Shown in pieces: positions 1 through 64,000 of a stretch of 64,000 nucleotides of DNA. Every line of letters starts with the position of its first letter. Position 1 is the stretch's first letter. The notes under the pieces were generated by a model. The model saw only the letters and a list, made by a program, of their open reading frames with translations. It had not been told where the DNA came from and ran no database searches. This DNA is from Nitrosomonas marina (GTDB lineage: Bacteria > Pseudomonadota > Gammaproteobacteria > Burkholderiales > Nitrosomonadaceae), in NCBI RefSeq assembly GCF_900110145.1, contig NZ_FOCP01000020.1, positions 1 to 64,000 of the forward strand, in the 5' to 3' direction. The position numbers were made by a program, and so were the translations under genes.

Positions 1-74
1 CTAATAGCCGTATTGATGAGTTGTTGCCGTTAACGCCGGAATTTATCGAAGCATTAAAACAAGAAAAATTATAG
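1..74 (+). CDS. tnpC: IS66 transposase C-terminus (partial)
   Basis: Only the last 23 codons of the gene are in the window. The conserved RIDELLP tail and the terminal inverted repeat 7-21 bases downstream point to the IS66 TnpC transposase. The C-terminal tail carries no catalytic residues, so activity cannot be assessed. Confidence 0.6.
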   Translation, partial: NSRIDELLPLTPEFIEALKQEKL

Positions 75-95
75 ATGGTCGCGCCGGACGCTTAC
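1..95 (+). mobile_element. Right end of an IS66-family insertion sequence (partial)
   Basis: The window opens inside a reading frame on the plus strand whose last residues, RIDELLPLTPEFIEALKQ, stop at the TAG at 72-74. The RIDELLP motif is typical of the extreme C-terminus of IS66 transposases. Twenty bases further on, the sequence GCGCCGGACGCTTAC (81-95) reads GTAAGCGTCCGG on the other strand, which matches the usual start of IS66 terminal inverted repeats (GTAAGCG). The element therefore seems to end at 95, and AATTCTGG (96-103) would be the 8-bp target duplication. The left end lies outside the window, so intactness cannot be judged. Confidence 0.72.
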
Positions 96-373
96 AATTC
101 TGGTCTATTCCCAACAAGGTTAAGATTTTGCAGAGCCATTTCAATTTCGAAGGAATCGGCTTCCAGTTCGTCCCAGATAACGGTGGCACTTATTTCGTGA
201 GCGGTATCATTGCGACGGCCTCTAACATCATGGAGGTTGTCGCCGTTATTGATCATATTATTGTCGGAGGCGAAAGAGATTCTACCTCCTAAAGTTTTCG
301 AATACTTTTTTGGCATTCGTCCATGGTGCTTCTTGATTTCCCCTTCTAATGCCTCGTCAAGTATTGACGTCAT
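92..373 (-). CDS. Small HEPN-motif protein, 3' end truncated by the IS66 end
   Basis: The 93-residue ORF carries GRRNDTAHEIS near residues 52-62. The R-x4-H arrangement (R-N-D-T-A-H) is the signature of HEPN domains, many of which are RNases in toxin-antitoxin, abortive-infection or CRISPR-linked systems; others only bind RNA or nucleotides. Its stop codon TAA (92-94) lies inside the IS66 inverted repeat, so the insertion probably cut off the native C-terminus. There is no good ribosome binding site before the ATG, and an in-frame TGA (389-391) lies six codons upstream, so the N-terminus may also be damaged. No antitoxin partner is recognisable. It is probably a gene remnant; function is unknown. 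Confidence 0.4.
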   Translation of the reverse strand: MTSILDEALEGEIKKHHGRMPKKYSKTLGGRISFASDNNMINNGDNLHDVRGRRNDTAHEISATVIWDELEADSFEIEMALQNLNLVGNRPEL

Positions 374-388
374 TTTTATATACAGGAG

Positions 389-526
389 TCATGGAAGAAA
401 TTTTTCCAGTATCGGATTTTGGACCATGTCAGTGCCATCAAGATTTGAAGCAATTCTATAGTTACGCACAAAAACTTTTTCGATTAGAAACAGTCGCCAT
501 TCCTTAGCTATTGATTGGGCAGTCAT
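389..526 (-). pseudogene. 45-codon ORF in frame with the HEPN ORF, split from it by TGA
   Basis: From the ATG at 526 an open frame of 45 codons ends at TGA 391-389 and begins MTAQSIAKEWRLFLIEKVF. It lies in the same frame as the HEPN ORF downstream, separated by this stop and five codons. The simplest reading is one longer HEPN protein interrupted by a nonsense mutation; two small genes is the alternative. An overlapping plus-strand ORF of 38 codons (391-507, MEEIFPVSDFGPCQCHQ at its start, AGGAG two bases before the ATG) competes for the same DNA. Neither was recognised. Confidence 0.25.
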
Positions 527-567
527 TCGGTTCTTGAGTCCGCATAACTAGAATTAGACGTCCGGAA

Positions 568-587
568 TGACGCAATGTATTGCGTCA
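568..587. repeat. 20-bp near-perfect palindrome
   Basis: TGACGCAAT-GT-ATTGCGTCA: two 9-base arms are exactly complementary around a 2-base centre. It could be an operator-like protein binding site. It overlaps the end of the 12-codon ORF that starts at 623. Confidence 0.6.
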
Positions 588-878
588 AGCGTCAACAATG
601 ACATCTATAATGGCAAACTTCATGATATCTCCTTAAGTTTTATGGCATCTGGTCAATTTAGCTTTTATTTTAACAAACCGTGTTAGATCCACCAGAATTC
701 GAAATCCAGGATACATATCTATACTAACAGTTTGTCCCTGTTATCCCATCAAAGCGTATTATTCGTCGATACGTTTTTTCCAACGCCGCTCATCGATATA
801 TTGGAAGAATAAAATGTCAGATATTATTAGTTTTTTCTCCTAGAGAATGTTCAAGATCTCGACCTAGGAATGCAATAC

Positions 879-937
879 AAAATTGAACTCAAAAGCGGAA
901 CATACACACAGTATGTGAGCACTTTTAGTTCGATTTT
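879..937. repeat. 59-bp imperfect palindrome after batD
   Basis: AAAATTGAACTCAAAAG (879-895) pairs with CTTTTAGTTCGATTTT (922-937) with one bulge and one mismatch. Nested inside is a perfect CATAC-ACACA-GTATG hairpin (901-915). It lies about 40 bases after the batD stop, and read on the minus strand it ends in CAATTTT, so it may end the bat operon transcript. It could also be a small mobile palindrome. Confidence 0.5.
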
Positions 938-978
938 AACGCCGTAATGCACTCTTCAGTGAAATCTTGAACAGGTTC

Positions 979-2754
979 TTAGGAATACAATTCAGGCAAA
1001 GCACTGCCACCCCTGTCATCTTTTGACGCATGAACAGTTTTCGGCAATTCAGTAATCAGTTTCGCCAGTTCCTGCCCGTCCCAGTTTTCCTGGTTATTCT
1101 GATACAGCACACGATCCAGTTGCGTTAACGTTGCATCAATGGCCGGATCGTTCAGGCGCGATGAGAGTTCGTCAAGTCCTCTAGGCGGAGAATCGGGCCA
1201 GTGGCATGCAGCCCATTTGAGCAGAAGATGACGCGCCTGCTGCGGATTGTTTGACTGACAGGCGGCGAGAAACCGTTTTCTGGCCTGCCTGGCATTTTCA
1301 AGTTCTTCAAAGGGCGACTTTTCTGCGCCATTCGGCTGAAGCGGCATACGTTGCATACGGTGCACGCGCCAGAACAGGCCGAGTGTTATCAGCCACAGTG
1401 TAGCAAATAGCAACGCTAACCAGAACCAGCCGGAATCACCAACAGTCGGTGAACCCGTAAAACGGCCCGTTCGGTCTGCCGGAAACAGCTGGCCGCCGGC
1501 CTGTTCTGTGGATTGTCGTGCTGAACGATCCGGTCCATAGCCGACATCCGGCATGTTAGTCGCGGCATCCTGTTGTTGCCCGGCAGCCGGAAGCACTTCC
1601 ACCGTGCGTTCCGGCAGCTTAGCGACCTGTTCGCTGTCAGTGGCAGTGTCCCACCAGTGTAAGGTAAAGGCCGGAAGGGTATATTTTCCGGGTTGGGTCG
1701 GCATGTATGCCAGGCGCAGTGTTTTTTCTCCCTGGACTGTGCCCGACTGGTTTTGCGTGTTCGATTGCGCGCGGTCGGGATAGAGCTTGAAACCTTCGGG
1801 GTCTGTCAATTTTAATTCAGGCAGCTGTTCTCCTGTCACGCCCAGCGCTTTAATAGAAATATTGCGCGTAACCGGTTCGCCCATACTGATTTGACTGTTA
1901 TCAGGTTGCCAGGTTTCGTGCAGTTCAACGGCTTCGGCAGGCAGCCAGTAGGGTGATTTACTTTGGTCAGGACGCGGCCGAACATCCAGCGTAATCGCTT
2001 CTCCGCGCAACCGGACCGGACGGGTACTGGAAAAGAAGCGGTCAAAAAAAGGATCCTGTCGATTGGAGGTTTCCGGTATTTGTGCATTCAGGACCGCGGC
2101 CGGAATCACCAGTTTGCCACTGACCTGTGGAAAAACCACAAACTCACGCTCAATCACCGTGTAGCTTCGGCCATTACGCTGGGTTGTATACTCGCGATCT
2201 TCACCGAGCTTGCTCACCATCATGTTTTCATGTTCAGGTTCGCCCAAGCTGCCCTGCGCCAGATTGACAGCAAAAAATACCCGCTGGGTATACCGAACCA
2301 TTCCCTGCACGTAGGGATCGGTTTTGTCAACGCTGGTTTCCAGAAAAATCGGTGCAGCTGCATCGGGCTCATTGTCGGCAGACGCTGCTACCACCTGCAG
2401 GGTCAGTTCAGGCGTATATTCATTGTTAATATGCAACGGTGGAATGGTCAATTGACCGCTGCGCAGGGGAATCAGCGAAATCGTCCAGGTCGTGCGCGAA
2501 TCCATTTTGCCATTAATAATATTGACGCGGCTGCCACTCATGGTACCGGCGATTTCAAAATCCTGCTCCAATACACGCGTATCGGGCATAGCCGATATCT
2601 GACCTGCGGCCTCGATAATCAACCGTACAGTCTCACCCTCGGTTATGCGCTCGCGATCCAATTGTGCGGTCAACGCCGCAACAGCCTGTACAGGACCCAA
2701 TAGCAGGCAAAACAAAAACATGATGGAATGAAAGAAGTATTTAATATGACTCAT
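979..2754 (-). CDS. batD: BatD, Bat-system periplasmic protein
   Basis: BatD proteins are exported partners of the vWA proteins BatA and BatB. The start chosen is the ATG at 2754, giving 591 residues, because a clear signal peptide follows (hydrophobic stretch then AVA near residue 26) and because it forms an ATGA overlap with the stop of batB. An upstream in-frame start at 2835 would put the signal peptide inside the protein and overlap batB by 85 bases. After about 415 residues of beta-rich BatD repeats comes a membrane helix (about 443-462) and a 129-residue C-terminal soluble tail. The exact function of Bat proteins is unsettled; aerotolerance and envelope stress roles have been proposed. 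Confidence 0.88.
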   Translation of the reverse strand: MSHIKYFFHSIMFLFCLLLGPVQAVAALTAQLDRERITEGETVRLIIEAAGQISAMPDTRVLEQDFEIAGTMSGSRVNIINGKMDSRTTWTISLIPLRSGQLTIPPLHINNEYTPELTLQVVAASADNEPDAAAPIFLETSVDKTDPYVQGMVRYTQRVFFAVNLAQGSLGEPEHENMMVSKLGEDREYTTQRNGRSYTVIEREFVVFPQVSGKLVIPAAVLNAQIPETSNRQDPFFDRFFSSTRPVRLRGEAITLDVRPRPDQSKSPYWLPAEAVELHETWQPDNSQISMGEPVTRNISIKALGVTGEQLPELKLTDPEGFKLYPDRAQSNTQNQSGTVQGEKTLRLAYMPTQPGKYTLPAFTLHWWDTATDSEQVAKLPERTVEVLPAAGQQQDAATNMPDVGYGPDRSARQSTEQAGGQLFPADRTGRFTGSPTVGDSGWFWLALLFATLWLITLGLFWRVHRMQRMPLQPNGAEKSPFEELENARQARKRFLAACQSNNPQQARHLLLKWAACHWPDSPPRGLDELSSRLNDPAIDATLTQLDRVLYQNNQENWDGQELAKLITELPKTVHASKDDRGGSALPELYS

Positions 2755-4535
2755 CTCTGTCTTCGCTGATGATGTTCCAACATGAATTTTCGGCGCAGCA
2801 GGCCGGCAGGGTCCTCGGGAATCTGCCGAAGCCACTGTTCCAGCGCCAGCTCTTCCTCGCTTGACAGCGGCTCATTCTCATCGGCCCTGTCATCATGGAC
2901 TGACGCATTCGACTGATTAACTTGCTGATCTTCCGGGTATTGATCGTCATGATCTGATTGCACCGCATCAGTGGGTTGCGACTCGCGTTGCCCATCATCA
3001 GCATGCAACTCGCTGCTATCACCATTAGCCTCGTTATTGTCGTTTTTCGCTTCGTCTTCAGTCTGCGTCATGTTGTCTTGTTTAGAATCACTTTCTGAGC
3101 CATTCTCTTCATTGCGCTCATCGCCGCTTTCCTTTTTATCCTCTCCTTTTTCATCCTGTTCGCTTTCATCATTTTGATGCGCCGGTTCATCGTCTAGTTG
3201 CTGGTCTTGCAACAGTTTCTCCAGCAATTCTAGATTGGCTTTTGCGTCTTCATGCGCAGGATTTTCCTGTAATACTTCGCGATAGGCATTCATGGCCCGC
3301 TCAATCTCGCCCGCGCGCGCAAGTGCATTGCCCTGGTTATAAAGTGCATCAGGATCATCCGACTCGGCAAACGCTTTTGCGGCTGCTTCAAATTCACCAG
3401 CTTCGTATAACGCCGTACCGCGCCAGTTCGGGTCTCGAAACTGCTGCGCGGCGGTCTGCGGATCGCCCTGCTGCAGATATCTGTACGCCTGTTGATCAGC
3501 TCGTAGCCATAAATCCTGCCAGCCAAAGGCGTGACCAGGCGGTGGTGCAACGAAAAATAACGCATACCCCAGCAACCAGCCCCGCCGGAATGATACAGCG
3601 GCCAGTAATACAATAACAGGCAACAGCCAGACTCCACTCTCCACCCAACGCTCGACACCGCCAGCGCCGTCTGACATTTGCTCAAAATCACCTGCAGAGG
3701 ATACTTCCACTAACAAACGGTTCAAATCCCGGTCATCGGTCGTCAGCCTGCTGAATGCGCCACCGCCGGCGCGTGCAAGTTCCTGGAGCGGTGACGGATC
3801 AAAGCGAATTACTTCGGTTATGCCATCACGCACAATCGCACCTCCCAGTTCGCTGCCGATACCCAGCACGGAAAGTGTGTGCCCCTGGTCATGTAATTCC
3901 CTCGCCTGAGACAGGGCCGCTGCCGGATCCTCAATACCGTCGGTAATTAATAGCAATTCACCTGCGCGAATGCCTTTCAGATTCAGCAATTCCATCGCCA
4001 TCTGCAAAGCCGGTGCAGCATAATCACCACTTACCGGCATGATATCCGTCCGCAGTGCCGTAACCAGATTCTGAATGGTTCTGGTATCCTCGGTAAGCGG
4101 TGTAACAATATGTGGCTCACCGGCAAATACGACTATACCGGTACGCCCTTCCCTGGAGCGGTCAAGTATATCCATGATCTTAAAACGCGCACGCTCCAGA
4201 CGCGAGGGTGCCAGATCGCGCGCGTCCATCGACGGTGACAAATCGAGTATTAGAATCCGCGATAATTGTGCTTGCCACACAGCCTCGGGCTGGCGTTCCC
4301 ACACCGGACCAGCAAGTGCGCAGACGGTCAACACCCAGCCCGCGGCAAGTATCAACAATGGCAAACGCGCCGATCGGCCAGGCTTCTCCAGCCACAAACC
4401 GGACAGCAGTTGCCGGTCAATGACCCTTCGCCAGGCTTCACCGGCCGACTGCCTGCGCCAGAGCAATATGAGCAGCCATATGACCGGTATCAACGCCAGG
4501 AACCATAATGGACGTAAGAAATGAAATTCGTTCAT
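2751..4535 (-). CDS. batB: BatB-type vWA protein fused to a TPR (BatC-like) region
   Basis: The ATG at 4535 gives 594 residues; a GTG at 4565 (16-base overlap with batA) is the alternative. Two N-terminal membrane helices (about 8-25 and 58-79) are followed by a vWA domain with the MIDAS motif DLSPSM (about 97-102), a further membrane segment pair (about 312-345), TPR-like repeats (about 375-450), and then roughly 110 residues dominated by Asp, Glu, Gln, Asn and Ser. In many bacteria the vWA protein BatB and the TPR protein BatC are separate; here they are one chain. The acidic tail is predicted to be disordered. The protein is membrane-anchored and probably a metal-dependent protein-interaction hub acting with BatA, BatD and MoxR. 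Confidence 0.87.
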   Translation of the reverse strand: MNEFHFLRPLWFLALIPVIWLLILLWRRQSAGEAWRRVIDRQLLSGLWLEKPGRSARLPLLILAAGWVLTVCALAGPVWERQPEAVWQAQLSRILILDLSPSMDARDLAPSRLERARFKIMDILDRSREGRTGIVVFAGEPHIVTPLTEDTRTIQNLVTALRTDIMPVSGDYAAPALQMAMELLNLKGIRAGELLLITDGIEDPAAALSQARELHDQGHTLSVLGIGSELGGAIVRDGITEVIRFDPSPLQELARAGGGAFSRLTTDDRDLNRLLVEVSSAGDFEQMSDGAGGVERWVESGVWLLPVIVLLAAVSFRRGWLLGYALFFVAPPPGHAFGWQDLWLRADQQAYRYLQQGDPQTAAQQFRDPNWRGTALYEAGEFEAAAKAFAESDDPDALYNQGNALARAGEIERAMNAYREVLQENPAHEDAKANLELLEKLLQDQQLDDEPAHQNDESEQDEKGEDKKESGDERNEENGSESDSKQDNMTQTEDEAKNDNNEANGDSSELHADDGQRESQPTDAVQSDHDDQYPEDQQVNQSNASVHDDRADENEPLSSEEELALEQWLRQIPEDPAGLLRRKFMLEHHQRRQR

Positions 4536-4549
4536 AACATAAACGGGGT

Positions 4550-5533
4550 TTATTTCATTCTCCACATGTATTGTACGAGCAAAAAACTCATTAACAGTGC
4601 GAGACCGAGTGGCCAGACAAAAAGTTCAGATGTGGGGCGAACGAGACGACCACCTTCCATCGTAGGTTCGAGGCGGTCCAGCTGACGGTAGATATCCTGA
4701 AGCGTATCCCGGTCGGTAGCGCGAAAATACTTTCCGCCTGTCAAGTCGGCAATCATTTGCAACGTCGCTTCGTCCAGATCTGACGCAGGATTTACCATAC
4801 GCATACCAAACAGGGTCTGCATCTCGTGCGCTTCGCCGCCCACACCAATGGTGTAAATACGCAACCCCTGTAGTTGGGCAAGCTCGGCGGCTTTGCGCGG
4901 CTGCACATGACCTGCGTTATTGGCGCCATCGGTCAGCAGCACCAGGACAGCATCTTCGGCATCATGCCGCAAACCTTTCAGATGCTTGATCGCCATGCCG
5001 ATAGCATCACCGATCGCTGTTTCGCGTCCGGCTATACCGATTGCGGTACCCTGCAGCAGGTTTGCCACGGTTGCGTGATCGAACGTCAGCGGCGTCTGCA
5101 GATAAGCCTCGCTGCCAAACAGAATCAATCCGATACGGTCCCCCTCGCGGCGACGGATGAAGTCACCGGCCACCTGTTTGACGACATCCATACGGTTGGC
5201 ATGCCCATCACCCATATCAGCAATCTCCATACTGCCGGACACATCGACAGCCAGAATCAAATCGCGCCCAGTCTCGGGAAGTTCAGTTTCCTCACCAATC
5301 CATTGCGGCCTGGCCGCAGCAGTGACCAGCAGCAGCCAGCATATGAACAGCCCCCACAAGCGTGGCGAACGTATCGACTGTCGGCGCGTTTCAGCAAAAC
5401 CGTCTGAAATGGAGCCGGCAAACGGTGCAAATAAAATACCCCGATTAACGCTTATAGCAGGCGGCAGATAATGCCTGAGAAGCCAGGGCAACGGTAAACA
5501 CAGAAACATCCAAGGCCATGCAAATTCAAACAT
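4550..5533 (-). CDS. batA: BatA, membrane-anchored vWA protein
   Basis: This 327-residue protein has N-terminal membrane helices (about 6-20 and 58-76), a vWA domain starting with the complete MIDAS motif DVSGSM (about 91-96), and a C-terminal helix (about 304-324). That is the standard BatA layout, with the vWA domain between helices. It begins three bases after the DUF4381 gene and ends just before batB, so it is cotranscribed. In related systems the AAA+ protein MoxR acts on such vWA partners. BatA and BatB here are paralogues with different MIDAS spellings. Confidence 0.9.
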   Translation of the reverse strand: MFEFAWPWMFLCLPLPWLLRHYLPPAISVNRGILFAPFAGSISDGFAETRRQSIRSPRLWGLFICWLLLVTAAARPQWIGEETELPETGRDLILAVDVSGSMEIADMGDGHANRMDVVKQVAGDFIRRREGDRIGLILFGSEAYLQTPLTFDHATVANLLQGTAIGIAGRETAIGDAIGMAIKHLKGLRHDAEDAVLVLLTDGANNAGHVQPRKAAELAQLQGLRIYTIGVGGEAHEMQTLFGMRMVNPASDLDEATLQMIADLTGGKYFRATDRDTLQDIYRQLDRLEPTMEGGRLVRPTSELFVWPLGLALLMSFLLVQYMWRMK

Positions 5534-5536
5534 CCT

Positions 5537-5992
5537 TCACTTTTTTGGCAGGTTCGTTTTAATCCACTGACGCGCCAGATCGATCAGTTCATCCAGATCA
5601 GCGTGCACCTCTTGATATGGGCCTGATAACAGCAAACGGCCGGGGCCGTTGGAAAACCGCCCGTTGCCACCATTGTTATCAAGAAAAACAAGCCAGGACT
5701 GGCCGGATAGCCCTGCTACTTCTTTTGCAGACCAGCAGACCAGTGCATACCGTTTCAGCAGCTGATTCAAACGCGAGACAGGCTGATTCACATCATGCCG
5801 GTTACCAGCCAGCCATTTCAGTTCATAAAGCGCTGCACGCTGTGCGACCCGTTTTTTTCTGTATCGGTAAATCAAAATACCGCACACTGTTAACAGCAAC
5901 ACGGCAATCCACCAGCCCGGCGCAGGCGGCCACCAGCTGACAGGCACGGGCGTATGCAGTGGACGCAGTGCTGCAAGTGGATCTTCAATCAT
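5537..5992 (-). CDS. DUF4381 small membrane protein of the MoxR/Bat cluster
   Basis: This 151-residue protein has one membrane helix (about residues 27-43, after a Pro/Trp-rich PVSWWPPAPGWW stretch) followed by Arg/Lys residues and a cytoplasmic helical tail. Pro/Trp-rich starts with a single helix characterise DUF4381 proteins, which lie between DUF58 and BatA genes. The start overlaps the end of the DUF58 gene by 8 bases, indicating translational coupling. Its biochemical role is not known; by position it is probably an assembly factor for the vWA complex. Confidence 0.85.
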   Translation of the reverse strand: MIEDPLAALRPLHTPVPVSWWPPAPGWWIAVLLLTVCGILIYRYRKKRVAQRAALYELKWLAGNRHDVNQPVSRLNQLLKRYALVCWSAKEVAGLSGQSWLVFLDNNGGNGRFSNGPGRLLLSGPYQEVHADLDELIDLARQWIKTNLPKK

Positions 5993-6902
5993 TGGTTTTA
6001 TTCTGCCGGGCCAAACCCGAACGCAAAGCAGGAACCATAGGGTCGGTCGTGGCGATTTTCATAAAGTGAATGGCATGGCGCGCACAGACGCTGCGGATTT
6101 TTTCACAATGCAACTGAAATTGTCTCTGCCACTGTCCGAAAGCAGCCTCACGGCCTGTATCGACAGTCATATAATGCCGGCTGGTACCAAGGTGATACAA
6201 GCCCGGTGGCGGAGGCGTTGCTTCCAGTGGATCGTAAAGTAATGCACCAATCACATCATTATGACGCACCAAGGCGCTCAGGTATTTCTCAGCACTGTTT
6301 CCAAGCTCCCTGAAATCACTGAAAATGACAACCATGCTGCCTGGCAGAACAATCCGAACCATCCGGGCGAGTGCGTCGTCCAGACGACCAGTTCTCATAT
6401 CCCCCGGTCTTGAAGGCTGTAATTGTACCATCGCTTTCAGCATCGATAACAATCCAACCTCGCGTGTGGCCGGAAAAATTTCGCGATGCCCGTCTGCCGC
6501 CTGAACAATACCGCCAACACGGTCACCCGCATTGACGGCAGCCCAGCCAAGTAATGCACATAACCTGCCCGCAAGTACAGATTTGTATTGCACGCGACTG
6601 CCAAAAAACATACCCGGATGCAGATCAACGAGAAACAGCACCGGACGTTCGCGTTCTTCACGAAACAGTTTGGTATGCGGACGACCGCGCCGGGCGGTTA
6701 CACGCCAGTCAATGGTTCGTGCATCATCACCGGCCTGGTATGCGCGCACTTCATCAAATTCCATACCCCTGCCATGATAAACAGAAAGATAACCGCCCGC
6801 CTGCCTCGACAAAACGCGTCTGCGCGCACCGAGTTCCAGGCCTCGTGCAGCTGCACGCATGCGAATCAGGTTTTTTAGTTCCAGGGTAACGCCTTCGCTC
6901 AT
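5985..6902 (-). CDS. DUF58 protein of the MoxR/Bat cluster
   Basis: The 305-residue protein carries the DUF58 signature around FDEVRAYQAGDDARTIDWR (about residues 49-67) and continues into a vWA-like fold with VLFLVDLHPGM in place of a full MIDAS. DUF58 proteins are regularly encoded next to moxR and are thought to be cytoplasmic partners of the MoxR ATPase. The start forms an ATGA overlap with the moxR stop, and the end overlaps the DUF4381 gene by 8 bases. No membrane helices are seen. Confidence 0.9.
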   Translation of the reverse strand: MSEGVTLELKNLIRMRAAARGLELGARRRVLSRQAGGYLSVYHGRGMEFDEVRAYQAGDDARTIDWRVTARRGRPHTKLFREERERPVLFLVDLHPGMFFGSRVQYKSVLAGRLCALLGWAAVNAGDRVGGIVQAADGHREIFPATREVGLLSMLKAMVQLQPSRPGDMRTGRLDDALARMVRIVLPGSMVVIFSDFRELGNSAEKYLSALVRHNDVIGALLYDPLEATPPPPGLYHLGTSRHYMTVDTGREAAFGQWQRQFQLHCEKIRSVCARHAIHFMKIATTDPMVPALRSGLARQNKTND

Positions 6903-7882
6903 GGTGCTGGCACACTGGCTAATATGTGGTCAATACATTGTTGAGCAGTGATACCTTCCGCTTCCGCCTCATAATTAAGCAAAATCCGGTGGCGTAGCGC
7001 ATCTGGTGCAACATTTTGCACATCCTCAGGTGTCACAAAATCACGCCCTGCCAACCAGGCCATAGAGCGCGCTGCTCGCTCTATAGCAATCGCACCGCGG
7101 GGGCTCGCACCCCAGCGTATCCAGCTGGACAATTCCTGTCCGTATTGACCGGGATTTCGCGTTGTCTCGATGATCTCCACGATATAATCCTCCACGGCCT
7201 CGGCCAGATGCAACTGCATAATTTCACGCCGGGCAGTAAAAATCTGTTTCTGCGTTACTTTTCGAAGCTCAAGAGGCATTTTATGGTCCAGCGCGCAAAG
7301 TGCCTCATGCCGAACTACTTGCAGAATTTTCCGGCTGGCGTGTTTGTCCGGATAGCCAACACGCACGTGCAGCAGGAAACGGTCGAGTTGCGCTTCTGGC
7401 AACGGATAGGTTCCTTCCTGTTCAATCGGGTTCTGCGTAGCCATTACCAGAAATAGCGGCGGCAACGGATAGCTGTTCGCGCCGACAGTAACCTGCCGCT
7501 CTTCCATCGCTTCAAGCAGGGCAGATTGTACCTTGGCAGGTGCACGGTTAATTTCGTCAGCGAGAATCACATTATGAAACATGGGCCCTTCGTTGAAGGA
7601 AAAACTGCCGGTTTCTGGATGATAAACATCACTGCCAGTCAAATCAGCCGGTAATAAATCAGGTGTAAACTGGATACGGTGAAAATCCGCCTCAAGACCA
7701 CGGGCAAGCGATTTAATCGCACGTGTTTTGGCAAGTCCAGGCGCTCCCTCCAGTAGCAGGTGACCGTCACATAATAATGTCAGCAGCAACCGTTGTACCA
7801 GCACCTGCTGTCCGACAATCTGCTGTTCGAGTTCGCGGGAAAGCTGTGTAAACGCTTTTCTGTGAATATTTTCAGAACTCAT
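6899..7882 (-). CDS. moxR: MoxR-family AAA+ ATPase
   Basis: A 327-residue AAA_3 protein with Walker A GAPGLAKT (about residues 40-47), a Walker B/sensor stretch ILADEINRAPAKVQSALLEA and the sensor motif ATQNPIEQEGTYPLPEAQLD, all typical of MoxR. MoxR ATPases act as chaperones that help mature or insert cofactors into vWA-linked complexes. It is the first gene of a six-gene overlapping operon (moxR, DUF58, DUF4381, batA, batB, batD). Nearly 960 bases without a confident gene lie upstream and must hold the operon promoter, but no clear -35/-10 pair was found. Confidence 0.93.
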   Translation of the reverse strand: MSSENIHRKAFTQLSRELEQQIVGQQVLVQRLLLTLLCDGHLLLEGAPGLAKTRAIKSLARGLEADFHRIQFTPDLLPADLTGSDVYHPETGSFSFNEGPMFHNVILADEINRAPAKVQSALLEAMEERQVTVGANSYPLPPLFLVMATQNPIEQEGTYPLPEAQLDRFLLHVRVGYPDKHASRKILQVVRHEALCALDHKMPLELRKVTQKQIFTARREIMQLHLAEAVEDYIVEIIETTRNPGQYGQELSSWIRWGASPRGAIAIERAARSMAWLAGRDFVTPEDVQNVAPDALRHRILLNYEAEAEGITAQQCIDHILASVPAP

Positions 7883-8427
7883 TTTGATGCATGCTTACAG
7901 TTTTCGATGAATCAATCATAATGTATCCCAAGCAAATACCATGGCAGGGCGTTATTGTACGAAACAATCTCTTGATGTGTAAAAATCTCTCTGTCTTGCC
8001 ATCAACATTCCGACAATCAAGTCTTGCAGCACAAAGTGACTCGCTGTTTTCTTTTTTTGCGTAATAATGTATTTTTAATCATGCGTTTATCGATACATCT
8101 TTTACCTTTTTTAATAGATAACAAATCGTACTATTACATTACACTTAACCAGTGACTATGGTTAAAAGTCTGTAAGGAGTGAACAAACTCACCACATCAC
8201 TCCATATTTTATACACACATGAGTTTCAAGCGTCATAACCTGCGTTTTCAAACGAGAAGTATTCCTTTGAGAAATACCCTTTGAGAACAAGTTTCAAATC
8301 AGGTTCACAGATTTTGTAAACATAGCGTATCTGTTATAGCAATTGCTTTCGGATTTTTTGTTAACCCAACCTGTCAAACACTTTGCAGCATTGACCTAAT
8401 AAATAGTACGTCCGGGAAGTTTAGTTC

Positions 8428-8619
8428 ATGGTTGCATCCATTTCTGCAGGCCATGATTTTCAGAAAAGCAGCTCTTCGTTGATCGTTTCGCAGGATAAAT
8501 ATGGCGATTTCACTGCCTTTTTCAATATCTGGTTTTGGAAAAAAAAGTGTATAAATCAGATTTATAGACCGCTGGATCCATTTACGATTCGCGATATTAG
8601 ATATAGCGGGTGCAATTAA
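8428..8619 (+). CDS. Possible 63-residue small protein
   Basis: The ORF begins with an ATG eight bases after a GGGAAG ribosome-site-like stretch and ends at TAA 8617-8619. It is not recognised; it has an aromatic, hydrophobic middle (FTAFFNIWFWKKK) that is too short for a confident membrane helix. Its stop overlaps the start of a second small ORF (TAATG), an arrangement seen in translationally coupled genes. It could equally be chance in AT-rich spacer. Confidence 0.25.
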   Translation: MVASISAGHDFQKSSSSLIVSQDKYGDFTAFFNIWFWKKKCINQIYRPLDPFTIRDIRYSGCN

Positions 8620-8720
8620 TGAAAAGATATTCAGAACAGGCCTATAGTCAAGATTCTAATGGGCAGCCAACGAAGCTAATTATCAGAAGGCCGCCAAAAA
8701 TGATACCGGATAATACTTAA
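8619..8720 (+). CDS. Possible 33-residue small protein, coupled to the previous ORF
   Basis: The ATG at 8619 shares its A with the stop of the preceding ORF. The 33-residue product begins MKRYSEQAYSQDSNGQPTK, is basic near its C-terminus (RRPPK) and ends at TAA 8718-8720, just before the candidate promoter of the HD-GYP gene. It was not recognised. A remnant of a longer gene is an alternative. Confidence 0.22.
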   Translation: MKRYSEQAYSQDSNGQPTKLIIRRPPKMIPDNT

Positions 8721-8727
8721 CAATTTT

Positions 8728-8756
8728 TTGACGATACGTTTTGTCAACGATATGCA
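8728..8756 (+). promoter_or_regulatory. Candidate promoter with overlapping inverted repeat for the HD-GYP/EAL pair
   Basis: TTGACG (8728-8733) and TATGCA (8751-8756) are 17 bases apart, like a sigma-70 promoter with a good -35 and a weak -10. TTGAC (8728-8732) and GTCAA (8743-8747) form an inverted repeat across the -35 and spacer, where a repressor could bind. The start codon lies 85 bases downstream of the -10. Confidence 0.4.
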
Positions 8757-8840
8757 CAGCATACTCATACATACAAACAGAAACCACTTAAAAACAGGGG
8801 TCTCGACATTCGGCAGAACCGTTTTTATATCGATATTGAC

Positions 8841-10175
8841 ATGCAAGCCAGTAATACGACCCACAAAGTAAAGGTACGGGACCTGAAATTCGGCATGTAT
8901 GTGAGCCAGCTTGACCGCCCCTGGCTGGAGACGCCATATTCGATTCAGGGTATTCTGATTACCGACATGGAAGACATACTAGAGCTTGAACGACACTGCA
9001 GGTATGTTTATGTAGATATCAATCGATGCGAATCACACATAATCCAAAAATATCGACTGGGAAAATTTGATCAAATACTGACAAAAGAAACCTACAAAAC
9101 CAGACATGATGCACTGAATAAAGTACTCATCCGTGAAACCACCAGGAAAGTCGGAAAAATTCGTCAGACACCTAGAGCAGTTGTTGAAAAAACACACTTT
9201 CATGGTAATCAGGTTTATGTTGACGCGTGTACAGTCGAGGAAGAACTTCCAGTTGCTACCCGGGTGCATCAGTTTGCGCACGATATCATCAAAGAAATCA
9301 CCAGCGACTTTAAGCGCAATCAATATCTTGAAGTAAGCGGCGCACAAAACACAGTATATGCATTGCGGGACAGCATCGTAAGAAACCCCGATGCAATGCT
9401 GTTACTCGCACAACTCAAATCTTCCGGTGAAACGCTTTATGACGAAGCCGTGAAACACTCCATTCTATTGATGGCTTTTGGCAGACATCTGGGGCTCCCA
9501 CGAAATGAACTTTCAATGCTGGGATTAGGCGGCATGTTTATGGATATCGGCAAGCTGCAGTTACATCAAAAAATGACCACCACTCAGGATATGCTCGACA
9601 CTGTCGATGTGAACCTATTGAAACAACATGTGCTACTTGGTGAAAAAATGATTAAACAGTCAGGCGACATACCCACATCAGTTTATGAAATTGTTGCGCA
9701 GCATCACGAACGTGAGGATGGGTGCGGGTATCCGCGAGGACTCAGCGCCAATCAGTTGAATACTTATGCACGCATGGCCGCAATTGTTGACAATTACCTG
9801 GAACTTTGCAAGTCACAAGCAAATGCTTCGTCAAACTGTGCATTTCAGGTTTTTAATCAACTAAAAACACTGGCCCGTTATGGGTTAAATGCAACACTGG
9901 TTGAACAGTTTGCACACTGTCTTGGTTTTTTTCCTGTGGGCAGCCTGGTGGAACTAAACTCGGGCGAAGTAGCTATCGTATTGTCACACAGCCGCTCCAA
10001 TAGATCCCTGCCCTCTGTCATGGTGATACTCGACGCCAACAAACAACCTTATACAATGCCTGAAACTCGAAACCTCAGACTGATGAGACCCGGACCGGAC
10101 GGTACACCATACACTATTGTGCAGGATCTGCCACATGGCGCTTATGGTATTGACTCTGCCAGTTATTATTTATAA
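8841..10175 (+). CDS. DUF3391/HD-GYP protein with an altered HD motif
   Basis: This 444-residue cytoplasmic protein begins with a DUF3391 domain (GMYVSQLDRPWLETPY at 18-33) and continues into an HD-GYP domain (about 185-400). HD-GYP domains hydrolyse cyclic di-GMP at a bi- or tri-nuclear metal site. Here the helix that normally reads HDIGK reads MDIGK (234-238), so one metal-binding His is lost, while H206, H263, HHE (288-290) and GYP (296-298) remain. It may be inactive, have an altered metal site, or serve as a sensor. It is followed after 19 bases by an EAL gene, so both are probably expressed together. A subfamily with Met at this position is possible. Confidence 0.88.
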   Translation: MQASNTTHKVKVRDLKFGMYVSQLDRPWLETPYSIQGILITDMEDILELERHCRYVYVDINRCESHIIQKYRLGKFDQILTKETYKTRHDALNKVLIRETTRKVGKIRQTPRAVVEKTHFHGNQVYVDACTVEEELPVATRVHQFAHDIIKEITSDFKRNQYLEVSGAQNTVYALRDSIVRNPDAMLLLAQLKSSGETLYDEAVKHSILLMAFGRHLGLPRNELSMLGLGGMFMDIGKLQLHQKMTTTQDMLDTVDVNLLKQHVLLGEKMIKQSGDIPTSVYEIVAQHHEREDGCGYPRGLSANQLNTYARMAAIVDNYLELCKSQANASSNCAFQVFNQLKTLARYGLNATLVEQFAHCLGFFPVGSLVELNSGEVAIVLSHSRSNRSLPSVMVILDANKQPYTMPETRNLRLMRPGPDGTPYTIVQDLPHGAYGIDSASYYL

Positions 10176-10194
10176 AACATTTCAAAACTTAGCA

Positions 10195-11478
10195 ATGCCA
10201 GTCCATAGTTATCAAGCCTTTCTGCAAGCTGCTTCAAGAATCCTGCTGGACGCGAACAATGCACACCAGCATAGCGCCGTCATCATTATTAATCTGGAGG
10301 GGTTGCCAAAACTTGATGGTATCCTGGGATATGCTGAAGTCGACGAAATTCTCGGCAACCTGGTTCAACAAATACAAAGCGCTTTAAATGCCAAGGATAT
10401 TACCGGACCAAGTGGGCGCCATCAGATCTGCTGTCTCCTTTCTGATTTGCTGACTACGAATCATGCGATTCTGGCAGCACACAAAATCATGCGTGTTTTT
10501 ACACAAACCCACTACTTCAATCATCGGCGAATCAGCTTGCTGCCCCGCATTGGTGTGGCGCTGAATGGTACCAGGAAAGACAATCTTAAACAGCTCATGC
10601 GCAACGCCAGCACCGCGCTCCATCATGCACAGCGCAACCGGGAATCGATTCGCTTATACGACGAGAATGAAAAGGAGTTGTTGCTTTCCGGTATGGATAT
10701 CTGGTCAGAACTTGACCGGGCAATCGACACCGGCGAACTACAACTGGTTTTTCAACCACAACTGTGGACAAGCACGGGAACAATCAGATCGGCTGAGGCA
10801 TTATTACGCTGGAATCATTCCAGTCGGGGATTCATTTCGCCAGACAAACTCGTACAAGCAGCAGAAGGTACTGAATTGATGACCAAGCTGACTCTGTGGG
10901 TTCTCAACACAGCGCTGAGACAATGCCAGGAGTATCGCAAAGCAGGTCTTAGCACAGGTGTTTCAATCAACTTATCCGCTGACGATTTAAACGACACTGA
11001 ACTGGTCGAATTAATCGAACAGGCTGCCAATATCTGGTGCATACCGCCTGGCGATATCATGATTGAATTAACAGAAACGACTATCATGGAGGACCAAACC
11101 AACTCATTAGAGACAATACATGCCCTGAAAAATATCGGTTTCAAACTTGCAATGGACGATTTCGGAACGGGTTATTCATCTATGGAACGGTTATTGCTGT
11201 TGCCACTGGACGAAATCAAAATCGACAGAACCTTTGTTAAAGACATGCTGATGTATCCCGCACACGAACATATTGTCAGCTCAATGATCAATATTGGCCA
11301 TCAACTTAATCTGGATATTATCGCTGAAGGCGTCGAGAATATGGAAACCTATAAGCACCTTCAGATACTTGGTTGCGATGCCGTTCAGGGCTATTTTGTA
11401 GGCAACGGCATGACGTTGTCTGAACTGATCAATTTTGGCCTTCGGCTTAAAGCAGCTGGACGATATGCACTCTGTTAA
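10195..11478 (+). CDS. Cyclic di-GMP phosphodiesterase, degenerate GGDEF plus EAL
   Basis: The 427-residue protein starts at the ATG at 10195; an upstream in-frame start at 10117 would overlap the HD-GYP gene by 59 bases and is less likely. Residues about 20-160 resemble a GGDEF domain, but the catalytic loop is absent (SGRHQ near 73-77), so no cyclase activity is expected. The EAL domain (about 170-415) keeps EALLRW (E201), IELTET, the DDFGTGYSS loop, KIDRTF, AEGVE and QGY, consistent with an active phosphodiesterase degrading c-di-GMP to pGpG. No sensor or membrane segment is seen. Pairing with the HD-GYP protein suggests a local c-di-GMP control unit. Confidence 0.9.
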   Translation: MPVHSYQAFLQAASRILLDANNAHQHSAVIIINLEGLPKLDGILGYAEVDEILGNLVQQIQSALNAKDITGPSGRHQICCLLSDLLTTNHAILAAHKIMRVFTQTHYFNHRRISLLPRIGVALNGTRKDNLKQLMRNASTALHHAQRNRESIRLYDENEKELLLSGMDIWSELDRAIDTGELQLVFQPQLWTSTGTIRSAEALLRWNHSSRGFISPDKLVQAAEGTELMTKLTLWVLNTALRQCQEYRKAGLSTGVSINLSADDLNDTELVELIEQAANIWCIPPGDIMIELTETTIMEDQTNSLETIHALKNIGFKLAMDDFGTGYSSMERLLLLPLDEIKIDRTFVKDMLMYPAHEHIVSSMINIGHQLNLDIIAEGVENMETYKHLQILGCDAVQGYFVGNGMTLSELINFGLRLKAAGRYALC

Positions 11479-11532
11479 GATTGGTAGCTGACGAACTGCA
11501 ATCCAGGGAACCAGCAACACAACCAAGAGCCG

Positions 11533-11645
11533 AACAGCTGTCTGCTGTTAACTGTTGATTCTAAAGCGATCGCGGTGCGGCCCAATTCAAACAACACTCG
11601 TAAAATGACTGCTTTCAGCATACAAGCCCTGGTCAGCCGGGGCTT
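11533..11645. terminator. Hairpins between convergent EAL and ygjP-like genes
   Basis: Two stem-loops lie in the 183-bp convergent gap: AACAGC-TGTCT-GCTGTT (11533-11549) and AAGCCCT with GGGGCTT around an 8-base loop (11624-11645). Neither has a clear run of T, so termination is only suggested by position. Confidence 0.35.
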
Positions 11646-11661
11646 CAGGATCATGAGCAGA

Positions 11662-12351
11662 CTAGTAGTTGCGCAATTCCCTGCGCGCATGTTGATAATC
11701 CGGATAAATGGTAGCAACTCGCTTCCAGAACGCGCCTGAATGGTTCATTTCAAACAAATGACATAACTCATGAGCGACGACATAATCAACCAGAGGCAGC
11801 GGCAATTGCACAAGACGTACATTTAATCGAATGACGCCGCTGCTGCTACAGCTGCCCCAGCGTGTCTTGGCGTGTGAGAGTTTGAATGGCGGATAAGGCA
11901 AGTTGAGTCGATCCGCATACAGCGTCAAGCGCTCACTGAAACAGGCAAGGGCACGCTGCCGATACCAGTCTATCATCCATTTCCGGAAAACCTCCGAAGA
12001 CAAATACTGATCAGGCAATTTCTTTTCAGCGGAACCGGCGGGCACCATGCAAAGTTGGCCGTTTACCGCTATTCCTGGCTTCCATAAGTCGCCCAGTAAG
12101 GGAAACACTGCTGTGCCCGGCAAAAAACCTTCTACTGGATCTCGTGAGAGTTTATTGCGCCAGATGGCCAATTTTTCAAGAATCCAGCCTGTTTTACCGA
12201 GAACGACTGCATCTATTTGAGCATTCGTAAGATCATGTGGGGCATTAACCTGCAGACCCTGATGACAGATTCTCAAACCAACCGATTTGCGTCCGCTGCG
12301 TTTGATCCGATAATTAACAGTTTCACCGGCCAGGTGAATTTGACGCAACAT
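11662..12351 (-). CDS. YgjP/SprT-like (DUF45) zinc metallopeptidase
   Basis: The 229-residue protein carries VVAHELCHLFEMNHS near its C-terminus. The HExxH plus downstream His pattern is the zinc site of the DUF45/YgjP family, related to WLM and SprT proteases. A conserved KTRWGSCSSSG stretch precedes it, also typical. The ATG at 12351 is preferred over the GTG one codon upstream; it shares one base with the plsC stop. YgjP family members are poorly characterised cytoplasmic proteins. It is the last gene of the glyQ-glyS-gmhB-plsC run. Confidence 0.88.
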   Translation of the reverse strand: MLRQIHLAGETVNYRIKRSGRKSVGLRICHQGLQVNAPHDLTNAQIDAVVLGKTGWILEKLAIWRNKLSRDPVEGFLPGTAVFPLLGDLWKPGIAVNGQLCMVPAGSAEKKLPDQYLSSEVFRKWMIDWYRQRALACFSERLTLYADRLNLPYPPFKLSHAKTRWGSCSSSGVIRLNVRLVQLPLPLVDYVVAHELCHLFEMNHSGAFWKRVATIYPDYQHARRELRNY

Positions 12352-13115
12352 CACTGATTTCTGGCTTCAGTCTGTATAACGCTACTATTGATCGCCGCCT
12401 GTCGCTGACTGATACGCACCACTTCGGTTTCGATCCATTTTTCCACTTTGGCGTTAAGTTCATTAGCCTCCATTCCCGTCGGATCAATTGGTTTGCCGAT
12501 ACTGACGGTAATGATACCGGGTTTTTTGACAAAAGCGTTTCTAGCCCAGAATTCACCAGCATTGTGGGCGACCGGTACGACCAGCGTGTTGGTATGGGTC
12601 GCCAGCCAAGCGCCACCGATACGATAGCTCCCCCGCTTGCCAGGCGGCATGCGCGTACCCTCTGGAAAAATCACCACCCAAAAACCACTTCTCAGTCGTT
12701 CCTGTCCCTGCTCCACGACCTGGTCTAGCGCACTTCTTCCAGCGCTACGGTCAATAGCAATGGGATTGGTCATTGCCAGCCCCCAGCCAAAAAATGGAAT
12801 CCGTAGCAGTTCTTTTTTCAGAACCCATACCTGCGGTGGAAAAATTTTCTGAAAAGCCAGTGTCTCCCAGGCTGATTGATGTTTAGATAACACGATACTC
12901 GGGGTTTTCGGAATATTCTCAGCACCCAGCAAACGATAGCGCAAACCACAGACATGCTGCAGTAAAAACAGAATCATGCGCGTCCAGGTTGATGTGACAC
13001 GATAGCGCGCATGCGCGGACAATGGAAAACATGTTAGCGTGAAAATCGCATATGGTGGTGTGATTATGACGAGCAGCAACATGTAACAGGCAGAACGCAA
13101 AAACGGCAGCATCAT
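12351..13115 (-). CDS. plsC: 1-acyl-sn-glycerol-3-phosphate acyltransferase
   Basis: The 254-residue membrane protein acylates lysophosphatidic acid to phosphatidic acid in phospholipid synthesis. The acyltransferase block I reads SKHQSAWETL, with H and E in the H-x4-D/E catalytic pair, and block III reads FPEGTR. An N-terminal hydrophobic stretch anchors it in the inner membrane. The start ATG overlaps the gmhB stop (ATGA). The glyS-gmhB-plsC order is common in betaproteobacteria, which supports the assignment. Confidence 0.92.
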   Translation of the reverse strand: MMLPFLRSACYMLLLVIITPPYAIFTLTCFPLSAHARYRVTSTWTRMILFLLQHVCGLRYRLLGAENIPKTPSIVLSKHQSAWETLAFQKIFPPQVWVLKKELLRIPFFGWGLAMTNPIAIDRSAGRSALDQVVEQGQERLRSGFWVVIFPEGTRMPPGKRGSYRIGGAWLATHTNTLVVPVAHNAGEFWARNAFVKKPGIITVSIGKPIDPTGMEANELNAKVEKWIETEVVRISQRQAAINSSVIQTEARNQ

Positions 13116-13651
13116 GCGAATCCCACGATGGCATCAACCGCAGCAGCCAGATCGTCATATACCTGAGTGCGCGGCGGCAGTTTGTTCAATTCCCGGGTTG
13201 CTTTGCCTTTACCGGTCAACACGAGAATCGGTAAAGCGCCTACAGCGTCCGCTACCAGCAAATCACGCAAGGCGTCTCCAATCGTCGGCGTATTTTTAAG
13301 ATCCGTTCCATAACGCTGCATGATTTCTTCAAACATGCCGGTTTTTGGCTTGCGACAACGACATTTGTCAGCATGGGTATGCGGGCAGAAAAAAATAGAA
13401 TCAATCCGTCCACCAGCCTGGGCCACTGCTTTATACATTTTATCGTTAATAGCATTAAACGTGACCATGTCAAGCAGGCCTCGACCAATCCCGGATTGAT
13501 TGGTAGCGGTTACAATCCGATAACCGAAATGCGTCAGACGCGCAATGGCCTCTATACTGTTAGGAATTGGTTCCCACTCATCAGGAGTCTTTATAAACGC
13601 TTCGCTGCTCTGATTAATGACGCCGTTATGATCAAGAATAACCAGTTTCAT
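13112..13651 (-). CDS. gmhB: D-glycero-beta-D-manno-heptose-1,7-bisphosphate 7-phosphatase, altered active site
   Basis: GmhB removes the 7-phosphate in ADP-heptose synthesis for the lipopolysaccharide core. The 179-residue length, TNQSG motif, zinc-binding CPHTHADKCRC loop, CRKP lysine segment and GDALRDL motif all fit this HAD family. However, the nucleophile motif, normally DRDG (D-x-D), reads DHNG at residues 7-10 (codons GAT CAT AAC GGC). The second Asp, the general acid/base, is therefore Asn. This should greatly reduce phosphatase activity unless another residue substitutes. Start and stop abut glyS and plsC as in related genomes. Confidence 0.82.
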   Translation of the reverse strand: MKLVILDHNGVINQSSEAFIKTPDEWEPIPNSIEAIARLTHFGYRIVTATNQSGIGRGLLDMVTFNAINDKMYKAVAQAGGRIDSIFFCPHTHADKCRCRKPKTGMFEEIMQRYGTDLKNTPTIGDALRDLLVADAVGALPILVLTGKGKATRELNKLPPRTQVYDDLAAAVDAIVGFA

Positions 13652-13652
13652 T

Positions 13653-15770
13653 TCAACCAGCCAGCTTGGAAAGATCGGCTACCCGGTTCATTGCCTGATG
13701 CATCATTTTGAGCAAACACAACCGGTTGATCCGAAGACCAGCATCATCCGTATTGACCATTACATGGTCAAAAAATGTATCAACAGGTTCCTTGAGGGCG
13801 GCAAGCGACTGCAGCGAACGCGTATATTCACCGGATTCAAATGCACTGTCTGCCTGCGGCTTGGCCTGCATCAATGCATCGTACAGAGCAGTTTCGGCCG
13901 GTTCTTTAAGCAAACCCGTGTTTATTTGGCTGTGAATGACTGCATCGCTTTCTGTGCTTTTTTCCAGGATATTATGCACGCGTTTATTGGCAGCCGCGAG
14001 GCTAGGGGCTTCAGGGAGCTTTTCAAAAGCACGCACGGCTTCAAGCCGTTTGGGGATGTCTTTGAGGATTGCTGGCGCCTGGCTCAGTACAGCATCAATA
14101 GTCTGCGGCGTATAGCCCTGTTCACGCAGATTTCCCGCCAGGCGGTCATATATGAACTGTAATGGCGAGATCGCTGTTTCTGGATATTTCTCGTCAAATG
14201 CAAGCCGGGCTTCCTTGAGCAGGAAATCCAGCGACAAGGGTAATTCTTTTTCAATCAAGATACGGATCACACCCAACGCATGTCGCCGAAGCGCAAACGG
14301 ATCTTTGTCGCCCGTTGGCACTTGACCGATACCGAATAAACCGGTCAGCGTTTCAAGCTTATCAGCCAGCGCAACACAAATTCCAACCATATTGCGCGGT
14401 AATGAATCCCCGGAGAAACGCGGTTTATAATGATCCGCAATAGCCTGCGCTATTGTTTCTGCATGCCCGTCATGCAATGCATAATAATATCCCATGATAC
14501 CTTGTAACTCTGGAAACTCGCCGACCATTTCTGTCAACAGGTCCGTCTTGGATAATAATGTCGCTTTACCCGCATCATCCGCCAACGCTTCACCGCCAAG
14601 TAGCAGTGCAATAGACCGGGCGATAACTCGAACACGCTGAATACGGTCACCCTGGGTGCCAAGCTTGTTGTGATAGACCACCTGGTCAAGCCCGGGTAAT
14701 CGAGACTCCAGCGACTTCTTGCGATCCTGATCAAAGAAAAATTTGGCATCGGCCAAACGCGAGCGCACAACGCGCTCATTGCCGGTAATAACAAGCGATG
14801 GGTCGGCCGGGCGGATATTCGAAACCAGCAAAAATTTATTCGCCAGCTTTGCATTTGCATCCATCAGCGGAAAATATTTCTGATTGGCTTTCATCGTCAA
14901 TATCAGGCATTCATGCGGCACCTCGAGAAATTCGGGGTCGAACTGGCCAATCAGTACATTGGGCCACTCCACCAGCGCAGTAACTTCGTTAAGCAATGTA
15001 TCGTCCTGAAACAATTTCAGCCCTGCTTTTTTGGACGCTGCATCCAGCTGCTGGATGATTTCATTACGACGATCATCAAAACCAGCGATAACGGCCCCTT
15101 CTTCCAGCAGTTGCTGTGCATAACTATCTGCATTTTGCAGCTGAATCAATAATTGGCTTGCTTCAAACCGGTGTCCCAGCGTCTCACGGCCCGCGTCTAA
15201 CCCCAATAGCCTGACCGGTATGATTTCCGGGCCATGCAAAGCAACCAGGGTATGAGCAGGACGTACAAAATTGACACTTTCCCAACCGTCTGCAAGCTGA
15301 TATGTCATCACTTTAGGTATCGGCAACCGGCCAATAGTCTCGTCAAGCGCAGTTTGCAGCCCATCAGTCAGCTTCGTCCCAGTGACAACAGTATCCAGAA
15401 ATAATGTGTCCGTTTTACCATCACGGACACGTTTGAGCTCGGCAACAGCGTCAGCGCCCGCCCCCAAGCTGGCCAGCTTTTTCAACAGCGGCGGCGTTGG
15501 TCGGCCTTTTTCGTCCAGTCCGACTGTTACCGGCATGAGTTTCCGTGAAACGGATTTATCTGCCGCCTGTGACACGACATTCGGTATCCACACAGCTAGA
15601 CGCCTGGGTGACGCATAAACCTTGAATGTTGTTGCCTGTACATCGATTATAAACCCTTGTGCTTGTAAACTTGAAATAATCGATTCAGCAAAACTGCAAC
15701 CCAGCAGTTCTAGCGACTGGGGCGGCAGTTCTTCCACGCCTAATTCAATCAATAAGTTTCTGGCTATCAT
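13653..15770 (-). CDS. glyS: Glycine--tRNA ligase beta subunit
   Basis: The 705-residue protein is the beta subunit of the tetrameric bacterial glycyl-tRNA synthetase, which recognises tRNA-Gly. The N-terminal [12 protein letters not shown] motif is diagnostic, the length matches the family (about 690-720), and the C-terminal part corresponds to the DALR anticodon-binding region. The start overlaps the glyQ stop (ATGA) and a single base separates its stop from gmhB. Confidence 0.97.
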
Positions 15771-16699
15771 GCGGTAATTTTTGAAAGTACAGATGCAGGC
15801 ATTTGCGCCACCCAGCTACGTGGTGCCAGAGGAAACGGCGGATCAAGCTGTTCACGGCTGGCGTAATAGGCCTGCGCCACATCACGCGAAAGTGCGCGAA
15901 TGCGGCCTATATACGCAGCGCGCTCGGTTACCGAAATTGAACCACGCGCATCCAGCAAATTAAAAATATGTGCTGCTTTCAGCACATGCTCATAGCCCGG
16001 TAATGGCAAACGCAGTTCAATTAAGCGCTGCGCCTGTGTCTCATGACTGGAAAATGCGCAAAACAAGTATTCCGGATCGCTCTGTTCAAAGTTATAAACC
16101 GACTGCTCAACTTCATTCTGGTGGTAGACATCTCGATATTTCAGGCCTTCGGTCCAGACCAGATCAAAAACGTTCTCGACGCCCTGCAAATACATGGCCA
16201 GACGCTCCAGACCATAAGTGATTTCCCCGGTGATCGGCTTACAATTGATTCCCCCAACCTGCTGGAAATAGGTAAATTGCGTCACTTCCATCCCGTTTAA
16301 CCATGCTTCCCAGCCCAGACCCCAGGCGCCGAGTGTGGGATTCTCCCAGTCGTCCTCGACCAGCCGCACATCGTTTTTTTGCAAATCCAGACCGAGTTCT
16401 CGCAATGAATCAAAATACAAATCCAGAATATTACTGGGTGCAGGTTTAAATACCACCTGAAACTGGTAATAATGCTGTAGACGATTAGGATTATCACCAT
16501 AGCGACCATCCTTGGGACGACGAGATGGCTGTACATAAGCCGCCTTCCACGGCTCAGGACCAAGCGCGCGTAAAAAAGTCGCAGTATGACTGGTTCCGGC
16601 ACCCACCTCGGTATCGAAAGGTTGCAAAATGGCGCAGCCCTGCCTTGCCCAATACTGTTGCAAAATAAAAATAATTTCCTGAAAAGTATGCTTGCTCAT
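15767..16699 (-). CDS. glyQ: Glycine--tRNA ligase alpha subunit
   Basis: The 310-residue class II alpha subunit activates glycine. Family landmarks include [19 protein letters not shown] at residues 6-24, [10 protein letters not shown] and [14 protein letters not shown], followed by the [11 protein letters not shown]-like region. It is the first gene of the glyQ-glyS-gmhB-plsC-ygjP-like operon. The promoter should lie in the 140 bases before it, but no clear elements were identified. Confidence 0.97.
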
Positions 16700-16842
16700 G
16701 AAAAAATCTTAGGCAGCGTTTGCTATATTTGGAATAGTCGAATTTTACAGGGTTTTACGGCAAGCGCGAGAGATTGACGGAAATTTTAGGAAAAATAAAA
16801 CAAATAGCAGCATTTTCCATACTCAACCAGAATATTCGATAG

Positions 16843-17850
16843 TCAGACCCTGACTGCTAGAAAACTTCCACGCTCCTGCTCAAATTTAACTGTAAGAAAG
16901 CATGCACCGACAGATGCGAAAGCCTGTATCCTGTGTTGATGGACCACTTCTGCAACAGCTCGAAAATTAGGTGCTTCAATTTTGATAACATCATTCAAAC
17001 TGAGAGACGTCTCGGCCAGAAAACGTGCACCTCGCGGCGACAAATCCTGAATTATGCCTTTACTGGGCAAATCTGGCCAGAACAGATAGTATTGAAATTC
17101 CCCGTACATGCTGATTCGTATGTTTGTACGTTGTTTTGGCTCAGGGAGCGTTTCGGCGGGAACAGGCAGCGGACTGCCACATTCCAGGCAAGCATGTTGC
17201 TGATAGGGGCCAACTTGTTTTGTATACGCTGTGTGACAAAATACGCAATATGACAATGACGCCCCGGATTCGTCGACGACCGGCGAAGTAGCATCGCTGC
17301 CAAAATCCGAACGACCGGCACGCCTTTTTTTCCCTACCGGCATCAATGTTTTTTCAGAATATTTCCATTTGCCGGCGAGATAGGCATCATATCGCATCCG
17401 CGCCGCTGGGTTTGCAAGAACCGCATACGCTTCTCCCAGCAAATCGACGTTCTGATAGGGATACTGCAGCAAGGCCTGGTAACTGGCGATAATAATTTCA
17501 GCTGGAGCATCCGGCTGTATCTGGAGAACCCGGTAATAATTGCGTCGGTTTGGCCGAGATTCAGTACAATCAGGGATACCCCTGACAATACCCGTTGCAA
17601 AAGATCCAAGGCTTAACATCCTGATAGGATATCGCTTTCGCAAATTGCGGTCATATACTGCGCGTTTTAGTGGATCGTTTAACACCGCCATGGCCATTTT
17701 GAGCGCATTAGAACGCAGTTCTGCATAATCCTGATCCGGGTACATCCTGATTTTCAGCATCAAAATGCGATAGTTAACCTGAATAACCGTCAATGGCGCA
17801 TCAGGTTGTGCATAGAGTGATCTGTAAAAATTCCGCCTTTCCTCTTTCAT
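16843..17850 (-). CDS. Tandem J-like domain, zinc ribbon and PilZ protein
   Basis: Start chosen at the ATG 17850 (335 residues); ATG at 17868 is possible, and neither has a good ribosome site. Two J-domain-like segments (about 6-70 and 102-158) share RRNxYRxLxxQPDAP and end in NDPLKRAVYD and ANPAARMRYD, as in DnaJ helix IV. Both lack the HPD tripeptide needed to stimulate Hsp70. A zinc-ribbon-like CVFC...CLEC (C202, C205, C221, C224) follows, then a PilZ domain with R241-x3-R245 and D269-x-S-x-x-G274, the cyclic di-GMP binding signature. It is most likely a c-di-GMP receptor with a protein-interaction N-terminus. It is monocistronic; the target is unknown. Confidence 0.82.
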   Translation of the reverse strand: MKEERRNFYRSLYAQPDAPLTVIQVNYRILMLKIRMYPDQDYAELRSNALKMAMAVLNDPLKRAVYDRNLRKRYPIRMLSLGSFATGIVRGIPDCTESRPNRRNYYRVLQIQPDAPAEIIIASYQALLQYPYQNVDLLGEAYAVLANPAARMRYDAYLAGKWKYSEKTLMPVGKKRRAGRSDFGSDATSPVVDESGASLSYCVFCHTAYTKQVGPYQQHACLECGSPLPVPAETLPEPKQRTNIRISMYGEFQYYLFWPDLPSKGIIQDLSPRGARFLAETSLSLNDVIKIEAPNFRAVAEVVHQHRIQAFASVGACFLTVKFEQERGSFLAVRV

Positions 17851-17895
17851 AAAATAACGCACTCGCATAATCCACGTAACGTACATTAACAGCAT

Positions 17896-18535
17896 CAGTA
17901 CCTAAGAGTCCAATTCCTGATCAACCGGGACGGATACATCTTTCTGCTCAGGGTCGATTATTGCCAGCGTGCTTTGTTCTTTCCGACAATTTCGGCTCAG
18001 CCATCCTATCGAGCATCACTCGAATCACATACTGTACTTTAGTCCATGCGCACAATCATCTCGACCACTTTCTCCGTCGACAAGGTCCTGCTTTGAGGAA
18101 AACACGCCACTTCTTTCATTGTCATCAAAAAACACATTGAATACGCGCTCAAACATCACCTGGTTTGTTTATCAACGAAAACAGGCGAATATTTGCTGTG
18201 TATTCAAACTGAACAACAGCACGAGTTGCATATCCCTGCTCAGAACATACATAAATATTTTATTCATATCCATCTGTATATCCACATGTTTTTTTCAATC
18301 ACCTACTCATCTGTACCATTGTCCAATGGTTCAAATATCCTAAACCATCAAGAATAGCTACCCATAAAAGATGTCAGCTTATGTCTCGATTGAAGCAATC
18401 GAGCTTCGCAGAACGACTGTTGCACTGATCGTAGATCAATAAATCCGGGCATGTGCCGATTTCAATCCGAAATCAGCACCTGATCCGGTAATTTTTCAAA
18501 GAATTGCAAAAAAACGGATCAAAGGAGAAATGAAC
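17896..18535. other. Leader and spacer before the PEP-CTERM gene
   Basis: About 640 bases lie between the PilZ gene and the PEP-CTERM gene, which are divergent. The distal part (17896-18380) shows no convincing ORF or promoter. The last 150 bases hold three hairpins listed separately and the ribosome binding site AAAGGAG (18521-18527). Confidence 0.5.
18385..18478 (+). repeat. Three tandem hairpins in the PEP-CTERM gene leader
   Basis: CTCGATTG-AAG-CAATCGAG (18385-18403) has perfect 8-base arms. TGATC-GTA-GATCA (18426-18438) has perfect 5-base arms. TGC-C-GATTTC, loop AATCC, GAAATC-A-GCA (18454-18478) is a 10-base stem with one mismatch. GAAGC (18392-18396) can also pair with GCTTC (18403-18407), excluding the first hairpin. 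The last stem ends 57 bases before the start codon. They may be operator sites or an RNA leader structure. Confidence 0.55.
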
Positions 18536-19285
18536 ATGAAGAAACAATACGGCACAGCTTTCAAAACAACTATGGCTGCAGCTATAAGTCTGGTGGCAGC
18601 CGGATCAGCGCATGCAACAGTTACATTCGGTGATGGCGGCGCATCACTGCAGGGCATTTTAAATGACATAACCGTGGCACCGATAAACAATGTCAGCAGC
18701 ACTAATGTCAATACAGATCAAATTCTCTTAGATGAATATTGGCAGATATCCGGAAGCGGCGGTTCATTTGCTCAAATCATTATTGAACTAGCCGGCAATG
18801 CAAATACTAATACCGTCGGCATTTATGATGCCAGCGACCCATCCAAACAGGTAACTTTGTTTTCTGGAATAGAAGGAGCAGGTGCACAAAAGCTGTTATC
18901 TTTTGCAAATGACGGATCTGTAATTATCAACTTCGCTGATACCGGTATTGATTTTTCAGGAAATGCGTTCGGCTATTTTCTAAACACTGGCGGGAACATT
19001 TTTTATAGTGATACAGATTTAAATAACGACGGCATTGACCACATGGTCGCTTTTCAAGGACAAGGCACTGATACAATTGACCTTCCTGCAACACTTCCAG
19101 GAATCTGGAGCACAAATGAATATATCATGGCCTGGGAAGATATATACGGCGGCGGTGACACCGACTATAATGATTTCGTTCTGATTACAGAATCCGTCAA
19201 TCCAATCCCCGAGCCATCCATGCTGGCATTATTCGGCATCGGCTTGATTGGATTTATCAGAAGACGCAATGAACAAGCCGGTTAA
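18536..19285 (+). CDS. PEP-CTERM sorted surface protein with DUF4114-like region
   Basis: The 249-residue protein starts at the ATG 18536, eight bases after AAAGGAG; an ATG two codons earlier is too close to that site. A signal peptide ends at AHA near residue 24. The mature part is rich in Asn, Asp and Gly, and its end contains EDIYGGGDTDYNDF, typical of DUF4114. The C-terminus is a complete PEP-CTERM sorting signal: PIPEPS, a hydrophobic helix and RRR. Such proteins are cleaved by exosortase (EpsH) and usually linked to exopolysaccharide or biofilm matrix; no exosortase gene is in this window. It stands alone with its own leader and terminator. Confidence 0.9.
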   Translation: MKKQYGTAFKTTMAAAISLVAAGSAHATVTFGDGGASLQGILNDITVAPINNVSSTNVNTDQILLDEYWQISGSGGSFAQIIIELAGNANTNTVGIYDASDPSKQVTLFSGIEGAGAQKLLSFANDGSVIINFADTGIDFSGNAFGYFLNTGGNIFYSDTDLNNDGIDHMVAFQGQGTDTIDLPATLPGIWSTNEYIMAWEDIYGGGDTDYNDFVLITESVNPIPEPSMLALFGIGLIGFIRRRNEQAG

Positions 19286-19307
19286 ACGAGATCATTCCAC
19301 TCAGTCA

Positions 19308-19340
19308 CCTGGCCCGTACAATACAATCTACCGGGCCAGG
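19308..19340 (+). terminator. Terminator-like hairpin after the PEP-CTERM gene
   Basis: CCTGGCCCG (19308-19316) and CGGGCCAGG (19332-19340) form a perfect GC-rich 9-base stem around a 15-base loop, 22 bases after the stop codon. The following ATCTTGATTT is only moderately T-rich. Confidence 0.6.
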
Positions 19341-19517
19341 ATCTTGATTTACCACCCGACTCATCGATCGTTAATAAGGTCAGCAAGCAGATCATTAGTA
19401 CGCATCAAGCTGTCCTTGCACCCGACTAACCGGCTTTGCAGTGTACAATCCGATTAAAATCAGCTGCCACCCGGATTGTTAATTCGTTTCCTTTCACCCA
19501 TTCAGTTATTTACGCAA

Positions 19518-21038
19518 TCAGCTTTTCTTATAAATCCAGTCGTTCAACAATAATCGTGCGGCGGTAATAACTTCCGAAGCTGTCATTCCCACCGGTCCGT
19601 TATTCCGTTTCAGTAATTCATCGGCTGCGGCACCATGCAGGTAAACAGCCAGTAGTAGCGCATCCTCCGGGGTTTGTCCCTGTACAATTAACGCTCCGAT
19701 AATACCAGAGAGCACATCACCAGTGCCTGCGCTACTCAAACCCGGATTACCGCTGGTATTGAAAAAACAAGTTCCATCTGGTCTGGCGCAGATACTGCCC
19801 GCGCCTTTCAGTAAAACCTGGCAACAGAATTTCTCCGACAGACTGATTGCGGCAATCTGACGATTGCCTTGTATTACAGACGTATCAGTATCCAAAAGCC
19901 GCGCCGCTTCAGCCGGATGAGGTGTTAATATGGCAGGTGCTTCCCGTTGCTTGAGTCTTCTAGCCAATTCACTGTGAAAAGCAATATGGTTCAGTGCATC
20001 AGCGTCCAGCACTAAGGGTAAATCAGTATCAAGCGTTCGCTCCAGCCAGCCATAAGTATATTCATTCATACCCATGCCCGGCCCGATCACCAAACAATCT
20101 AGCGTATCCAGATCAAACAATTCCGATGGCGAGCGTATCATCAACTCCGGATGCACAATGTCGACATCGGGTGCCGAGGTTGCCAGTATACTCAGATAGA
20201 CGCGCCCGGCACCGGCATGCAGTGCCGCACGGCCAGCCAGAATAGCTGCACCGGTCATGCCATTGTTGCCGCCCAGAATACCGATATTGCCAAAGCTGCC
20301 TTTATGACTGTTAGCTGCACGTGGCGAAGGCAATAAAATACTGGCCAGTTTCCGGTTAATCATCCATGCGCGGGGTGGCATGATAGCTACCGGATCAAGA
20401 TCCAGATCGCAGATAATGATCCTGCCACTATATTGCGGGCCATAGTGGGTCAGAATACCCGGTTTGGGACTGATAAAAGTAAGGGTAATGTCAGCGTTGA
20501 TCACTGCGCCGTAAACGCTGCCATCATCACTTCCAAGCCCGGATGGTATATCAATTGCCAACACAGGCTTTTGCATGGCATTGACGGCATTAATCCAGCT
20601 CAGGTATTGATCCGCCATCGGGCGATCCTGCAGCAGACCGATGCCAAAAATGCCATCAATGATCAGATCCCATTTCTGGCCGTTCCCGGTTCCCGGAATC
20701 TCCGAAAAAATATTTTCTTCGCCATTCTGCCATGCCAGCCTGGCCTGTTTGGCATCCTGTGATTGACGATCAGGATCACCGTTGAATACCACAGTCACTG
20801 CATATCCCCAATGTTTCAAATACCGTGCGGCTACAAAAGCATCGCCACCGTTGTTACCGGGACCGGCCAGCACGAGAACACGGCTGTCACAATTCAGGAC
20901 AAAATATTTTCTAGCAATCTCTGCAGTTGCGCGTCCAGCCTTCTCCATTAAATCCGGTGGTTCAGGCAAGGCAAAAACAGTTTGCTCTATTGTGCGTATT
21001 TCATCGGTCAAGTAGACCGGGGTGATTGTTCTTATCAT
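19518..21038 (-). CDS. nnr: Bifunctional NAD(P)H-hydrate epimerase/dehydratase
   Basis: The 506-residue fusion repairs damaged NAD(P)H hydrates. The N-terminal epimerase (about 1-215) contains VLAGPGNNGGDAFVAARYL. The C-terminal ADP-dependent dehydratase (about 225-500) contains LTPHPAEAARLLD and the nucleotide-binding SAGTGDVLSGIIGAL motif. The length matches the E. coli Nnr fusion (about 515). It is divergent from purL with a 74-base gap and has no operon partner on its strand. Confidence 0.95.
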   Translation of the reverse strand: MIRTITPVYLTDEIRTIEQTVFALPEPPDLMEKAGRATAEIARKYFVLNCDSRVLVLAGPGNNGGDAFVAARYLKHWGYAVTVVFNGDPDRQSQDAKQARLAWQNGEENIFSEIPGTGNGQKWDLIIDGIFGIGLLQDRPMADQYLSWINAVNAMQKPVLAIDIPSGLGSDDGSVYGAVINADITLTFISPKPGILTHYGPQYSGRIIICDLDLDPVAIMPPRAWMINRKLASILLPSPRAANSHKGSFGNIGILGGNNGMTGAAILAGRAALHAGAGRVYLSILATSAPDVDIVHPELMIRSPSELFDLDTLDCLVIGPGMGMNEYTYGWLERTLDTDLPLVLDADALNHIAFHSELARRLKQREAPAILTPHPAEAARLLDTDTSVIQGNRQIAAISLSEKFCCQVLLKGAGSICARPDGTCFFNTSGNPGLSSAGTGDVLSGIIGALIVQGQTPEDALLLAVYLHGAAADELLKRNNGPVGMTASEVITAARLLLNDWIYKKS

Positions 21039-21112
21039 CTGGTCTGCCAGTATCAGTAGAAAGAATTATTTCTCGTGTAAAATGATGATTTTGATTTTGG
21101 TAAAATTTCCCG

Positions 21113-24100
21113 ATGCTTCGATTTTGTGGCGGTCATGCGTTATCTGCATTCAGGCTGGAAAAACTGATTTGTGCATTCAACGCACTGGATTTACAAGTTT
21201 CTCACATTTATGCTGAATTTTGGTATTTCTGTGCAATCAGTCGCACATTAACCAAAACAGAAACGTCAATGCTTGAGAAGTTACTTAACAGCTGCCAATC
21301 CCAACGTCCTGCAGCAGCAACATTGCCTCTCGCGCTTGTGGTTCCCCGTCCGGGCACTATTTCACCCTGGTCGAGCAAGGCCACCGACATCGCACATCAT
21401 TGCGGATTGAAGCATGTCGAACGAATTGAGCGCGGTATTGCTTATACTATACGGACAGACCGTCCTTTTCGCCCCGAACAGCAACAGTCTCTGCAGTCAT
21501 TGTTGCATGATCGCATGACCGAAACAGTTTTACGGTCTTTTGATGATGCAGAACGGTTATTTTATCATTTGACTCCACAACCGCTTCATATCATTGATTT
21601 TCATTCCAGAGGGTTGCAGGCGCTTGAGGAGGCCAATACAGAAATGGGTCTTGCGCTATCGGCCGACGAAATTGAATATCTTGCGCAGTATTTTCGGCAA
21701 AGCGGACGCAATCCTACAGACGTGGAACTGATGATGTTCGCACAGGCGAACTCCGAACATTGCCGTCACAAAATCTTCAATGCCGACTGGATTATAGATG
21801 GGAACAGGCGCAATCGCACCCTTTTCGAAATGATCAGACATACTCATCACCAGAATCCACAAAATACGCTGGTTGCTTACGCGGATAATGCGAGTATTAT
21901 CGAAGGCGCAAAAATTGCCCGATTTTATCCGGGAGAAAATCATCACTATTTGTACAAGCAGGAACAGACACACCTGCTGATGAAAGTTGAAACGCACAAT
22001 CACCCCACCGCAATTTCCCCTTTCCCGGGAGCGGCGACGGGTGTAGGCGGAGAAATACGTGATGAAGGCGCAACGGGCCGTGGAGCTAGACCAAAAGCGG
22101 GATTGACCGGATTTTCAGTATCCAATTTAAATATTCCAGATTTTGCACAACCATGGGAATATTGCGACACCAACCGAAAAACCATATATGGCAAACCTCA
22201 TCGCATCGCCTCAGCTCTGCAGATTATGCTTGATGGACCAATTGGCGGCGCGGCGTTCAATAATGAATTCGGACGTCCGAATCTTGCGGGTTATTTTCGC
22301 ACTTTCGAAGAAAAAGTCGCAGGTGAAATGCGCGGCTACCACAAACCGATCATGCTTGCGGGAGGTATCGGGCAAATCTCGGCCAAACATGTCCGCAAAG
22401 AAAAATTTTCTTCCGGTACTTTACTGATCCAGTTAGGCGGACCCGGCATGTTGATCGGCCTCGGCGGTGGCGCGGCATCGAGTATGGATGCCGGTACGAA
22501 TGCCGAGGCACTGGATTACGATTCGGTGCAGCGAGGCAATCCCGAAATGCAGCGTCGTGCACAGGAAGTGATAGATCGCTGCTGGCAACTAGAGCGTTCG
22601 GGAATAGAGAATCCCATCCTGTTTATCCATGATGTCGGCGCAGGCGGTCTGTCAAATGCTTTTCCAGAACTGGTACATGACGCAGGGCATGGGGGACGCT
22701 TCGATTTACGCGCCATACCCGTCGAAGAATCCGGCATGTCACCGATGCAGATCTGGAGCAATGAGGCTCAGGAACGTTATGTGCTTGCAATTCATCCGGA
22801 ATCGCTCAAAAAGTTTCAGGAAATCTGCGAACGTGAGCGATGTCCATATTCAGTGGTCGGCGTAGCAACCGAAGAAACTCAAGTCGTAGTAGTCGATGAA
22901 CAACATGCGTCAATGACTGCTCCTGTCGATATGGCGTTACCGGTATTACTTGGCAAACCACCCAAAATGACACGTGATGTCACTCATCGAATACAGCCAT
23001 TGCCGGTTTTCCAGACCCATGAAATCGATTTGAGAGAAGCAGCCTACCGGGTCTTGAGGCTACCAGCAGTTGCGGACAAGACATTTCTCATCAGTATAGG
23101 CGACCGTTCTGTCGGCGGTATGACAGCGCGCGATCAGATGATAGGTCCCTGGCAGATACCTGTCGCTGATGTGGCTGTCACCATGATGGGATATCAGACA
23201 TATTTTGGTGAAGCATTTGCTATCGGCGAACGAACGCCGGTGGCTTTAATTAGTCCCGCAGCCTCTGCGCGTATGGCGGTGGGCGAAGCTGTTACTAACA
23301 TGTCCGCAGCCTCGATACAACAGATCAGTGACATCAAGCTGTCAGCAAACTGGATGGCAGCGGCCGGACATCCGGGTGAAGATGCCGGTTTGTATGATGC
23401 CGTGCATGCCATCGGTATGGAGCTATGTCCGCAGTTAGGTATCAGCATCCCGGTGGGTAAGGATTCGATGTCAATGAAAACGACATGGCAGGATATAGAT
23501 GCGCAAACCGGATTATCCATTGACAAAGCCGTAACTGCACCCCTGTCGCTAATCATATCCGCTTTCTCCAGAGTCGGCGATGTACGCCGCACACTGACGC
23601 CACAGTTACGTACCGATTGCGGTGAAACTGAGTTAATACTGATCGATCTTGGTCAGGGTAAAAACCGTTTGGGCGGATCTGCACTGGCGCAAGTTTATAA
23701 ACAGATCGGCCATGAGGCGCCGGATATTGACGGACAGTCCGGTGCTGACAGGCTTACAGCATTTTTTACCGCCATCCAGCAACTTAACAAAGCGGATGCG
23801 ATACTAGCTTACCACGATCGCTCAGATGGTGGCCTTTTCGTCACGCTGTGTGAAATGATTTTTGCCGGTCATACCGGCATCACTGTCAACCTTGACCAGC
23901 TTTGCTTCGACATGTTGTCAAGCGACATCGACGGAGCCGAATTGCGTTCTGTTGATTTAAACGGGCGTTTCATTGAACGCTTGCTAGCTGTGTTGTTTAA
24001 CGAAGAACTGGGCGCAGTCATTCAAATCCGAAGCGGAAAACGATCATTTGTCATGAACACACTGGCCGAAGCCGGACTACAGGGCATGAGCTTTGTCATC

Positions 24101-25144
24101 GGCTCCCTCAACTCTGTAGACGAGCTGCGACTAATGCGCAACAATCAACCTGTATTGTCGGAAAAACGCATTGATCTGCAACGCGCATGGTCTGAAACAA
24201 CCTATCGAATGCAGAAATTGCGCGATCATTCTGATTGTGCACAACAGGAATATGACCGCATTTTGGTCAGTGATGACCCGGGATTGCATGTTGCGCTCAG
24301 CTTTGATGTGGAAGACAACATTGCTGCTCCTTTTATTCGACGAACGCGAACCCGTCCTGCCATAGCAATTCTGCGTGAGCAGGGCGTTAACGGGCATATA
24401 GAGATGGCTGCTGCATTTGACCGCGCTGGTTTTACGGCAACCGACGTACATATGAGTGACATCATTTCCGGCAGAATCTCACTAGACGCATTTAAAGGAC
24501 TGGCTGCATGCGGCGGTTTCTCCTACGGTGACGTGCTTGGCGCCGGCGAGGGGTGGGCCAAATCGATACTATTCAATACACAAGTTCGCGAAACGTTTGA
24601 AGCGTTTTTCCAGCGTTCGGATACATTCGCGCTTGGTGTTTGTAACGGCTGCCAGATGATGAGTCATCTTCATACCATTATTCCGGGCGCAGAACACTGG
24701 CCACGATTTATACGCAATTATTCGGAACAATTTGAGTCACGCTTTGTCATGGTAGAAGTACAGGCGGGCCCATCGATATTGTTCGAAGGCATGTCAGGCA
24801 GCCGCTTGCCGGTAGTTGTTGCACATGGCGAGGGCCGTGCAGATATAAGCAGCAGCAGTGAAGCGGACTGCGAAGCACTGGTAACCTTGCGATATATCGA
24901 TAACTTTGGCAAAGTCACGGAAACATATCCTGGTAATCCGAACGGTTCGCCGCGCGGCATCACCGGACTGACAACCCCGGACGGGCGCTTTAATATACTC
25001 ATGCCACACCCTGAGCGTGTTTTCCGCATTGCACAACACTCATGGTACCCGCCCGAACCGAATGATTCAGTCCGGCGTACACGGACACTTGAAGACGCCC
25101 CCTGGATACGTCTTTTCAGAAATGCCCGTAAATGGGTAGGATAA
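21113..25144 (+). CDS. purL: Phosphoribosylformylglycinamidine synthase
   Basis: The 1343-residue large-type PurL converts FGAR plus glutamine and ATP to FGAM in purine synthesis. The ATG at 21113 keeps the expected N-terminal [10 protein letters not shown] segment, so this start is preferred over the internal Met at 21270. The synthetase core holds EVETHNHPT-like [17 protein letters not shown], and the C-terminal glutaminase has the Cys nucleophile in GVCNGCQM (C1177), HGEGRAD and MPHPERVF. The length fits the proteobacterial family (about 1290-1350). It is followed after 18 bases by the ChaN-like gene. Confidence 0.97.
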
Positions 25145-25162
25145 CAATCAAACATATTAACA

Positions 25163-26422
25163 ATGAAAAATGATACAACATTAACTAAAAAACTCGCCAC
25201 ACTGGGATTGCTGACGTACCTCGCCTGCACAATCACGAACGCGCCAGCCAACACTGCAGACTTCTCCGCGACCAGCATCAAACCCGCTAATAAACCAGCC
25301 CGGACAGACTGCGTACCGCTTGGAAACTGGATAATACCTGGCAGTGGAGCAGCGGTTTATGCCGACATCATTGATCAGGCGGTCAAAAACTCGGTCGTAC
25401 TTCTTGGCGAAACCCATGTCAATGCTGATCACCATCGTTGGCAGCTACAAATGCTTGCAGCGATGCATGCCTTACGTCCTGAAATGGTTATCGGTTTTGA
25501 AATGTTTCCGCGCCGCGTCCAGCCTGTACTCGACCAGTGGACTGCTGGCGAATTAACTGAGCAGGAATTTCTTGCGGCATCCGAATGGGACAAGGTGTGG
25601 AATACCGATCCAGCACTTTATCTGCCGCTATTTCATTTTGCGCGCATGAATCATATTCCGATGATTGCATTGAATATCGAGCAGCGCCTGCGTCGACTGG
25701 TTTCCGAGAGAGGTTTTCACGGCGTCCCAGTCGAAGAACGCGAGGGATTAACTCGTCCGGCAGAACCGAGCCAAGCGTATCTCGACTTTCTTTTGCCGAT
25801 TTACCAACAGCATGATCGTAAAGACAAAAAAGACGGCCAGATTGGGTACGACGACCCGGATTTCAAACGCTTCTACGCCGGCCAGCAACTGTGGGATCGC
25901 GCCATGGCGCAGGCATTGCACCAGATCTTGAGTCATCCCGGCTACACCAAAACACCACTGGTGGTCGGCATAATGGGTTCGGGTCATGTCGTACATGGAT
26001 ATGGCGTACCGCACCAATTACGCGATCTCGGTATCGAGGATATCGTGTCGTTGCTGCCGTGGGATATCAATAAATCCTGCAAACAGCTTGTTGCAGGGGT
26101 CGCTGACGCCGTCTTTGGCGTACTGCCGCATGCTTCGGGTGCTTTCGAACAACCAAAATATCAACGTCTTGGCATCCGCTTTGAAATGGCACGCGGTGGC
26201 GCCCTGGTGCTGCAGGTCGAGAAAGGCAGTATTGCCGAAGCCTCCGGTCTGCAAAGCGCAGATGTTATTCTGGAAATGGCGGGTATGGCGCTTGAAACGA
26301 CCGATGATGTGATTAATATTGTCAAACGACATGCCCCGGGAACGTGGCTGCCGCTCAAAATAAAACGTGATGATAGCGAGAGAGAAATTGTTGCCAAATT
26401 TCCGCCGCTGACGGTCCCTTGA
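25163..26422 (+). CDS. ChaN-like haem-binding protein with C-terminal PDZ domain
   Basis: The 419-residue exported protein has an N-terminal hydrophobic signal (about 8-30), then a ChaN/DUF399 domain (about 65-300) with VVLLGETHVNADHH, VIGFEMFPR and GSGHVVHGYGVP, the conserved Glu/His segments of the family. ChaN of Campylobacter binds haem, so an iron or haem role is plausible but not shown by sequence. Residues about 340-415 form a PDZ domain (KGSIAEASGLQSADVILE). The Cys at residue 22 might suggest a lipoprotein, but no good lipobox is present. An M1-like peptidase follows 101 bases downstream and could be a functional partner. Confidence 0.85.
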   Translation: MKNDTTLTKKLATLGLLTYLACTITNAPANTADFSATSIKPANKPARTDCVPLGNWIIPGSGAAVYADIIDQAVKNSVVLLGETHVNADHHRWQLQMLAAMHALRPEMVIGFEMFPRRVQPVLDQWTAGELTEQEFLAASEWDKVWNTDPALYLPLFHFARMNHIPMIALNIEQRLRRLVSERGFHGVPVEEREGLTRPAEPSQAYLDFLLPIYQQHDRKDKKDGQIGYDDPDFKRFYAGQQLWDRAMAQALHQILSHPGYTKTPLVVGIMGSGHVVHGYGVPHQLRDLGIEDIVSLLPWDINKSCKQLVAGVADAVFGVLPHASGAFEQPKYQRLGIRFEMARGGALVLQVEKGSIAEASGLQSADVILEMAGMALETTDDVINIVKRHAPGTWLPLKIKRDDSEREIVAKFPPLTVP

Positions 26423-26523
26423 TACGCTCTAACGATGTGTTTTCGATACCAGAAACAACTCAATTACCTGTCTGACAAACCTGCTAAACGGCATCTCATG
26501 TGCCGCGATAATTCTTCGGAATC

Positions 26524-28569
26524 ATGTTAAACATTCAAACAATTCGCTTGATATCTTTTTTTGTATTGTCATATTTTATCAATAGCACCTCTGCTGCATC
26601 CATACCCGGCAGTGACATTTCCCATGAAGGCTCTATCGTTTACAACATTGCAGTGAATATCGACCCTTCAACCCGTATGCTGGAAGGTAAAAGCGTTATT
26701 ACATTCAATAAAACCCGCGAGCACACCCTGTTGCTTGACAAACAGTTCGAAGTCACCCAGGCATTTATAGATGACATGCCATACGCACCACAAACCGATT
26801 CAGAGCAGTCGCATTACTGGCAAATTCCGTACACCATTCTTCGTCCGCACCGAATCGAAATTCACTGGCGCGGAAAGCTGCACCCGCTTGATGAAGCGAT
26901 TGATCATGAACAGACGCTCGGAAGACCGATTGCCGTGAGCGGAGAAGCAGGAACATTTCTTCCGGATGCAGCAAACTGGTATCCGCGCGTCGCCAATGGT
27001 CTGGTCCGTTATACCCTACAGATGACACTGCCCGCCGGCCAGCGCGGCCTGGTGCCAGGAAAACTAATCGACGAACAGGATGAAGACACCGGCTACCGCG
27101 CGCGCTTCGAATTTAACCATCCTGCCGGTGGTATTGATTTGATGGCAGGACCTTATGAAATTGAATCAGATCACTATAGCGGCATCAAAAATTCACCGAT
27201 TCGGCTACGTACTTATTTTCATCCACAGATCAGCCAGCTGGCAGACGACTATCTGGCAACCGTCAAACGCTATTTCGAATTATATGAATCATGGATTGGC
27301 GCTTACCCCTATACCGAATTCAGTATTGTTTCCAGCCCGACGCCAACCGGATTTGGCATGCCAACGCTGACTTACCTCGGTATTAATGTGCTGCGACTGC
27401 CGTTTATCAAAAACACCTCTCTTGGTCACGAAGTGCTGCACAACTGGTGGGGCAACGGGGTGTATCCCGATTATAAAAGCGGCAACTGGTCCGAAGGATT
27501 GACGACCTTCATGGCTGACTATACGTATAAAGAACAAGAAAGTGCCAAGGCAGCTCGCGAAATGCGTCAGGGCTGGCTGCGTGATTTTGCCGCACTGGAA
27601 CCTGGTCAGGATGCGCCGTTAACGGCTTTTACCTCGCGCACGCACGGTGCATCCAAAATTGTCGGCTATCACAAGGCCGCGATGTTTTTTTTCATGCTGC
27701 GCGACTTGATCGGCGATGAACTGTTTAATCGCTCGATACAGGGATTATGGAACATGCAGCGCTTTAAAGTCACAACCTGGTCAAATCTGCAAAGCATATT
27801 TGAGATCATCTCAGCCCAGGACTTATCGTTCTTTTTTGATCAATGGCTGAACCGCACCGGTGCTCCAAGTCTGACTATCACCGAAGCCTGGCAAGAACCG
27901 ACCGATTTCGGTCATCGCCTGCATATCACACTGCAACAGCCAGAGCCGGCTTATCAACTGCGTGTGCCGGTAGCCATCCTGACCGATGAAGGCGAGAAGT
28001 CACATCTGCTCGACCTGCAGCAAACGATGCAGACATTTACGCTTGATCTTAGCGAAAAAACACAATCTGTGATCCTTGATCCGGATACCCGTCTATTCCG
28101 CCTGCTCGCACCCGGCGAAGCACTACCTATTCTGCGTGAAGTCATGGTCAATCCAACCACGACCACTGTTATATTATCGGACAACGATGAAACACAGCAA
28201 ACCGCCGCAGCACTGGCCGAGAAATTACAACGTCGCACACCGAAAATTTTGACAGCCGATCAATTTTTAACTGGTAGCCCCACATTGGTCATCGGACTGC
28301 AGCATGAAATCGATGCCTGGCTTGAGTCACGTGGTTTGCCTGAAAAACCCGAGGAAGTGCTTGAAAAAGGAACCGCGCAAATCTGGACGTTGACCGGACC
28401 TGAAGATTCACCAATGGTTATAGTCTCCGCGCAGGATAAAGTCTCACTTGAAGCGCTCATCCGTCCACTGCCGCATTACGGGCGGCAGAGTTATATCGTA
28501 TTTGACGGACGGCAGGCGGTGAAGAAAGGGGTTTGGCCGATGCAGGTGCAGCAAGTGAAAATAAAATAG
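26524..28569 (+). CDS. M1-family (gluzincin) metallopeptidase, exported, atypical
   Basis: The 681-residue protein has a signal sequence ending near SAA (about residue 25), an N-terminal beta domain and a gluzincin catalytic core with HEVLHNWWGN (H302, E303, H306) and a downstream Glu in NWSEGLTTF (E324). Two features differ from classical aminopeptidase N: the GxMEN exopeptidase motif reads GFGMP (276-280), and the HExxH-to-Glu spacing is one residue shorter. It therefore probably binds zinc but may not act as an aminopeptidase. The C-terminal third is not assigned. It is likely periplasmic and follows the ChaN-PDZ gene. Confidence 0.85.
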   Translation: MLNIQTIRLISFFVLSYFINSTSAASIPGSDISHEGSIVYNIAVNIDPSTRMLEGKSVITFNKTREHTLLLDKQFEVTQAFIDDMPYAPQTDSEQSHYWQIPYTILRPHRIEIHWRGKLHPLDEAIDHEQTLGRPIAVSGEAGTFLPDAANWYPRVANGLVRYTLQMTLPAGQRGLVPGKLIDEQDEDTGYRARFEFNHPAGGIDLMAGPYEIESDHYSGIKNSPIRLRTYFHPQISQLADDYLATVKRYFELYESWIGAYPYTEFSIVSSPTPTGFGMPTLTYLGINVLRLPFIKNTSLGHEVLHNWWGNGVYPDYKSGNWSEGLTTFMADYTYKEQESAKAAREMRQGWLRDFAALEPGQDAPLTAFTSRTHGASKIVGYHKAAMFFFMLRDLIGDELFNRSIQGLWNMQRFKVTTWSNLQSIFEIISAQDLSFFFDQWLNRTGAPSLTITEAWQEPTDFGHRLHITLQQPEPAYQLRVPVAILTDEGEKSHLLDLQQTMQTFTLDLSEKTQSVILDPDTRLFRLLAPGEALPILREVMVNPTTTTVILSDNDETQQTAAALAEKLQRRTPKILTADQFLTGSPTLVIGLQHEIDAWLESRGLPEKPEEVLEKGTAQIWTLTGPEDSPMVIVSAQDKVSLEALIRPLPHYGRQSYIVFDGRQAVKKGVWPMQVQQVKIK

Positions 28570-29032
28570 GACGTGCTCATACCGTATCAATTGTATGACA
28601 CCTGGAAAGCGGTCATGATGACGTTTTATTGTCGGTTTGTGTTTACGAATATATAGAAACCCATCCTCTGACATCTGCACAGGTCTCTTTTCATTTTCAT
28701 TGCACCAGCGACAATACGGTTTCCATTTCGAATAGGCCCGGGGCGTACCGGTTGACAAGTATGTCGCGGTTTTTCTGAGCACATGCACGGTCAATTCGCG
28801 CCTGTTCCAGTCAGATCGCCCTGGCGTAAGCACTGTAATCCCATAGCATTACGCTCGCAGGATAATGAAAACTGTCGTTCAGTTTTGCAGCACCGTGAGC
28901 ACAGCTGTCTGGCTCGCCGTTGGCAAACAGAAACCGCCAGTAAAATACCGACAAGGTAACGGAGAATGTTTTCAGTTTTTCCGCCGCTGTCTAACACTTC
29001 GGCGCAACAAATGAAATTATTGGTCTCTCACT
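28570..29032. other. 463-bp convergent gap, possible decayed gene
   Basis: No confident gene is present. On the minus strand two frames look protein-like in succession: one starts MLDSGGKTENILRYLVG (about 28997 downward) with a hydrophobic stretch, then another continues with DSCAHGAAKLNDSFHYPAS and is broken by stops. This pattern suggests a frameshifted remnant of a small exported protein. It was not recognised. Confidence 0.3.
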
Positions 29033-31258
29033 TTATCCCTTCTGGGTTAATATCAGCCCGGCCAGCGGCGGCAGGGTTATTTTGAGCGAACAAGGCAGAC
29101 CCATCCATGGCTCCCTGCCAGCAATAATCTGTCCGGCATTACCGGTGTTGCTGCCACCGTAATATACCGAATCACTGTTAAACAATTCCTGGTAGATACC
29201 CGTAGCGGGAACACCAATACGGTAACTTTCACGCGGCATTGGTGTAAAGTTCAGAATAACCACGACAAAACATCCGTTTTTTGCCCGACGCAGATAGCTG
29301 ATAATCGAATGTTCTGCATCGTGACAGTCAATCCAGGAAAAACCTTCGGGCGAAAAATCGAGCTCGTGTAGCGCTGGTGTATTTTTATACAAATGATTCA
29401 AATCACGCAACACAGCCTGAACGCCGAGATTCGGTCTGTTCTCCAGTAATTTCCAATCCAGACCCCGGTTTAACTGCCATTCGTCCTGTTGCGCAAAATC
29501 ATTTCCCATGAAATTCAGTTTTTTTCCCGGGAAAGTCATTTGATACGTGAATAACAAACGCAGATTAGCGTATTGTTGCCAGCCATCTCCAGGCATTTTG
29601 TTAAACAACGAACCTTTTCCATGAACAACTTCATCATGTGAAAAAGGCAATACAAAATTTTCCGTGTATGCATATACCTGGCCGAAAGTCAGTTGATCAT
29701 GGTGATAACACCGATAGACCGGATCCTGACGCATATACGACAGAGTATCGTGCATCCAACCCAGATTCCATTTCATGGAGAACCCCAGGCCACCTGTATA
29801 GACCGGACGTGACACCGCAGGCCAGCTGGTAGACTCTTCAGCAAATGTCATAGCACCCGGAAATTCATCATGCACCAATATGTTGAGTTCGCGCAAAAAA
29901 TCAATTGCTTCCAGATTCTCGCGGCCACCGTACCGATTGGGAACCCATTCACCTTCCTTACGCGAATAATCAAGATAAAGCATGGAAGCAACGGCGTCGA
30001 CACGCAATCCGTCAAAATGAAATTCTGATAGCCAGTAATGCGCACTCGACAGCAGAAACGATTTCACTTCGTTGCGACCATAATTGAAAATAAAAGTGCC
30101 CCAGTCTTGGTGTAAACCCAGACGTGGATCCTCATGTTCATACAGAGCCGTCCCGTCGAAACGGGCCAGCGCAAAAATATCTTGCGGAAAATGTCCCGGC
30201 ACCCAGTCGAGAATTACGCCGATATCGGCCTGATGACAGCTATCGACAAACATTTTGAGATCCTCGGGCGAACCATAGCGACTGGACGCGGCAAAATAAC
30301 CGGTGGTTTGATAACCCCAGGACTCATCGAATGGATGTTCTGAAATCGGCATGAGCTCAATATGGGTAAAACCCATTTCCTGCGCATAAGGCAACAGATG
30401 CTGCGCCAGTTCACGGTAGCTGTAAAATCGTCCATCCGGATGTCGTTTCCACGATCCTGCGTGTACTTCCAGAATATTCACCGGTGCATGCAACCAACTC
30501 CTATCCGCACGTTTTTCCATCCAATTGGTATCATGCCATTGAAAATAACCATTTGCGACTGGCGTTAGCGCAGCTGTCCCCGGACGCAGCTCGTAGCGCA
30601 TTGCGTAAGGATCGGCTTTTAGCTGAATTTCACCACTTTGCCGATTACGGATTTCGAATTTATAGAATGAACCTGCTGGCAGTTCAGGAATGAACAATTC
30701 CCATACACCGCTGGAATGATGTGCTGCCATTGAATGAACGCGTCCATCCCAACGGTTGAAATCGCCAACGACGCTGACACGTTCGGCATTGGGCGCCCAG
30801 ACTGAAAAACGCAACCCATCAACACCACTATTGTTAACACGCTGCACGCCCAGTGTTCGATAGGCCTGATGCAATTTGCCTTCATTAAACAAATACAGAT
30901 CATGGTCTGTGATCTGCAATGGAAACGAATACGGATCATATGCCTCGTACACACGCAACACACCAGGCGCCTGATACATGACCTCTAATTTGAGTAACAC
31001 CGGCGTAGGCGGCTGCGTTGTTCCCTGCCATTCAAATACGCCCGCATCATGTATACGTTGCATCGCCTCAAACCCCTGTACTGTTCTAATCCAGACAGAT
31101 CTGACATCCGGTCGAAACACGCGAACATGAAAAGATCCTGACGTTCTGTGAATGCCCAAATATGAGAAAGGATCGTGTAACCGACCGCTCACCAGTTCAA
31201 CCAGAAGCGGATGCACGGATAAATGTTTTTCTGATTGTTTCAAAGTATGCAATATCAT
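29033..31258 (-). CDS. glgB: 1,4-alpha-glucan branching enzyme
   Basis: The 741-residue GH13 enzyme makes alpha-1,6 branches in glycogen. After the N-terminal CBM48 modules (about 30-240) the catalytic barrel shows [16 protein letters not shown], the nucleophile region [16 protein letters not shown], the acid/base Glu in FAEEST and the histidine-containing [12 protein letters not shown]. The length is normal (about 730). It is divergent from glgC with a 226-base gap that must hold both promoters. A TATAAT at 31264-31269 (minus) is too close to the start for a normal leader. Confidence 0.97.
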
Positions 31259-31484
31259 GCATAAATTATAACGTGTCTTTATTTGCCTAATTACGGATTT
31301 CGTAGTACGGTAGCAATCGTAAAATATGCGAGGAATTTAATTGTAAAAGCTGTTGCAAATATTCCAGCCCGGTTTTTTTCGATTAACCCGAAAGGTGTGT
31401 GCTGTTGTCAAAAAATACCCTGACTGGACATACAGGCTCCTGCTAAGGAGACAGATTTTTAATCAATTGAAGCGATAATTCCAA

Positions 31485-32765
31485 ATGAAACAACACTTCA
31501 ATTCAGGTACTGCACGGAACTCAATAAACCGCAACATTATCGCGCTTATTCTGGCAGGAGGCCGCGGTACACGGCTGAAACAATTGACTGACTGGCGCGC
31601 AAAACCGGCAGTACCTTTCGGGGGAAAGTTTCGCATCATCGATTTTCCGCTATCAAACTGCGTCAACTCAGGTGTACGGCAGATCTGCGTTGTAACTCAG
31701 TATAAAGCCCAGAGCCTGATCCGGCACATACAACGTGGCTGGAGTTTTCTTGACGGGCGTTTTAATGAGTATGTTGAATTGTTACCGGCGCAGCAACAGA
31801 TCAAAGAAACGTGGTACCAGGGAACTGCTGACGCTGTATTCCAGAATCTCGATTATCTGCGCCGTCATCATGCTGATTATGTGCTTATTCTGGGTGGCGA
31901 TCATGTTTATAAAATGAATTACCGCAAACTGCTTGCCGAACATGTCGAAAAAAATGCAGATCTGACAGTTGCCTGCGTTGAAGTACCACTGAAAGAAGCA
32001 AGTGCATTCGGTATTATAGCCGTAGATGACAACTGGCGCGTCGTCGATTTTATTGAAAAACCGGCTGATCCGCCAGCCATGCCGGGACATCCCGATAAAG
32101 CGCTTGTCAGCATGGGTATTTATGTATTCAATACGGATTTTCTATTCGATCAATTAATCCGCGATCATCATGATGAAAATTCCGCACACGATTTCGGTAA
32201 AGACCTGATTCCTTATCTGGTTCCGCGAAACCATGTCTATGCGCACCGTTTCATGGACAGTTGCGTCAATATGGCGGCAGGCATACCTTACTGGCGAGAT
32301 GTCGGCACAGTCGACGCCTACTGGGAAGCCAACATAGATTTGACAACTGTCACGCCGGACCTGAATATGTACGATAAAAACTGGCCGATCTGGACTTATC
32401 AGGAGCAATTGCCACCCGCAAAATTTGTTTTCGACGATGATAAACGTCGAGGTCAGGCATTCGATTCTATGGTATCCGGCGGATGCATCATCAGCGGTGG
32501 TACGGTACGTCGATCATTGCTGTTTTCCAATGTGCAGGTACGCAGCTTCAGCAGCGTCGAGGATGCTGTAATCCTGCCCAATGTCGATATCGGGCGCAAT
32601 GCCAGACTGAAGCGGGTTGTAGTTGAAAAGAACTGCAAAATTCCAGAGGGTCTCGAAGTCGGTTTCGATGCAATTGCAGACAGTAAAAAATTTCATGTAA
32701 CCGACAAAGGCATCACATTGATCACACCTGAAATGCTCGGTCAAAGAATACACTATCTGGAATAG
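31485..32765 (+). CDS. glgC: Glucose-1-phosphate adenylyltransferase
   Basis: The 426-residue enzyme makes ADP-glucose, the glycogen precursor. The N-terminal [20 protein letters not shown] (about 21-40) is the nucleotidyltransferase signature, followed by [20 protein letters not shown] and the glucose-1-phosphate region FIEKPADPP. The C-terminal left-handed beta helix (about 310-420) contains the hexapeptide-like [16 protein letters not shown]. The Arg-rich N-terminus typical of allosteric control by glycolytic intermediates is present only in part. It heads the plus-strand run glgC-GH57-GH57-pgi. Confidence 0.97.
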
Positions 32766-32775
32766 TATTCACTGC

Positions 32776-34476
32776 ATGCAACAGATTGACCTTATCCTGC
32801 TGTGGCACATGCATCAGCCAGATTACCGTCATTATGACACCCGTGAATTTCAAATGCCCTGGGTTTATCTGCACGCCATCAAGGATTATACTGACATGGC
32901 ATACCATTTGGAAAACCATCCAGAAACCAGGGCAGTGGTAAATTTCGTACCGATACTGCTGGATCAAATTGAGGACTATCAGGCACAATTTTCTACAGGC
33001 CAACTTCGAGACCCCTTACTTCGCCTGCTGATTACACCTGAACTGGACAAGATCTCCGATAAGGATCGCGAATGCATTTTAAGCACCTGCTTCAAAAGCA
33101 ATCACGATACCATGCTCAAACCGTATCCGGCTTACAAGCGACTGCATGATTTGTATGACACCCTGCATAAATCAAACGCAGATGGATTGATTCAGTTTTC
33201 CGGGCGTTATTTTTCTGATCTGCTGGTCTGGTACCACCTGGCATGGACAGGTGAAAGCGTCAGACGGAGCCACAAAATAATCCAGCAACTTATGCAGAAG
33301 TGTGATAATTATGATTATTCTGACAGAACACATCTGTTTAACCTGATCGGGGAATTGATCCGGACACTGATACCCCGTTACCGCAGACTGGCCGAGAATG
33401 GGCAGATAGAATTATCAACAACGCCGCATTATCACCCACTCACGCCGCTCTTAATTGACTTTAGTTCAGCACGAGACAGCCTGCCCGAAATCGCACTGCC
33501 AGCAAAAAAACAATATCCAGGCGGCCGCGACCGCGCAGCCTTTCATTTAACATCCGCCATAAAAAGTCATCTACAGCGATTTGATATCCAGCCCGCCGGG
33601 ATATGGCCGGCGGAAGGCGCAGTCTCGCACTCGCTGATTCAGATGCTTGAAAAATCCGGTTGCCATTGGTGTGCAAGTAGTGAGGGGGTGTTAGCGAACA
33701 GCTTGCGCCTCTCTTATCCGGATTCGGATATACCCGATCGTAACCGTTATCTGTACCGCCCTTACCGCATCCATGGCAGTGAAAGCCTGATCTGCTTTTT
33801 TCGGGACGACCAGCTTTCCGATTTAATTGGATTTGAATATTCCAAATGGTATGGCCGTGACGCCGCTCAACACTTTATTCAGTCTCTCGAGCAGATCGCA
33901 CTTCATGCACAACCGGGTGAAAACCCGGTTGTCAGCGTCATACTTGATGGTGAAAATGCCTGGGAATTTTATCCATACAATGCTTTTTATTTTCTCGATG
34001 ATCTGTACAGTCTGCTGAAAAGTCATACCAGCATCCATACAACCACATTCCGGGATTACGTCGGTTCAGCCAGTCACGCCAAGCAGGTCGTGACGCTGCC
34101 TGCAATGTCGGCGGGAAGTTGGGTTTACGGTACATTCTCCACCTGGATAGGCGATACACAAAAAAATCATGCCTGGGATCTGCTTTGTGCCGCAAAAGAA
34201 AAATATGACACTGTCATACAGGACGACAAATTGACTGCACAGGAAAAAAGCGAGGCAAATCTCCAGCTCGCATCATGCGAAAGTTCTGACTGGTTCTGGT
34301 GGTTAGGTGATTATAATCAGGCAGATACTGTGGCCCGGTTTGATCAGCTATTCAGGGATAACCTGGCGAATCTCTACCGCCTGCTGAAGCAGCCGGTACC
34401 GCCGACATTACGCGAACCGATCAGCAAAGGTGACAAGCACGCTATGGAAGGCGGTACGATGCGGCGGTCAACATAG
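32776..34476 (+). CDS. Glycoside hydrolase family 57 alpha-glucan enzyme
   Basis: The 566-residue protein begins LILLWHMHQPDYR, the first conserved GH57 region. The catalytic nucleophile is expected in GIWPAEGAVS (Glu) and the acid/base in VILDGENAWEFYP (Asp), so both are present. GH57 includes amylases, amylopullulanases, 4-alpha-glucanotransferases and branching enzymes; the sequence alone does not decide which. It lacks a signal peptide and is cytoplasmic. It starts 10 bases after glgC, so it is almost certainly cotranscribed and acts on stored glucan. Confidence 0.88.
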   Translation: MQQIDLILLWHMHQPDYRHYDTREFQMPWVYLHAIKDYTDMAYHLENHPETRAVVNFVPILLDQIEDYQAQFSTGQLRDPLLRLLITPELDKISDKDRECILSTCFKSNHDTMLKPYPAYKRLHDLYDTLHKSNADGLIQFSGRYFSDLLVWYHLAWTGESVRRSHKIIQQLMQKCDNYDYSDRTHLFNLIGELIRTLIPRYRRLAENGQIELSTTPHYHPLTPLLIDFSSARDSLPEIALPAKKQYPGGRDRAAFHLTSAIKSHLQRFDIQPAGIWPAEGAVSHSLIQMLEKSGCHWCASSEGVLANSLRLSYPDSDIPDRNRYLYRPYRIHGSESLICFFRDDQLSDLIGFEYSKWYGRDAAQHFIQSLEQIALHAQPGENPVVSVILDGENAWEFYPYNAFYFLDDLYSLLKSHTSIHTTTFRDYVGSASHAKQVVTLPAMSAGSWVYGTFSTWIGDTQKNHAWDLLCAAKEKYDTVIQDDKLTAQEKSEANLQLASCESSDWFWWLGDYNQADTVARFDQLFRDNLANLYRLLKQPVPPTLREPISKGDKHAMEGGTMRRST

Positions 34477-34604
34477 TAGACGCGCATCGACAGTAAATAC
34501 TATTTTGTTGACACTTTAATCGATTATCGATTTTTCCCATGCAACGTATAGTCGATTATACTGTTTAGGCGTATCGTTATATCAATTCAAACGGGGATAT
34601 TCTT

Positions 34605-36629
34605 ATGCAGCGGCAGGTATCGTTACTCTTTGGCGTGCACGCACACCAACCGATAGGCAATTTTCCTGAAGTGCTCGAGGACGCTCATTTTCGTTGTTAC
34701 AGGCCATTCCTGGAAACACTTTACCGTTATCCTGATTTTCATTTTGCAGTGCATTTTTCCGGATGGCTGCTTGAGTACCTGTTCGAACATTACCCAAATG
34801 ACATGACTTTACTTAAAGCAATGGTTGAGCGCGGGCAGGTTGAATTGTTCGGTGCAGGTGACACTGAGCCCGTTCTGGCTGTAATACCATATCGCGATCG
34901 TATCGGGCAGATCGAGACTTTCTCAAGCAAACTTTCTGCAATGCTGGGTCAGCGCCCTCAGGGTGCCTGGTTGACCGAGCGTGTCTGGGAATCTACTGTA
35001 GTGCCAGCGCTGACTGTCTGCGGTATTCGTTATGTTATTGTGGACGATTACCATTTTCTTTGTACAGGTATGCCTGCCGAACAGCTGAATGGTTTTTACA
35101 CGACTGAGGAAGATGCTCACAAGCTGGATATCTTTCCCATTTCCGAAACATTACGGTATAAATTACCCTTCTCTCCCGCCGGCGATGCCATCGGGTATCT
35201 TGAATCACTGGCAGACCGGCACTGGGACAGCAACGACAACAAGCCTCATGCTGCAATTTATTTTGATGATATCGAAAAGTTCGGTATATGGCCGGAAACC
35301 TATCAATGGGTTTACGAGAAAGGATGGCTCGAACAGTTTATTCAAGGCGTTCTGGCATCCCCAAAAATCAGGGTACGTCACTACCGTGATTATCATGCGA
35401 CCGCAAATACTCAGGGGGTTGTTTATCTGCCCACAACTTCATATGTTGAAATGAACACCTGGACACTGCCCGCTCAATCAGCCCAGTCATTTGAATATCT
35501 GGTCAAGGAATCCAAAGCAGCTGGCTGGTACGAACAAAAAAAAGCGTATCTGCGCGGGGGCATATGGAAGAATTTTCTGTCTCGCTATCCAGAATCAAAC
35601 TGGATGCATAAGCGCATGCTGGGCCTTTCAGCACGTCTGGCCGAATTACCGGATAATCAACGCACACCACCTATGCAACAAAAACTGTACGCCACACAGG
35701 CCAATGATGCGTACTGGCACGGCTTGTTCGGTGGGCTGTATCTACCGCACCTGCGCCGTGCTATTTACAAAAACTTAATCGAACTTGAGGCCATGCTTGA
35801 TCACTGCAAGCCCCGTGAAACCGTTCAGATAAAAGACTTCGATCTTGACGGCCTGGATGAAATCTTTTTACAAAACAGTATACACCAGATCATTATGAAG
35901 CGTGACTGTCATGCCAGTATTGTAGAGTTTGACGCCTATCAGCTTAATCATAATTTTGGCGATACCCTTCAACGTCAGACTGAGCATTACTATCAAAACG
36001 TGCAGCTGGACGGTCAAGATGCGCATCAAAATTCGCACAAAATGGGAGACGGTATCAGTTCTGCACATGATCGGGTAGTAAATAAACATATTATTCATGC
36101 TGCGGACCTTGAGCCCGACTCACATCAGCGCCAATTGTTTCTGGACAGCATCGACGGCACATTTATTAGTTATCAGTATACCGCTTCTGATTTGAACGCT
36201 ATTTATTTTCAAACTGAAAACAGCCAGCAGTCTATTGAAAAAATGTTCTCGCTAACAGATAACCACTTAAGTGTCCGATATAGTTTTACTGAGAAATCCG
36301 ACAGTCTTTTTCGAACCGAAATCAATTTGGCCATGCCCAGTTGCGACGGCGTGGGCGGACGCTTTATTTATAACGACAGCGACATGGGCAGCTTCGGTCA
36401 ACTGCTGAAATTGACAAAGTTGCACAGGATCACTTTGGACGATGACACACTTGGCGGCCGTATCATATTGAGTACTTCTGCACCTGCTGAGTTCAGTGCG
36501 CAACCACATTTCACAGTTTCCCAATCGGAACACGGATTTGAGAAAATTATGCAGGCAGTGACACTACAACTTCAATGGGCGATCCAGATGCAGGAATTAA
36601 CTGTCACGCTTGAAGTATATCGACACTAG
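34605..36629 (+). CDS. GH57 4-alpha-glucanotransferase-like enzyme
   Basis: The 674-residue protein starts LLFGVHAHQPIGNF, with the nucleophile region GAWLTERVWES and the acid/base region AIYFDDIEKFGIWP. This matches the Thermococcus-type 4-alpha-glucanotransferase/amylase layout: catalytic barrel (about 1-300), helical DUF1925 segment (about 310-390), and a C-terminal beta domain like DUF1926 (about 400-670). It is unlike the preceding GH57 in the conserved regions, so they are distant paralogues with probably distinct roles. No signal peptide is seen. A 128-base gap precedes it, with GGGG eight bases before the ATG; a TTGACA at 34508-34513 may be part of its own promoter. Confidence 0.88.
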   Translation: MQRQVSLLFGVHAHQPIGNFPEVLEDAHFRCYRPFLETLYRYPDFHFAVHFSGWLLEYLFEHYPNDMTLLKAMVERGQVELFGAGDTEPVLAVIPYRDRIGQIETFSSKLSAMLGQRPQGAWLTERVWESTVVPALTVCGIRYVIVDDYHFLCTGMPAEQLNGFYTTEEDAHKLDIFPISETLRYKLPFSPAGDAIGYLESLADRHWDSNDNKPHAAIYFDDIEKFGIWPETYQWVYEKGWLEQFIQGVLASPKIRVRHYRDYHATANTQGVVYLPTTSYVEMNTWTLPAQSAQSFEYLVKESKAAGWYEQKKAYLRGGIWKNFLSRYPESNWMHKRMLGLSARLAELPDNQRTPPMQQKLYATQANDAYWHGLFGGLYLPHLRRAIYKNLIELEAMLDHCKPRETVQIKDFDLDGLDEIFLQNSIHQIIMKRDCHASIVEFDAYQLNHNFGDTLQRQTEHYYQNVQLDGQDAHQNSHKMGDGISSAHDRVVNKHIIHAADLEPDSHQRQLFLDSIDGTFISYQYTASDLNAIYFQTENSQQSIEKMFSLTDNHLSVRYSFTEKSDSLFRTEINLAMPSCDGVGGRFIYNDSDMGSFGQLLKLTKLHRITLDDDTLGGRIILSTSAPAEFSAQPHFTVSQSEHGFEKIMQAVTLQLQWAIQMQELTVTLEVYRH

Positions 36630-36679
36630 TGTGCAAACATTAAAATGTTGTTTACCGTTAACACAACCAGCACCCGATC

Positions 36680-38317
36680 ATGTCTCTACTGACCGAATCA
36701 CAAGCCTGGCTTGATCTCAAAGCGCACCAATCCACCAGCAAGCAACATTCTGTGCGTGATCTGCTCGAGCTGGATAAACAGCGTTTCAATAAATTCTCTC
36801 TATGCTTCGAAGATATACTGGTTGATTTTTCGAAACAGCCCATCACGCAACAGACCGTCGATCTACTACTGACCCTTGCCCGTCAGCAAAATCTGGAAAC
36901 ATGGATTGATCGAATGTTTCTTGGTGAAAAAATTAATCATACCGAGAACCGAGCAGTTCTTCACACTGCTTTACGCAGCAAGAAACCCGTGATGCTTGGT
37001 GGTGAAGATGTCACACACAGAGTAAAGCATGAACTGCAGAAAATGAAGCGTTTTTCATTCGCTGTACGAAATGGCGAATATCTGGGTTACTCCGGCAAAC
37101 CCATTACAGACATCGTCAACATAGGCATCGGCGGATCGGATCTCGGACCGCTTATGGTCACCGAAGCACTCCAGCCTTATTGTTCAGAAAGGCTCAAGGC
37201 CCATTTCGTTTCGAACGTCGACGGCGTCCAGCTTTATGAAACATTGCATCAGATCAACCCTGCCACAACGCTGTTTATCATTGCCTCAAAGACTTTTACT
37301 ACGCAAGAAACCATGACAAATGCACATTCAGCGCGTGATTGGTTTGTTGCAAACAGTGGCAGTAGAGATGCCGTGTCAAAGCATTTTATTGCCGTTTCCA
37401 CCAACCTTGACGCGGTAAAGACATTCGGCATCGACGCTGACAATATGTTTGAATTCTGGGATTGGGTTGGCGGACGTTATTCACTATGGTCTTCTATAGG
37501 ATTGTCAATCGCATTAATGGTCGGCATGGATCATTTTGAAGCGCTGCTCGCGGGTGCTGATGCTATGGATCAACATTTCTCAACGGCTCCACTTGATAAA
37601 AACATACCAGTCATGCTGGCGCTTCTTGCCGTCTGGCATATAAACTTCAATGACATCCGGTCTCATGCTGTGCTGCCTTATGATCAGTACCTGCACCGTT
37701 TTTCCGCTTATCTGCAACAATTGGAAATGGAAAGTAATGGTAAACGGATTTCACGGGACGGCCAGGAAGTTGACTACCAAACAGGTATTGTAATCTGGGG
37801 AGAACCCGGAACAAACGGTCAGCATGCCTTTTATCAGTTATTGCACCAGGGAACGCAAAATATTTCCGCTGATTTTCTTGCACCCTGCCAGAGCCAGCAT
37901 CCAATCGGCAACCATCATCTGTTACTACTTGCAAATTTTTTCGCCCAGACTGAAGCACTGATGCGGGGCAAGAATGAAGATGAAGTACGGAATGATCTAG
38001 AATCTGAAGGGCTGTCTGCAGAATATATCGAGAAACTGCTACCGCATAAAACCTTTCCCGGGAATCGTCCGACAACCTCCATTTTGTATAAGAAGCTGAC
38101 TCCCAGAACCCTGGGTACATTGATTGCAATGTATGAACATAAGGTTTTTGTTCAAAGCGTCATCTGGAACGTCAATCCATTTGATCAATGGGGCGTTGAA
38201 CTGGGAAAACAACTCAGCAACAAAATTCTTCCCGAACTGGAGCAGAATGGGCCGGTTTCAACGCATGACGCCTCCACCAATGGATTGATCAATTTTTTCA
38301 AAAATAATCAAAACTGA
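36680..38317 (+). CDS. pgi: Glucose-6-phosphate isomerase
   Basis: The 545-residue enzyme interconverts glucose-6-phosphate and fructose-6-phosphate. Landmarks are [14 protein letters not shown], the sugar-binding [26 protein letters not shown] and the catalytic Glu in [14 protein letters not shown]; the C-terminal [10 protein letters not shown]-like motif reads [12 protein letters not shown]. The length is that of the long bacterial form (about 550). It is 50 bases after the second GH57 gene, connecting glycogen metabolism to central carbon flow. Confidence 0.97.
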
Positions 38318-38657
38318 CTCACGTCTTTATCAGTATTTACGCTGGATGATTAATTTTTTGCACACGCTATGCTGAAAATTCGATTGGATCTCATACACGA
38401 AGCTCGGTCGATTAACTATTCCAGCCCAGCGTCCTGAGTATTTATATAATTTTTCGAAACCAGTTAAAACGTTTGATCAGTTTGATGTGTCTAATGGTTT
38501 GGTTAAGATTGTAATTTTCACCTATCGAACACATAACCAAATAAAAGCAGCTTGCATTATTCACAAAATCCGTGTGAGAATTTTCACATTTAACGTCAAA
38601 AAATATTATAAAATTTTTCTAAGTAATTGTAAGTATTATAGCTTACGGAGGGTTGCC
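38318..38657. other. 340-bp AT-rich spacer before the LpxK-like gene
   Basis: No gene was found. The open frame upstream of the LpxK-like start (from 38487) has no homology-like features and is probably chance. A weak ACTGA/TCAGT stem just after pgi is the only structure seen. The region is distinctly AT-rich. Confidence 0.45.
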
Positions 38658-39707
38658 ATGAAACTGTCAGATTTGTACTGGCATCGTGTTACACCATTAC
38701 ATCTATTACTTTGGCCACTAAGCCTGTTACTAAATTTATTTTTTAAAATACGCAAATTATGTTATTGGCTGGACTTTTTTCCTTTGGTCAAGCTTCCAGT
38801 CCCGGTGATTGTTGTCGACAGTATTACAATTGACGATGGTGGTAAGACACCGCTGGTGTTATGGCTTGTCGAAATGCTGAAGGGACGGGGCTTGTCACCC
38901 GGTATTGTTACTCAGGGAGACCCCGATCGGCCCGGACAGCCTGAGGCCTTAACGAAACTGAGTGAACATGCCAGGGTACGCAGCAAAGCGTTGCTGCTTG
39001 GAAAACGTTTAGAACATACCTGCCCTGTCTGGGCGGGCAATAATCCCGCAGATGTTGCTCAGGCGTTGCTGCAAGCACATCCTGACTGTAACATCATCAT
39101 ATGTACCTTTGGTTTGCAATACCCACGCCTGGAGCGTGATTTTGAAATTGCCGTTGCCGATTTTAATGAAGCCAGCTTTGGAAACGGATTATTGTTACCC
39201 GCTGGCCCGTTGCGCGCCGGTTTAAAACGTTTGCATAGTGTTGATGCTGTAGTAATCAACAGTCCACGAAAATTGCGTTTCGATACCAGCGATTGGGCAC
39301 CAACTTATCATATGAAGCTGGTTGGTAACATGGTCTACAATTTATCCAGTCCCGATGGCCGGCATCCAGTCTCTGATCTCAAGGACAGATCAGTACAGGC
39401 TTTTGCTACATACGGTAATACACAATGGCTAGCCAACCAATTACAGCAAAATGGTCTCAAAGGCAAAATGCAATCCGTCACAGATGATCACCGGTTTGTA
39501 GAACAGGATTTTTCAGCTATTGAAGCAGAAGTAATTATCATGCTGGAAGAAGAAGCGATTCAATGTCAGAAATTTCAAAAAGACAGGATTTGGGCATTAC
39601 CGGTGGAAGCCTGGATTGACGGTGAAATTCAAGCCCGAGTGTTGAATATGTTAAGGGAAAAATTGGCCGATTCAGACGTCACGAATGAGATGGCCTGTTC
39701 AAACTGA
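38658..39707 (+). CDS. LpxK-like protein lacking the kinase motifs (probable pseudoenzyme)
   Basis: Starting at the ATG at 38658, six bases after ACGGAGGG, the protein has 349 residues, normal for tetraacyldisaccharide 4'-kinase. Homology to LpxK is visible throughout: KTPLVLWLVEMLKGRG, the LERDFEIAVAD segment, FGNGLLLPAGPLR and SVDAVVIN. The functional motifs are changed. The P-loop GGTGKTP reads IDDGGKTP (58-65), the RGYGG motif reads QGDPD (86-90), GDEP is missing, and the catalytic DDGLQH reads TFGLQY (150-155). An ATP-dependent kinase should not work with these losses. The N-terminal membrane helix (about 13-29) is kept. A true lpxK is expected elsewhere in the genome. Confidence 0.82.
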   Translation: MKLSDLYWHRVTPLHLLLWPLSLLLNLFFKIRKLCYWLDFFPLVKLPVPVIVVDSITIDDGGKTPLVLWLVEMLKGRGLSPGIVTQGDPDRPGQPEALTKLSEHARVRSKALLLGKRLEHTCPVWAGNNPADVAQALLQAHPDCNIIICTFGLQYPRLERDFEIAVADFNEASFGNGLLLPAGPLRAGLKRLHSVDAVVINSPRKLRFDTSDWAPTYHMKLVGNMVYNLSSPDGRHPVSDLKDRSVQAFATYGNTQWLANQLQQNGLKGKMQSVTDDHRFVEQDFSAIEAEVIIMLEEEAIQCQKFQKDRIWALPVEAWIDGEIQARVLNMLREKLADSDVTNEMACSN

Positions 39708-39836
39708 GGCTGCGAACTACCCGTTATTAAACAGGATATAAGCTGGTAACTGTTAAAGATTGTCGAAGTTGCCCGATACTGAAAGTTCGCTTATTCTCTG
39801 CCTTTGATCAGCAATCAGAAGCTACGCAAAACTAAA

Positions 39837-41336
39837 CTAGGTATTGCGTCCAATTCTGTGCGATACGATCCATGCGGTTCCGAGTAAAATACCGATCAAC
39901 ACCAGTACAAAATAATTTCCCAGCTTCACATAAGGTGTTGCTCCGGTAAACCCCTGAGCGCTTCCATGGAGCCCGGCAGTAGTAAAAACAGGTATTTGCT
40001 CCAAAACACTGCCTCGTTCATTAATAATGGCCGTTAAGCCCGTATTGGTAGCACGCAGCATGTAACGCCCGGTTTCCAAAGCACGCATTTGCGATATCTG
40101 CAAATGCTGATGCGGGCCGATAGATCGACCAAACCATGCATCATTACTGACATTAACCAGCAGTGTTGCCTGCGGTAACTGCTTAATAATTTCTTCGCCG
40201 AAAACATCCTCGTAACAGATATTAACGCCAACCTGTTGTCCGGCCAGCTGCAACGGCTGCTGATCGGAACTGCCACGCGAAAAGTCTGATAGCGGAATTT
40301 GCAATACATCAATTATCCAGCCAAATATCGGCTTAAATGGAATAAACTCCCCAAACGGAACCAAATGGTGTTTACGATACACCTGTTCAGGCGAGGCTCC
40401 AAAGCTAAACATGCTGTTGTAATAGGTATCATTACCGTTTGTCGCGTGTTCAGCCAAACCAATGAGCACGTCGCCGTTATTTTCTTTTGCATGATCAGCC
40501 AGATAAGCCAGATATTCAGGTGGCACTGCATCGTTGAAAAGCGGTATCGAAATTTCGGGGGTTACTATCAGACGGCTGTTACTCTCGAGTATCAGCTGCG
40601 CGTATGTATGCATCGTTTTTTCTATATGATCCTCGCGCCATTTTAGATCCTGCTCGATATTGCCCTGTAACAAACTAACAGAGACTGGTTCGTCAACAGG
40701 TTTAGTCCAGTTGATAAACTGCATACTGAATCCGATTAACCAGATCCCTCCTAGAAATACACCAAGGCGCCAGACGATTCTGCTCCTTTGAATCAAAAAA
40801 CTGAGTAGTGCGGCGCTTAAAACCAATACCAGGGAAACGCCATAAACACCCATAATCGGAGCGAATCCGGCCAAAGGGCTTGCGGGAACCTGAGAATAAC
40901 CAAGTGCTAGCCAGGGAAAGCCGGTAAACAAAGTTCCACGCAACCATTCCATCAGCACCCAGATCGCCGCAACAATCATTATCCAGGCGTATGGTTCAGT
41001 CCGGCCCATGCGAACAGTTACCCAGCCTGTAACCGCAGGAAAAAATGACAAATAAGCACAAAGTAACACCAGCGCAAAAATAGCAATAGCTGGCGGCATG
41101 GCACCAAAATCATGCAGACTGACATACAACCAGGTAACGCCGGCGCCAAACAAACCCATACCATACCAAAAGCCTAACGCAAATACCCGAGTCGCAGAAG
41201 CGGCGTCACGCCAAAGATAAAACAAAAAAGCCAGTGTAATCACGGGCAATGGAAACAAATAAAAGGGCGCAAAACCGGGTACAGTCAGTACACCAAGAAA
41301 AATTGCAATTAAATTTTTAATAGTATGATTTCTCAA
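39837..41336 (-). CDS. lnt: Apolipoprotein N-acyltransferase
   Basis: The 499-residue inner membrane protein N-acylates the lipid-modified Cys of lipoproteins. Several membrane helices (about the first 220 residues) precede a nitrilase domain with the catalytic triad: Glu in VTPEISIPLF, Lys in KHHLVPFGEFIPF and Cys in NICYEDVFGEEI. The C-terminus ends in another membrane helix. It lies convergent to the LpxK-like gene and divergent from lysS; the usual upstream neighbour corC is absent. Confidence 0.96.
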   Translation of the reverse strand: MRNHTIKNLIAIFLGVLTVPGFAPFYLFPLPVITLAFLFYLWRDAASATRVFALGFWYGMGLFGAGVTWLYVSLHDFGAMPPAIAIFALVLLCAYLSFFPAVTGWVTVRMGRTEPYAWIMIVAAIWVLMEWLRGTLFTGFPWLALGYSQVPASPLAGFAPIMGVYGVSLVLVLSAALLSFLIQRSRIVWRLGVFLGGIWLIGFSMQFINWTKPVDEPVSVSLLQGNIEQDLKWREDHIEKTMHTYAQLILESNSRLIVTPEISIPLFNDAVPPEYLAYLADHAKENNGDVLIGLAEHATNGNDTYYNSMFSFGASPEQVYRKHHLVPFGEFIPFKPIFGWIIDVLQIPLSDFSRGSSDQQPLQLAGQQVGVNICYEDVFGEEIIKQLPQATLLVNVSNDAWFGRSIGPHQHLQISQMRALETGRYMLRATNTGLTAIINERGSVLEQIPVFTTAGLHGSAQGFTGATPYVKLGNYFVLVLIGILLGTAWIVSHRIGRNT

Positions 41337-41503
41337 CCGAAAGATAATGTTCGTTTATTTTTCCGAGCGAGTATATCATTCTGCGAGTATGAATGATCAT
41401 CTATATACTGAGTCACACAGGTATATTGTTTAGAAAAAATCAAATTTTTTATCTGCCGGAGAATACAGATTGCAGTTTACTGCGTAAGTCTGACTGTTTT
41501 GCG

Positions 41504-41509
41504 TATAAT
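41504..41509 (+). promoter_or_regulatory. Candidate -10 element of the lysS promoter
   Basis: A consensus TATAAT lies 47 bases before the lysS start, preceded by TGCG. No matching -35 hexamer is found at 16-18 bases; TTTACT (41477-41482) is 21 bases away. Confidence 0.4.
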
Positions 41510-41555
41510 ACTTCCCCTAAACTACCGATGAGCCACAACACGAAACAAACCAAAC

Positions 41556-43067
41556 ATGTCACAGGAAAAACCATCCGTTCAATCTCAGCACGATGAAAAC
41601 CAGATCGTATCCGAGCGTCGCGCCAAGCTTGAAGCATTGCGGCAAAACGGCAACGCATTTCCAAATACTTACCGGCGTGAAAATCTTGCAGCAGCATTGC
41701 ACACCCAGTATGGCGAACAATCGAAAGAATCGTTTGATGAGCAAGAAATCAAGGCAAAAGTTGCTGGTCGCATGGTACTCAAACGTGTTATGGGCAAAGC
41801 TAGTTTTGCAACCATCCAGGATATGAGCGGACGTATCCAGCTATATATCTCGAATGATCATACCGGTGAAACAGTGCATGCAGCATTCAAGCACTATGAT
41901 CTTGGTGACATTCTAGGTGCCGAAGGCACGCTGTTTAAAACCAAAACAGGCGAGTTATCTATCCGGGTTACCGACTTGCAGTTGCTGACAAAATCCTTGC
42001 GTCCATTACCGGAAAAATTTCATGGTCTTACCGATCAAGAGCAAAAATACCGACAGCGTTACCTCGATCTGATTACAAACGAAGAAACACGAAAAGTTTT
42101 TACTCTGCGATCCAAGATTATCCAGGCCATTCGTGATTTTCTTGTCAAACACGAATATTTGGAAGTGGAAACGCCGATGATGCACCCGATACCTGGTGGA
42201 GCAACAGCGCGCCCTTTCTCCACACATCATAATGCACTCGATATGGAATTATTTCTTCGAGTGGCTCCCGAGCTGTATCTTAAACGCCTGGTTGTCGGTG
42301 GTATGGAAAAAGTTTTCGAAATCAACCGTAATTTCAGAAATGAAGGTATTTCCACACGGCATAATCCCGAATTCACCATGCTTGAATTCTATGAAGCTTA
42401 CCAGGATTATACCTATCTGATGGATTTTACAGAAAACATGCTGCGTTTTGTTGCCGAGACCGTTTTGGGGGCCACATCACTGCAATATCAACAACAGGTT
42501 ATTGATTTCAGCAAACCTTTCAAGCGAATGACCATCACCCAGGCCATCATGACATTTCACCCCGAATACTCAGAGAAACAACTGTCAAGTCGCGAATTTT
42601 TGGCTGAACGTTTGACTCAACTCGGTATTCATTATAATCCAAATGACGGTATAGGCGGCTTGCAGCTATCGCTGTTTGACGAGACAACTGAACATTTATT
42701 GTTCGACCCGATATTTATCATTGATTATCCCGCAGAAGTCTCTCCGTTGGCCCGGCGCAGTAACGCTAACCCGGATATCACAGATCGATTCGAACTGTAT
42801 ATAGCGGGCCGTGAAATCGCCAACGGTTTTTCAGAATTAAATGATCCAGACGATCAGGCGGAAAGGTTTTTGGCGCAGGCCAAGGCAAAGGAAGCAGGTG
42901 ATCACGAAGCCATGCATTATGATGCCGACTATATACGTGCCTTGGAATATGGTTTACCACCTACGGCGGGCGAAGGTATCGGTATAGATCGACTGGTAAT
43001 GTTATTTACAGACAGTCAAAGCATTCGCGATGTAATTCTGTTTCCACAGTTGCGCAGGGAAGAGTAG
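41556..43067 (+). CDS. lysS: Lysine--tRNA ligase, class II
   Basis: The 503-residue cytoplasmic enzyme charges tRNA-Lys. An N-terminal OB-fold anticodon-binding domain (about 55-160, with [20 protein letters not shown]) is followed by the class II core with motif 2 ([20 protein letters not shown]) and motif 3 ([13 protein letters not shown]). The length equals the family norm (about 500). It is convergent with xerD after a 73-base gap that holds a short GCAC-TTTT-GTGC hairpin. Confidence 0.97.
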
Positions 43068-43140
43068 TCGCCGCACTTTTGTGCTTTACACGCTATCCAT
43101 TTGATCTCCACTTGCACGTGTAATAGTATAATCTGCGATT

Positions 43141-44055
43141 TTATCCTCGAGGATGGTGCTTGCTGTGCAGTTGCTTTAAACGTTCTCTGGCGATGTGTGT
43201 ATAGATTTGCGTCGTCGAAATATCTGCATGACCGAGTAATAGCTGCACCACGCGTAAATCAGCACCATGATTGAGCAGATGTGTAGCAAATGCATGCCTC
43301 AGTGTATGCGGTGAAAGATGTTTTTTTATTCCTACTGTTTGTGCGTGCCGTTTGATCAAATACCAGAATGCCTGACGAGTCATAGCACCCCCGCGTGATG
43401 TAACGAAAACTGTATCAGTCACAATCCCTTGAAGCAATAAAGGTCTTGACTGACGTGTGTATCGGTTTAACCAATCGAGTGATTCTTCGCCCAACGGAGT
43501 CAGCCGTTCTTTTCTTCCTTTCCCCATTACCCGGACGATACCCATGTCCTGACTGACCTGTGAATACTTCAAGTTAATCAATTCAGAGACCCGCAACCCG
43601 CTGGCATATAACACTTCGAGCATTGCTCGGTCCCGCAGCCCCAAAGGATTGTTCAAGTTGGGCGCATTCAATAACTGCTCAACTTCGGCTTCTGTCAGGC
43701 TTTCCGGCAGGTTCCTCAGCAGTTTAGGTGTTGCAATATTCAGGCTCGGATCAACCTGAATTTTTCCCTGACGCAATAAATACCTATAAAATCGTTTTAA
43801 ACTCGACAATTCCCTGCTTGTTGTACTCGCTTTCACTTTGGCCGATACTCTGTCAGCCAGAAAATCAAGTAAATCAGCATGCGTAGCATCTATCAGCGAT
43901 TCGCGCTTTCGATGAGAATGTTTGTAAAGCCAATCAGCAAAAAGTTGCAGATCGTTTCGATAACTTTGCAATGTATTGCGAGAAAGACCGTCCTCTAGCC
44001 ATAATACATCGAAAAACTCATCGAGTACTTCCGCGTTCTGTTCAGATACTCTCAT
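43141..44055 (-). CDS. xerD: Site-specific tyrosine recombinase XerD
   Basis: The 304-residue recombinase resolves chromosome dimers at dif together with XerC. The N-terminal SAM-like core-binding domain (about 10-95) and C-terminal catalytic domain show the active residues: Arg in ASGLRVSEL, His-x-x-Arg in LSPHTLRHAFATH, His in LLGHADISTTQIY and the Tyr in that same segment. The length and the tail ERLKQLHSKHHPRG favour XerD over XerC. It overlaps the ogt stop by 14 bases. It looks like housekeeping XerD, not a phage integrase, with no attachment site beside it. Confidence 0.92.
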   Translation of the reverse strand: MRVSEQNAEVLDEFFDVLWLEDGLSRNTLQSYRNDLQLFADWLYKHSHRKRESLIDATHADLLDFLADRVSAKVKASTTSRELSSLKRFYRYLLRQGKIQVDPSLNIATPKLLRNLPESLTEAEVEQLLNAPNLNNPLGLRDRAMLEVLYASGLRVSELINLKYSQVSQDMGIVRVMGKGRKERLTPLGEESLDWLNRYTRQSRPLLLQGIVTDTVFVTSRGGAMTRQAFWYLIKRHAQTVGIKKHLSPHTLRHAFATHLLNHGADLRVVQLLLGHADISTTQIYTHIARERLKQLHSKHHPRG

Positions 44056-44548
44056 GCTGTAATAACCATCGTTTTATTTCCAACGGTTCTCCTTCCCTGG
44101 CATTCATAAAACCTCCTAAACCACCATTTTTTGCGACAACCCTATGGCAAGGTATAACAATTGGAATTTTATTAGCGCCGCATGCCTGCCCAACAGCTCT
44201 TGGTGCCGAATGAATCGTTGCTGCAATCGCTGCATAACTGCAGGTCTGGCCACTTGGAACCTGTTGAATTTTCTCCCACACTCGCTGTTGATGCACTGTC
44301 CCACTGACATGTAATGAAAGATCAAACGTATAGCGTGGGTCGGCCAAATACGCTGCCAATTGTGCGCATACCTCTTTTGCTAATGGTGTTATCGGAGCTT
44401 TGAGCGGTGAATTTAGCGGTAGATAATCGATTTCCGTCAGCCAGTCCTCTTCCGTACATATACCGAGAACCGCAAAAGGCGCAAGTATCTTCGCCTGATA
44501 GGAGCGGACAACCGTAGTGACTTTCTGATGATTTATGGATTTATTCAC
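44042..44548 (-). CDS. ogt: Methylated-DNA--protein-cysteine S-methyltransferase
   Basis: The 168-residue protein removes O6-alkyl groups from guanine by transferring them to its own Cys, here in IPCHRVVAKNGGLGGF. The helix-turn-helix part (RVWEKIQQVPSGQTCSYAAI) precedes it. The Ada-type N-terminal methylphosphotriester domain is absent, so it is a stand-alone repair protein. It is upstream of and overlaps xerD; this gene pair is seen in related bacteria. Confidence 0.94.
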   Translation of the reverse strand: MNKSINHQKVTTVVRSYQAKILAPFAVLGICTEEDWLTEIDYLPLNSPLKAPITPLAKEVCAQLAAYLADPRYTFDLSLHVSGTVHQQRVWEKIQQVPSGQTCSYAAIAATIHSAPRAVGQACGANKIPIVIPCHRVVAKNGGLGGFMNAREGEPLEIKRWLLQHESI

Positions 44549-44971
44549 TATTTTTATTCTATTTTTCTGAATTTACGAAAAATAGTATTTCTAGCCTAAA
44601 CCCAATAGACTCTGAAATTGTACTAAAGTTGCACCTGTATTATTGCGTGACAAGACATGAACAAAACAAAGCGAGAGAGACAGACGCACCAACTTCACAA
44701 CAAAACAATTTTTCAACAGGGGTTTGCAAAAGCCATGAGTAACGGCTCTGAATAGGAATTTTGTGAATATGAAAATTGTTTTTACGTGAGGAAAGATCTA
44801 TTGCTTTTGTCTGCTCGTTTCACTTTGAAGATCTATGACATGGCAAACCGAATGAAACCATCCATAAGAAAGAAACCGTTCCAAAGCTGACTTAATCAAT
44901 AAGCTTCCAGCAGGTATATGTGCGACTTGATGGAAGCTTATTTTTAAGCACAGGTGGTCGGTTTTAATGAT
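44549..44971. other. 423-bp intergenic region between ogt and htpG
   Basis: No ORF with protein-like character was found. It contains the ogt promoter region (AT-rich, 44549-44640) and at its right end a strong stem-loop (44898-44942) with a T-run on the plus strand. If that stem ends a plus-strand transcript, the region could encode an untranslated RNA, but no clear promoter was found. Confidence 0.4.
44898..44945. terminator. 12-bp stem-loop, terminator at the htpG end
   Basis: AATAAGCTTCCA (44898-44909) and TGGAAGCTTATT (44931-44942) are exactly complementary with a 21-base loop. On the plus strand it is followed by TTT, making TTATTTTT. On the minus strand it lies about 30 bases after the htpG stop but is followed by GATTAAG, a poor U-tract. 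It may act in both directions. Confidence 0.55.
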
Positions 44972-46888
44972 TTAGCGTCCACTCAAAGTTGCCGATAAAA
45001 GCAAGTCATTAAGTCTTTTAACGAACAATGCAGGATCATCTGGCTGACCGCCTTCGGCCAATAATGCTTGGTCGAAAAGAATGTGGCTCCAGTCATCAAA
45101 ATGACTGTTTTCCGTTTTAAGCCGTTTTAGCATTGGATGATGCGGATTTATTTCAAGAATAGGCTTGGAATGATTTATTTTCTGTCCAGCTTGCTTCAGC
45201 AGACGCTCCAAATTACCGCCCATATCATAATTATCAGCAACAAGACAAGCTGGAGACTCGGTCAAGCGTAGCGTCACGCGAATGTCCTTCACCTTATCTT
45301 CCAGTGTTCTTTTCATTCGTTCGACGAGTTCCTGATATTCATCAGCTTCTTTTTGTTGCTCTTCTTTTTCTGCTTCATCCTCAAGATTGCCAAGGTCTAA
45401 ACCACCTTTGGCAACAGACTGCAGTTGTTTACTATTGAACTCAGTCAAATGACTGACAAGCCATTCGTCAACCCTGTCTGCTAGCAACAATACTTCTATT
45501 CCTTTTTTTCGGAATACTTCCAAGTGAGGGCTGCTTTTAGCTGCTTTGAGAGTATCCGCAGTTATAAAGTATATTTTTTCCTGCCCTTCTTTCATACGGC
45601 CGATATAATCTTCGAGGGAAACCCCTGGCTCTTCAGATTCACTGGCAGTTGTTACAAAGCGAAGCAATTTGGCAATCCGGTCCCGATTGGTAAAATCCTC
45701 ACCCACTCCTTCTTTTAAGACTTGACCAAATTCTCGATAAAATGTGCTGAATTTGTCTTTTTCATCATCAGACTCACCTTTGGCAAGATCTTCTATCATT
45801 CCCAACACCTTTTTGATAGAACCCGCTCTGATGGCCTCGATATCTTTCGACTCCTGTAATATTTCACGCGATACATTTAGTGGCAAGCTGTTTGAATCAA
45901 TAACGCCACGAACAAAACGCAGATAATTGGGCATCAGTTTATCTGCATCATCCATGATGAAAACACGCTGTACATAGAGTTTAATACCATGACGGTGTTC
46001 CCTGTCAAATAGATCAAATGGTGCGCGTGACGGAATATAGAGCAATTGTGTATATTCCTGTCGACCTTCAACACGGGCATGCACATATGTCAACGGCGGC
46101 TCAAAGTCATGTGCGACATGCTTGTAAAATTCATGATATTGCTCCACAGTTATTTCACTCTTTGGCCGTGCCCACAATGCGCTCGCCTGATTGATGGCCT
46201 CATCCTCGTCAATTATTTTATTTTTCTTCTCTTCATCCGACCATTCTTCTTTTTTCATCAGGATTGGCAAGGTAATGTGGTCCGAATACTTACGGATAAT
46301 ATTGCGTAACCGCATACCATTTAGCAAATCGTCTTCTCCTTCACGCAAATGGAGAATAATCTCGGTACCACGTGTTTCCTTGTGAATCGTCTCTAGGCTA
46401 TAATCACCCTCACCACTGGATTCCCAACACACACCATGTTCACTTGTGAGACCAGCGCGCCGTGTTTTGATCGTTACTTTGTCTGCAACTATGAACGCTG
46501 AGTAAAAGCCCACTCCAAACTGGCCTATCAAATGTGCATCTTTAGCTTGGTCGCCAGTTAATGATTCAAAAAACTCCCTAGTACCCGATTTGGCTATAGT
46601 GCCTATGTGATCAATAACTTCCTGTCGGGACATACCAATACCGTTATCCGTAACAGTTATCGTGCGGGCGTCAACATCATAACTGACTTGAATTCTCAAG
46701 TCAGAGTCGGATTCATACAGCGCAGCATCAGTTAATCCCTCAAATCTCAGCTTATCGGTCGCATCTGATGCGTTCGAAATCAATTCCCGTAAAAATATCT
46801 CCTTATTGCTGTATAAGGAATGAATCATCAGTTTGAGTAATTGTTTGGCCTCCGCCTGAAAGTTCAGATGTTCTTTAGTTGTTTCCAT
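44972..46888 (-). CDS. htpG: Chaperone protein HtpG (Hsp90)
   Basis: The ATG at 46888 is preferred (638 residues); it lies 11 bases after AAGGAGA, while an earlier TTG at 46909 overlaps that site. The GHKL ATPase domain shows [30 protein letters not shown] and the [12 protein letters not shown] lid segment. Middle and C-terminal dimerisation domains follow, for the usual length of about 630. HtpG is a cytosolic ATP-dependent chaperone. A sigma-32 type promoter is upstream, and the gene stands alone. Confidence 0.97.
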
Positions 46889-46927
46889 TTGCACAGTTCT
46901 CTCCTTCAAACAGTCAATTGAAAAAGA

Positions 46928-46953
46928 ATGGGGATAAATTCCCTAATATCAAG
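46928..46953 (-). promoter_or_regulatory. Sigma-32 heat-shock promoter of htpG
   Basis: On the minus strand CTTGAT (46953-46948), a 14-base spacer and CCCCAT (46933-46928) match the heat-shock consensus CTTGAA-N14-CCCCAT in 11 of 12 positions. Transcription would start near 46921, about 33 bases before the ATG. Confidence 0.78.
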
Positions 46954-47043
46954 TAAATGCGGGAAAAAATTCTTATTTGGAGCGATAGAATTAAATCGAC
47001 GCGCTAGATAACAAGCGCTGGGTATTAATTACAGAAATCTATT

Positions 47044-47065
47044 CAAATCCAGAAATATGGATTTG
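47044..47065 (-). terminator. Terminator-like hairpin after nuoN
   Basis: CAAATCCA (47044-47051) and TGGATTTG (47058-47065) form a perfect 8-base stem with a 6-base loop, 33 bases after the nuoN stop. On the minus strand it is followed by AATAGATTTCTG, a weak T-rich tract. Confidence 0.5.
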
Positions 47066-47097
47066 TATGTTCGCTAATTTATTCAGACCAGTTTCAG

Positions 47098-48543
47098 TCA
47101 CATTGAATTCTGAATGGCGTAAAGGCTCAGTCCCATCAACGACTGAGGAAAAATACCAAGTACAAGAACTGCTAGACAGTTTGCGCTGACCAACAATTTT
47201 ACGTCGCCTTTGACTGTTAGTGGTTCTTCTGTTTCTGGCGCATCGAAATACATAAATTTAACTATTCGTAAATAATAAAATGCACCGATCAAAGAGAAAA
47301 TAACTGCAGCAACTGCAAGCCAGACGAATCCAGCATTTACGACGGCTTGTAAGACTGCTAGCTTGGCATAAAAGCCTACCATGGGTGGAATGCCGGCCAA
47401 TGAAAACATAAGTAGCATAGTCATCAACGCATACCATCCATTTCTTTTACTAAGTCCCTTAAAATCGCTGATCTTTTCCGCCTCAAAACCACTGCGCGAC
47501 AAGATCATTATCATTGCAAAAGTTCCCAGTGTCATCAATACATATGTAATTACATAAAAGAGTGAGGCACTGTATCCATTCCAGTCTGCGCTTATAAATC
47601 CCAGAATCAGGAAACCCATATGCGAGATAGTAGAGTATGCCAGCATGCGTTTAATATTCGTTTGAGCTATTGCCACTATATTTCCAATTGCCATTGACAA
47701 TACAGCAAGTATCACAAGCATACCCTGCCAGTCAGCAACCATCGCACCCATTCCTTCTATGAGCAGGCGCATCACAAAAGCAAATGCTGCAAATTTTGGA
47801 GCCGAGCCGATAAACAAAGTGATTGCAGTTGGCGCACCTTCATAGACATCGGGAGCCCACATATGAAACGGCGCGGCGCTCAGTTTGAAGCTGATGCCTG
47901 CAACAATAAAGACAAGGCCGATAACAAGTACATCATGATTTCCCACGCCATCATGAATGGCTTCCGATACGTTTAAAATATGTAATGAGCCGGTCGCACC
48001 GTAAACCATAGACATACCATAGAGGAGGAAGCCTGAGGCCAGTGCTCCAAGTACGAAAAATTTCATGGCTGCCTCTGTTGCTGCAAAGGAATCACGACGT
48101 AACGCAACCAACGCATATAAAGACAAAGACAACAATTCCAGTCCTATATAGAGCGTCAAGAAATGACTGGCTGAAATCATGACCATCATTCCAAGCGTCG
48201 CAAAGAGAATAAGGCTGAAAAATTCACCTGTCAAAATTCCACGTTCGCTCACATAGGTATATGAATAAATCAAGACAGCCGACACAGTGACATAAACCAT
48301 TATTTTTAGAATGTCCGCCATAGTATCGTCAACAAACATTCCTGAGAATGTATAAATTGTCTCCGTTGAAAATGAGACAAATGTCAGCAATCCACACCCA
48401 ATTAATGCAACCTGTGCAAGATAATAAGTGATGTAACGTTTTTTTTCACCAGTTGCAAGATCTGCCAGCATTATTACGCATACCATGATCAGTAAAAAAA
48501 TTTCAGAATAAGCTGGTGTAAAATCAGGTGGTAAAAAATTCAT
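47098..48543 (-). CDS. nuoN: NADH-quinone oxidoreductase subunit N
   Basis: This 481-residue antiporter-like membrane subunit of complex I belongs to the proton-pumping arm. It shows many hydrophobic helices and the conserved segments [20 protein letters not shown] and [18 protein letters not shown], with the Lys and Glu residues of the family. It is the last gene of the 14-gene operon and is followed by a terminator-like hairpin. Confidence 0.96.
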
Positions 48544-48589
48544 TTATAAATCATCCTCATCTCGAGAAATTTATTATTCTTATAACTCA

Positions 48590-50074
48590 CTACAATTTGC
48601 TGTTACTAATATGATCCAGCAGATTATCGACTGTCACATGCATAACATCGGTCAATGGGAATGGATACACGCCAAGCCACAAAACCGCAATGGCTAAAAT
48701 GGCTAACAACACAAACTCGCGTTTGGACAAATCCCGCAATCCTTCCACTGATGGACTGGCTATAGCGCCAAAGATAACGCGCTTATACATCCATAAAGTA
48801 TAGGCTGCACCAAAAATCAGCGTGGTTGCAGCAAGAAATGCATACCAAAAATTTACTTTAACTGCACCCATAATAACCATAAATTCACCAACGAACCCAC
48901 TGGTTCCCGGCAGTCCTGCATTTGCCATCGCAAACAGCATAAAGAAAGCTGCAAAAGCAGGCATTTTATTTACGACGCCACCGTAATCGGCAATCTGCCT
49001 AGAATGCAATCTATCGTATAAAACACCGACACATAAGAACATGGCTCCGGATATGAATCCATGGGAAATCATCTGCACCATGGCGCCTTCTATTCCATAA
49101 GCATTAAATAAAAATAATCCAAGCGTCACAAACCCCATATGTGCAATAGATGAATATGCAATCAATTTTTTCATATCCGCCTGCATCAATGCGACAAGGC
49201 CTATATACACCACAGCAATTAACGATAGTGCAATCATCATTTCAGCCAGATAATGACTTGCATCAGGAGCGATCGGTAATGAAAATCTTAAGAAACCGTA
49301 ACCACCTAGCTTCAACATGATGGCTGCCAGCACCACAGAACCACCGGTTGGTGCTTCCACGTGCGCATCTGGCAACCATGTATGTACTGGCCACATAGGT
49401 ACTTTTACAGCAAATGCAAGCAAGAACGCTACAAAAATGAGTATCTGCGCACTTAGCGGTATGGGTAATTGGTGATAGTCAATAATCGAGAAGCTGCCTC
49501 CCGACGATTGATAAAGATAAATGAAAGCGACTAACATAAGCAGCGATCCGAGCAGGGTATACAGGAAAAATTTGATGGCAGCATAAACCCTGTTAGGTCC
49601 TCCCCAGATACCGATAATCAAAAACATCGGTATTAGTGACGCCTCCCAGAAGACATAAAACAATACAGCATCCATAGACGCAAAAACGCCATTTACAATA
49701 CCCGACATTATCAGAAATGCTCCCATATATTGGGATACGCGTTCCTGTATGATCTGCCAACCTGCGATTACAACTAAAGGCGTTGTAAAACAGTTCAACA
49801 AAATTAACGGCATGGATATGCCATCAACGCCGATATGGTAATAAACATTCAGACGTTCAAACCAGACATGATTTTCAACAAATTGCATCGCGCTAGTTGC
49901 TGGATCAAATCCGGTATAGAGTGGAAGGGCTATTAAAAAGCCCAAAATTGAACCTGTTAGCGCTATCCAGCGGGCCAATGGTGCATTTCGATCACCTCCC
50001 GTCGCAAGGATTGCGATACCAACGAGGATTGGTAACCATATAATCAGACTTAAAAGCGGGAAACCAAACAGCAT
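48590..50074 (-). CDS. nuoM: NADH-quinone oxidoreductase subunit M
   Basis: The 494-residue membrane subunit is one of three antiporter-like proton-pumping proteins of complex I. Diagnostic segments are VPMWPVHTWLPDAHVEAPT, ADMKKLIAYSSIAHMGFV and GFVGEFMVI. About 13-14 hydrophobic helices are evident. It lies between nuoL and nuoN as in the standard operon order. Confidence 0.96.
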   Translation of the reverse strand: MLFGFPLLSLIIWLPILVGIAILATGGDRNAPLARWIALTGSILGFLIALPLYTGFDPATSAMQFVENHVWFERLNVYYHIGVDGISMPLILLNCFTTPLVVIAGWQIIQERVSQYMGAFLIMSGIVNGVFASMDAVLFYVFWEASLIPMFLIIGIWGGPNRVYAAIKFFLYTLLGSLLMLVAFIYLYQSSGGSFSIIDYHQLPIPLSAQILIFVAFLLAFAVKVPMWPVHTWLPDAHVEAPTGGSVVLAAIMLKLGGYGFLRFSLPIAPDASHYLAEMMIALSLIAVVYIGLVALMQADMKKLIAYSSIAHMGFVTLGLFLFNAYGIEGAMVQMISHGFISGAMFLCVGVLYDRLHSRQIADYGGVVNKMPAFAAFFMLFAMANAGLPGTSGFVGEFMVIMGAVKVNFWYAFLAATTLIFGAAYTLWMYKRVIFGAIASPSVEGLRDLSKREFVLLAILAIAVLWLGVYPFPLTDVMHVTVDNLLDHISNSKL

Positions 50075-50148
50075 GTCATTTCCGTTCTATTTGTTAGAGT
50101 TATTCGTTGCGTTTTTATTGGAAAGGAATTATATTTTAATTCATGGAC

Positions 50149-52089
50149 TTAGTATAGCCATATAGTTAGAATAGCAAAGATACCAACTATCATGGTGAAA
50201 GCATAATGATAAATGTATCCGGTCTGAAAACGTTTTGCTAAAACAGCAAACCCAGCAACCAATTTGGCCGATCCATTAACTATAAATCCATCAATTAATT
50301 TAATATCCCCAATTTTCCATAGACCGGAGCCTAGTGCACGCGCACCGCCGGCAAACAACCAAGAATACAATTCATCAATGTAATATTTTTTATCCAATAT
50401 CGTATAAACAGGGCCAAATATTGTCTTTATTTTCGCCGGAATATCAGTTCTTATCGTATACAAGTACCATGCAGTCAGTATACCGGCAAGTGATAACCAA
50501 AATGGAGCCGTCACTAGTGCATGCAGCATCATTCCACCTATTCCGGTAAATTCGGCGGCCAATTTTTCTATTGCTGCATGCTCAGGAAGTACGTATATAA
50601 CATTTTCAAAATAATCTCCGAATACGATTGGACCGATAAACCAACCTGCACCGACAGTCGGTATAGCTAAAACCACCAACGGTAACGTCACTACCCAAGG
50701 TGATTCGTGCAGATGCGATTTGGTATGTTCGTCCATCCTCGGTTTACCGTGAAATGTCATAAAAAGTAATCTGAATGTATATAACGCAGTAACAAATACC
50801 GTCGCCAGCACACAGAAATAAGCAAATCCTGCATAAGGAATATCAGCAAATGCAACCGCTTCTATAATTGCGTCTTTTGAAAAGAAGCCGGAAAACCCAG
50901 GTACTCCAGCACTGGCCAATGCTGCAATGAACATCGTCCAGTATGTAATGGGCATGTATTTCTTTAACCCTCCCATTTTTTCCATATTCTGTTCATGATG
51001 CATCGCAATAATCACTGATCCAGCACCTAGGAACAATACAGCTTTGAAAAAAGCATGAGTCATTAAATGAAATATCGCTGCTGAATAAGCTGATGCTCCA
51101 AGAGCGACAGTCATATAACCAAGTTGTGACAATGTGGAGTACGCAACAACCCGTTTGATATCGTTCTGTACGACAGCAACAAATGCCATAAATAGCGTTG
51201 TAATTCCACCCGCAACTAAAACGACCGAGAGCGCCACATCAGAAAGCTCGAACAATGGCGACATACGTGCCACCATAAAAATCCCCGCAGTCACCATTGT
51301 CGCGGCATGTATCAATGCAGAAATAGGTGTAGGACCTTCCATTGAGTCTGGCAGCCAAACATGCAAGGGGAACTGCGCCGATTTACCCATTGCACCTATA
51401 AATAACAGAATGCAAATAACGGTAATAACAAGCCATGAAGAACCAGGAATAAATTCAAAGCTCTCGCCTGCCAAGTCAGGTGCCTGCGCAAATACACCTG
51501 CATAATCCAATGTGCCGAAATGCATCAATACCAGTGCTATCCCCAGCAAAAACCCAAAATCACCAACCCTGTTAACGAGAAAGGCTTTTAAATTTGCATA
51601 CGTGGCTGTTGGACGCGTATACCAGAAGCCGATAAGCAAATATGACACCAACCCAACAGCTTCCCAGCCAAAAAAGAGCTGTAAAAAGTTATTCGACATG
51701 ACCAGCATCATCATCGAAAATGTAAACAAGGAGATGTAGCTAAAGAACCGTTGATACCCTGGATCTCCCTGCATATATCCAATGGTATATATGTGGACCA
51801 TCAGCGAGACTAAGCTGACAACCACCATCATGGTAGCTGATAGCTGGTCGATCAAAAAACCAATTTCGAAGCTTGTATCGCCTGTCACAAGCCAAGTGTA
51901 TACTGTTCCATTAAATACATTGCCGTTTAAAACATCCCGAAAAATAATTAAAGACGCGAGAAAGGAAATAAATACGAACGAAATAGTAATTCGATGACTC
52001 CAAACCGTACCTATATAACGGCCAAATAATCCGGCAACAATTGCACCCACCAAAGGCGCAAGCGGAACCAGTAAATAAAGTGTCTGCAT
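50149..52089 (-). CDS. nuoL: NADH-quinone oxidoreductase subunit L
   Basis: The 646-residue subunit is the distal proton-pumping antiporter-like protein of complex I. It contains FPLHVWLPDSMEGPTPISAL, NDIKRVVAYSTLSQLGYM and a long C-terminal extension matching the lateral helix that runs along the membrane arm. The start in QTLYLLVPLAPLVGAIVAG fits relatives. It is 59 bases downstream of nuoK. Confidence 0.97.
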   Translation of the reverse strand: MQTLYLLVPLAPLVGAIVAGLFGRYIGTVWSHRITISFVFISFLASLIIFRDVLNGNVFNGTVYTWLVTGDTSFEIGFLIDQLSATMMVVVSLVSLMVHIYTIGYMQGDPGYQRFFSYISLFTFSMMMLVMSNNFLQLFFGWEAVGLVSYLLIGFWYTRPTATYANLKAFLVNRVGDFGFLLGIALVLMHFGTLDYAGVFAQAPDLAGESFEFIPGSSWLVITVICILLFIGAMGKSAQFPLHVWLPDSMEGPTPISALIHAATMVTAGIFMVARMSPLFELSDVALSVVLVAGGITTLFMAFVAVVQNDIKRVVAYSTLSQLGYMTVALGASAYSAAIFHLMTHAFFKAVLFLGAGSVIIAMHHEQNMEKMGGLKKYMPITYWTMFIAALASAGVPGFSGFFSKDAIIEAVAFADIPYAGFAYFCVLATVFVTALYTFRLLFMTFHGKPRMDEHTKSHLHESPWVVTLPLVVLAIPTVGAGWFIGPIVFGDYFENVIYVLPEHAAIEKLAAEFTGIGGMMLHALVTAPFWLSLAGILTAWYLYTIRTDIPAKIKTIFGPVYTILDKKYYIDELYSWLFAGGARALGSGLWKIGDIKLIDGFIVNGSAKLVAGFAVLAKRFQTGYIYHYAFTMIVGIFAILTIWLY

Positions 52090-52148
52090 GTCTGTCTATA
52101 TATCTAAATGTCGGTTATTTTTTTATTCGGATCCGTGTCGTAACCAAA

Positions 52149-52454
52149 CTAACCCTTTAAACGATCCAAATCATCTACATTAATTGTTTTTAGATTACGA
52201 AATAATACGACCAGTATCGCCAGCCCAATAGCAGCTTCAGCCGCAGCGACTGTTAGGATGAAAAAGACGAAAACCTGTCCTGATATATCCTGTAAATAGT
52301 GTGAAAAAGCAACGAAATTCATATTCACTGCAAGTAGCATTAACTCAATTGACATCAAAATAATGATGACATTTTTTCTATTGAGAAATATGCCTACTAT
52401 TCCAATCGAAAATAAAATCGCACCCAGTACGAGATAATGAGACAACGAAACCAA
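52149..52454 (-). CDS. nuoK: NADH-quinone oxidoreductase subunit K
   Basis: This 101-residue protein has three membrane helices. The motif [19 protein letters not shown] carries the conserved membrane Glu residue required for proton translocation, and [13 protein letters not shown] carries the second. The length is standard for NuoK. It lies 52 bases after nuoJ. Confidence 0.97.
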
Positions 52455-52506
52455 GCTGACTTCCTCTTATTTTTTTTTCAAATAAATTTCACTAACAATC
52501 TGTTTT

Positions 52507-53112
52507 TTATTTCTTTCTTTCTGCCTGCATGGAAACAATACGAAGTCGTTCCGCTTTTTTCACGTTTACCTGTTTAGCGATGTCTAATGTTTTCTTATCT
52601 TCACGGTGACGCAAGGTGAGGGCAATTGCGGCGATCATTGCAACTAGTAACAAAACAGCAGCTAGTTCAAAAGCATAAACGTACTCTGTGTACAACAACC
52701 GTCCTAATTCTTTGGTATTACTATAATCTGCAGTTTTTGGCTCCGGTGCAGGCATCTCTTCAAGACTAAAATGCTGTCCAAACATAATCATAGCAATCTC
52801 GACAACCATCACCAGCGCCACAAGGCCACCAAGAGGAAACCACTTCCAGAATCCTTCCTTCAGTTTTTCCAAGTTTATATCAAGCATCATCACAACAAAC
52901 AAAAACAGCACCATCACAGCACCAACATATACAAGCACAAGTGTAATAGCTAAAAATTCTGCTTCTAACAGCAGCCAGATACCAGCGCAGGTGACAAATG
53001 CCAGAACCAGTAGCAGCGCCGAATACACCGGATTACGAACGGTAATCACCCCCAAAGCTGACGCAATTAATACGGTTGAAAAAAAATAAAATATAAAATC
53101 CTGGAAATTCAT
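52507..53112 (-). CDS. nuoJ: NADH-quinone oxidoreductase subunit J
   Basis: The 201-residue membrane subunit of complex I has the conserved VLVYVGAVMVLFLFVVMM helix plus four others. After the last helix a basic tail of about 30 residues (LRHREDKKTLDI onwards) is longer than in some relatives but seen in betaproteobacteria. It is 19 bases after nuoI. Confidence 0.96.
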   Translation of the reverse strand: MNFQDFIFYFFSTVLIASALGVITVRNPVYSALLLVLAFVTCAGIWLLLEAEFLAITLVLVYVGAVMVLFLFVVMMLDINLEKLKEGFWKWFPLGGLVALVMVVEIAMIMFGQHFSLEEMPAPEPKTADYSNTKELGRLLYTEYVYAFELAAVLLLVAMIAAIALTLRHREDKKTLDIAKQVNVKKAERLRIVSMQAERKK

Positions 53113-53131
53113 CAGTTTCTATCCGTTCATT

Positions 53132-53620
53132 TCAGCGATAAGGCGCATCTGATTCTCGATCTTTGGCAATCTGTTCTTCATAGCGGTCACCTATTGCCAG
53201 CAACATTTCTTTCGTATAAATCAAGTCGCCCCGTTTCTCGCCATGATATTCAAGAATTCTCGTTTCAACAATTGAATCAACAGGACAGGACTCCTCACAG
53301 AATCCACAAAAAATGCACTTAGCAAGATCAATATCATATCTTGTTGTTCTTCTTGTGCCATCTTCCCGTTGTTCCGAGTCTATTGTAATTGCCATAGCTG
53401 GGCAGACTGCTTCGCACAATTTACAGGCTATACAACGTTCTTCGCCGTTTGGATAGCGTCTCAGGGCATGTAGTCCCCGAAAACGCGGTGACTGGGGCGT
53501 CTTTTCTTCCGGGTAATGTACTGTTATTTTGGGTTTAAAAAGATAACGCCCTGTAACCAGCATGCCTTTCCACAGTTCCAATAGCAGAAAAGTACTAAAA
53601 AATTTTTTGATTCGATTCAT
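53132..53620 (-). CDS. nuoI: NADH-quinone oxidoreductase subunit I
   Basis: The 162-residue ferredoxin-like subunit binds two 4Fe-4S clusters (N6a and N6b) on the path to quinone. Both motifs are complete: [16 protein letters not shown] and [16 protein letters not shown]. The N-terminal amphipathic helices are typical. It is 15 bases after nuoH. Confidence 0.97.
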
Positions 53621-53635
53621 AATTTGCTCTCTTTT

Positions 53636-54733
53636 CTAGAACCAAAGATTGAGCGGAAAATCACCCCGCACAGTTTCAGGCAACTGCATGATACCACCCA
53701 GAACAACAATCCAAATAATTGTTATTGGAATAAATACTTTCCAGCCCAATCTCATAATTTGATCATAGCGATAACGAGGAAATGTAGCGCGAAACCAAAG
53801 AAAAAAGAATAATAAAAACGCTATTTTCAACAGTAACCAGATAAATCCCGGAATCATATTCAATGGTGCAATATCCAATGGCGGTAACCATCCACCCAGA
53901 AACAAGATTGCGGTCAAGGTTGCGACCAATATCATATTCGCGTATTCAGCTAGAAAGAACACTGTGAAAGCCATACCCGAATAATCTACGTGAAAGCCGG
54001 CTACAATTTCTGACTCACCTTCTGCCACATCAAATGGGGCACGATTGGTTTCAGCTACACCTGAAATAAAATAAACCAAGAACATTGGAAATAGCGGAAT
54101 CAGATACCAGCTCAACAAACTATCACCTTGCTGTCCATTAACGATATCTCCCAGATTCAGACTTTGAGACATCATGAGAACGCACACTAGCGCAAATCCC
54201 ATCGCAAGTTCATAGGATACTACCTGTGCTGCAGAACGCATCGCACCCAAGAAGGCATATTTTGAATTTGATGCCCACCCAGCTATGATCACACCATAAA
54301 CCCCCATCGATGTCATTGCTAAGATATACAACAATCCCGCATTAATATCAGCCAGCACAAGTTCTGCAGAGAAAGGCACAACCGCCCAAGCAGCTAGGGC
54401 TGGCATAATCGTCAGTATTGGTGCAAGAATAAAAAGAAACTTGTTTGCTCCGGTCGGAATAACAATTTCTTTCATTAAGGCTTTCACCGCATCGGCTATT
54501 GGCTGCCCCCAACCCCGCAACCATGGTATGCCAAAAAATGTAACTCGATTAGGCCCGACACGGATCTGCATATACGCGATGATCTTACGTTCTGCAAATG
54601 TAAGATACGCAACTCCCAGCAACAATGGCACAATAATTGCGGATATAAATGTTACATTGGATGCAAGCGTATATAGCATCCCCCCCCATTCAAAGCCAAA
54701 AAGCTGTTCGAATATCTGACGTATAGATTCCAT
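53636..54733 (-). CDS. nuoH: NADH-quinone oxidoreductase subunit H
   Basis: The 365-residue membrane subunit forms the quinone-binding chamber with NuoB and NuoD. Diagnostic segments are [38 protein letters not shown] and [20 protein letters not shown]. About eight membrane helices are seen. It has the normal position between nuoG and nuoI. Confidence 0.97.
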
Positions 54734-54757
54734 TAATAAATCCTAATCCTCAATGCA

Positions 54758-57163
54758 TTAAATTTTTTCTATTGTTACCGCTCCAAACAGTGCGCCTAAT
54801 GCATATGTTTTTGGATGAGCGCCAGGTAAGCGTACACAATTGGCTGGCAATCTATCATCACATGCTGCTTCCAATTTTATTGCCTCCTCTCCTTGTATTA
54901 TTCGAATTTCGTCACCAGATTTAACATCAAGTGTTCTCATTAAAGAAGAAGCTAGCCAAGCTTTGATAGAATTCGCATCGTGTGTCTCCTGTAGAGAATC
55001 TGCCCGACGCACTATCGGGTCAGCTTGGTATATAGGTATTTCTCCAATACGCTGAATAATACCTTCTTGATGAACACCAAAGTCTAAAACTGAACCTCTA
55101 ATACTGTTGCTCAAGTATTTATCCAAGTCGACGTCTGTTAAAAAAATATCATCGCGCACCTGCTCAACCGTTTCATATTCAAAACCATTCAAACTCAATA
55201 AATTTGCCAATACTCGCAATACTTTCCAAGCAGGCCTCGCTTCACCGAGAGGAGAAACAACGCCATTAAAACTTTGGGCGAGCCCTTCTGTATTGACAAA
55301 TGTTCCGGAAGTTTCAGTAAATGGTGTGATAGGTAGCATTACATCAGCATATTCATGTACGTTCCCTTTGTAGATGCTCAGAGACACCACGAAATCTGAT
55401 GCTTTCATTGTGTTCATTGCTTGCTGAGCATTATACGTATCGAATTCAGGTTCCACGTTCATGAGGATAAAACCGCGGCATTTATTTTCAACAGTCCCGC
55501 CAAGCATTTGCGCAGCATTCAGCCCAGCAGGTGCTCCTGTATATAATCCAACCGCTGCTGACAGGCCAGTTAAATCAGGTATGGCTCCAGCCATGTATGC
55601 ACCTACACTATTAGCTGCTTCACCCAATACTCCAAATGCCGCCCCGGATACCTCAGCAATTGCATTTGATAAAATATGAATCTTTGTATAATCCGGATGA
55701 TGCTGCACCAAATTCCCTAGATACACCGCAGCTGGTGTATTTTCTATCAAACTCAGGGCAATGGCTTTAGTTTGCGATGTTTCTTCATCTTGAATAGAGG
55801 ACAGTATTTCTTTAAGTTCGTGCGGATATTCAATGCCTTTCGCCGCTGACACCTCCTTTAGCACGCCAGCCAGTGTTCTCGCAATCATATCCGGAGCAGC
55901 AATGACTTTATTGCTAACTTTAGTCAACAAATCGTCATCTACCGGGTTGATAACATTAAGCGCCATGCCTTTCTTTACCGCCTGTCTGATTCTTTGTGCA
56001 ATCAGCGGGTGGTCTTTTCTTAATGTACTACCAACTATCAGAATTGATTTCTGCTCAGATATTTCCGCAATACTCGTACCTAGCCATGGAATACCATGCA
56101 ATTGCTTATCAGCACTGAAATCTGATTGACGTAATCGGTGATCAATATTGCCACTTCCATATTCGCGCATCAATTTTTGAAGCAGATATAACTCCTCTGT
56201 TGTACTATGTGCAGAGCCGAGTGCACCCAGTCCTTGAGCACCATATTTTTCCTTGATCATCAGTATATTGTTCGCTGCAAATTCCAGCGCTTCCTGCCAA
56301 CCGCATTGCTTCCAAACTCCATTCTGTTTGATCATCGGCCGCGTCAATCTATCTTCCGAATTTAAGCCTTCATAGGCAAAGCGGTCCTTGTCTGAAAGCC
56401 AGCATTCATTAATCGCTTCGTTATCTCGAGGAAGTACTCGCATAACGCGATTCTGTTTTACTTGAACAACCAAATTCGATCCCAGACCACAGTGCGGGCT
56501 TATCGATTTCCTACGTGACAACTCCCATGTACGAGCCGTATAACGAAAAGGTTTACTGACTAAAGCGCCCACAGGGCATAAATCTATTACATTCCCTGAT
56601 AATTCTGAATCAACTGTTTTACCAACAAAAGACAGAATTTCTGAGTGTTCACCGCGACCAGCCATTCCAAGTTCCATAATACCTGCGATTTCTTGGCCGA
56701 AACGCACGCACCGAGTACAATGAATGCATCGAGTCATATCAGTAGAAATCAGTGGCCCCAGGTTTTTATTGGTAACCACCCGTTTTGCTTCCTGATAGCG
56801 CGATCCACTTGAACCATAGCCAACCGCAAGGTCTTGCAGTTGACACTCACCGCCTTGGTCACAAATCGGACAGTCCAGAGGATGGTTAATCAACAAAAAC
56901 TCCATAACACCCTTTTGTGCCGTCACGGCCTGCTTAGAATGGGTATACACTTTCATACCATCCATAACTGGCGTAGCACAGGCTGGCAATGGCTTAGGCG
57001 CTTTTTCTACCTGAACCAGACACATCCGACAATTTGCCGCTATCGATAACTTTTTGTGATAACAAAAATGTGGAATATAAATTCCGATTTCTTTGGCACC
57101 ATCCATAATGGTGCTGCCTTTAGGTACGGAAACAGTTTTACCGTCGATTTCAATATTGACCAT
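54758..57163 (-). CDS. nuoG: NADH-quinone oxidoreductase subunit G
   Basis: The 801-residue subunit carries electrons through the peripheral arm. The N-terminal 2Fe-2S motif (CYHKKLSIAANCRMC), a His-ligated 4Fe-4S site (HPLDCPICDQGGECQLQD) and a second 4Fe-4S site (CIHCTRCVRF) are complete. The rest is a molybdopterin-oxidoreductase-like domain without expected cofactor activity. The Cys set for the extra N7 cluster, present in E. coli and Thermus, is absent here (only one Cys near SPHCGLGSNL). It is 82 bases after nuoF. Confidence 0.97.
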   Translation of the reverse strand: MVNIEIDGKTVSVPKGSTIMDGAKEIGIYIPHFCYHKKLSIAANCRMCLVQVEKAPKPLPACATPVMDGMKVYTHSKQAVTAQKGVMEFLLINHPLDCPICDQGGECQLQDLAVGYGSSGSRYQEAKRVVTNKNLGPLISTDMTRCIHCTRCVRFGQEIAGIMELGMAGRGEHSEILSFVGKTVDSELSGNVIDLCPVGALVSKPFRYTARTWELSRRKSISPHCGLGSNLVVQVKQNRVMRVLPRDNEAINECWLSDKDRFAYEGLNSEDRLTRPMIKQNGVWKQCGWQEALEFAANNILMIKEKYGAQGLGALGSAHSTTEELYLLQKLMREYGSGNIDHRLRQSDFSADKQLHGIPWLGTSIAEISEQKSILIVGSTLRKDHPLIAQRIRQAVKKGMALNVINPVDDDLLTKVSNKVIAAPDMIARTLAGVLKEVSAAKGIEYPHELKEILSSIQDEETSQTKAIALSLIENTPAAVYLGNLVQHHPDYTKIHILSNAIAEVSGAAFGVLGEAANSVGAYMAGAIPDLTGLSAAVGLYTGAPAGLNAAQMLGGTVENKCRGFILMNVEPEFDTYNAQQAMNTMKASDFVVSLSIYKGNVHEYADVMLPITPFTETSGTFVNTEGLAQSFNGVVSPLGEARPAWKVLRVLANLLSLNGFEYETVEQVRDDIFLTDVDLDKYLSNSIRGSVLDFGVHQEGIIQRIGEIPIYQADPIVRRADSLQETHDANSIKAWLASSLMRTLDVKSGDEIRIIQGEEAIKLEAACDDRLPANCVRLPGAHPKTYALGALFGAVTIEKI

Positions 57164-57245
57164 CGGCTACAATTCTTTTTTAAAAATTTCGTGTTAAATA
57201 AAGCGAAGCATATTCATTTGGGATGCCAATCAAACACTCACTTAC

Positions 57246-58523
57246 TCACACCATGCACTTCTTATGTTCAATATGATATACAAACTCATCTCTGAAATGC
57301 TGAATCATGGCTCGAACTGGCATTGCTGCAGCATCACCTAGCGCACAAATTGTCCTACCCTGAATGTTGTCAGCTATATCGTCAAGCAGCTCAATATCTT
57401 CTTGACGGCCCTTTCCATGTTCAATACGATTTATGATGCGATAAAGCCATCCTGTGCCTTCACGACAGGGAGTGCACTGACCACAGGATTCCTCAAAATA
57501 GAAATACGATAAACGTTCAAGAGCTCTCACCATACAGGTCGTTTCATCCATAATTATGACAGCGCCAGATCCCAGCATTGAACCCGCTTTAGCAATGGAA
57601 TCATAATCCATATCTGTTTCCATCATAATCTCACCCGGTAGAACCGGCATCGACGATCCTCCGGGTATGCATCCCTTCAGCTTGCGACCATCGCGCATCC
57701 CTCCGGCCAAATCCAGTAACTCTGCAAATGGTGTGCCCAACGGAATTTCGTAATTTCCGGGTTTGTTCACATGCCCGGATACTGAAAATATCTTTGTACC
57801 ACCATTATTTGGTTTGCCCAGTTTCAAATATTGTTCACCGCCGTTACGAATGATCCAGGGAACAGACGCAAAAGTTTCGGTGTTGTTTATCGTAGTCGGC
57901 TTCCCATACAAGCCAAAATTTGCCGGGAACGGTGGCTTAAAGCGGGGTTGTCCCTTTTTGCCTTCTATAGACTCGAGCAGCGCTGTTTCCTCTCCGCAAA
58001 TATAAGCGCCGTACCCGTGATGATTGTACAGTTGGAAGTTAAAAGAAGAGCCTAAGATATTCTCACCGAGATATCCTGCCGCCCTTGCTTCATCGACAGC
58101 TTCCTCCATACGCTCGTAAGTTTCCCAAATCTCTCCGTGTATGTAATTATAGCCGGCTTTTGCGCCCATTGCATACGCTGCGATAATCATTCCTTCAATC
58201 AGAATATGTGGGTTATAACGCAAAATATCTCGATCTTTAAATGTACCAGGCTCACCTTCGTCTGAATTACATACGATGTATTTATCTCCCTGATATTCCT
58301 TGGGCATAAAACTCCATTTCAGGCCTGTCGGAAATCCGGCACCACCGCGTCCACGTAAAGCAGATACCTTGACTTCTTCTATTATTGCTTCAGGAGTTAG
58401 ATTTTGTGACAAAATTTTTCTAAGTGCCGCATATCCATCTCTTTTCTCATAACTTTTCAAGCGCCAGTTCTCAGAATCTGATGGATCAACACCGTTAAGC
58501 AGTGTTAGCGGATACGTTTTCAT
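57246..58523 (-). CDS. nuoF: NADH-quinone oxidoreductase subunit F
   Basis: The 425-residue subunit binds NADH, FMN and one 4Fe-4S cluster. The NADH loop [15 protein letters not shown], the FMN region [17 protein letters not shown] and the cluster motif [12 protein letters not shown] are all present. The start overlaps the nuoE stop (ATGA), so both subunits of the NADH-oxidising module are coupled. Confidence 0.98.
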
Positions 58524-58996
58524 TTGCGCATTTCCTCCAACATCTCATCTATTTTTTCGTTAGACATGAAACTGCACATACGCTTATTATTTACCAGCAT
58601 AACAGGCGCATCTCCACACGCACCCATACACTCACCTTCTTTCAATGTAAATTTTCCGTCGGACGTCGTTTCATTAAATCCAATACCCAATTTCTGTTTT
58701 AGATATTCTGCCGCATTATTTCCACCTGACAACGCACAAGGCAAATTTGTGCAAACGGTTATCTTGTACTGACCCAGGGGCTCGAGATTATACATGTTGT
58801 AAAATGTAGCCACCTCATACACAGCAATTGCTGGCATATCCAAATAATCCGCGATGAAATTCATTGTCTCGTTAGCCAGCCATCCTTTTTCGTCTTGCGC
58901 AATTGCTAAGGCGGACATAACTGCAGATTGCTTTTGATCGGCTGGATACTTCGCTATCTCATGGTCAATTTTTTTCAGGGATTCAGCACTTAACAT
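58520..58996 (-). CDS. nuoE: NADH-quinone oxidoreductase subunit E
   Basis: The 158-residue thioredoxin-like subunit binds the N1a 2Fe-2S cluster. The four Cys ligands are seen in [13 protein letters not shown] and in CMGACGDAP. It starts five bases after nuoD and overlaps nuoF. Confidence 0.97.
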
Positions 58997-59001
58997 TTTT
59001 A

Positions 59002-60255
59002 TTATCTATCTATTTCACCAAATACAATATCTTGTGTCCCAATGATTGCAACCACATCTGCAATCATATGACCACGAGACATCTCATCGAGCGCAGCCAA
59101 ATGTGCAAAACCAGGCGCCCTAATTTTCAATCGATAGGGCTTGTTAGCACCGTTGGAAACTAAATAAATTCCGAATTCACCTTTAGGATGTTCGATACCT
59201 ACATAAGCTTCTCCCGGAGGCACGTGAAATCCCTCCGAAAAAAGTTTGAAATGATGAATCATTTCCTCCATATTCTGCTTCATGTTGATACGCGATGGCG
59301 GAGCAACTTTATGATTATCGGTTATCACCGGACCCGGATTCTTCCGCAGCCAGTCAACACATTGTTTAATTATTCGGTTGGACTGACGAAATTCTTCCAT
59401 ACGCACTAAATAGCGATCATAACAGTCACCATTGGCGCCTACAGGAATATCGAATTCCATCTGATCATAAACCTCATAAGGTTGTTTTTTTCTCAAATCC
59501 CATTCCACACCAGACCCACGCAACATCGGCCCTGTAAAGCCAAGTGCTTTTGCGCGTTCAGGCGAGACCACGCCAACATCCACAAGTCGCTGCTTCCAAA
59601 TACGATTATCTGTCAGCAACGTTTCATATTCATCCACATAGGTTGGAAAGCGCTCGGTAAAATCTTCTATGAAATCAAGCAAGGATCCTTCTCTGTTTTG
59701 ATTTCTTATTCGTGTCTGCTTATCGCTGTGAATGGCCGAAGACTGGTATCTAGGCATTGTATCGGGAAGGTCTCTATATACGCCGCCTGGCCGATAATAG
59801 GCAGCATGCAATCTCGCACCGGAAACTGCTTCATAGCAATCCATCAGATCTTCTCGTTCCCGGAATGCATAAAGAAACATGGTCATCGCTCCAACATCAA
59901 GTGCATGCGCACCAATCCACAGCAAATGATTCAATATTCGAGTTATTTCATCAAACATCACCCGTATATACTGCGCACGTACCGGCACATCTATCTGCAG
60001 CAATTTTTCGATAGCCATCACATAGGCATGCTCATTGACCATCATTGACACATAGTCCAATCGATCCATATATGGAACTGACTGCAAATATGTTTTATTC
60101 TCCGCGAGCTTCTCGGTGGCACGATGCAATAGGCCGATATGCGGGTCTGCACGCCGAACTACTTCTCCATCTAGCTCCAGGACCAAACGCAACACGCCAT
60201 GCGCTGCCGGGTGTTGCGGTCCAAAATTCATGGTGTAATTTCTTATTTCCGCCAT
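59002..60255 (-). CDS. nuoD: NADH-quinone oxidoreductase subunit D
   Basis: The 417-residue 49-kDa-type subunit forms the quinone site with Nuo[21 protein letters not shown] at the N-terminus, [20 protein letters not shown] and the C-terminal [13 protein letters not shown] are diagnostic. It is separate from NuoC, unlike the NuoCD fusion of E. coli. It starts 43 bases after nuoC. Confidence 0.98.
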
Positions 60256-60298
60256 ACTTTGATTTAAAAATCTGATCGTTAATTAAGCGAGTCCGATA

Positions 60299-60922
60299 CT
60301 AATCCGCATGGCTATCGCCATAATTTTGCTCGCGGATTACAAGTGGTGTTATTTCACGTGGTTCTATGCTGACAGGCTGGTAAACAACACGTTTTTGATC
60401 TTCATCGTAACGCATTTCCACATAGCCTGAAATTGGAAAATCTTTACGAAACGGATTACCGACAAAACCATAATCGGTCAATATTCTTCTAAGATCTGAA
60501 TGCCCCGGAAATACGATTCCGAATAAATCGAATGCCTCTCGTTCAAACCAATTCGCTACCGGCCAAATATCTGTAACCGAATCCACTACCGGAAACTCAC
60601 TATCTTGTGCGAACACCTTCATACGCAAACGCTGATTTAGATCTACGGACAGCAAATGATAGACTACTGCAAAACGTCCGCCATCATATTGCCCTAATGC
60701 ATGTGTATCATCTCCGTAGGTCGAATAATCCACTCCACAGAGATCTATCAGAGTGTCAAAACCTAGGTCTTGGTGGTCACGTAAAATCTCGCTGACCGAA
60801 TGCACATGATTCGCTTGAACCACTATTGTCAGCTCATCAAAAAGTTGATGCAGGCTTACGAAACGACCTGCCAGAATTTTCTCTAGCCCCTCAGCCAGAA
60901 CTTTTATTTTATTAGTATCCAT
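60299..60922 (-). CDS. nuoC: NADH-quinone oxidoreductase subunit C
   Basis: The 30-kDa-type subunit has 207 residues from the ATG at 60922, four bases after the nuoB stop; a TTG at 60940 that overlaps nuoB is less likely. The core signature [20 protein letters not shown] and the following [18 protein letters not shown] are conserved. NuoC supports the peripheral arm near the quinone site. Confidence 0.96.
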
Positions 60923-60926
60923 ATAC

Positions 60927-61406
60927 TTACGACCGAGCAATCGTATTTGTGCGTTTTATCTTATTTTGCAACTGAATGATGCCATACAACAGCGCCTCTG
61001 CAGTAGGTGGACAACCAGGCACATAAATATCAACCGGCACAATGCGATCACAACCACGAACAACTGAGTAAGAGTAATGATAATATCCGCCGCCATTGGC
61101 ACATGATCCCATTGAAATTACCCAACGCGGTTCTGCCATTTGATCATAAACTTTTCTCAATGCAGGAGCCATTTTATTGCATAGAGTGCCAGCCACGATC
61201 ATCACATCCGATTGCCTGGGACTTGGACGAAAAACCACTCCGAAACGATCCAGATCGTAACGGGAAGCTCCGGTCTGCATCATCTCTACTGCGCAGCAAG
61301 CCAGCCCAAATGTCATTGGCCACATGGATCCTGTTCGCCCCCAGTTAATCACAGAATCAAGACTCGTTGTAACAAATCCTTTTTCTAAAGCACCTTCAAT
61401 ACTCAT
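60927..61406 (-). CDS. nuoB: NADH-quinone oxidoreductase subunit B
   Basis: Starting at the ATG at 61406 the protein has 159 residues and begins with [16 protein letters not shown] as in relatives; an earlier in-frame start at 61472 would overlap nuoA and is rejected. The N2 cluster ligands are in [11 protein letters not shown] (tandem Cys), [11 protein letters not shown]-type and GSCANGGG, and [12 protein letters not shown]. NuoB passes electrons to quinone. Confidence 0.97.
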
Positions 61407-61410
61407 ATTA

Positions 61411-61767
61411 TTAATCCCACTCCAGTGCGCCCCGCGCCCATTCGTAGATAAAACCCACCACCAAAATGCCAAGGAATACCATCATCGCAACAAAGCCGAA
61501 TAACCCAATCTCATCAAGCACTATTGCCCATGGAAATAAAAACGCAATTTCCAAGTCAAATAATATAAACAGTATCGCAACGAGATAATAACGCACATCA
61601 AACTTCATGCGCGCATCTTCAAACGCCTCAAAACCACATTCATAGGCTGACAATTTTTCTTTATCAGGCCGATTGGGCGCAAGTAACCATCCACCGATCA
61701 TACATCCGGCACCAACCACAAAACCTACAATTAAAAATAACAAAATTGGGAAATAATTTTCAAGCAT
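61411..61767 (-). CDS. nuoA: NADH-quinone oxidoreductase subunit A
   Basis: The 118-residue membrane protein with three helices carries [20 protein letters not shown], the conserved Cys-containing quinone-site loop, and [13 protein letters not shown]. It is the first gene of the operon; 89 bases separate it from the tRNA-Leu, in which the operon promoter or readthrough must lie. Confidence 0.97.
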
Positions 61768-61856
61768 TTCTATTTTAGTTTATTCGTAAATCAATAGAGG
61801 CCTTTAAGTTGGCTAGAGAAATACGTCCACAAGCTCTTTTTGGCATTTAATCTATA

Positions 61857-61941
61857 TGGTGCCGACGGCGAGAATCGAACTCGCACGGCTTTCGCCACCG
61901 CCCCCTCAAGACGGCGTGTCTACCAGTTCCACCACGTCGGC
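61857..61941 (-). tRNA. tRNA-Leu(GAG)
   Basis: An 85-base class II tRNA with a long variable arm. The acceptor stem GCCGACG pairs with CGTCGGC, the D-arm is TGGTGGAACTGGTAGACACG, the anticodon loop is TTGAGGG within the stem CCGTC/GGCGG, and the T-arm contains GTTCGATTC. The anticodon GAG reads leucine codons CUC and CUU. The 3' CCA is encoded (61859-61857). Confidence 0.95.
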
Positions 61942-61989
61942 GGCTAACTTTGAACCTTTGCCAACGGTTCTGATAAAACCTTAAATATA

Positions 61990-62385
61990 TTAATCGGGTA
62001 TCTGGTCTGCTTTCGAAGCACGCTCTGCTTCAGTCACACTTGGCACCACAATTTCATCATTTTCTGGTTTTGCTTCGATGGAATCTTCTGGCACTGCGTT
62101 ATCTTTTTGTACCTCAATTTCATCGAACGCGCCCATAATTCCAAGATCTTCAGTTTGATTCATCGAAAGATATGTCAGGCTCAGGCTCGTAATAAAAAAC
62201 ATTGTCGCGATTATCCCTGTCGTTCTGCTTAAGAACGTAGCAGAACCACTAGCACCAAACAAGCTTCCAGCGGAGCCACTACCAAATGCTGCTCCCATGT
62301 CCGCACCTTTGCCTTGCTGCAGCAGTATCAAAACAATTAATACTACCGCCAATATAACATGAATTGACCAAACCAAGGTTTCCAA
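61990..62385 (-). CDS. secG: Preprotein translocase subunit SecG
   Basis: The 131-residue inner membrane protein has two helices around a Gly/Ala/Ser-rich loop (QQGKGADMGAAFGSGSAGSL), the SecG signature, and a Glu/Asp-rich C-terminal tail of about 50 residues that is longer than in E. coli SecG (110 residues). It assists SecYE in protein export. It is 19 bases after tpiA and 48 bases before the tRNA-Leu gene. Confidence 0.95.
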   Translation of the reverse strand: METLVWSIHVILAVVLIVLILLQQGKGADMGAAFGSGSAGSLFGASGSATFLSRTTGIIATMFFITSLSLTYLSMNQTEDLGIMGAFDEIEVQKDNAVPEDSIEAKPENDEIVVPSVTEAERASKADQIPD

Positions 62386-62404
62386 AGTTTAACTCCAAAT
62401 AATT

Positions 62405-63163
62405 TTAACTACGTATTGCACTGCAAATGGCGACAAATTCTTCGGCAATCAGCGATGCACCACCAATCAATCCGCCATCAATATCCGGCATTGCAAACAA
62501 TTCTGCTGCATTATTTGCCTTCACACTTCCGCCATATAAAATCGTAAGCCCAGAAGCCACATCCGCATTTTGTTTTGCCACGCTCTGCCGAATAAAATGA
62601 TGTATATCCTGCGCTTGTTGTGGAGTTGCTGTTTTTCCTGTTCCAATCGCCCAGACAGGTTCATATGCGATTACGGCATTTCTGAATGATTCAACTCCTG
62701 CCAGCTTCACTACTGTATTTAACTGCTCATAAATGACATGCTCAGTAATATCGGAGTCACGTTGCTCAAGCGTTTCACCCACGCATAAAATCGGCACCAG
62801 CCCCGCTTTTTGTGCAGCAAGATATTTTTCACCCGCTATTTGATTGCTTTCTCCAAAAAGCATTCTTCTTTCTGAATGCCCCACTATGACGTATGTACAC
62901 TCAAAATCATTTAACATGAGTGCCGAGACTTCACCGGTGTAAGCACCACTTTCATGTTGGCTGACGTTCTGTGCACCCCATTTAATAGTCGAATTGTTCA
63001 GCGCGGATTGAGCTACTGCCAAATATGGATATGGAACGCACACCGCATAACTGGTATTGCTTCCAATTGTGGAAATATCTGTAACCAGCGTATTTAATAG
63101 CGAAACGCTATCTTTTAGGCTACCATTCATTTTCCAGTTACCAGCAACCAGCTTCTCTCGCAT
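62405..63163 (-). CDS. tpiA: Triosephosphate isomerase
   Basis: The 252-residue enzyme interconverts dihydroxyacetone phosphate and glyceraldehyde-3-phosphate. The substrate-binding NWKMNG, the catalytic His in VGHSERR, the catalytic Glu in AYEPVWAIGTG and the phosphate loop LYGGSVKANN are all present. It heads the tpiA-secG-tRNA-Leu run, found in many proteobacteria next to nuoA. Confidence 0.98.
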   Translation of the reverse strand: MREKLVAGNWKMNGSLKDSVSLLNTLVTDISTIGSNTSYAVCVPYPYLAVAQSALNNSTIKWGAQNVSQHESGAYTGEVSALMLNDFECTYVIVGHSERRMLFGESNQIAGEKYLAAQKAGLVPILCVGETLEQRDSDITEHVIYEQLNTVVKLAGVESFRNAVIAYEPVWAIGTGKTATPQQAQDIHHFIRQSVAKQNADVASGLTILYGGSVKANNAAELFAMPDIDGGLIGGASLIAEEFVAICSAIRS

Positions 63164-63362
63164 TTTGTATTCCTTGCTTACTCAAAATGGGCGATGCTAC
63201 CTCTGATTTGCTGACGAGTCAATGTTATTGCCTATGACAAGTATGCAGAAGTGGTCAGGCATATAGCCTGCGCAGGTTCAAAAAAAGGGCTAAGTAGTTC
63301 GTGTTTTGTGTGGAACCAAGAAGTTAAATTACTAATGATAATTCATCAACAAAATACTACTA

Positions 63363-64000
<638 letters not shown>

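Follow-up and report, generated by a model that had tools for sequence, protein, structure and literature searches.

Why does Nitrosomonas marina keep an open gene for a homologue of the lipid A 4'-kinase LpxK in which most of the catalytic residues have changed? We investigated this question at a single locus of contig NZ_FOCP01000020.1 (assembly GCF_900110145.1), using as our window the first 64,000 nucleotides of that contig, the whole stretch of DNA that was analysed. An earlier note on this DNA had read the gene as an LpxK pseudoenzyme, and its claims are taken up below with the results that bear on them. The ATG-initiated frame of 349 codons has a good ribosome-binding site, as that note had described (Table 1), and the AT-rich spacer that it had seen upstream has a GC content of 34%, against 46% for the window. 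A longer alternative frame opens with GTG at 38487; judging from the sequences, the ATG at 38658 is the start common to relatives, and the GTG is not. The upstream neighbours are pgi and glycogen-type genes, and the downstream neighbour is a convergent lnt-like gene (all named from reading the sequence, with no family search).

The window protein matches PF02606 with an E-value of 3.5e-62 and 210.9 bits (cut-off 27), residues 15-332 aligning with positions 2-327 of the 328 in the profile, and it matches TIGR00682 with 160.6 bits (cut-off 91.95). A structure model built from an alignment of 61 relatives (mean pLDDT 85.7, pTM 0.86) superimposes on Aquifex LpxK (4ehy) with a Z score of 30.3 and an rmsd of 2.7 Å over 298 residues. 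The protein is a member of the LpxK family, with a predicted LpxK fold of two Rossmann domains, and the whole-length alignment with the lipid A 4'-kinase noticed earlier agrees with both profiles and with the predicted fold. In the structural alignment, the entries ranked lower than LpxK and cyclic-2,3-diphosphoglycerate synthetase, among them UreG, HypB and SRP GTPases with Z 11-15, were taken to share no more than the P-loop fold. With LpxK (PF02606, TIGR00682; A. aeolicus structures 4EHX, 4EHY, 4ITL and 4LKV) the protein has in common the full-length homology, the fold, the membrane helix, the P-loop Lys and Thr and the LPAGPLR segment, which the earlier note had correctly marked as kept. 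Unlike LpxK, it lacks the base dyad, the Mg ligands, Walker B and K280, and has new conserved residues instead; it also belongs to an organism in which the lipid A pathway was not found.

We aligned 71 Nitrosomonas proteins (70 loci and the window) with an Aquifex chain and 26 canonical LpxKs, 22 of them from other families of the order and four from Gallionella-like loci. Eight catalytic residues were scored: K51, T52, D99, E100, D138, D139, H261 and K280 (A. aeolicus numbering, from the accessible part of PMC6286764). All 26 canonical proteins have eight out of eight. The window protein retains two, the P-loop Lys and Thr (here K63 and T64). The base dyad D99-H261 is replaced by S109 and D277, the Mg ligands E100 and D138 by K110 and T150, and the Walker B residue D139 by F151. 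Two of the eight residues are kept in 16 Nitrosomonas rows, three in 39, four in 15 and five in one. Among the 71, the P-loop residues persist best (K51 in 69, T52 in 60), followed by D139 (54); the base dyad (D99 in six, H261 in five), the Mg ligands (E100 in one, D138 in 16) and K280 (in three) are mostly gone. The view that all kinase motifs are lost therefore holds for GDEP, DDGLQH, H261 and K280 but not for G50-K51-T52, and the P-loop that had been called lost has changed at the equivalents of G42, N43, G47 and G48, whereas K51 stands in nearly every Nitrosomonas protein.

The change goes beyond loss. Replacements are fixed or nearly so at former catalytic positions in Nitrosomonas: G42D occurs in all 71 proteins, N43S in 67, K280E in 63, E100K in 61 and G48D in 57. 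Of the 71 proteins, 64 have His at position 262, adjacent to the lost H261 (H278 in the window protein), and H278 could substitute for H261. Positions 100 and 280 carry reversed opposite charges in 62 proteins (K/E in 56, R/E in four, K/D in two); covariation of this pair as a retained ion pair was considered and set aside, the exceptions being too few and too scattered to show it. Among the residues that contact the lipid, 69 of the 71 proteins keep R171, 59 keep R119, 47 keep R72 and four keep H143; the window protein itself is without R72, R119 and H143.

Table 1. Features of the pseudo-LpxK locus in the window, and LpxL-type matches in Nitrosomonas genomes. Residue numbers with Aquifex letters refer to A. 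aeolicus LpxK.
Feature	Position	Strand	Details
Pseudo-LpxK gene	38658..39707	+	349 codons plus TGA; the sole LpxK homologue of the genome
Promoter-like element	38552..38581	+	TTGCAT-18 nt-GAGAAT, TGT before the second box (extended -10-like)
Ribosome-binding site	38647..38652	+	GGAGGG, 5 nt upstream of the ATG; direct reading
N-terminal helices	38664..38768	+	Residues 3-37; membrane-binding part of LpxK
Altered P-loop	38817..38852	+	DSITIDDGGKTP, residues 54-65; G42D, N43S, G47D, G48D; G50-K51-T52 kept
GDEP positions D99-E100	38982..38987	+	Ser109-Lys110
Walker B DDGLQH positions	39105..39122	+	TFGLQY, residues 150-155
LPAGPLR loop	39195..39215	+	Residues 180-186; R171 equivalent is R186
H261-H262 positions	39486..39491	+	Asp277-His278
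K280 position	39549..39551	+	Glu298
Remnant of fused C-terminal Trm112/YcaR-like zinc ribbon	39669..39755	+	Ended by the stop codon; approximate limits, by eye
Partial LpxL-type acyltransferase matches	G000:C51:14707-15297, G006:C1:1037472-1038092, G026:C5:82124-82747		

The earlier note had taken the gene for a paralogue beside a canonical copy. We found no second, canonical LpxK: the genome has exactly one LpxK homologue, the window gene. Among 125 genomes of the family, LpxK is present in 82, all of them Nitrosomonas (82 of 85), and it was found in none of the 40 genomes of three sister genera (8, 23 and 9 per genus). Degenerate copies missed by Pfam did not come to light in the sister genera: with a profile built from 20 Nitrosomonas proteins, 82 of the 125 genomes were recovered once more, and none of the 40. 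Those Nitrosomonas genomes in which LpxK was not detected, three in all, are 83-84% complete. The absence of the gene from these three and from the sister genera suggests that its role is dispensable across the family as a whole.

A search with a profile of genus sequences returned 74 loci. Together with the window, 70 of these make up a single clade; a few of the 70 carry other MAG titles. Among these loci, the closest to the window protein is that of N. marina Nm71, with 96% identity. The Nitrosomonas pseudo-LpxKs have a single origin: in a quick tree built minus 15 active-site columns, which has several long branches outside the Nitrosomonas clade, all 71 rows form one clade (SH-aLRT 100) among betaproteobacterial LpxKs. 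Two oddities were seen among the loci. Contig G092:C171 (L061, L081), from a Nitrosomonas genome with 6% contamination, carries WaaA together with an LpxK that departs from the genus form: the genus profile gives it 84 bits, and gives the other copy of the same genome 481. This contig looks like a contaminant. Two different pseudo-LpxK loci (L099 and L121) also occur within one MAG (NEU_AOB_2), which is probably a mixed bin.

We then investigated the remaining lipid A genes. LpxC was found in none of the 125 family genomes and LpxB above its cut-off likewise in none, with two weak partial matches; WaaA was found in one, the genome with 6% contamination. In a chosen set of 18 genomes (15 family members and three order controls), LpxD was absent from all 15 family members and present in 3/3 controls. 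LpxA above its cut-off was found in 0/9 Nitrosomonas, in 1/6 other family members and in 3/3 order controls. The window organism's own genome gave no match to LpxC, LpxB, WaaA or LpxD and no LpxA above the cut-off; the pathway that makes the substrate of LpxK (LpxA/C/D/B) was not found there. Partial LpxL-type matches of 39.9-53 bits (Pfam cut-off 22.3) occur in three of nine Nitrosomonas, the window organism included (Table 1), and in none of six other family members, while each of the three order controls has three such matches, the best of them nearly full-length. On the other hand, LptD is present in 124 of the 125 family genomes (for example, G000:C32:76094-77260) and LptF/G in 121 (for example, G000:C33:197282-198319). 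With Lpt proteins present and Lpx genes not found, the export bridge seems to persist without lipid A synthesis.

The ammonia-oxidising Nitrosomonas thus appears to have lost the pathway to lipid A, by which the usual sugar-lipid of the outer membrane is anchored. The earlier note had named, as a case that would speak against it, the only LpxK of an organism making normal lipid A; the gene is indeed the only LpxK, but no lipid A pathway was seen. Its suggestions that the protein regulates a true LpxK or binds lipid A precursors are unlikely, given that the genome shows no match to LpxC, LpxB, WaaA or LpxD and no LpxA above its cut-off. Rather than a paralogue that tunes a true LpxK, the gene is what is left, in altered form and across the genus, of a pathway that has been lost. 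A lone lpxK in this genus is already known. N. europaea was reported in 2010 to have only lpxK among nine lipid A genes (Opiyo et al. 2010, PMC3087551), and this orphan is the same gene in the same genus. The accessible text of that report treats lpxK under gene loss and genome reduction, and mentions neither changed catalytic residues nor selection. It also records lpxA as the only such gene identified in Nitrosospira multiformis. We observed a full LpxA match (G117:C1:2515906-2516664) in a family genome outside Nitrosomonas where LpxC, LpxB and LpxD were not found, which fits that lone lpxA. The open literature searched yielded no older biochemical studies of Nitrosomonas envelopes, and a chemical report of LPS, or of its absence, may exist elsewhere.

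The comparison of orthologues that the earlier note had proposed indicates purifying selection. NG86 estimates on the LpxK part, from the 90 pairs at 72% amino-acid identity or above (88 computable), gave dN/dS values of 0.05-0.27 with a median of 0.116, and 26 disjoint pairs gave a median of 0.115. For the whole gene, dN/dS is 0.072 against Nm71 and 0.083 against strain Nm51. In the same two comparisons pgi has 0.146 and 0.088, and lnt 0.111 and 0.115; the values for lysS and xerD, both 0.041 against Nm71, fall below that of lpxK. Identity to the more distant L086 and L087 is 69% and 65% for LpxK, 74-75% for pgi, 73-76% for lnt, 84-86% for lysS and 92% for xerD. The constraint is therefore real but not of the strictest kind: lpxK resembles pgi and lnt in dN/dS, and it diverges faster than lysS and xerD. 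Broken frames in orthologues, another counter-case of the earlier note, were not found: no stop lies inside the PF02606 match in any of the 82 genomes that have the gene. In the scan with the genus profile, 12 rows show one stop where the profile reaches the end of the gene, the frames being 336-382 codons long.

The constraint has also moved. We compared 44 Nitrosomonas rows (less than 80% mutual identity, mean identity 0.49) with the 26 canonical LpxKs (mean identity 0.44). Over residues 1-25 the mean entropy is 2.10 bits in canonical LpxKs and 0.62 in Nitrosomonas, whereas D99, D138 and H261, each at 0 in canonical LpxKs, rise to 2.52, 1.96 and 1.88. Low values persist in Nitrosomonas at K51 (0.16) and across PAGPL, the core of the LPAGPLR loop (0.00). 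The active site has lost constraint, the N-terminal membrane helix has gained it, and the LPAGPLR loop is still constrained. Pseudokinases and other pseudoenzymes combine a conserved fold with lost catalytic residues under purifying selection. The same three traits are found in pseudo-LpxK, whose catalytic residues were lost while purifying selection persisted; it differs from pseudoenzymes in general in that its parent is a P-loop lipid kinase of the membrane interface and its pathway is gone. The earlier note's idea of a selected pseudoenzyme, presumably with a new role, gains support from this combination. A dismantled catalytic site in a protein still under selection suggests a new job at the membrane.

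In 4/4 Gallionella-like relatives a small Trm112/YcaR-like frame lies 3' of lpxK, and a gene that reads as kdsB-like is downstream in three of the four. In 23 of the 71 Nitrosomonas, from several clades, a Trm112/YcaR-like zinc ribbon is fused to LpxK (for example, L085, L087, L088, L136-L141, L144-L152 and L157). The stop of the window gene falls at the position of a zinc-ribbon cysteine in strain Nm51, and the N. marina Nm71 protein is of equal length. Since both end here, selection on the LpxK part is independent of the Trm112-like domain. The fusion was rejected as the reason for the retention of the gene, being present in 23 of the 71 only.

The reading that we favour, and hold to be reasonably probable, is that pseudo-LpxK is a selected, non-catalytic membrane protein, a candidate binder of another anionic lipid, that arose from LpxK after the loss of lipid A. 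It has to be weighed against the idea that the protein still transfers phosphoryl groups, as a kinase or otherwise, by rebuilt chemistry and to a new substrate; the new P-loop acids D54 and D60 and the E100K/K280E pair would then form a new active site around the kept K51. Such an enzyme would account for the single change that the tree requires at K51, against 20 at D99, 16 at H261 and 13 at D138, for the invariant G42D, for the presence of N43S, E100K and K280E in 61-67 of the 71, and for the reversed charges at 100 and 280. However, position 50 is not Gly in 21 of the 71, the europaea clade among them, and phosphate binding by the P-loop is therefore not a conserved feature; neither D138 nor D139 is constant; and single changes at K51, T52, H261, D138 or D139 are reported in the accessible part of PMC6286764 to lower kcat 850- to 8100-fold. 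A rebuilt enzyme seems to us unlikely, and the retention of K51 (69/71), T52 (60/71) and D139 (54/71) means that nucleotide binding or an unusual activity may remain.

It is also unlikely that the gene is a relic, left after lipid A synthesis had gone and persisting by inertia or solely through its fused Trm112 domain. Genome reduction is the setting in which the accessible text of Opiyo et al. (2010, PMC3087551) places the loss, the gene context differs between clades, the gene was not found in 3/85 Nitrosomonas and 40/40 sister-genus genomes, and it diverges faster than LysS and XerD. A relic is nevertheless hard to reconcile with dN/dS values similar to those of Pgi and Lnt, with frames free of inner stops in 82/82 genomes, and with an LpxK domain that persists in the 48 of 71 proteins where the Trm112 domain is missing. 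We regard as very improbable that the protein is still a lipid A 4'-kinase serving a diverged pathway that is present but undetected. The Lpt export proteins, the weak LpxL-type matches in three of nine Nitrosomonas and scores above the curated LpxK cut-offs could be taken in that sense, but the Lpx families are absent although the controls were positive, and D99, E100, H261 and K280 are gone from nearly all members.

The favoured reading, a non-catalytic lipid binder, suggests the following course of events. The ancestral gene would have been an LpxK of the betaproteobacterial line; its single origin is observed, and descent was probably vertical. The ancestors of Nitrosomonas appear to have lost lipid A synthesis, whose genes are not found. 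LpxK departed from the operon seen in relatives, is fused in 23 of the 71 to the Trm112-like frame that trails lpxK there, and lost its base dyad, Mg ligands and K280, all of which the data show. Purifying selection continued, and replacement residues became fixed or nearly fixed at the old catalytic sites. The protein most likely functions without phosphoryl transfer. Its N-terminal helix may anchor it at the cytoplasmic face of the inner membrane, where the LPAGPLR/R171 loop, perhaps with the P-loop lysine, may hold the headgroup of the anionic lipid that replaced lipid A, and it could act as a sensor, scaffold or carrier of this lipid. A sphingolipid is a candidate for the replacement, as orthologues of the phosphosphingolipid gene cluster are reported for N. 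eutropha; bacteria that lack LPS and contain sphingolipids exist (both from the accessible part of PMC11324152). A bolder proposal, which we hold to be rather doubtful, is that LpxK was rebuilt into part of a non-LPS route for outer-membrane lipids, recognising at the inner membrane the anionic lipid that took over from lipid A (with a phosphosphingolipid as the candidate) and sensing, holding or modifying it for the Lpt bridge, which has persisted in these bacteria lacking LPS.

A dismantled LpxK active site in Nitrosomonas was not found in the published literature that we searched, and a literature search pairing lpxK with pseudoenzyme returned nothing. The locus is a clear natural example of an enzyme retained by selection after its pathway disappeared. 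It also opens a wider question to experiment: which cargo the Lpt bridge transports in a family of proteobacteria where no working lipid A gene set was found. Nitrosomonas is central to nitrification, and the lipid chemistry of its outer membrane bears on permeability and on the response to biocides.

We also investigated the surroundings of the gene. No conserved gene neighbour or operon partner common to all Nitrosomonas clades was found; the order pgi-lpxK-lnt is seen in the window and L084-L087 among 74 loci. A promoter-like element precedes the gene in 9/9 rows of the window's clade (the window, L084-L088, L092, L094 and L095). In these rows it has the form TTGC-20 nt-GAGAAT, with TG ahead of the second box, and is placed 96-114 nt upstream of the start in DNA that is otherwise poorly conserved. 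It was found in 0/65 other loci scanned. A scan for consensus promoters gave three sites against 3.1 expected, which carries no information, and misses this element, whose first hexamer matches at 3/6 positions. In much of the oligotropha/ureae clade, a divergent gene that reads as alpha/beta-hydrolase-like (cluster C1) adjoins lpxK; it is present in 38 of 75 compared loci, for example L115 and L129.
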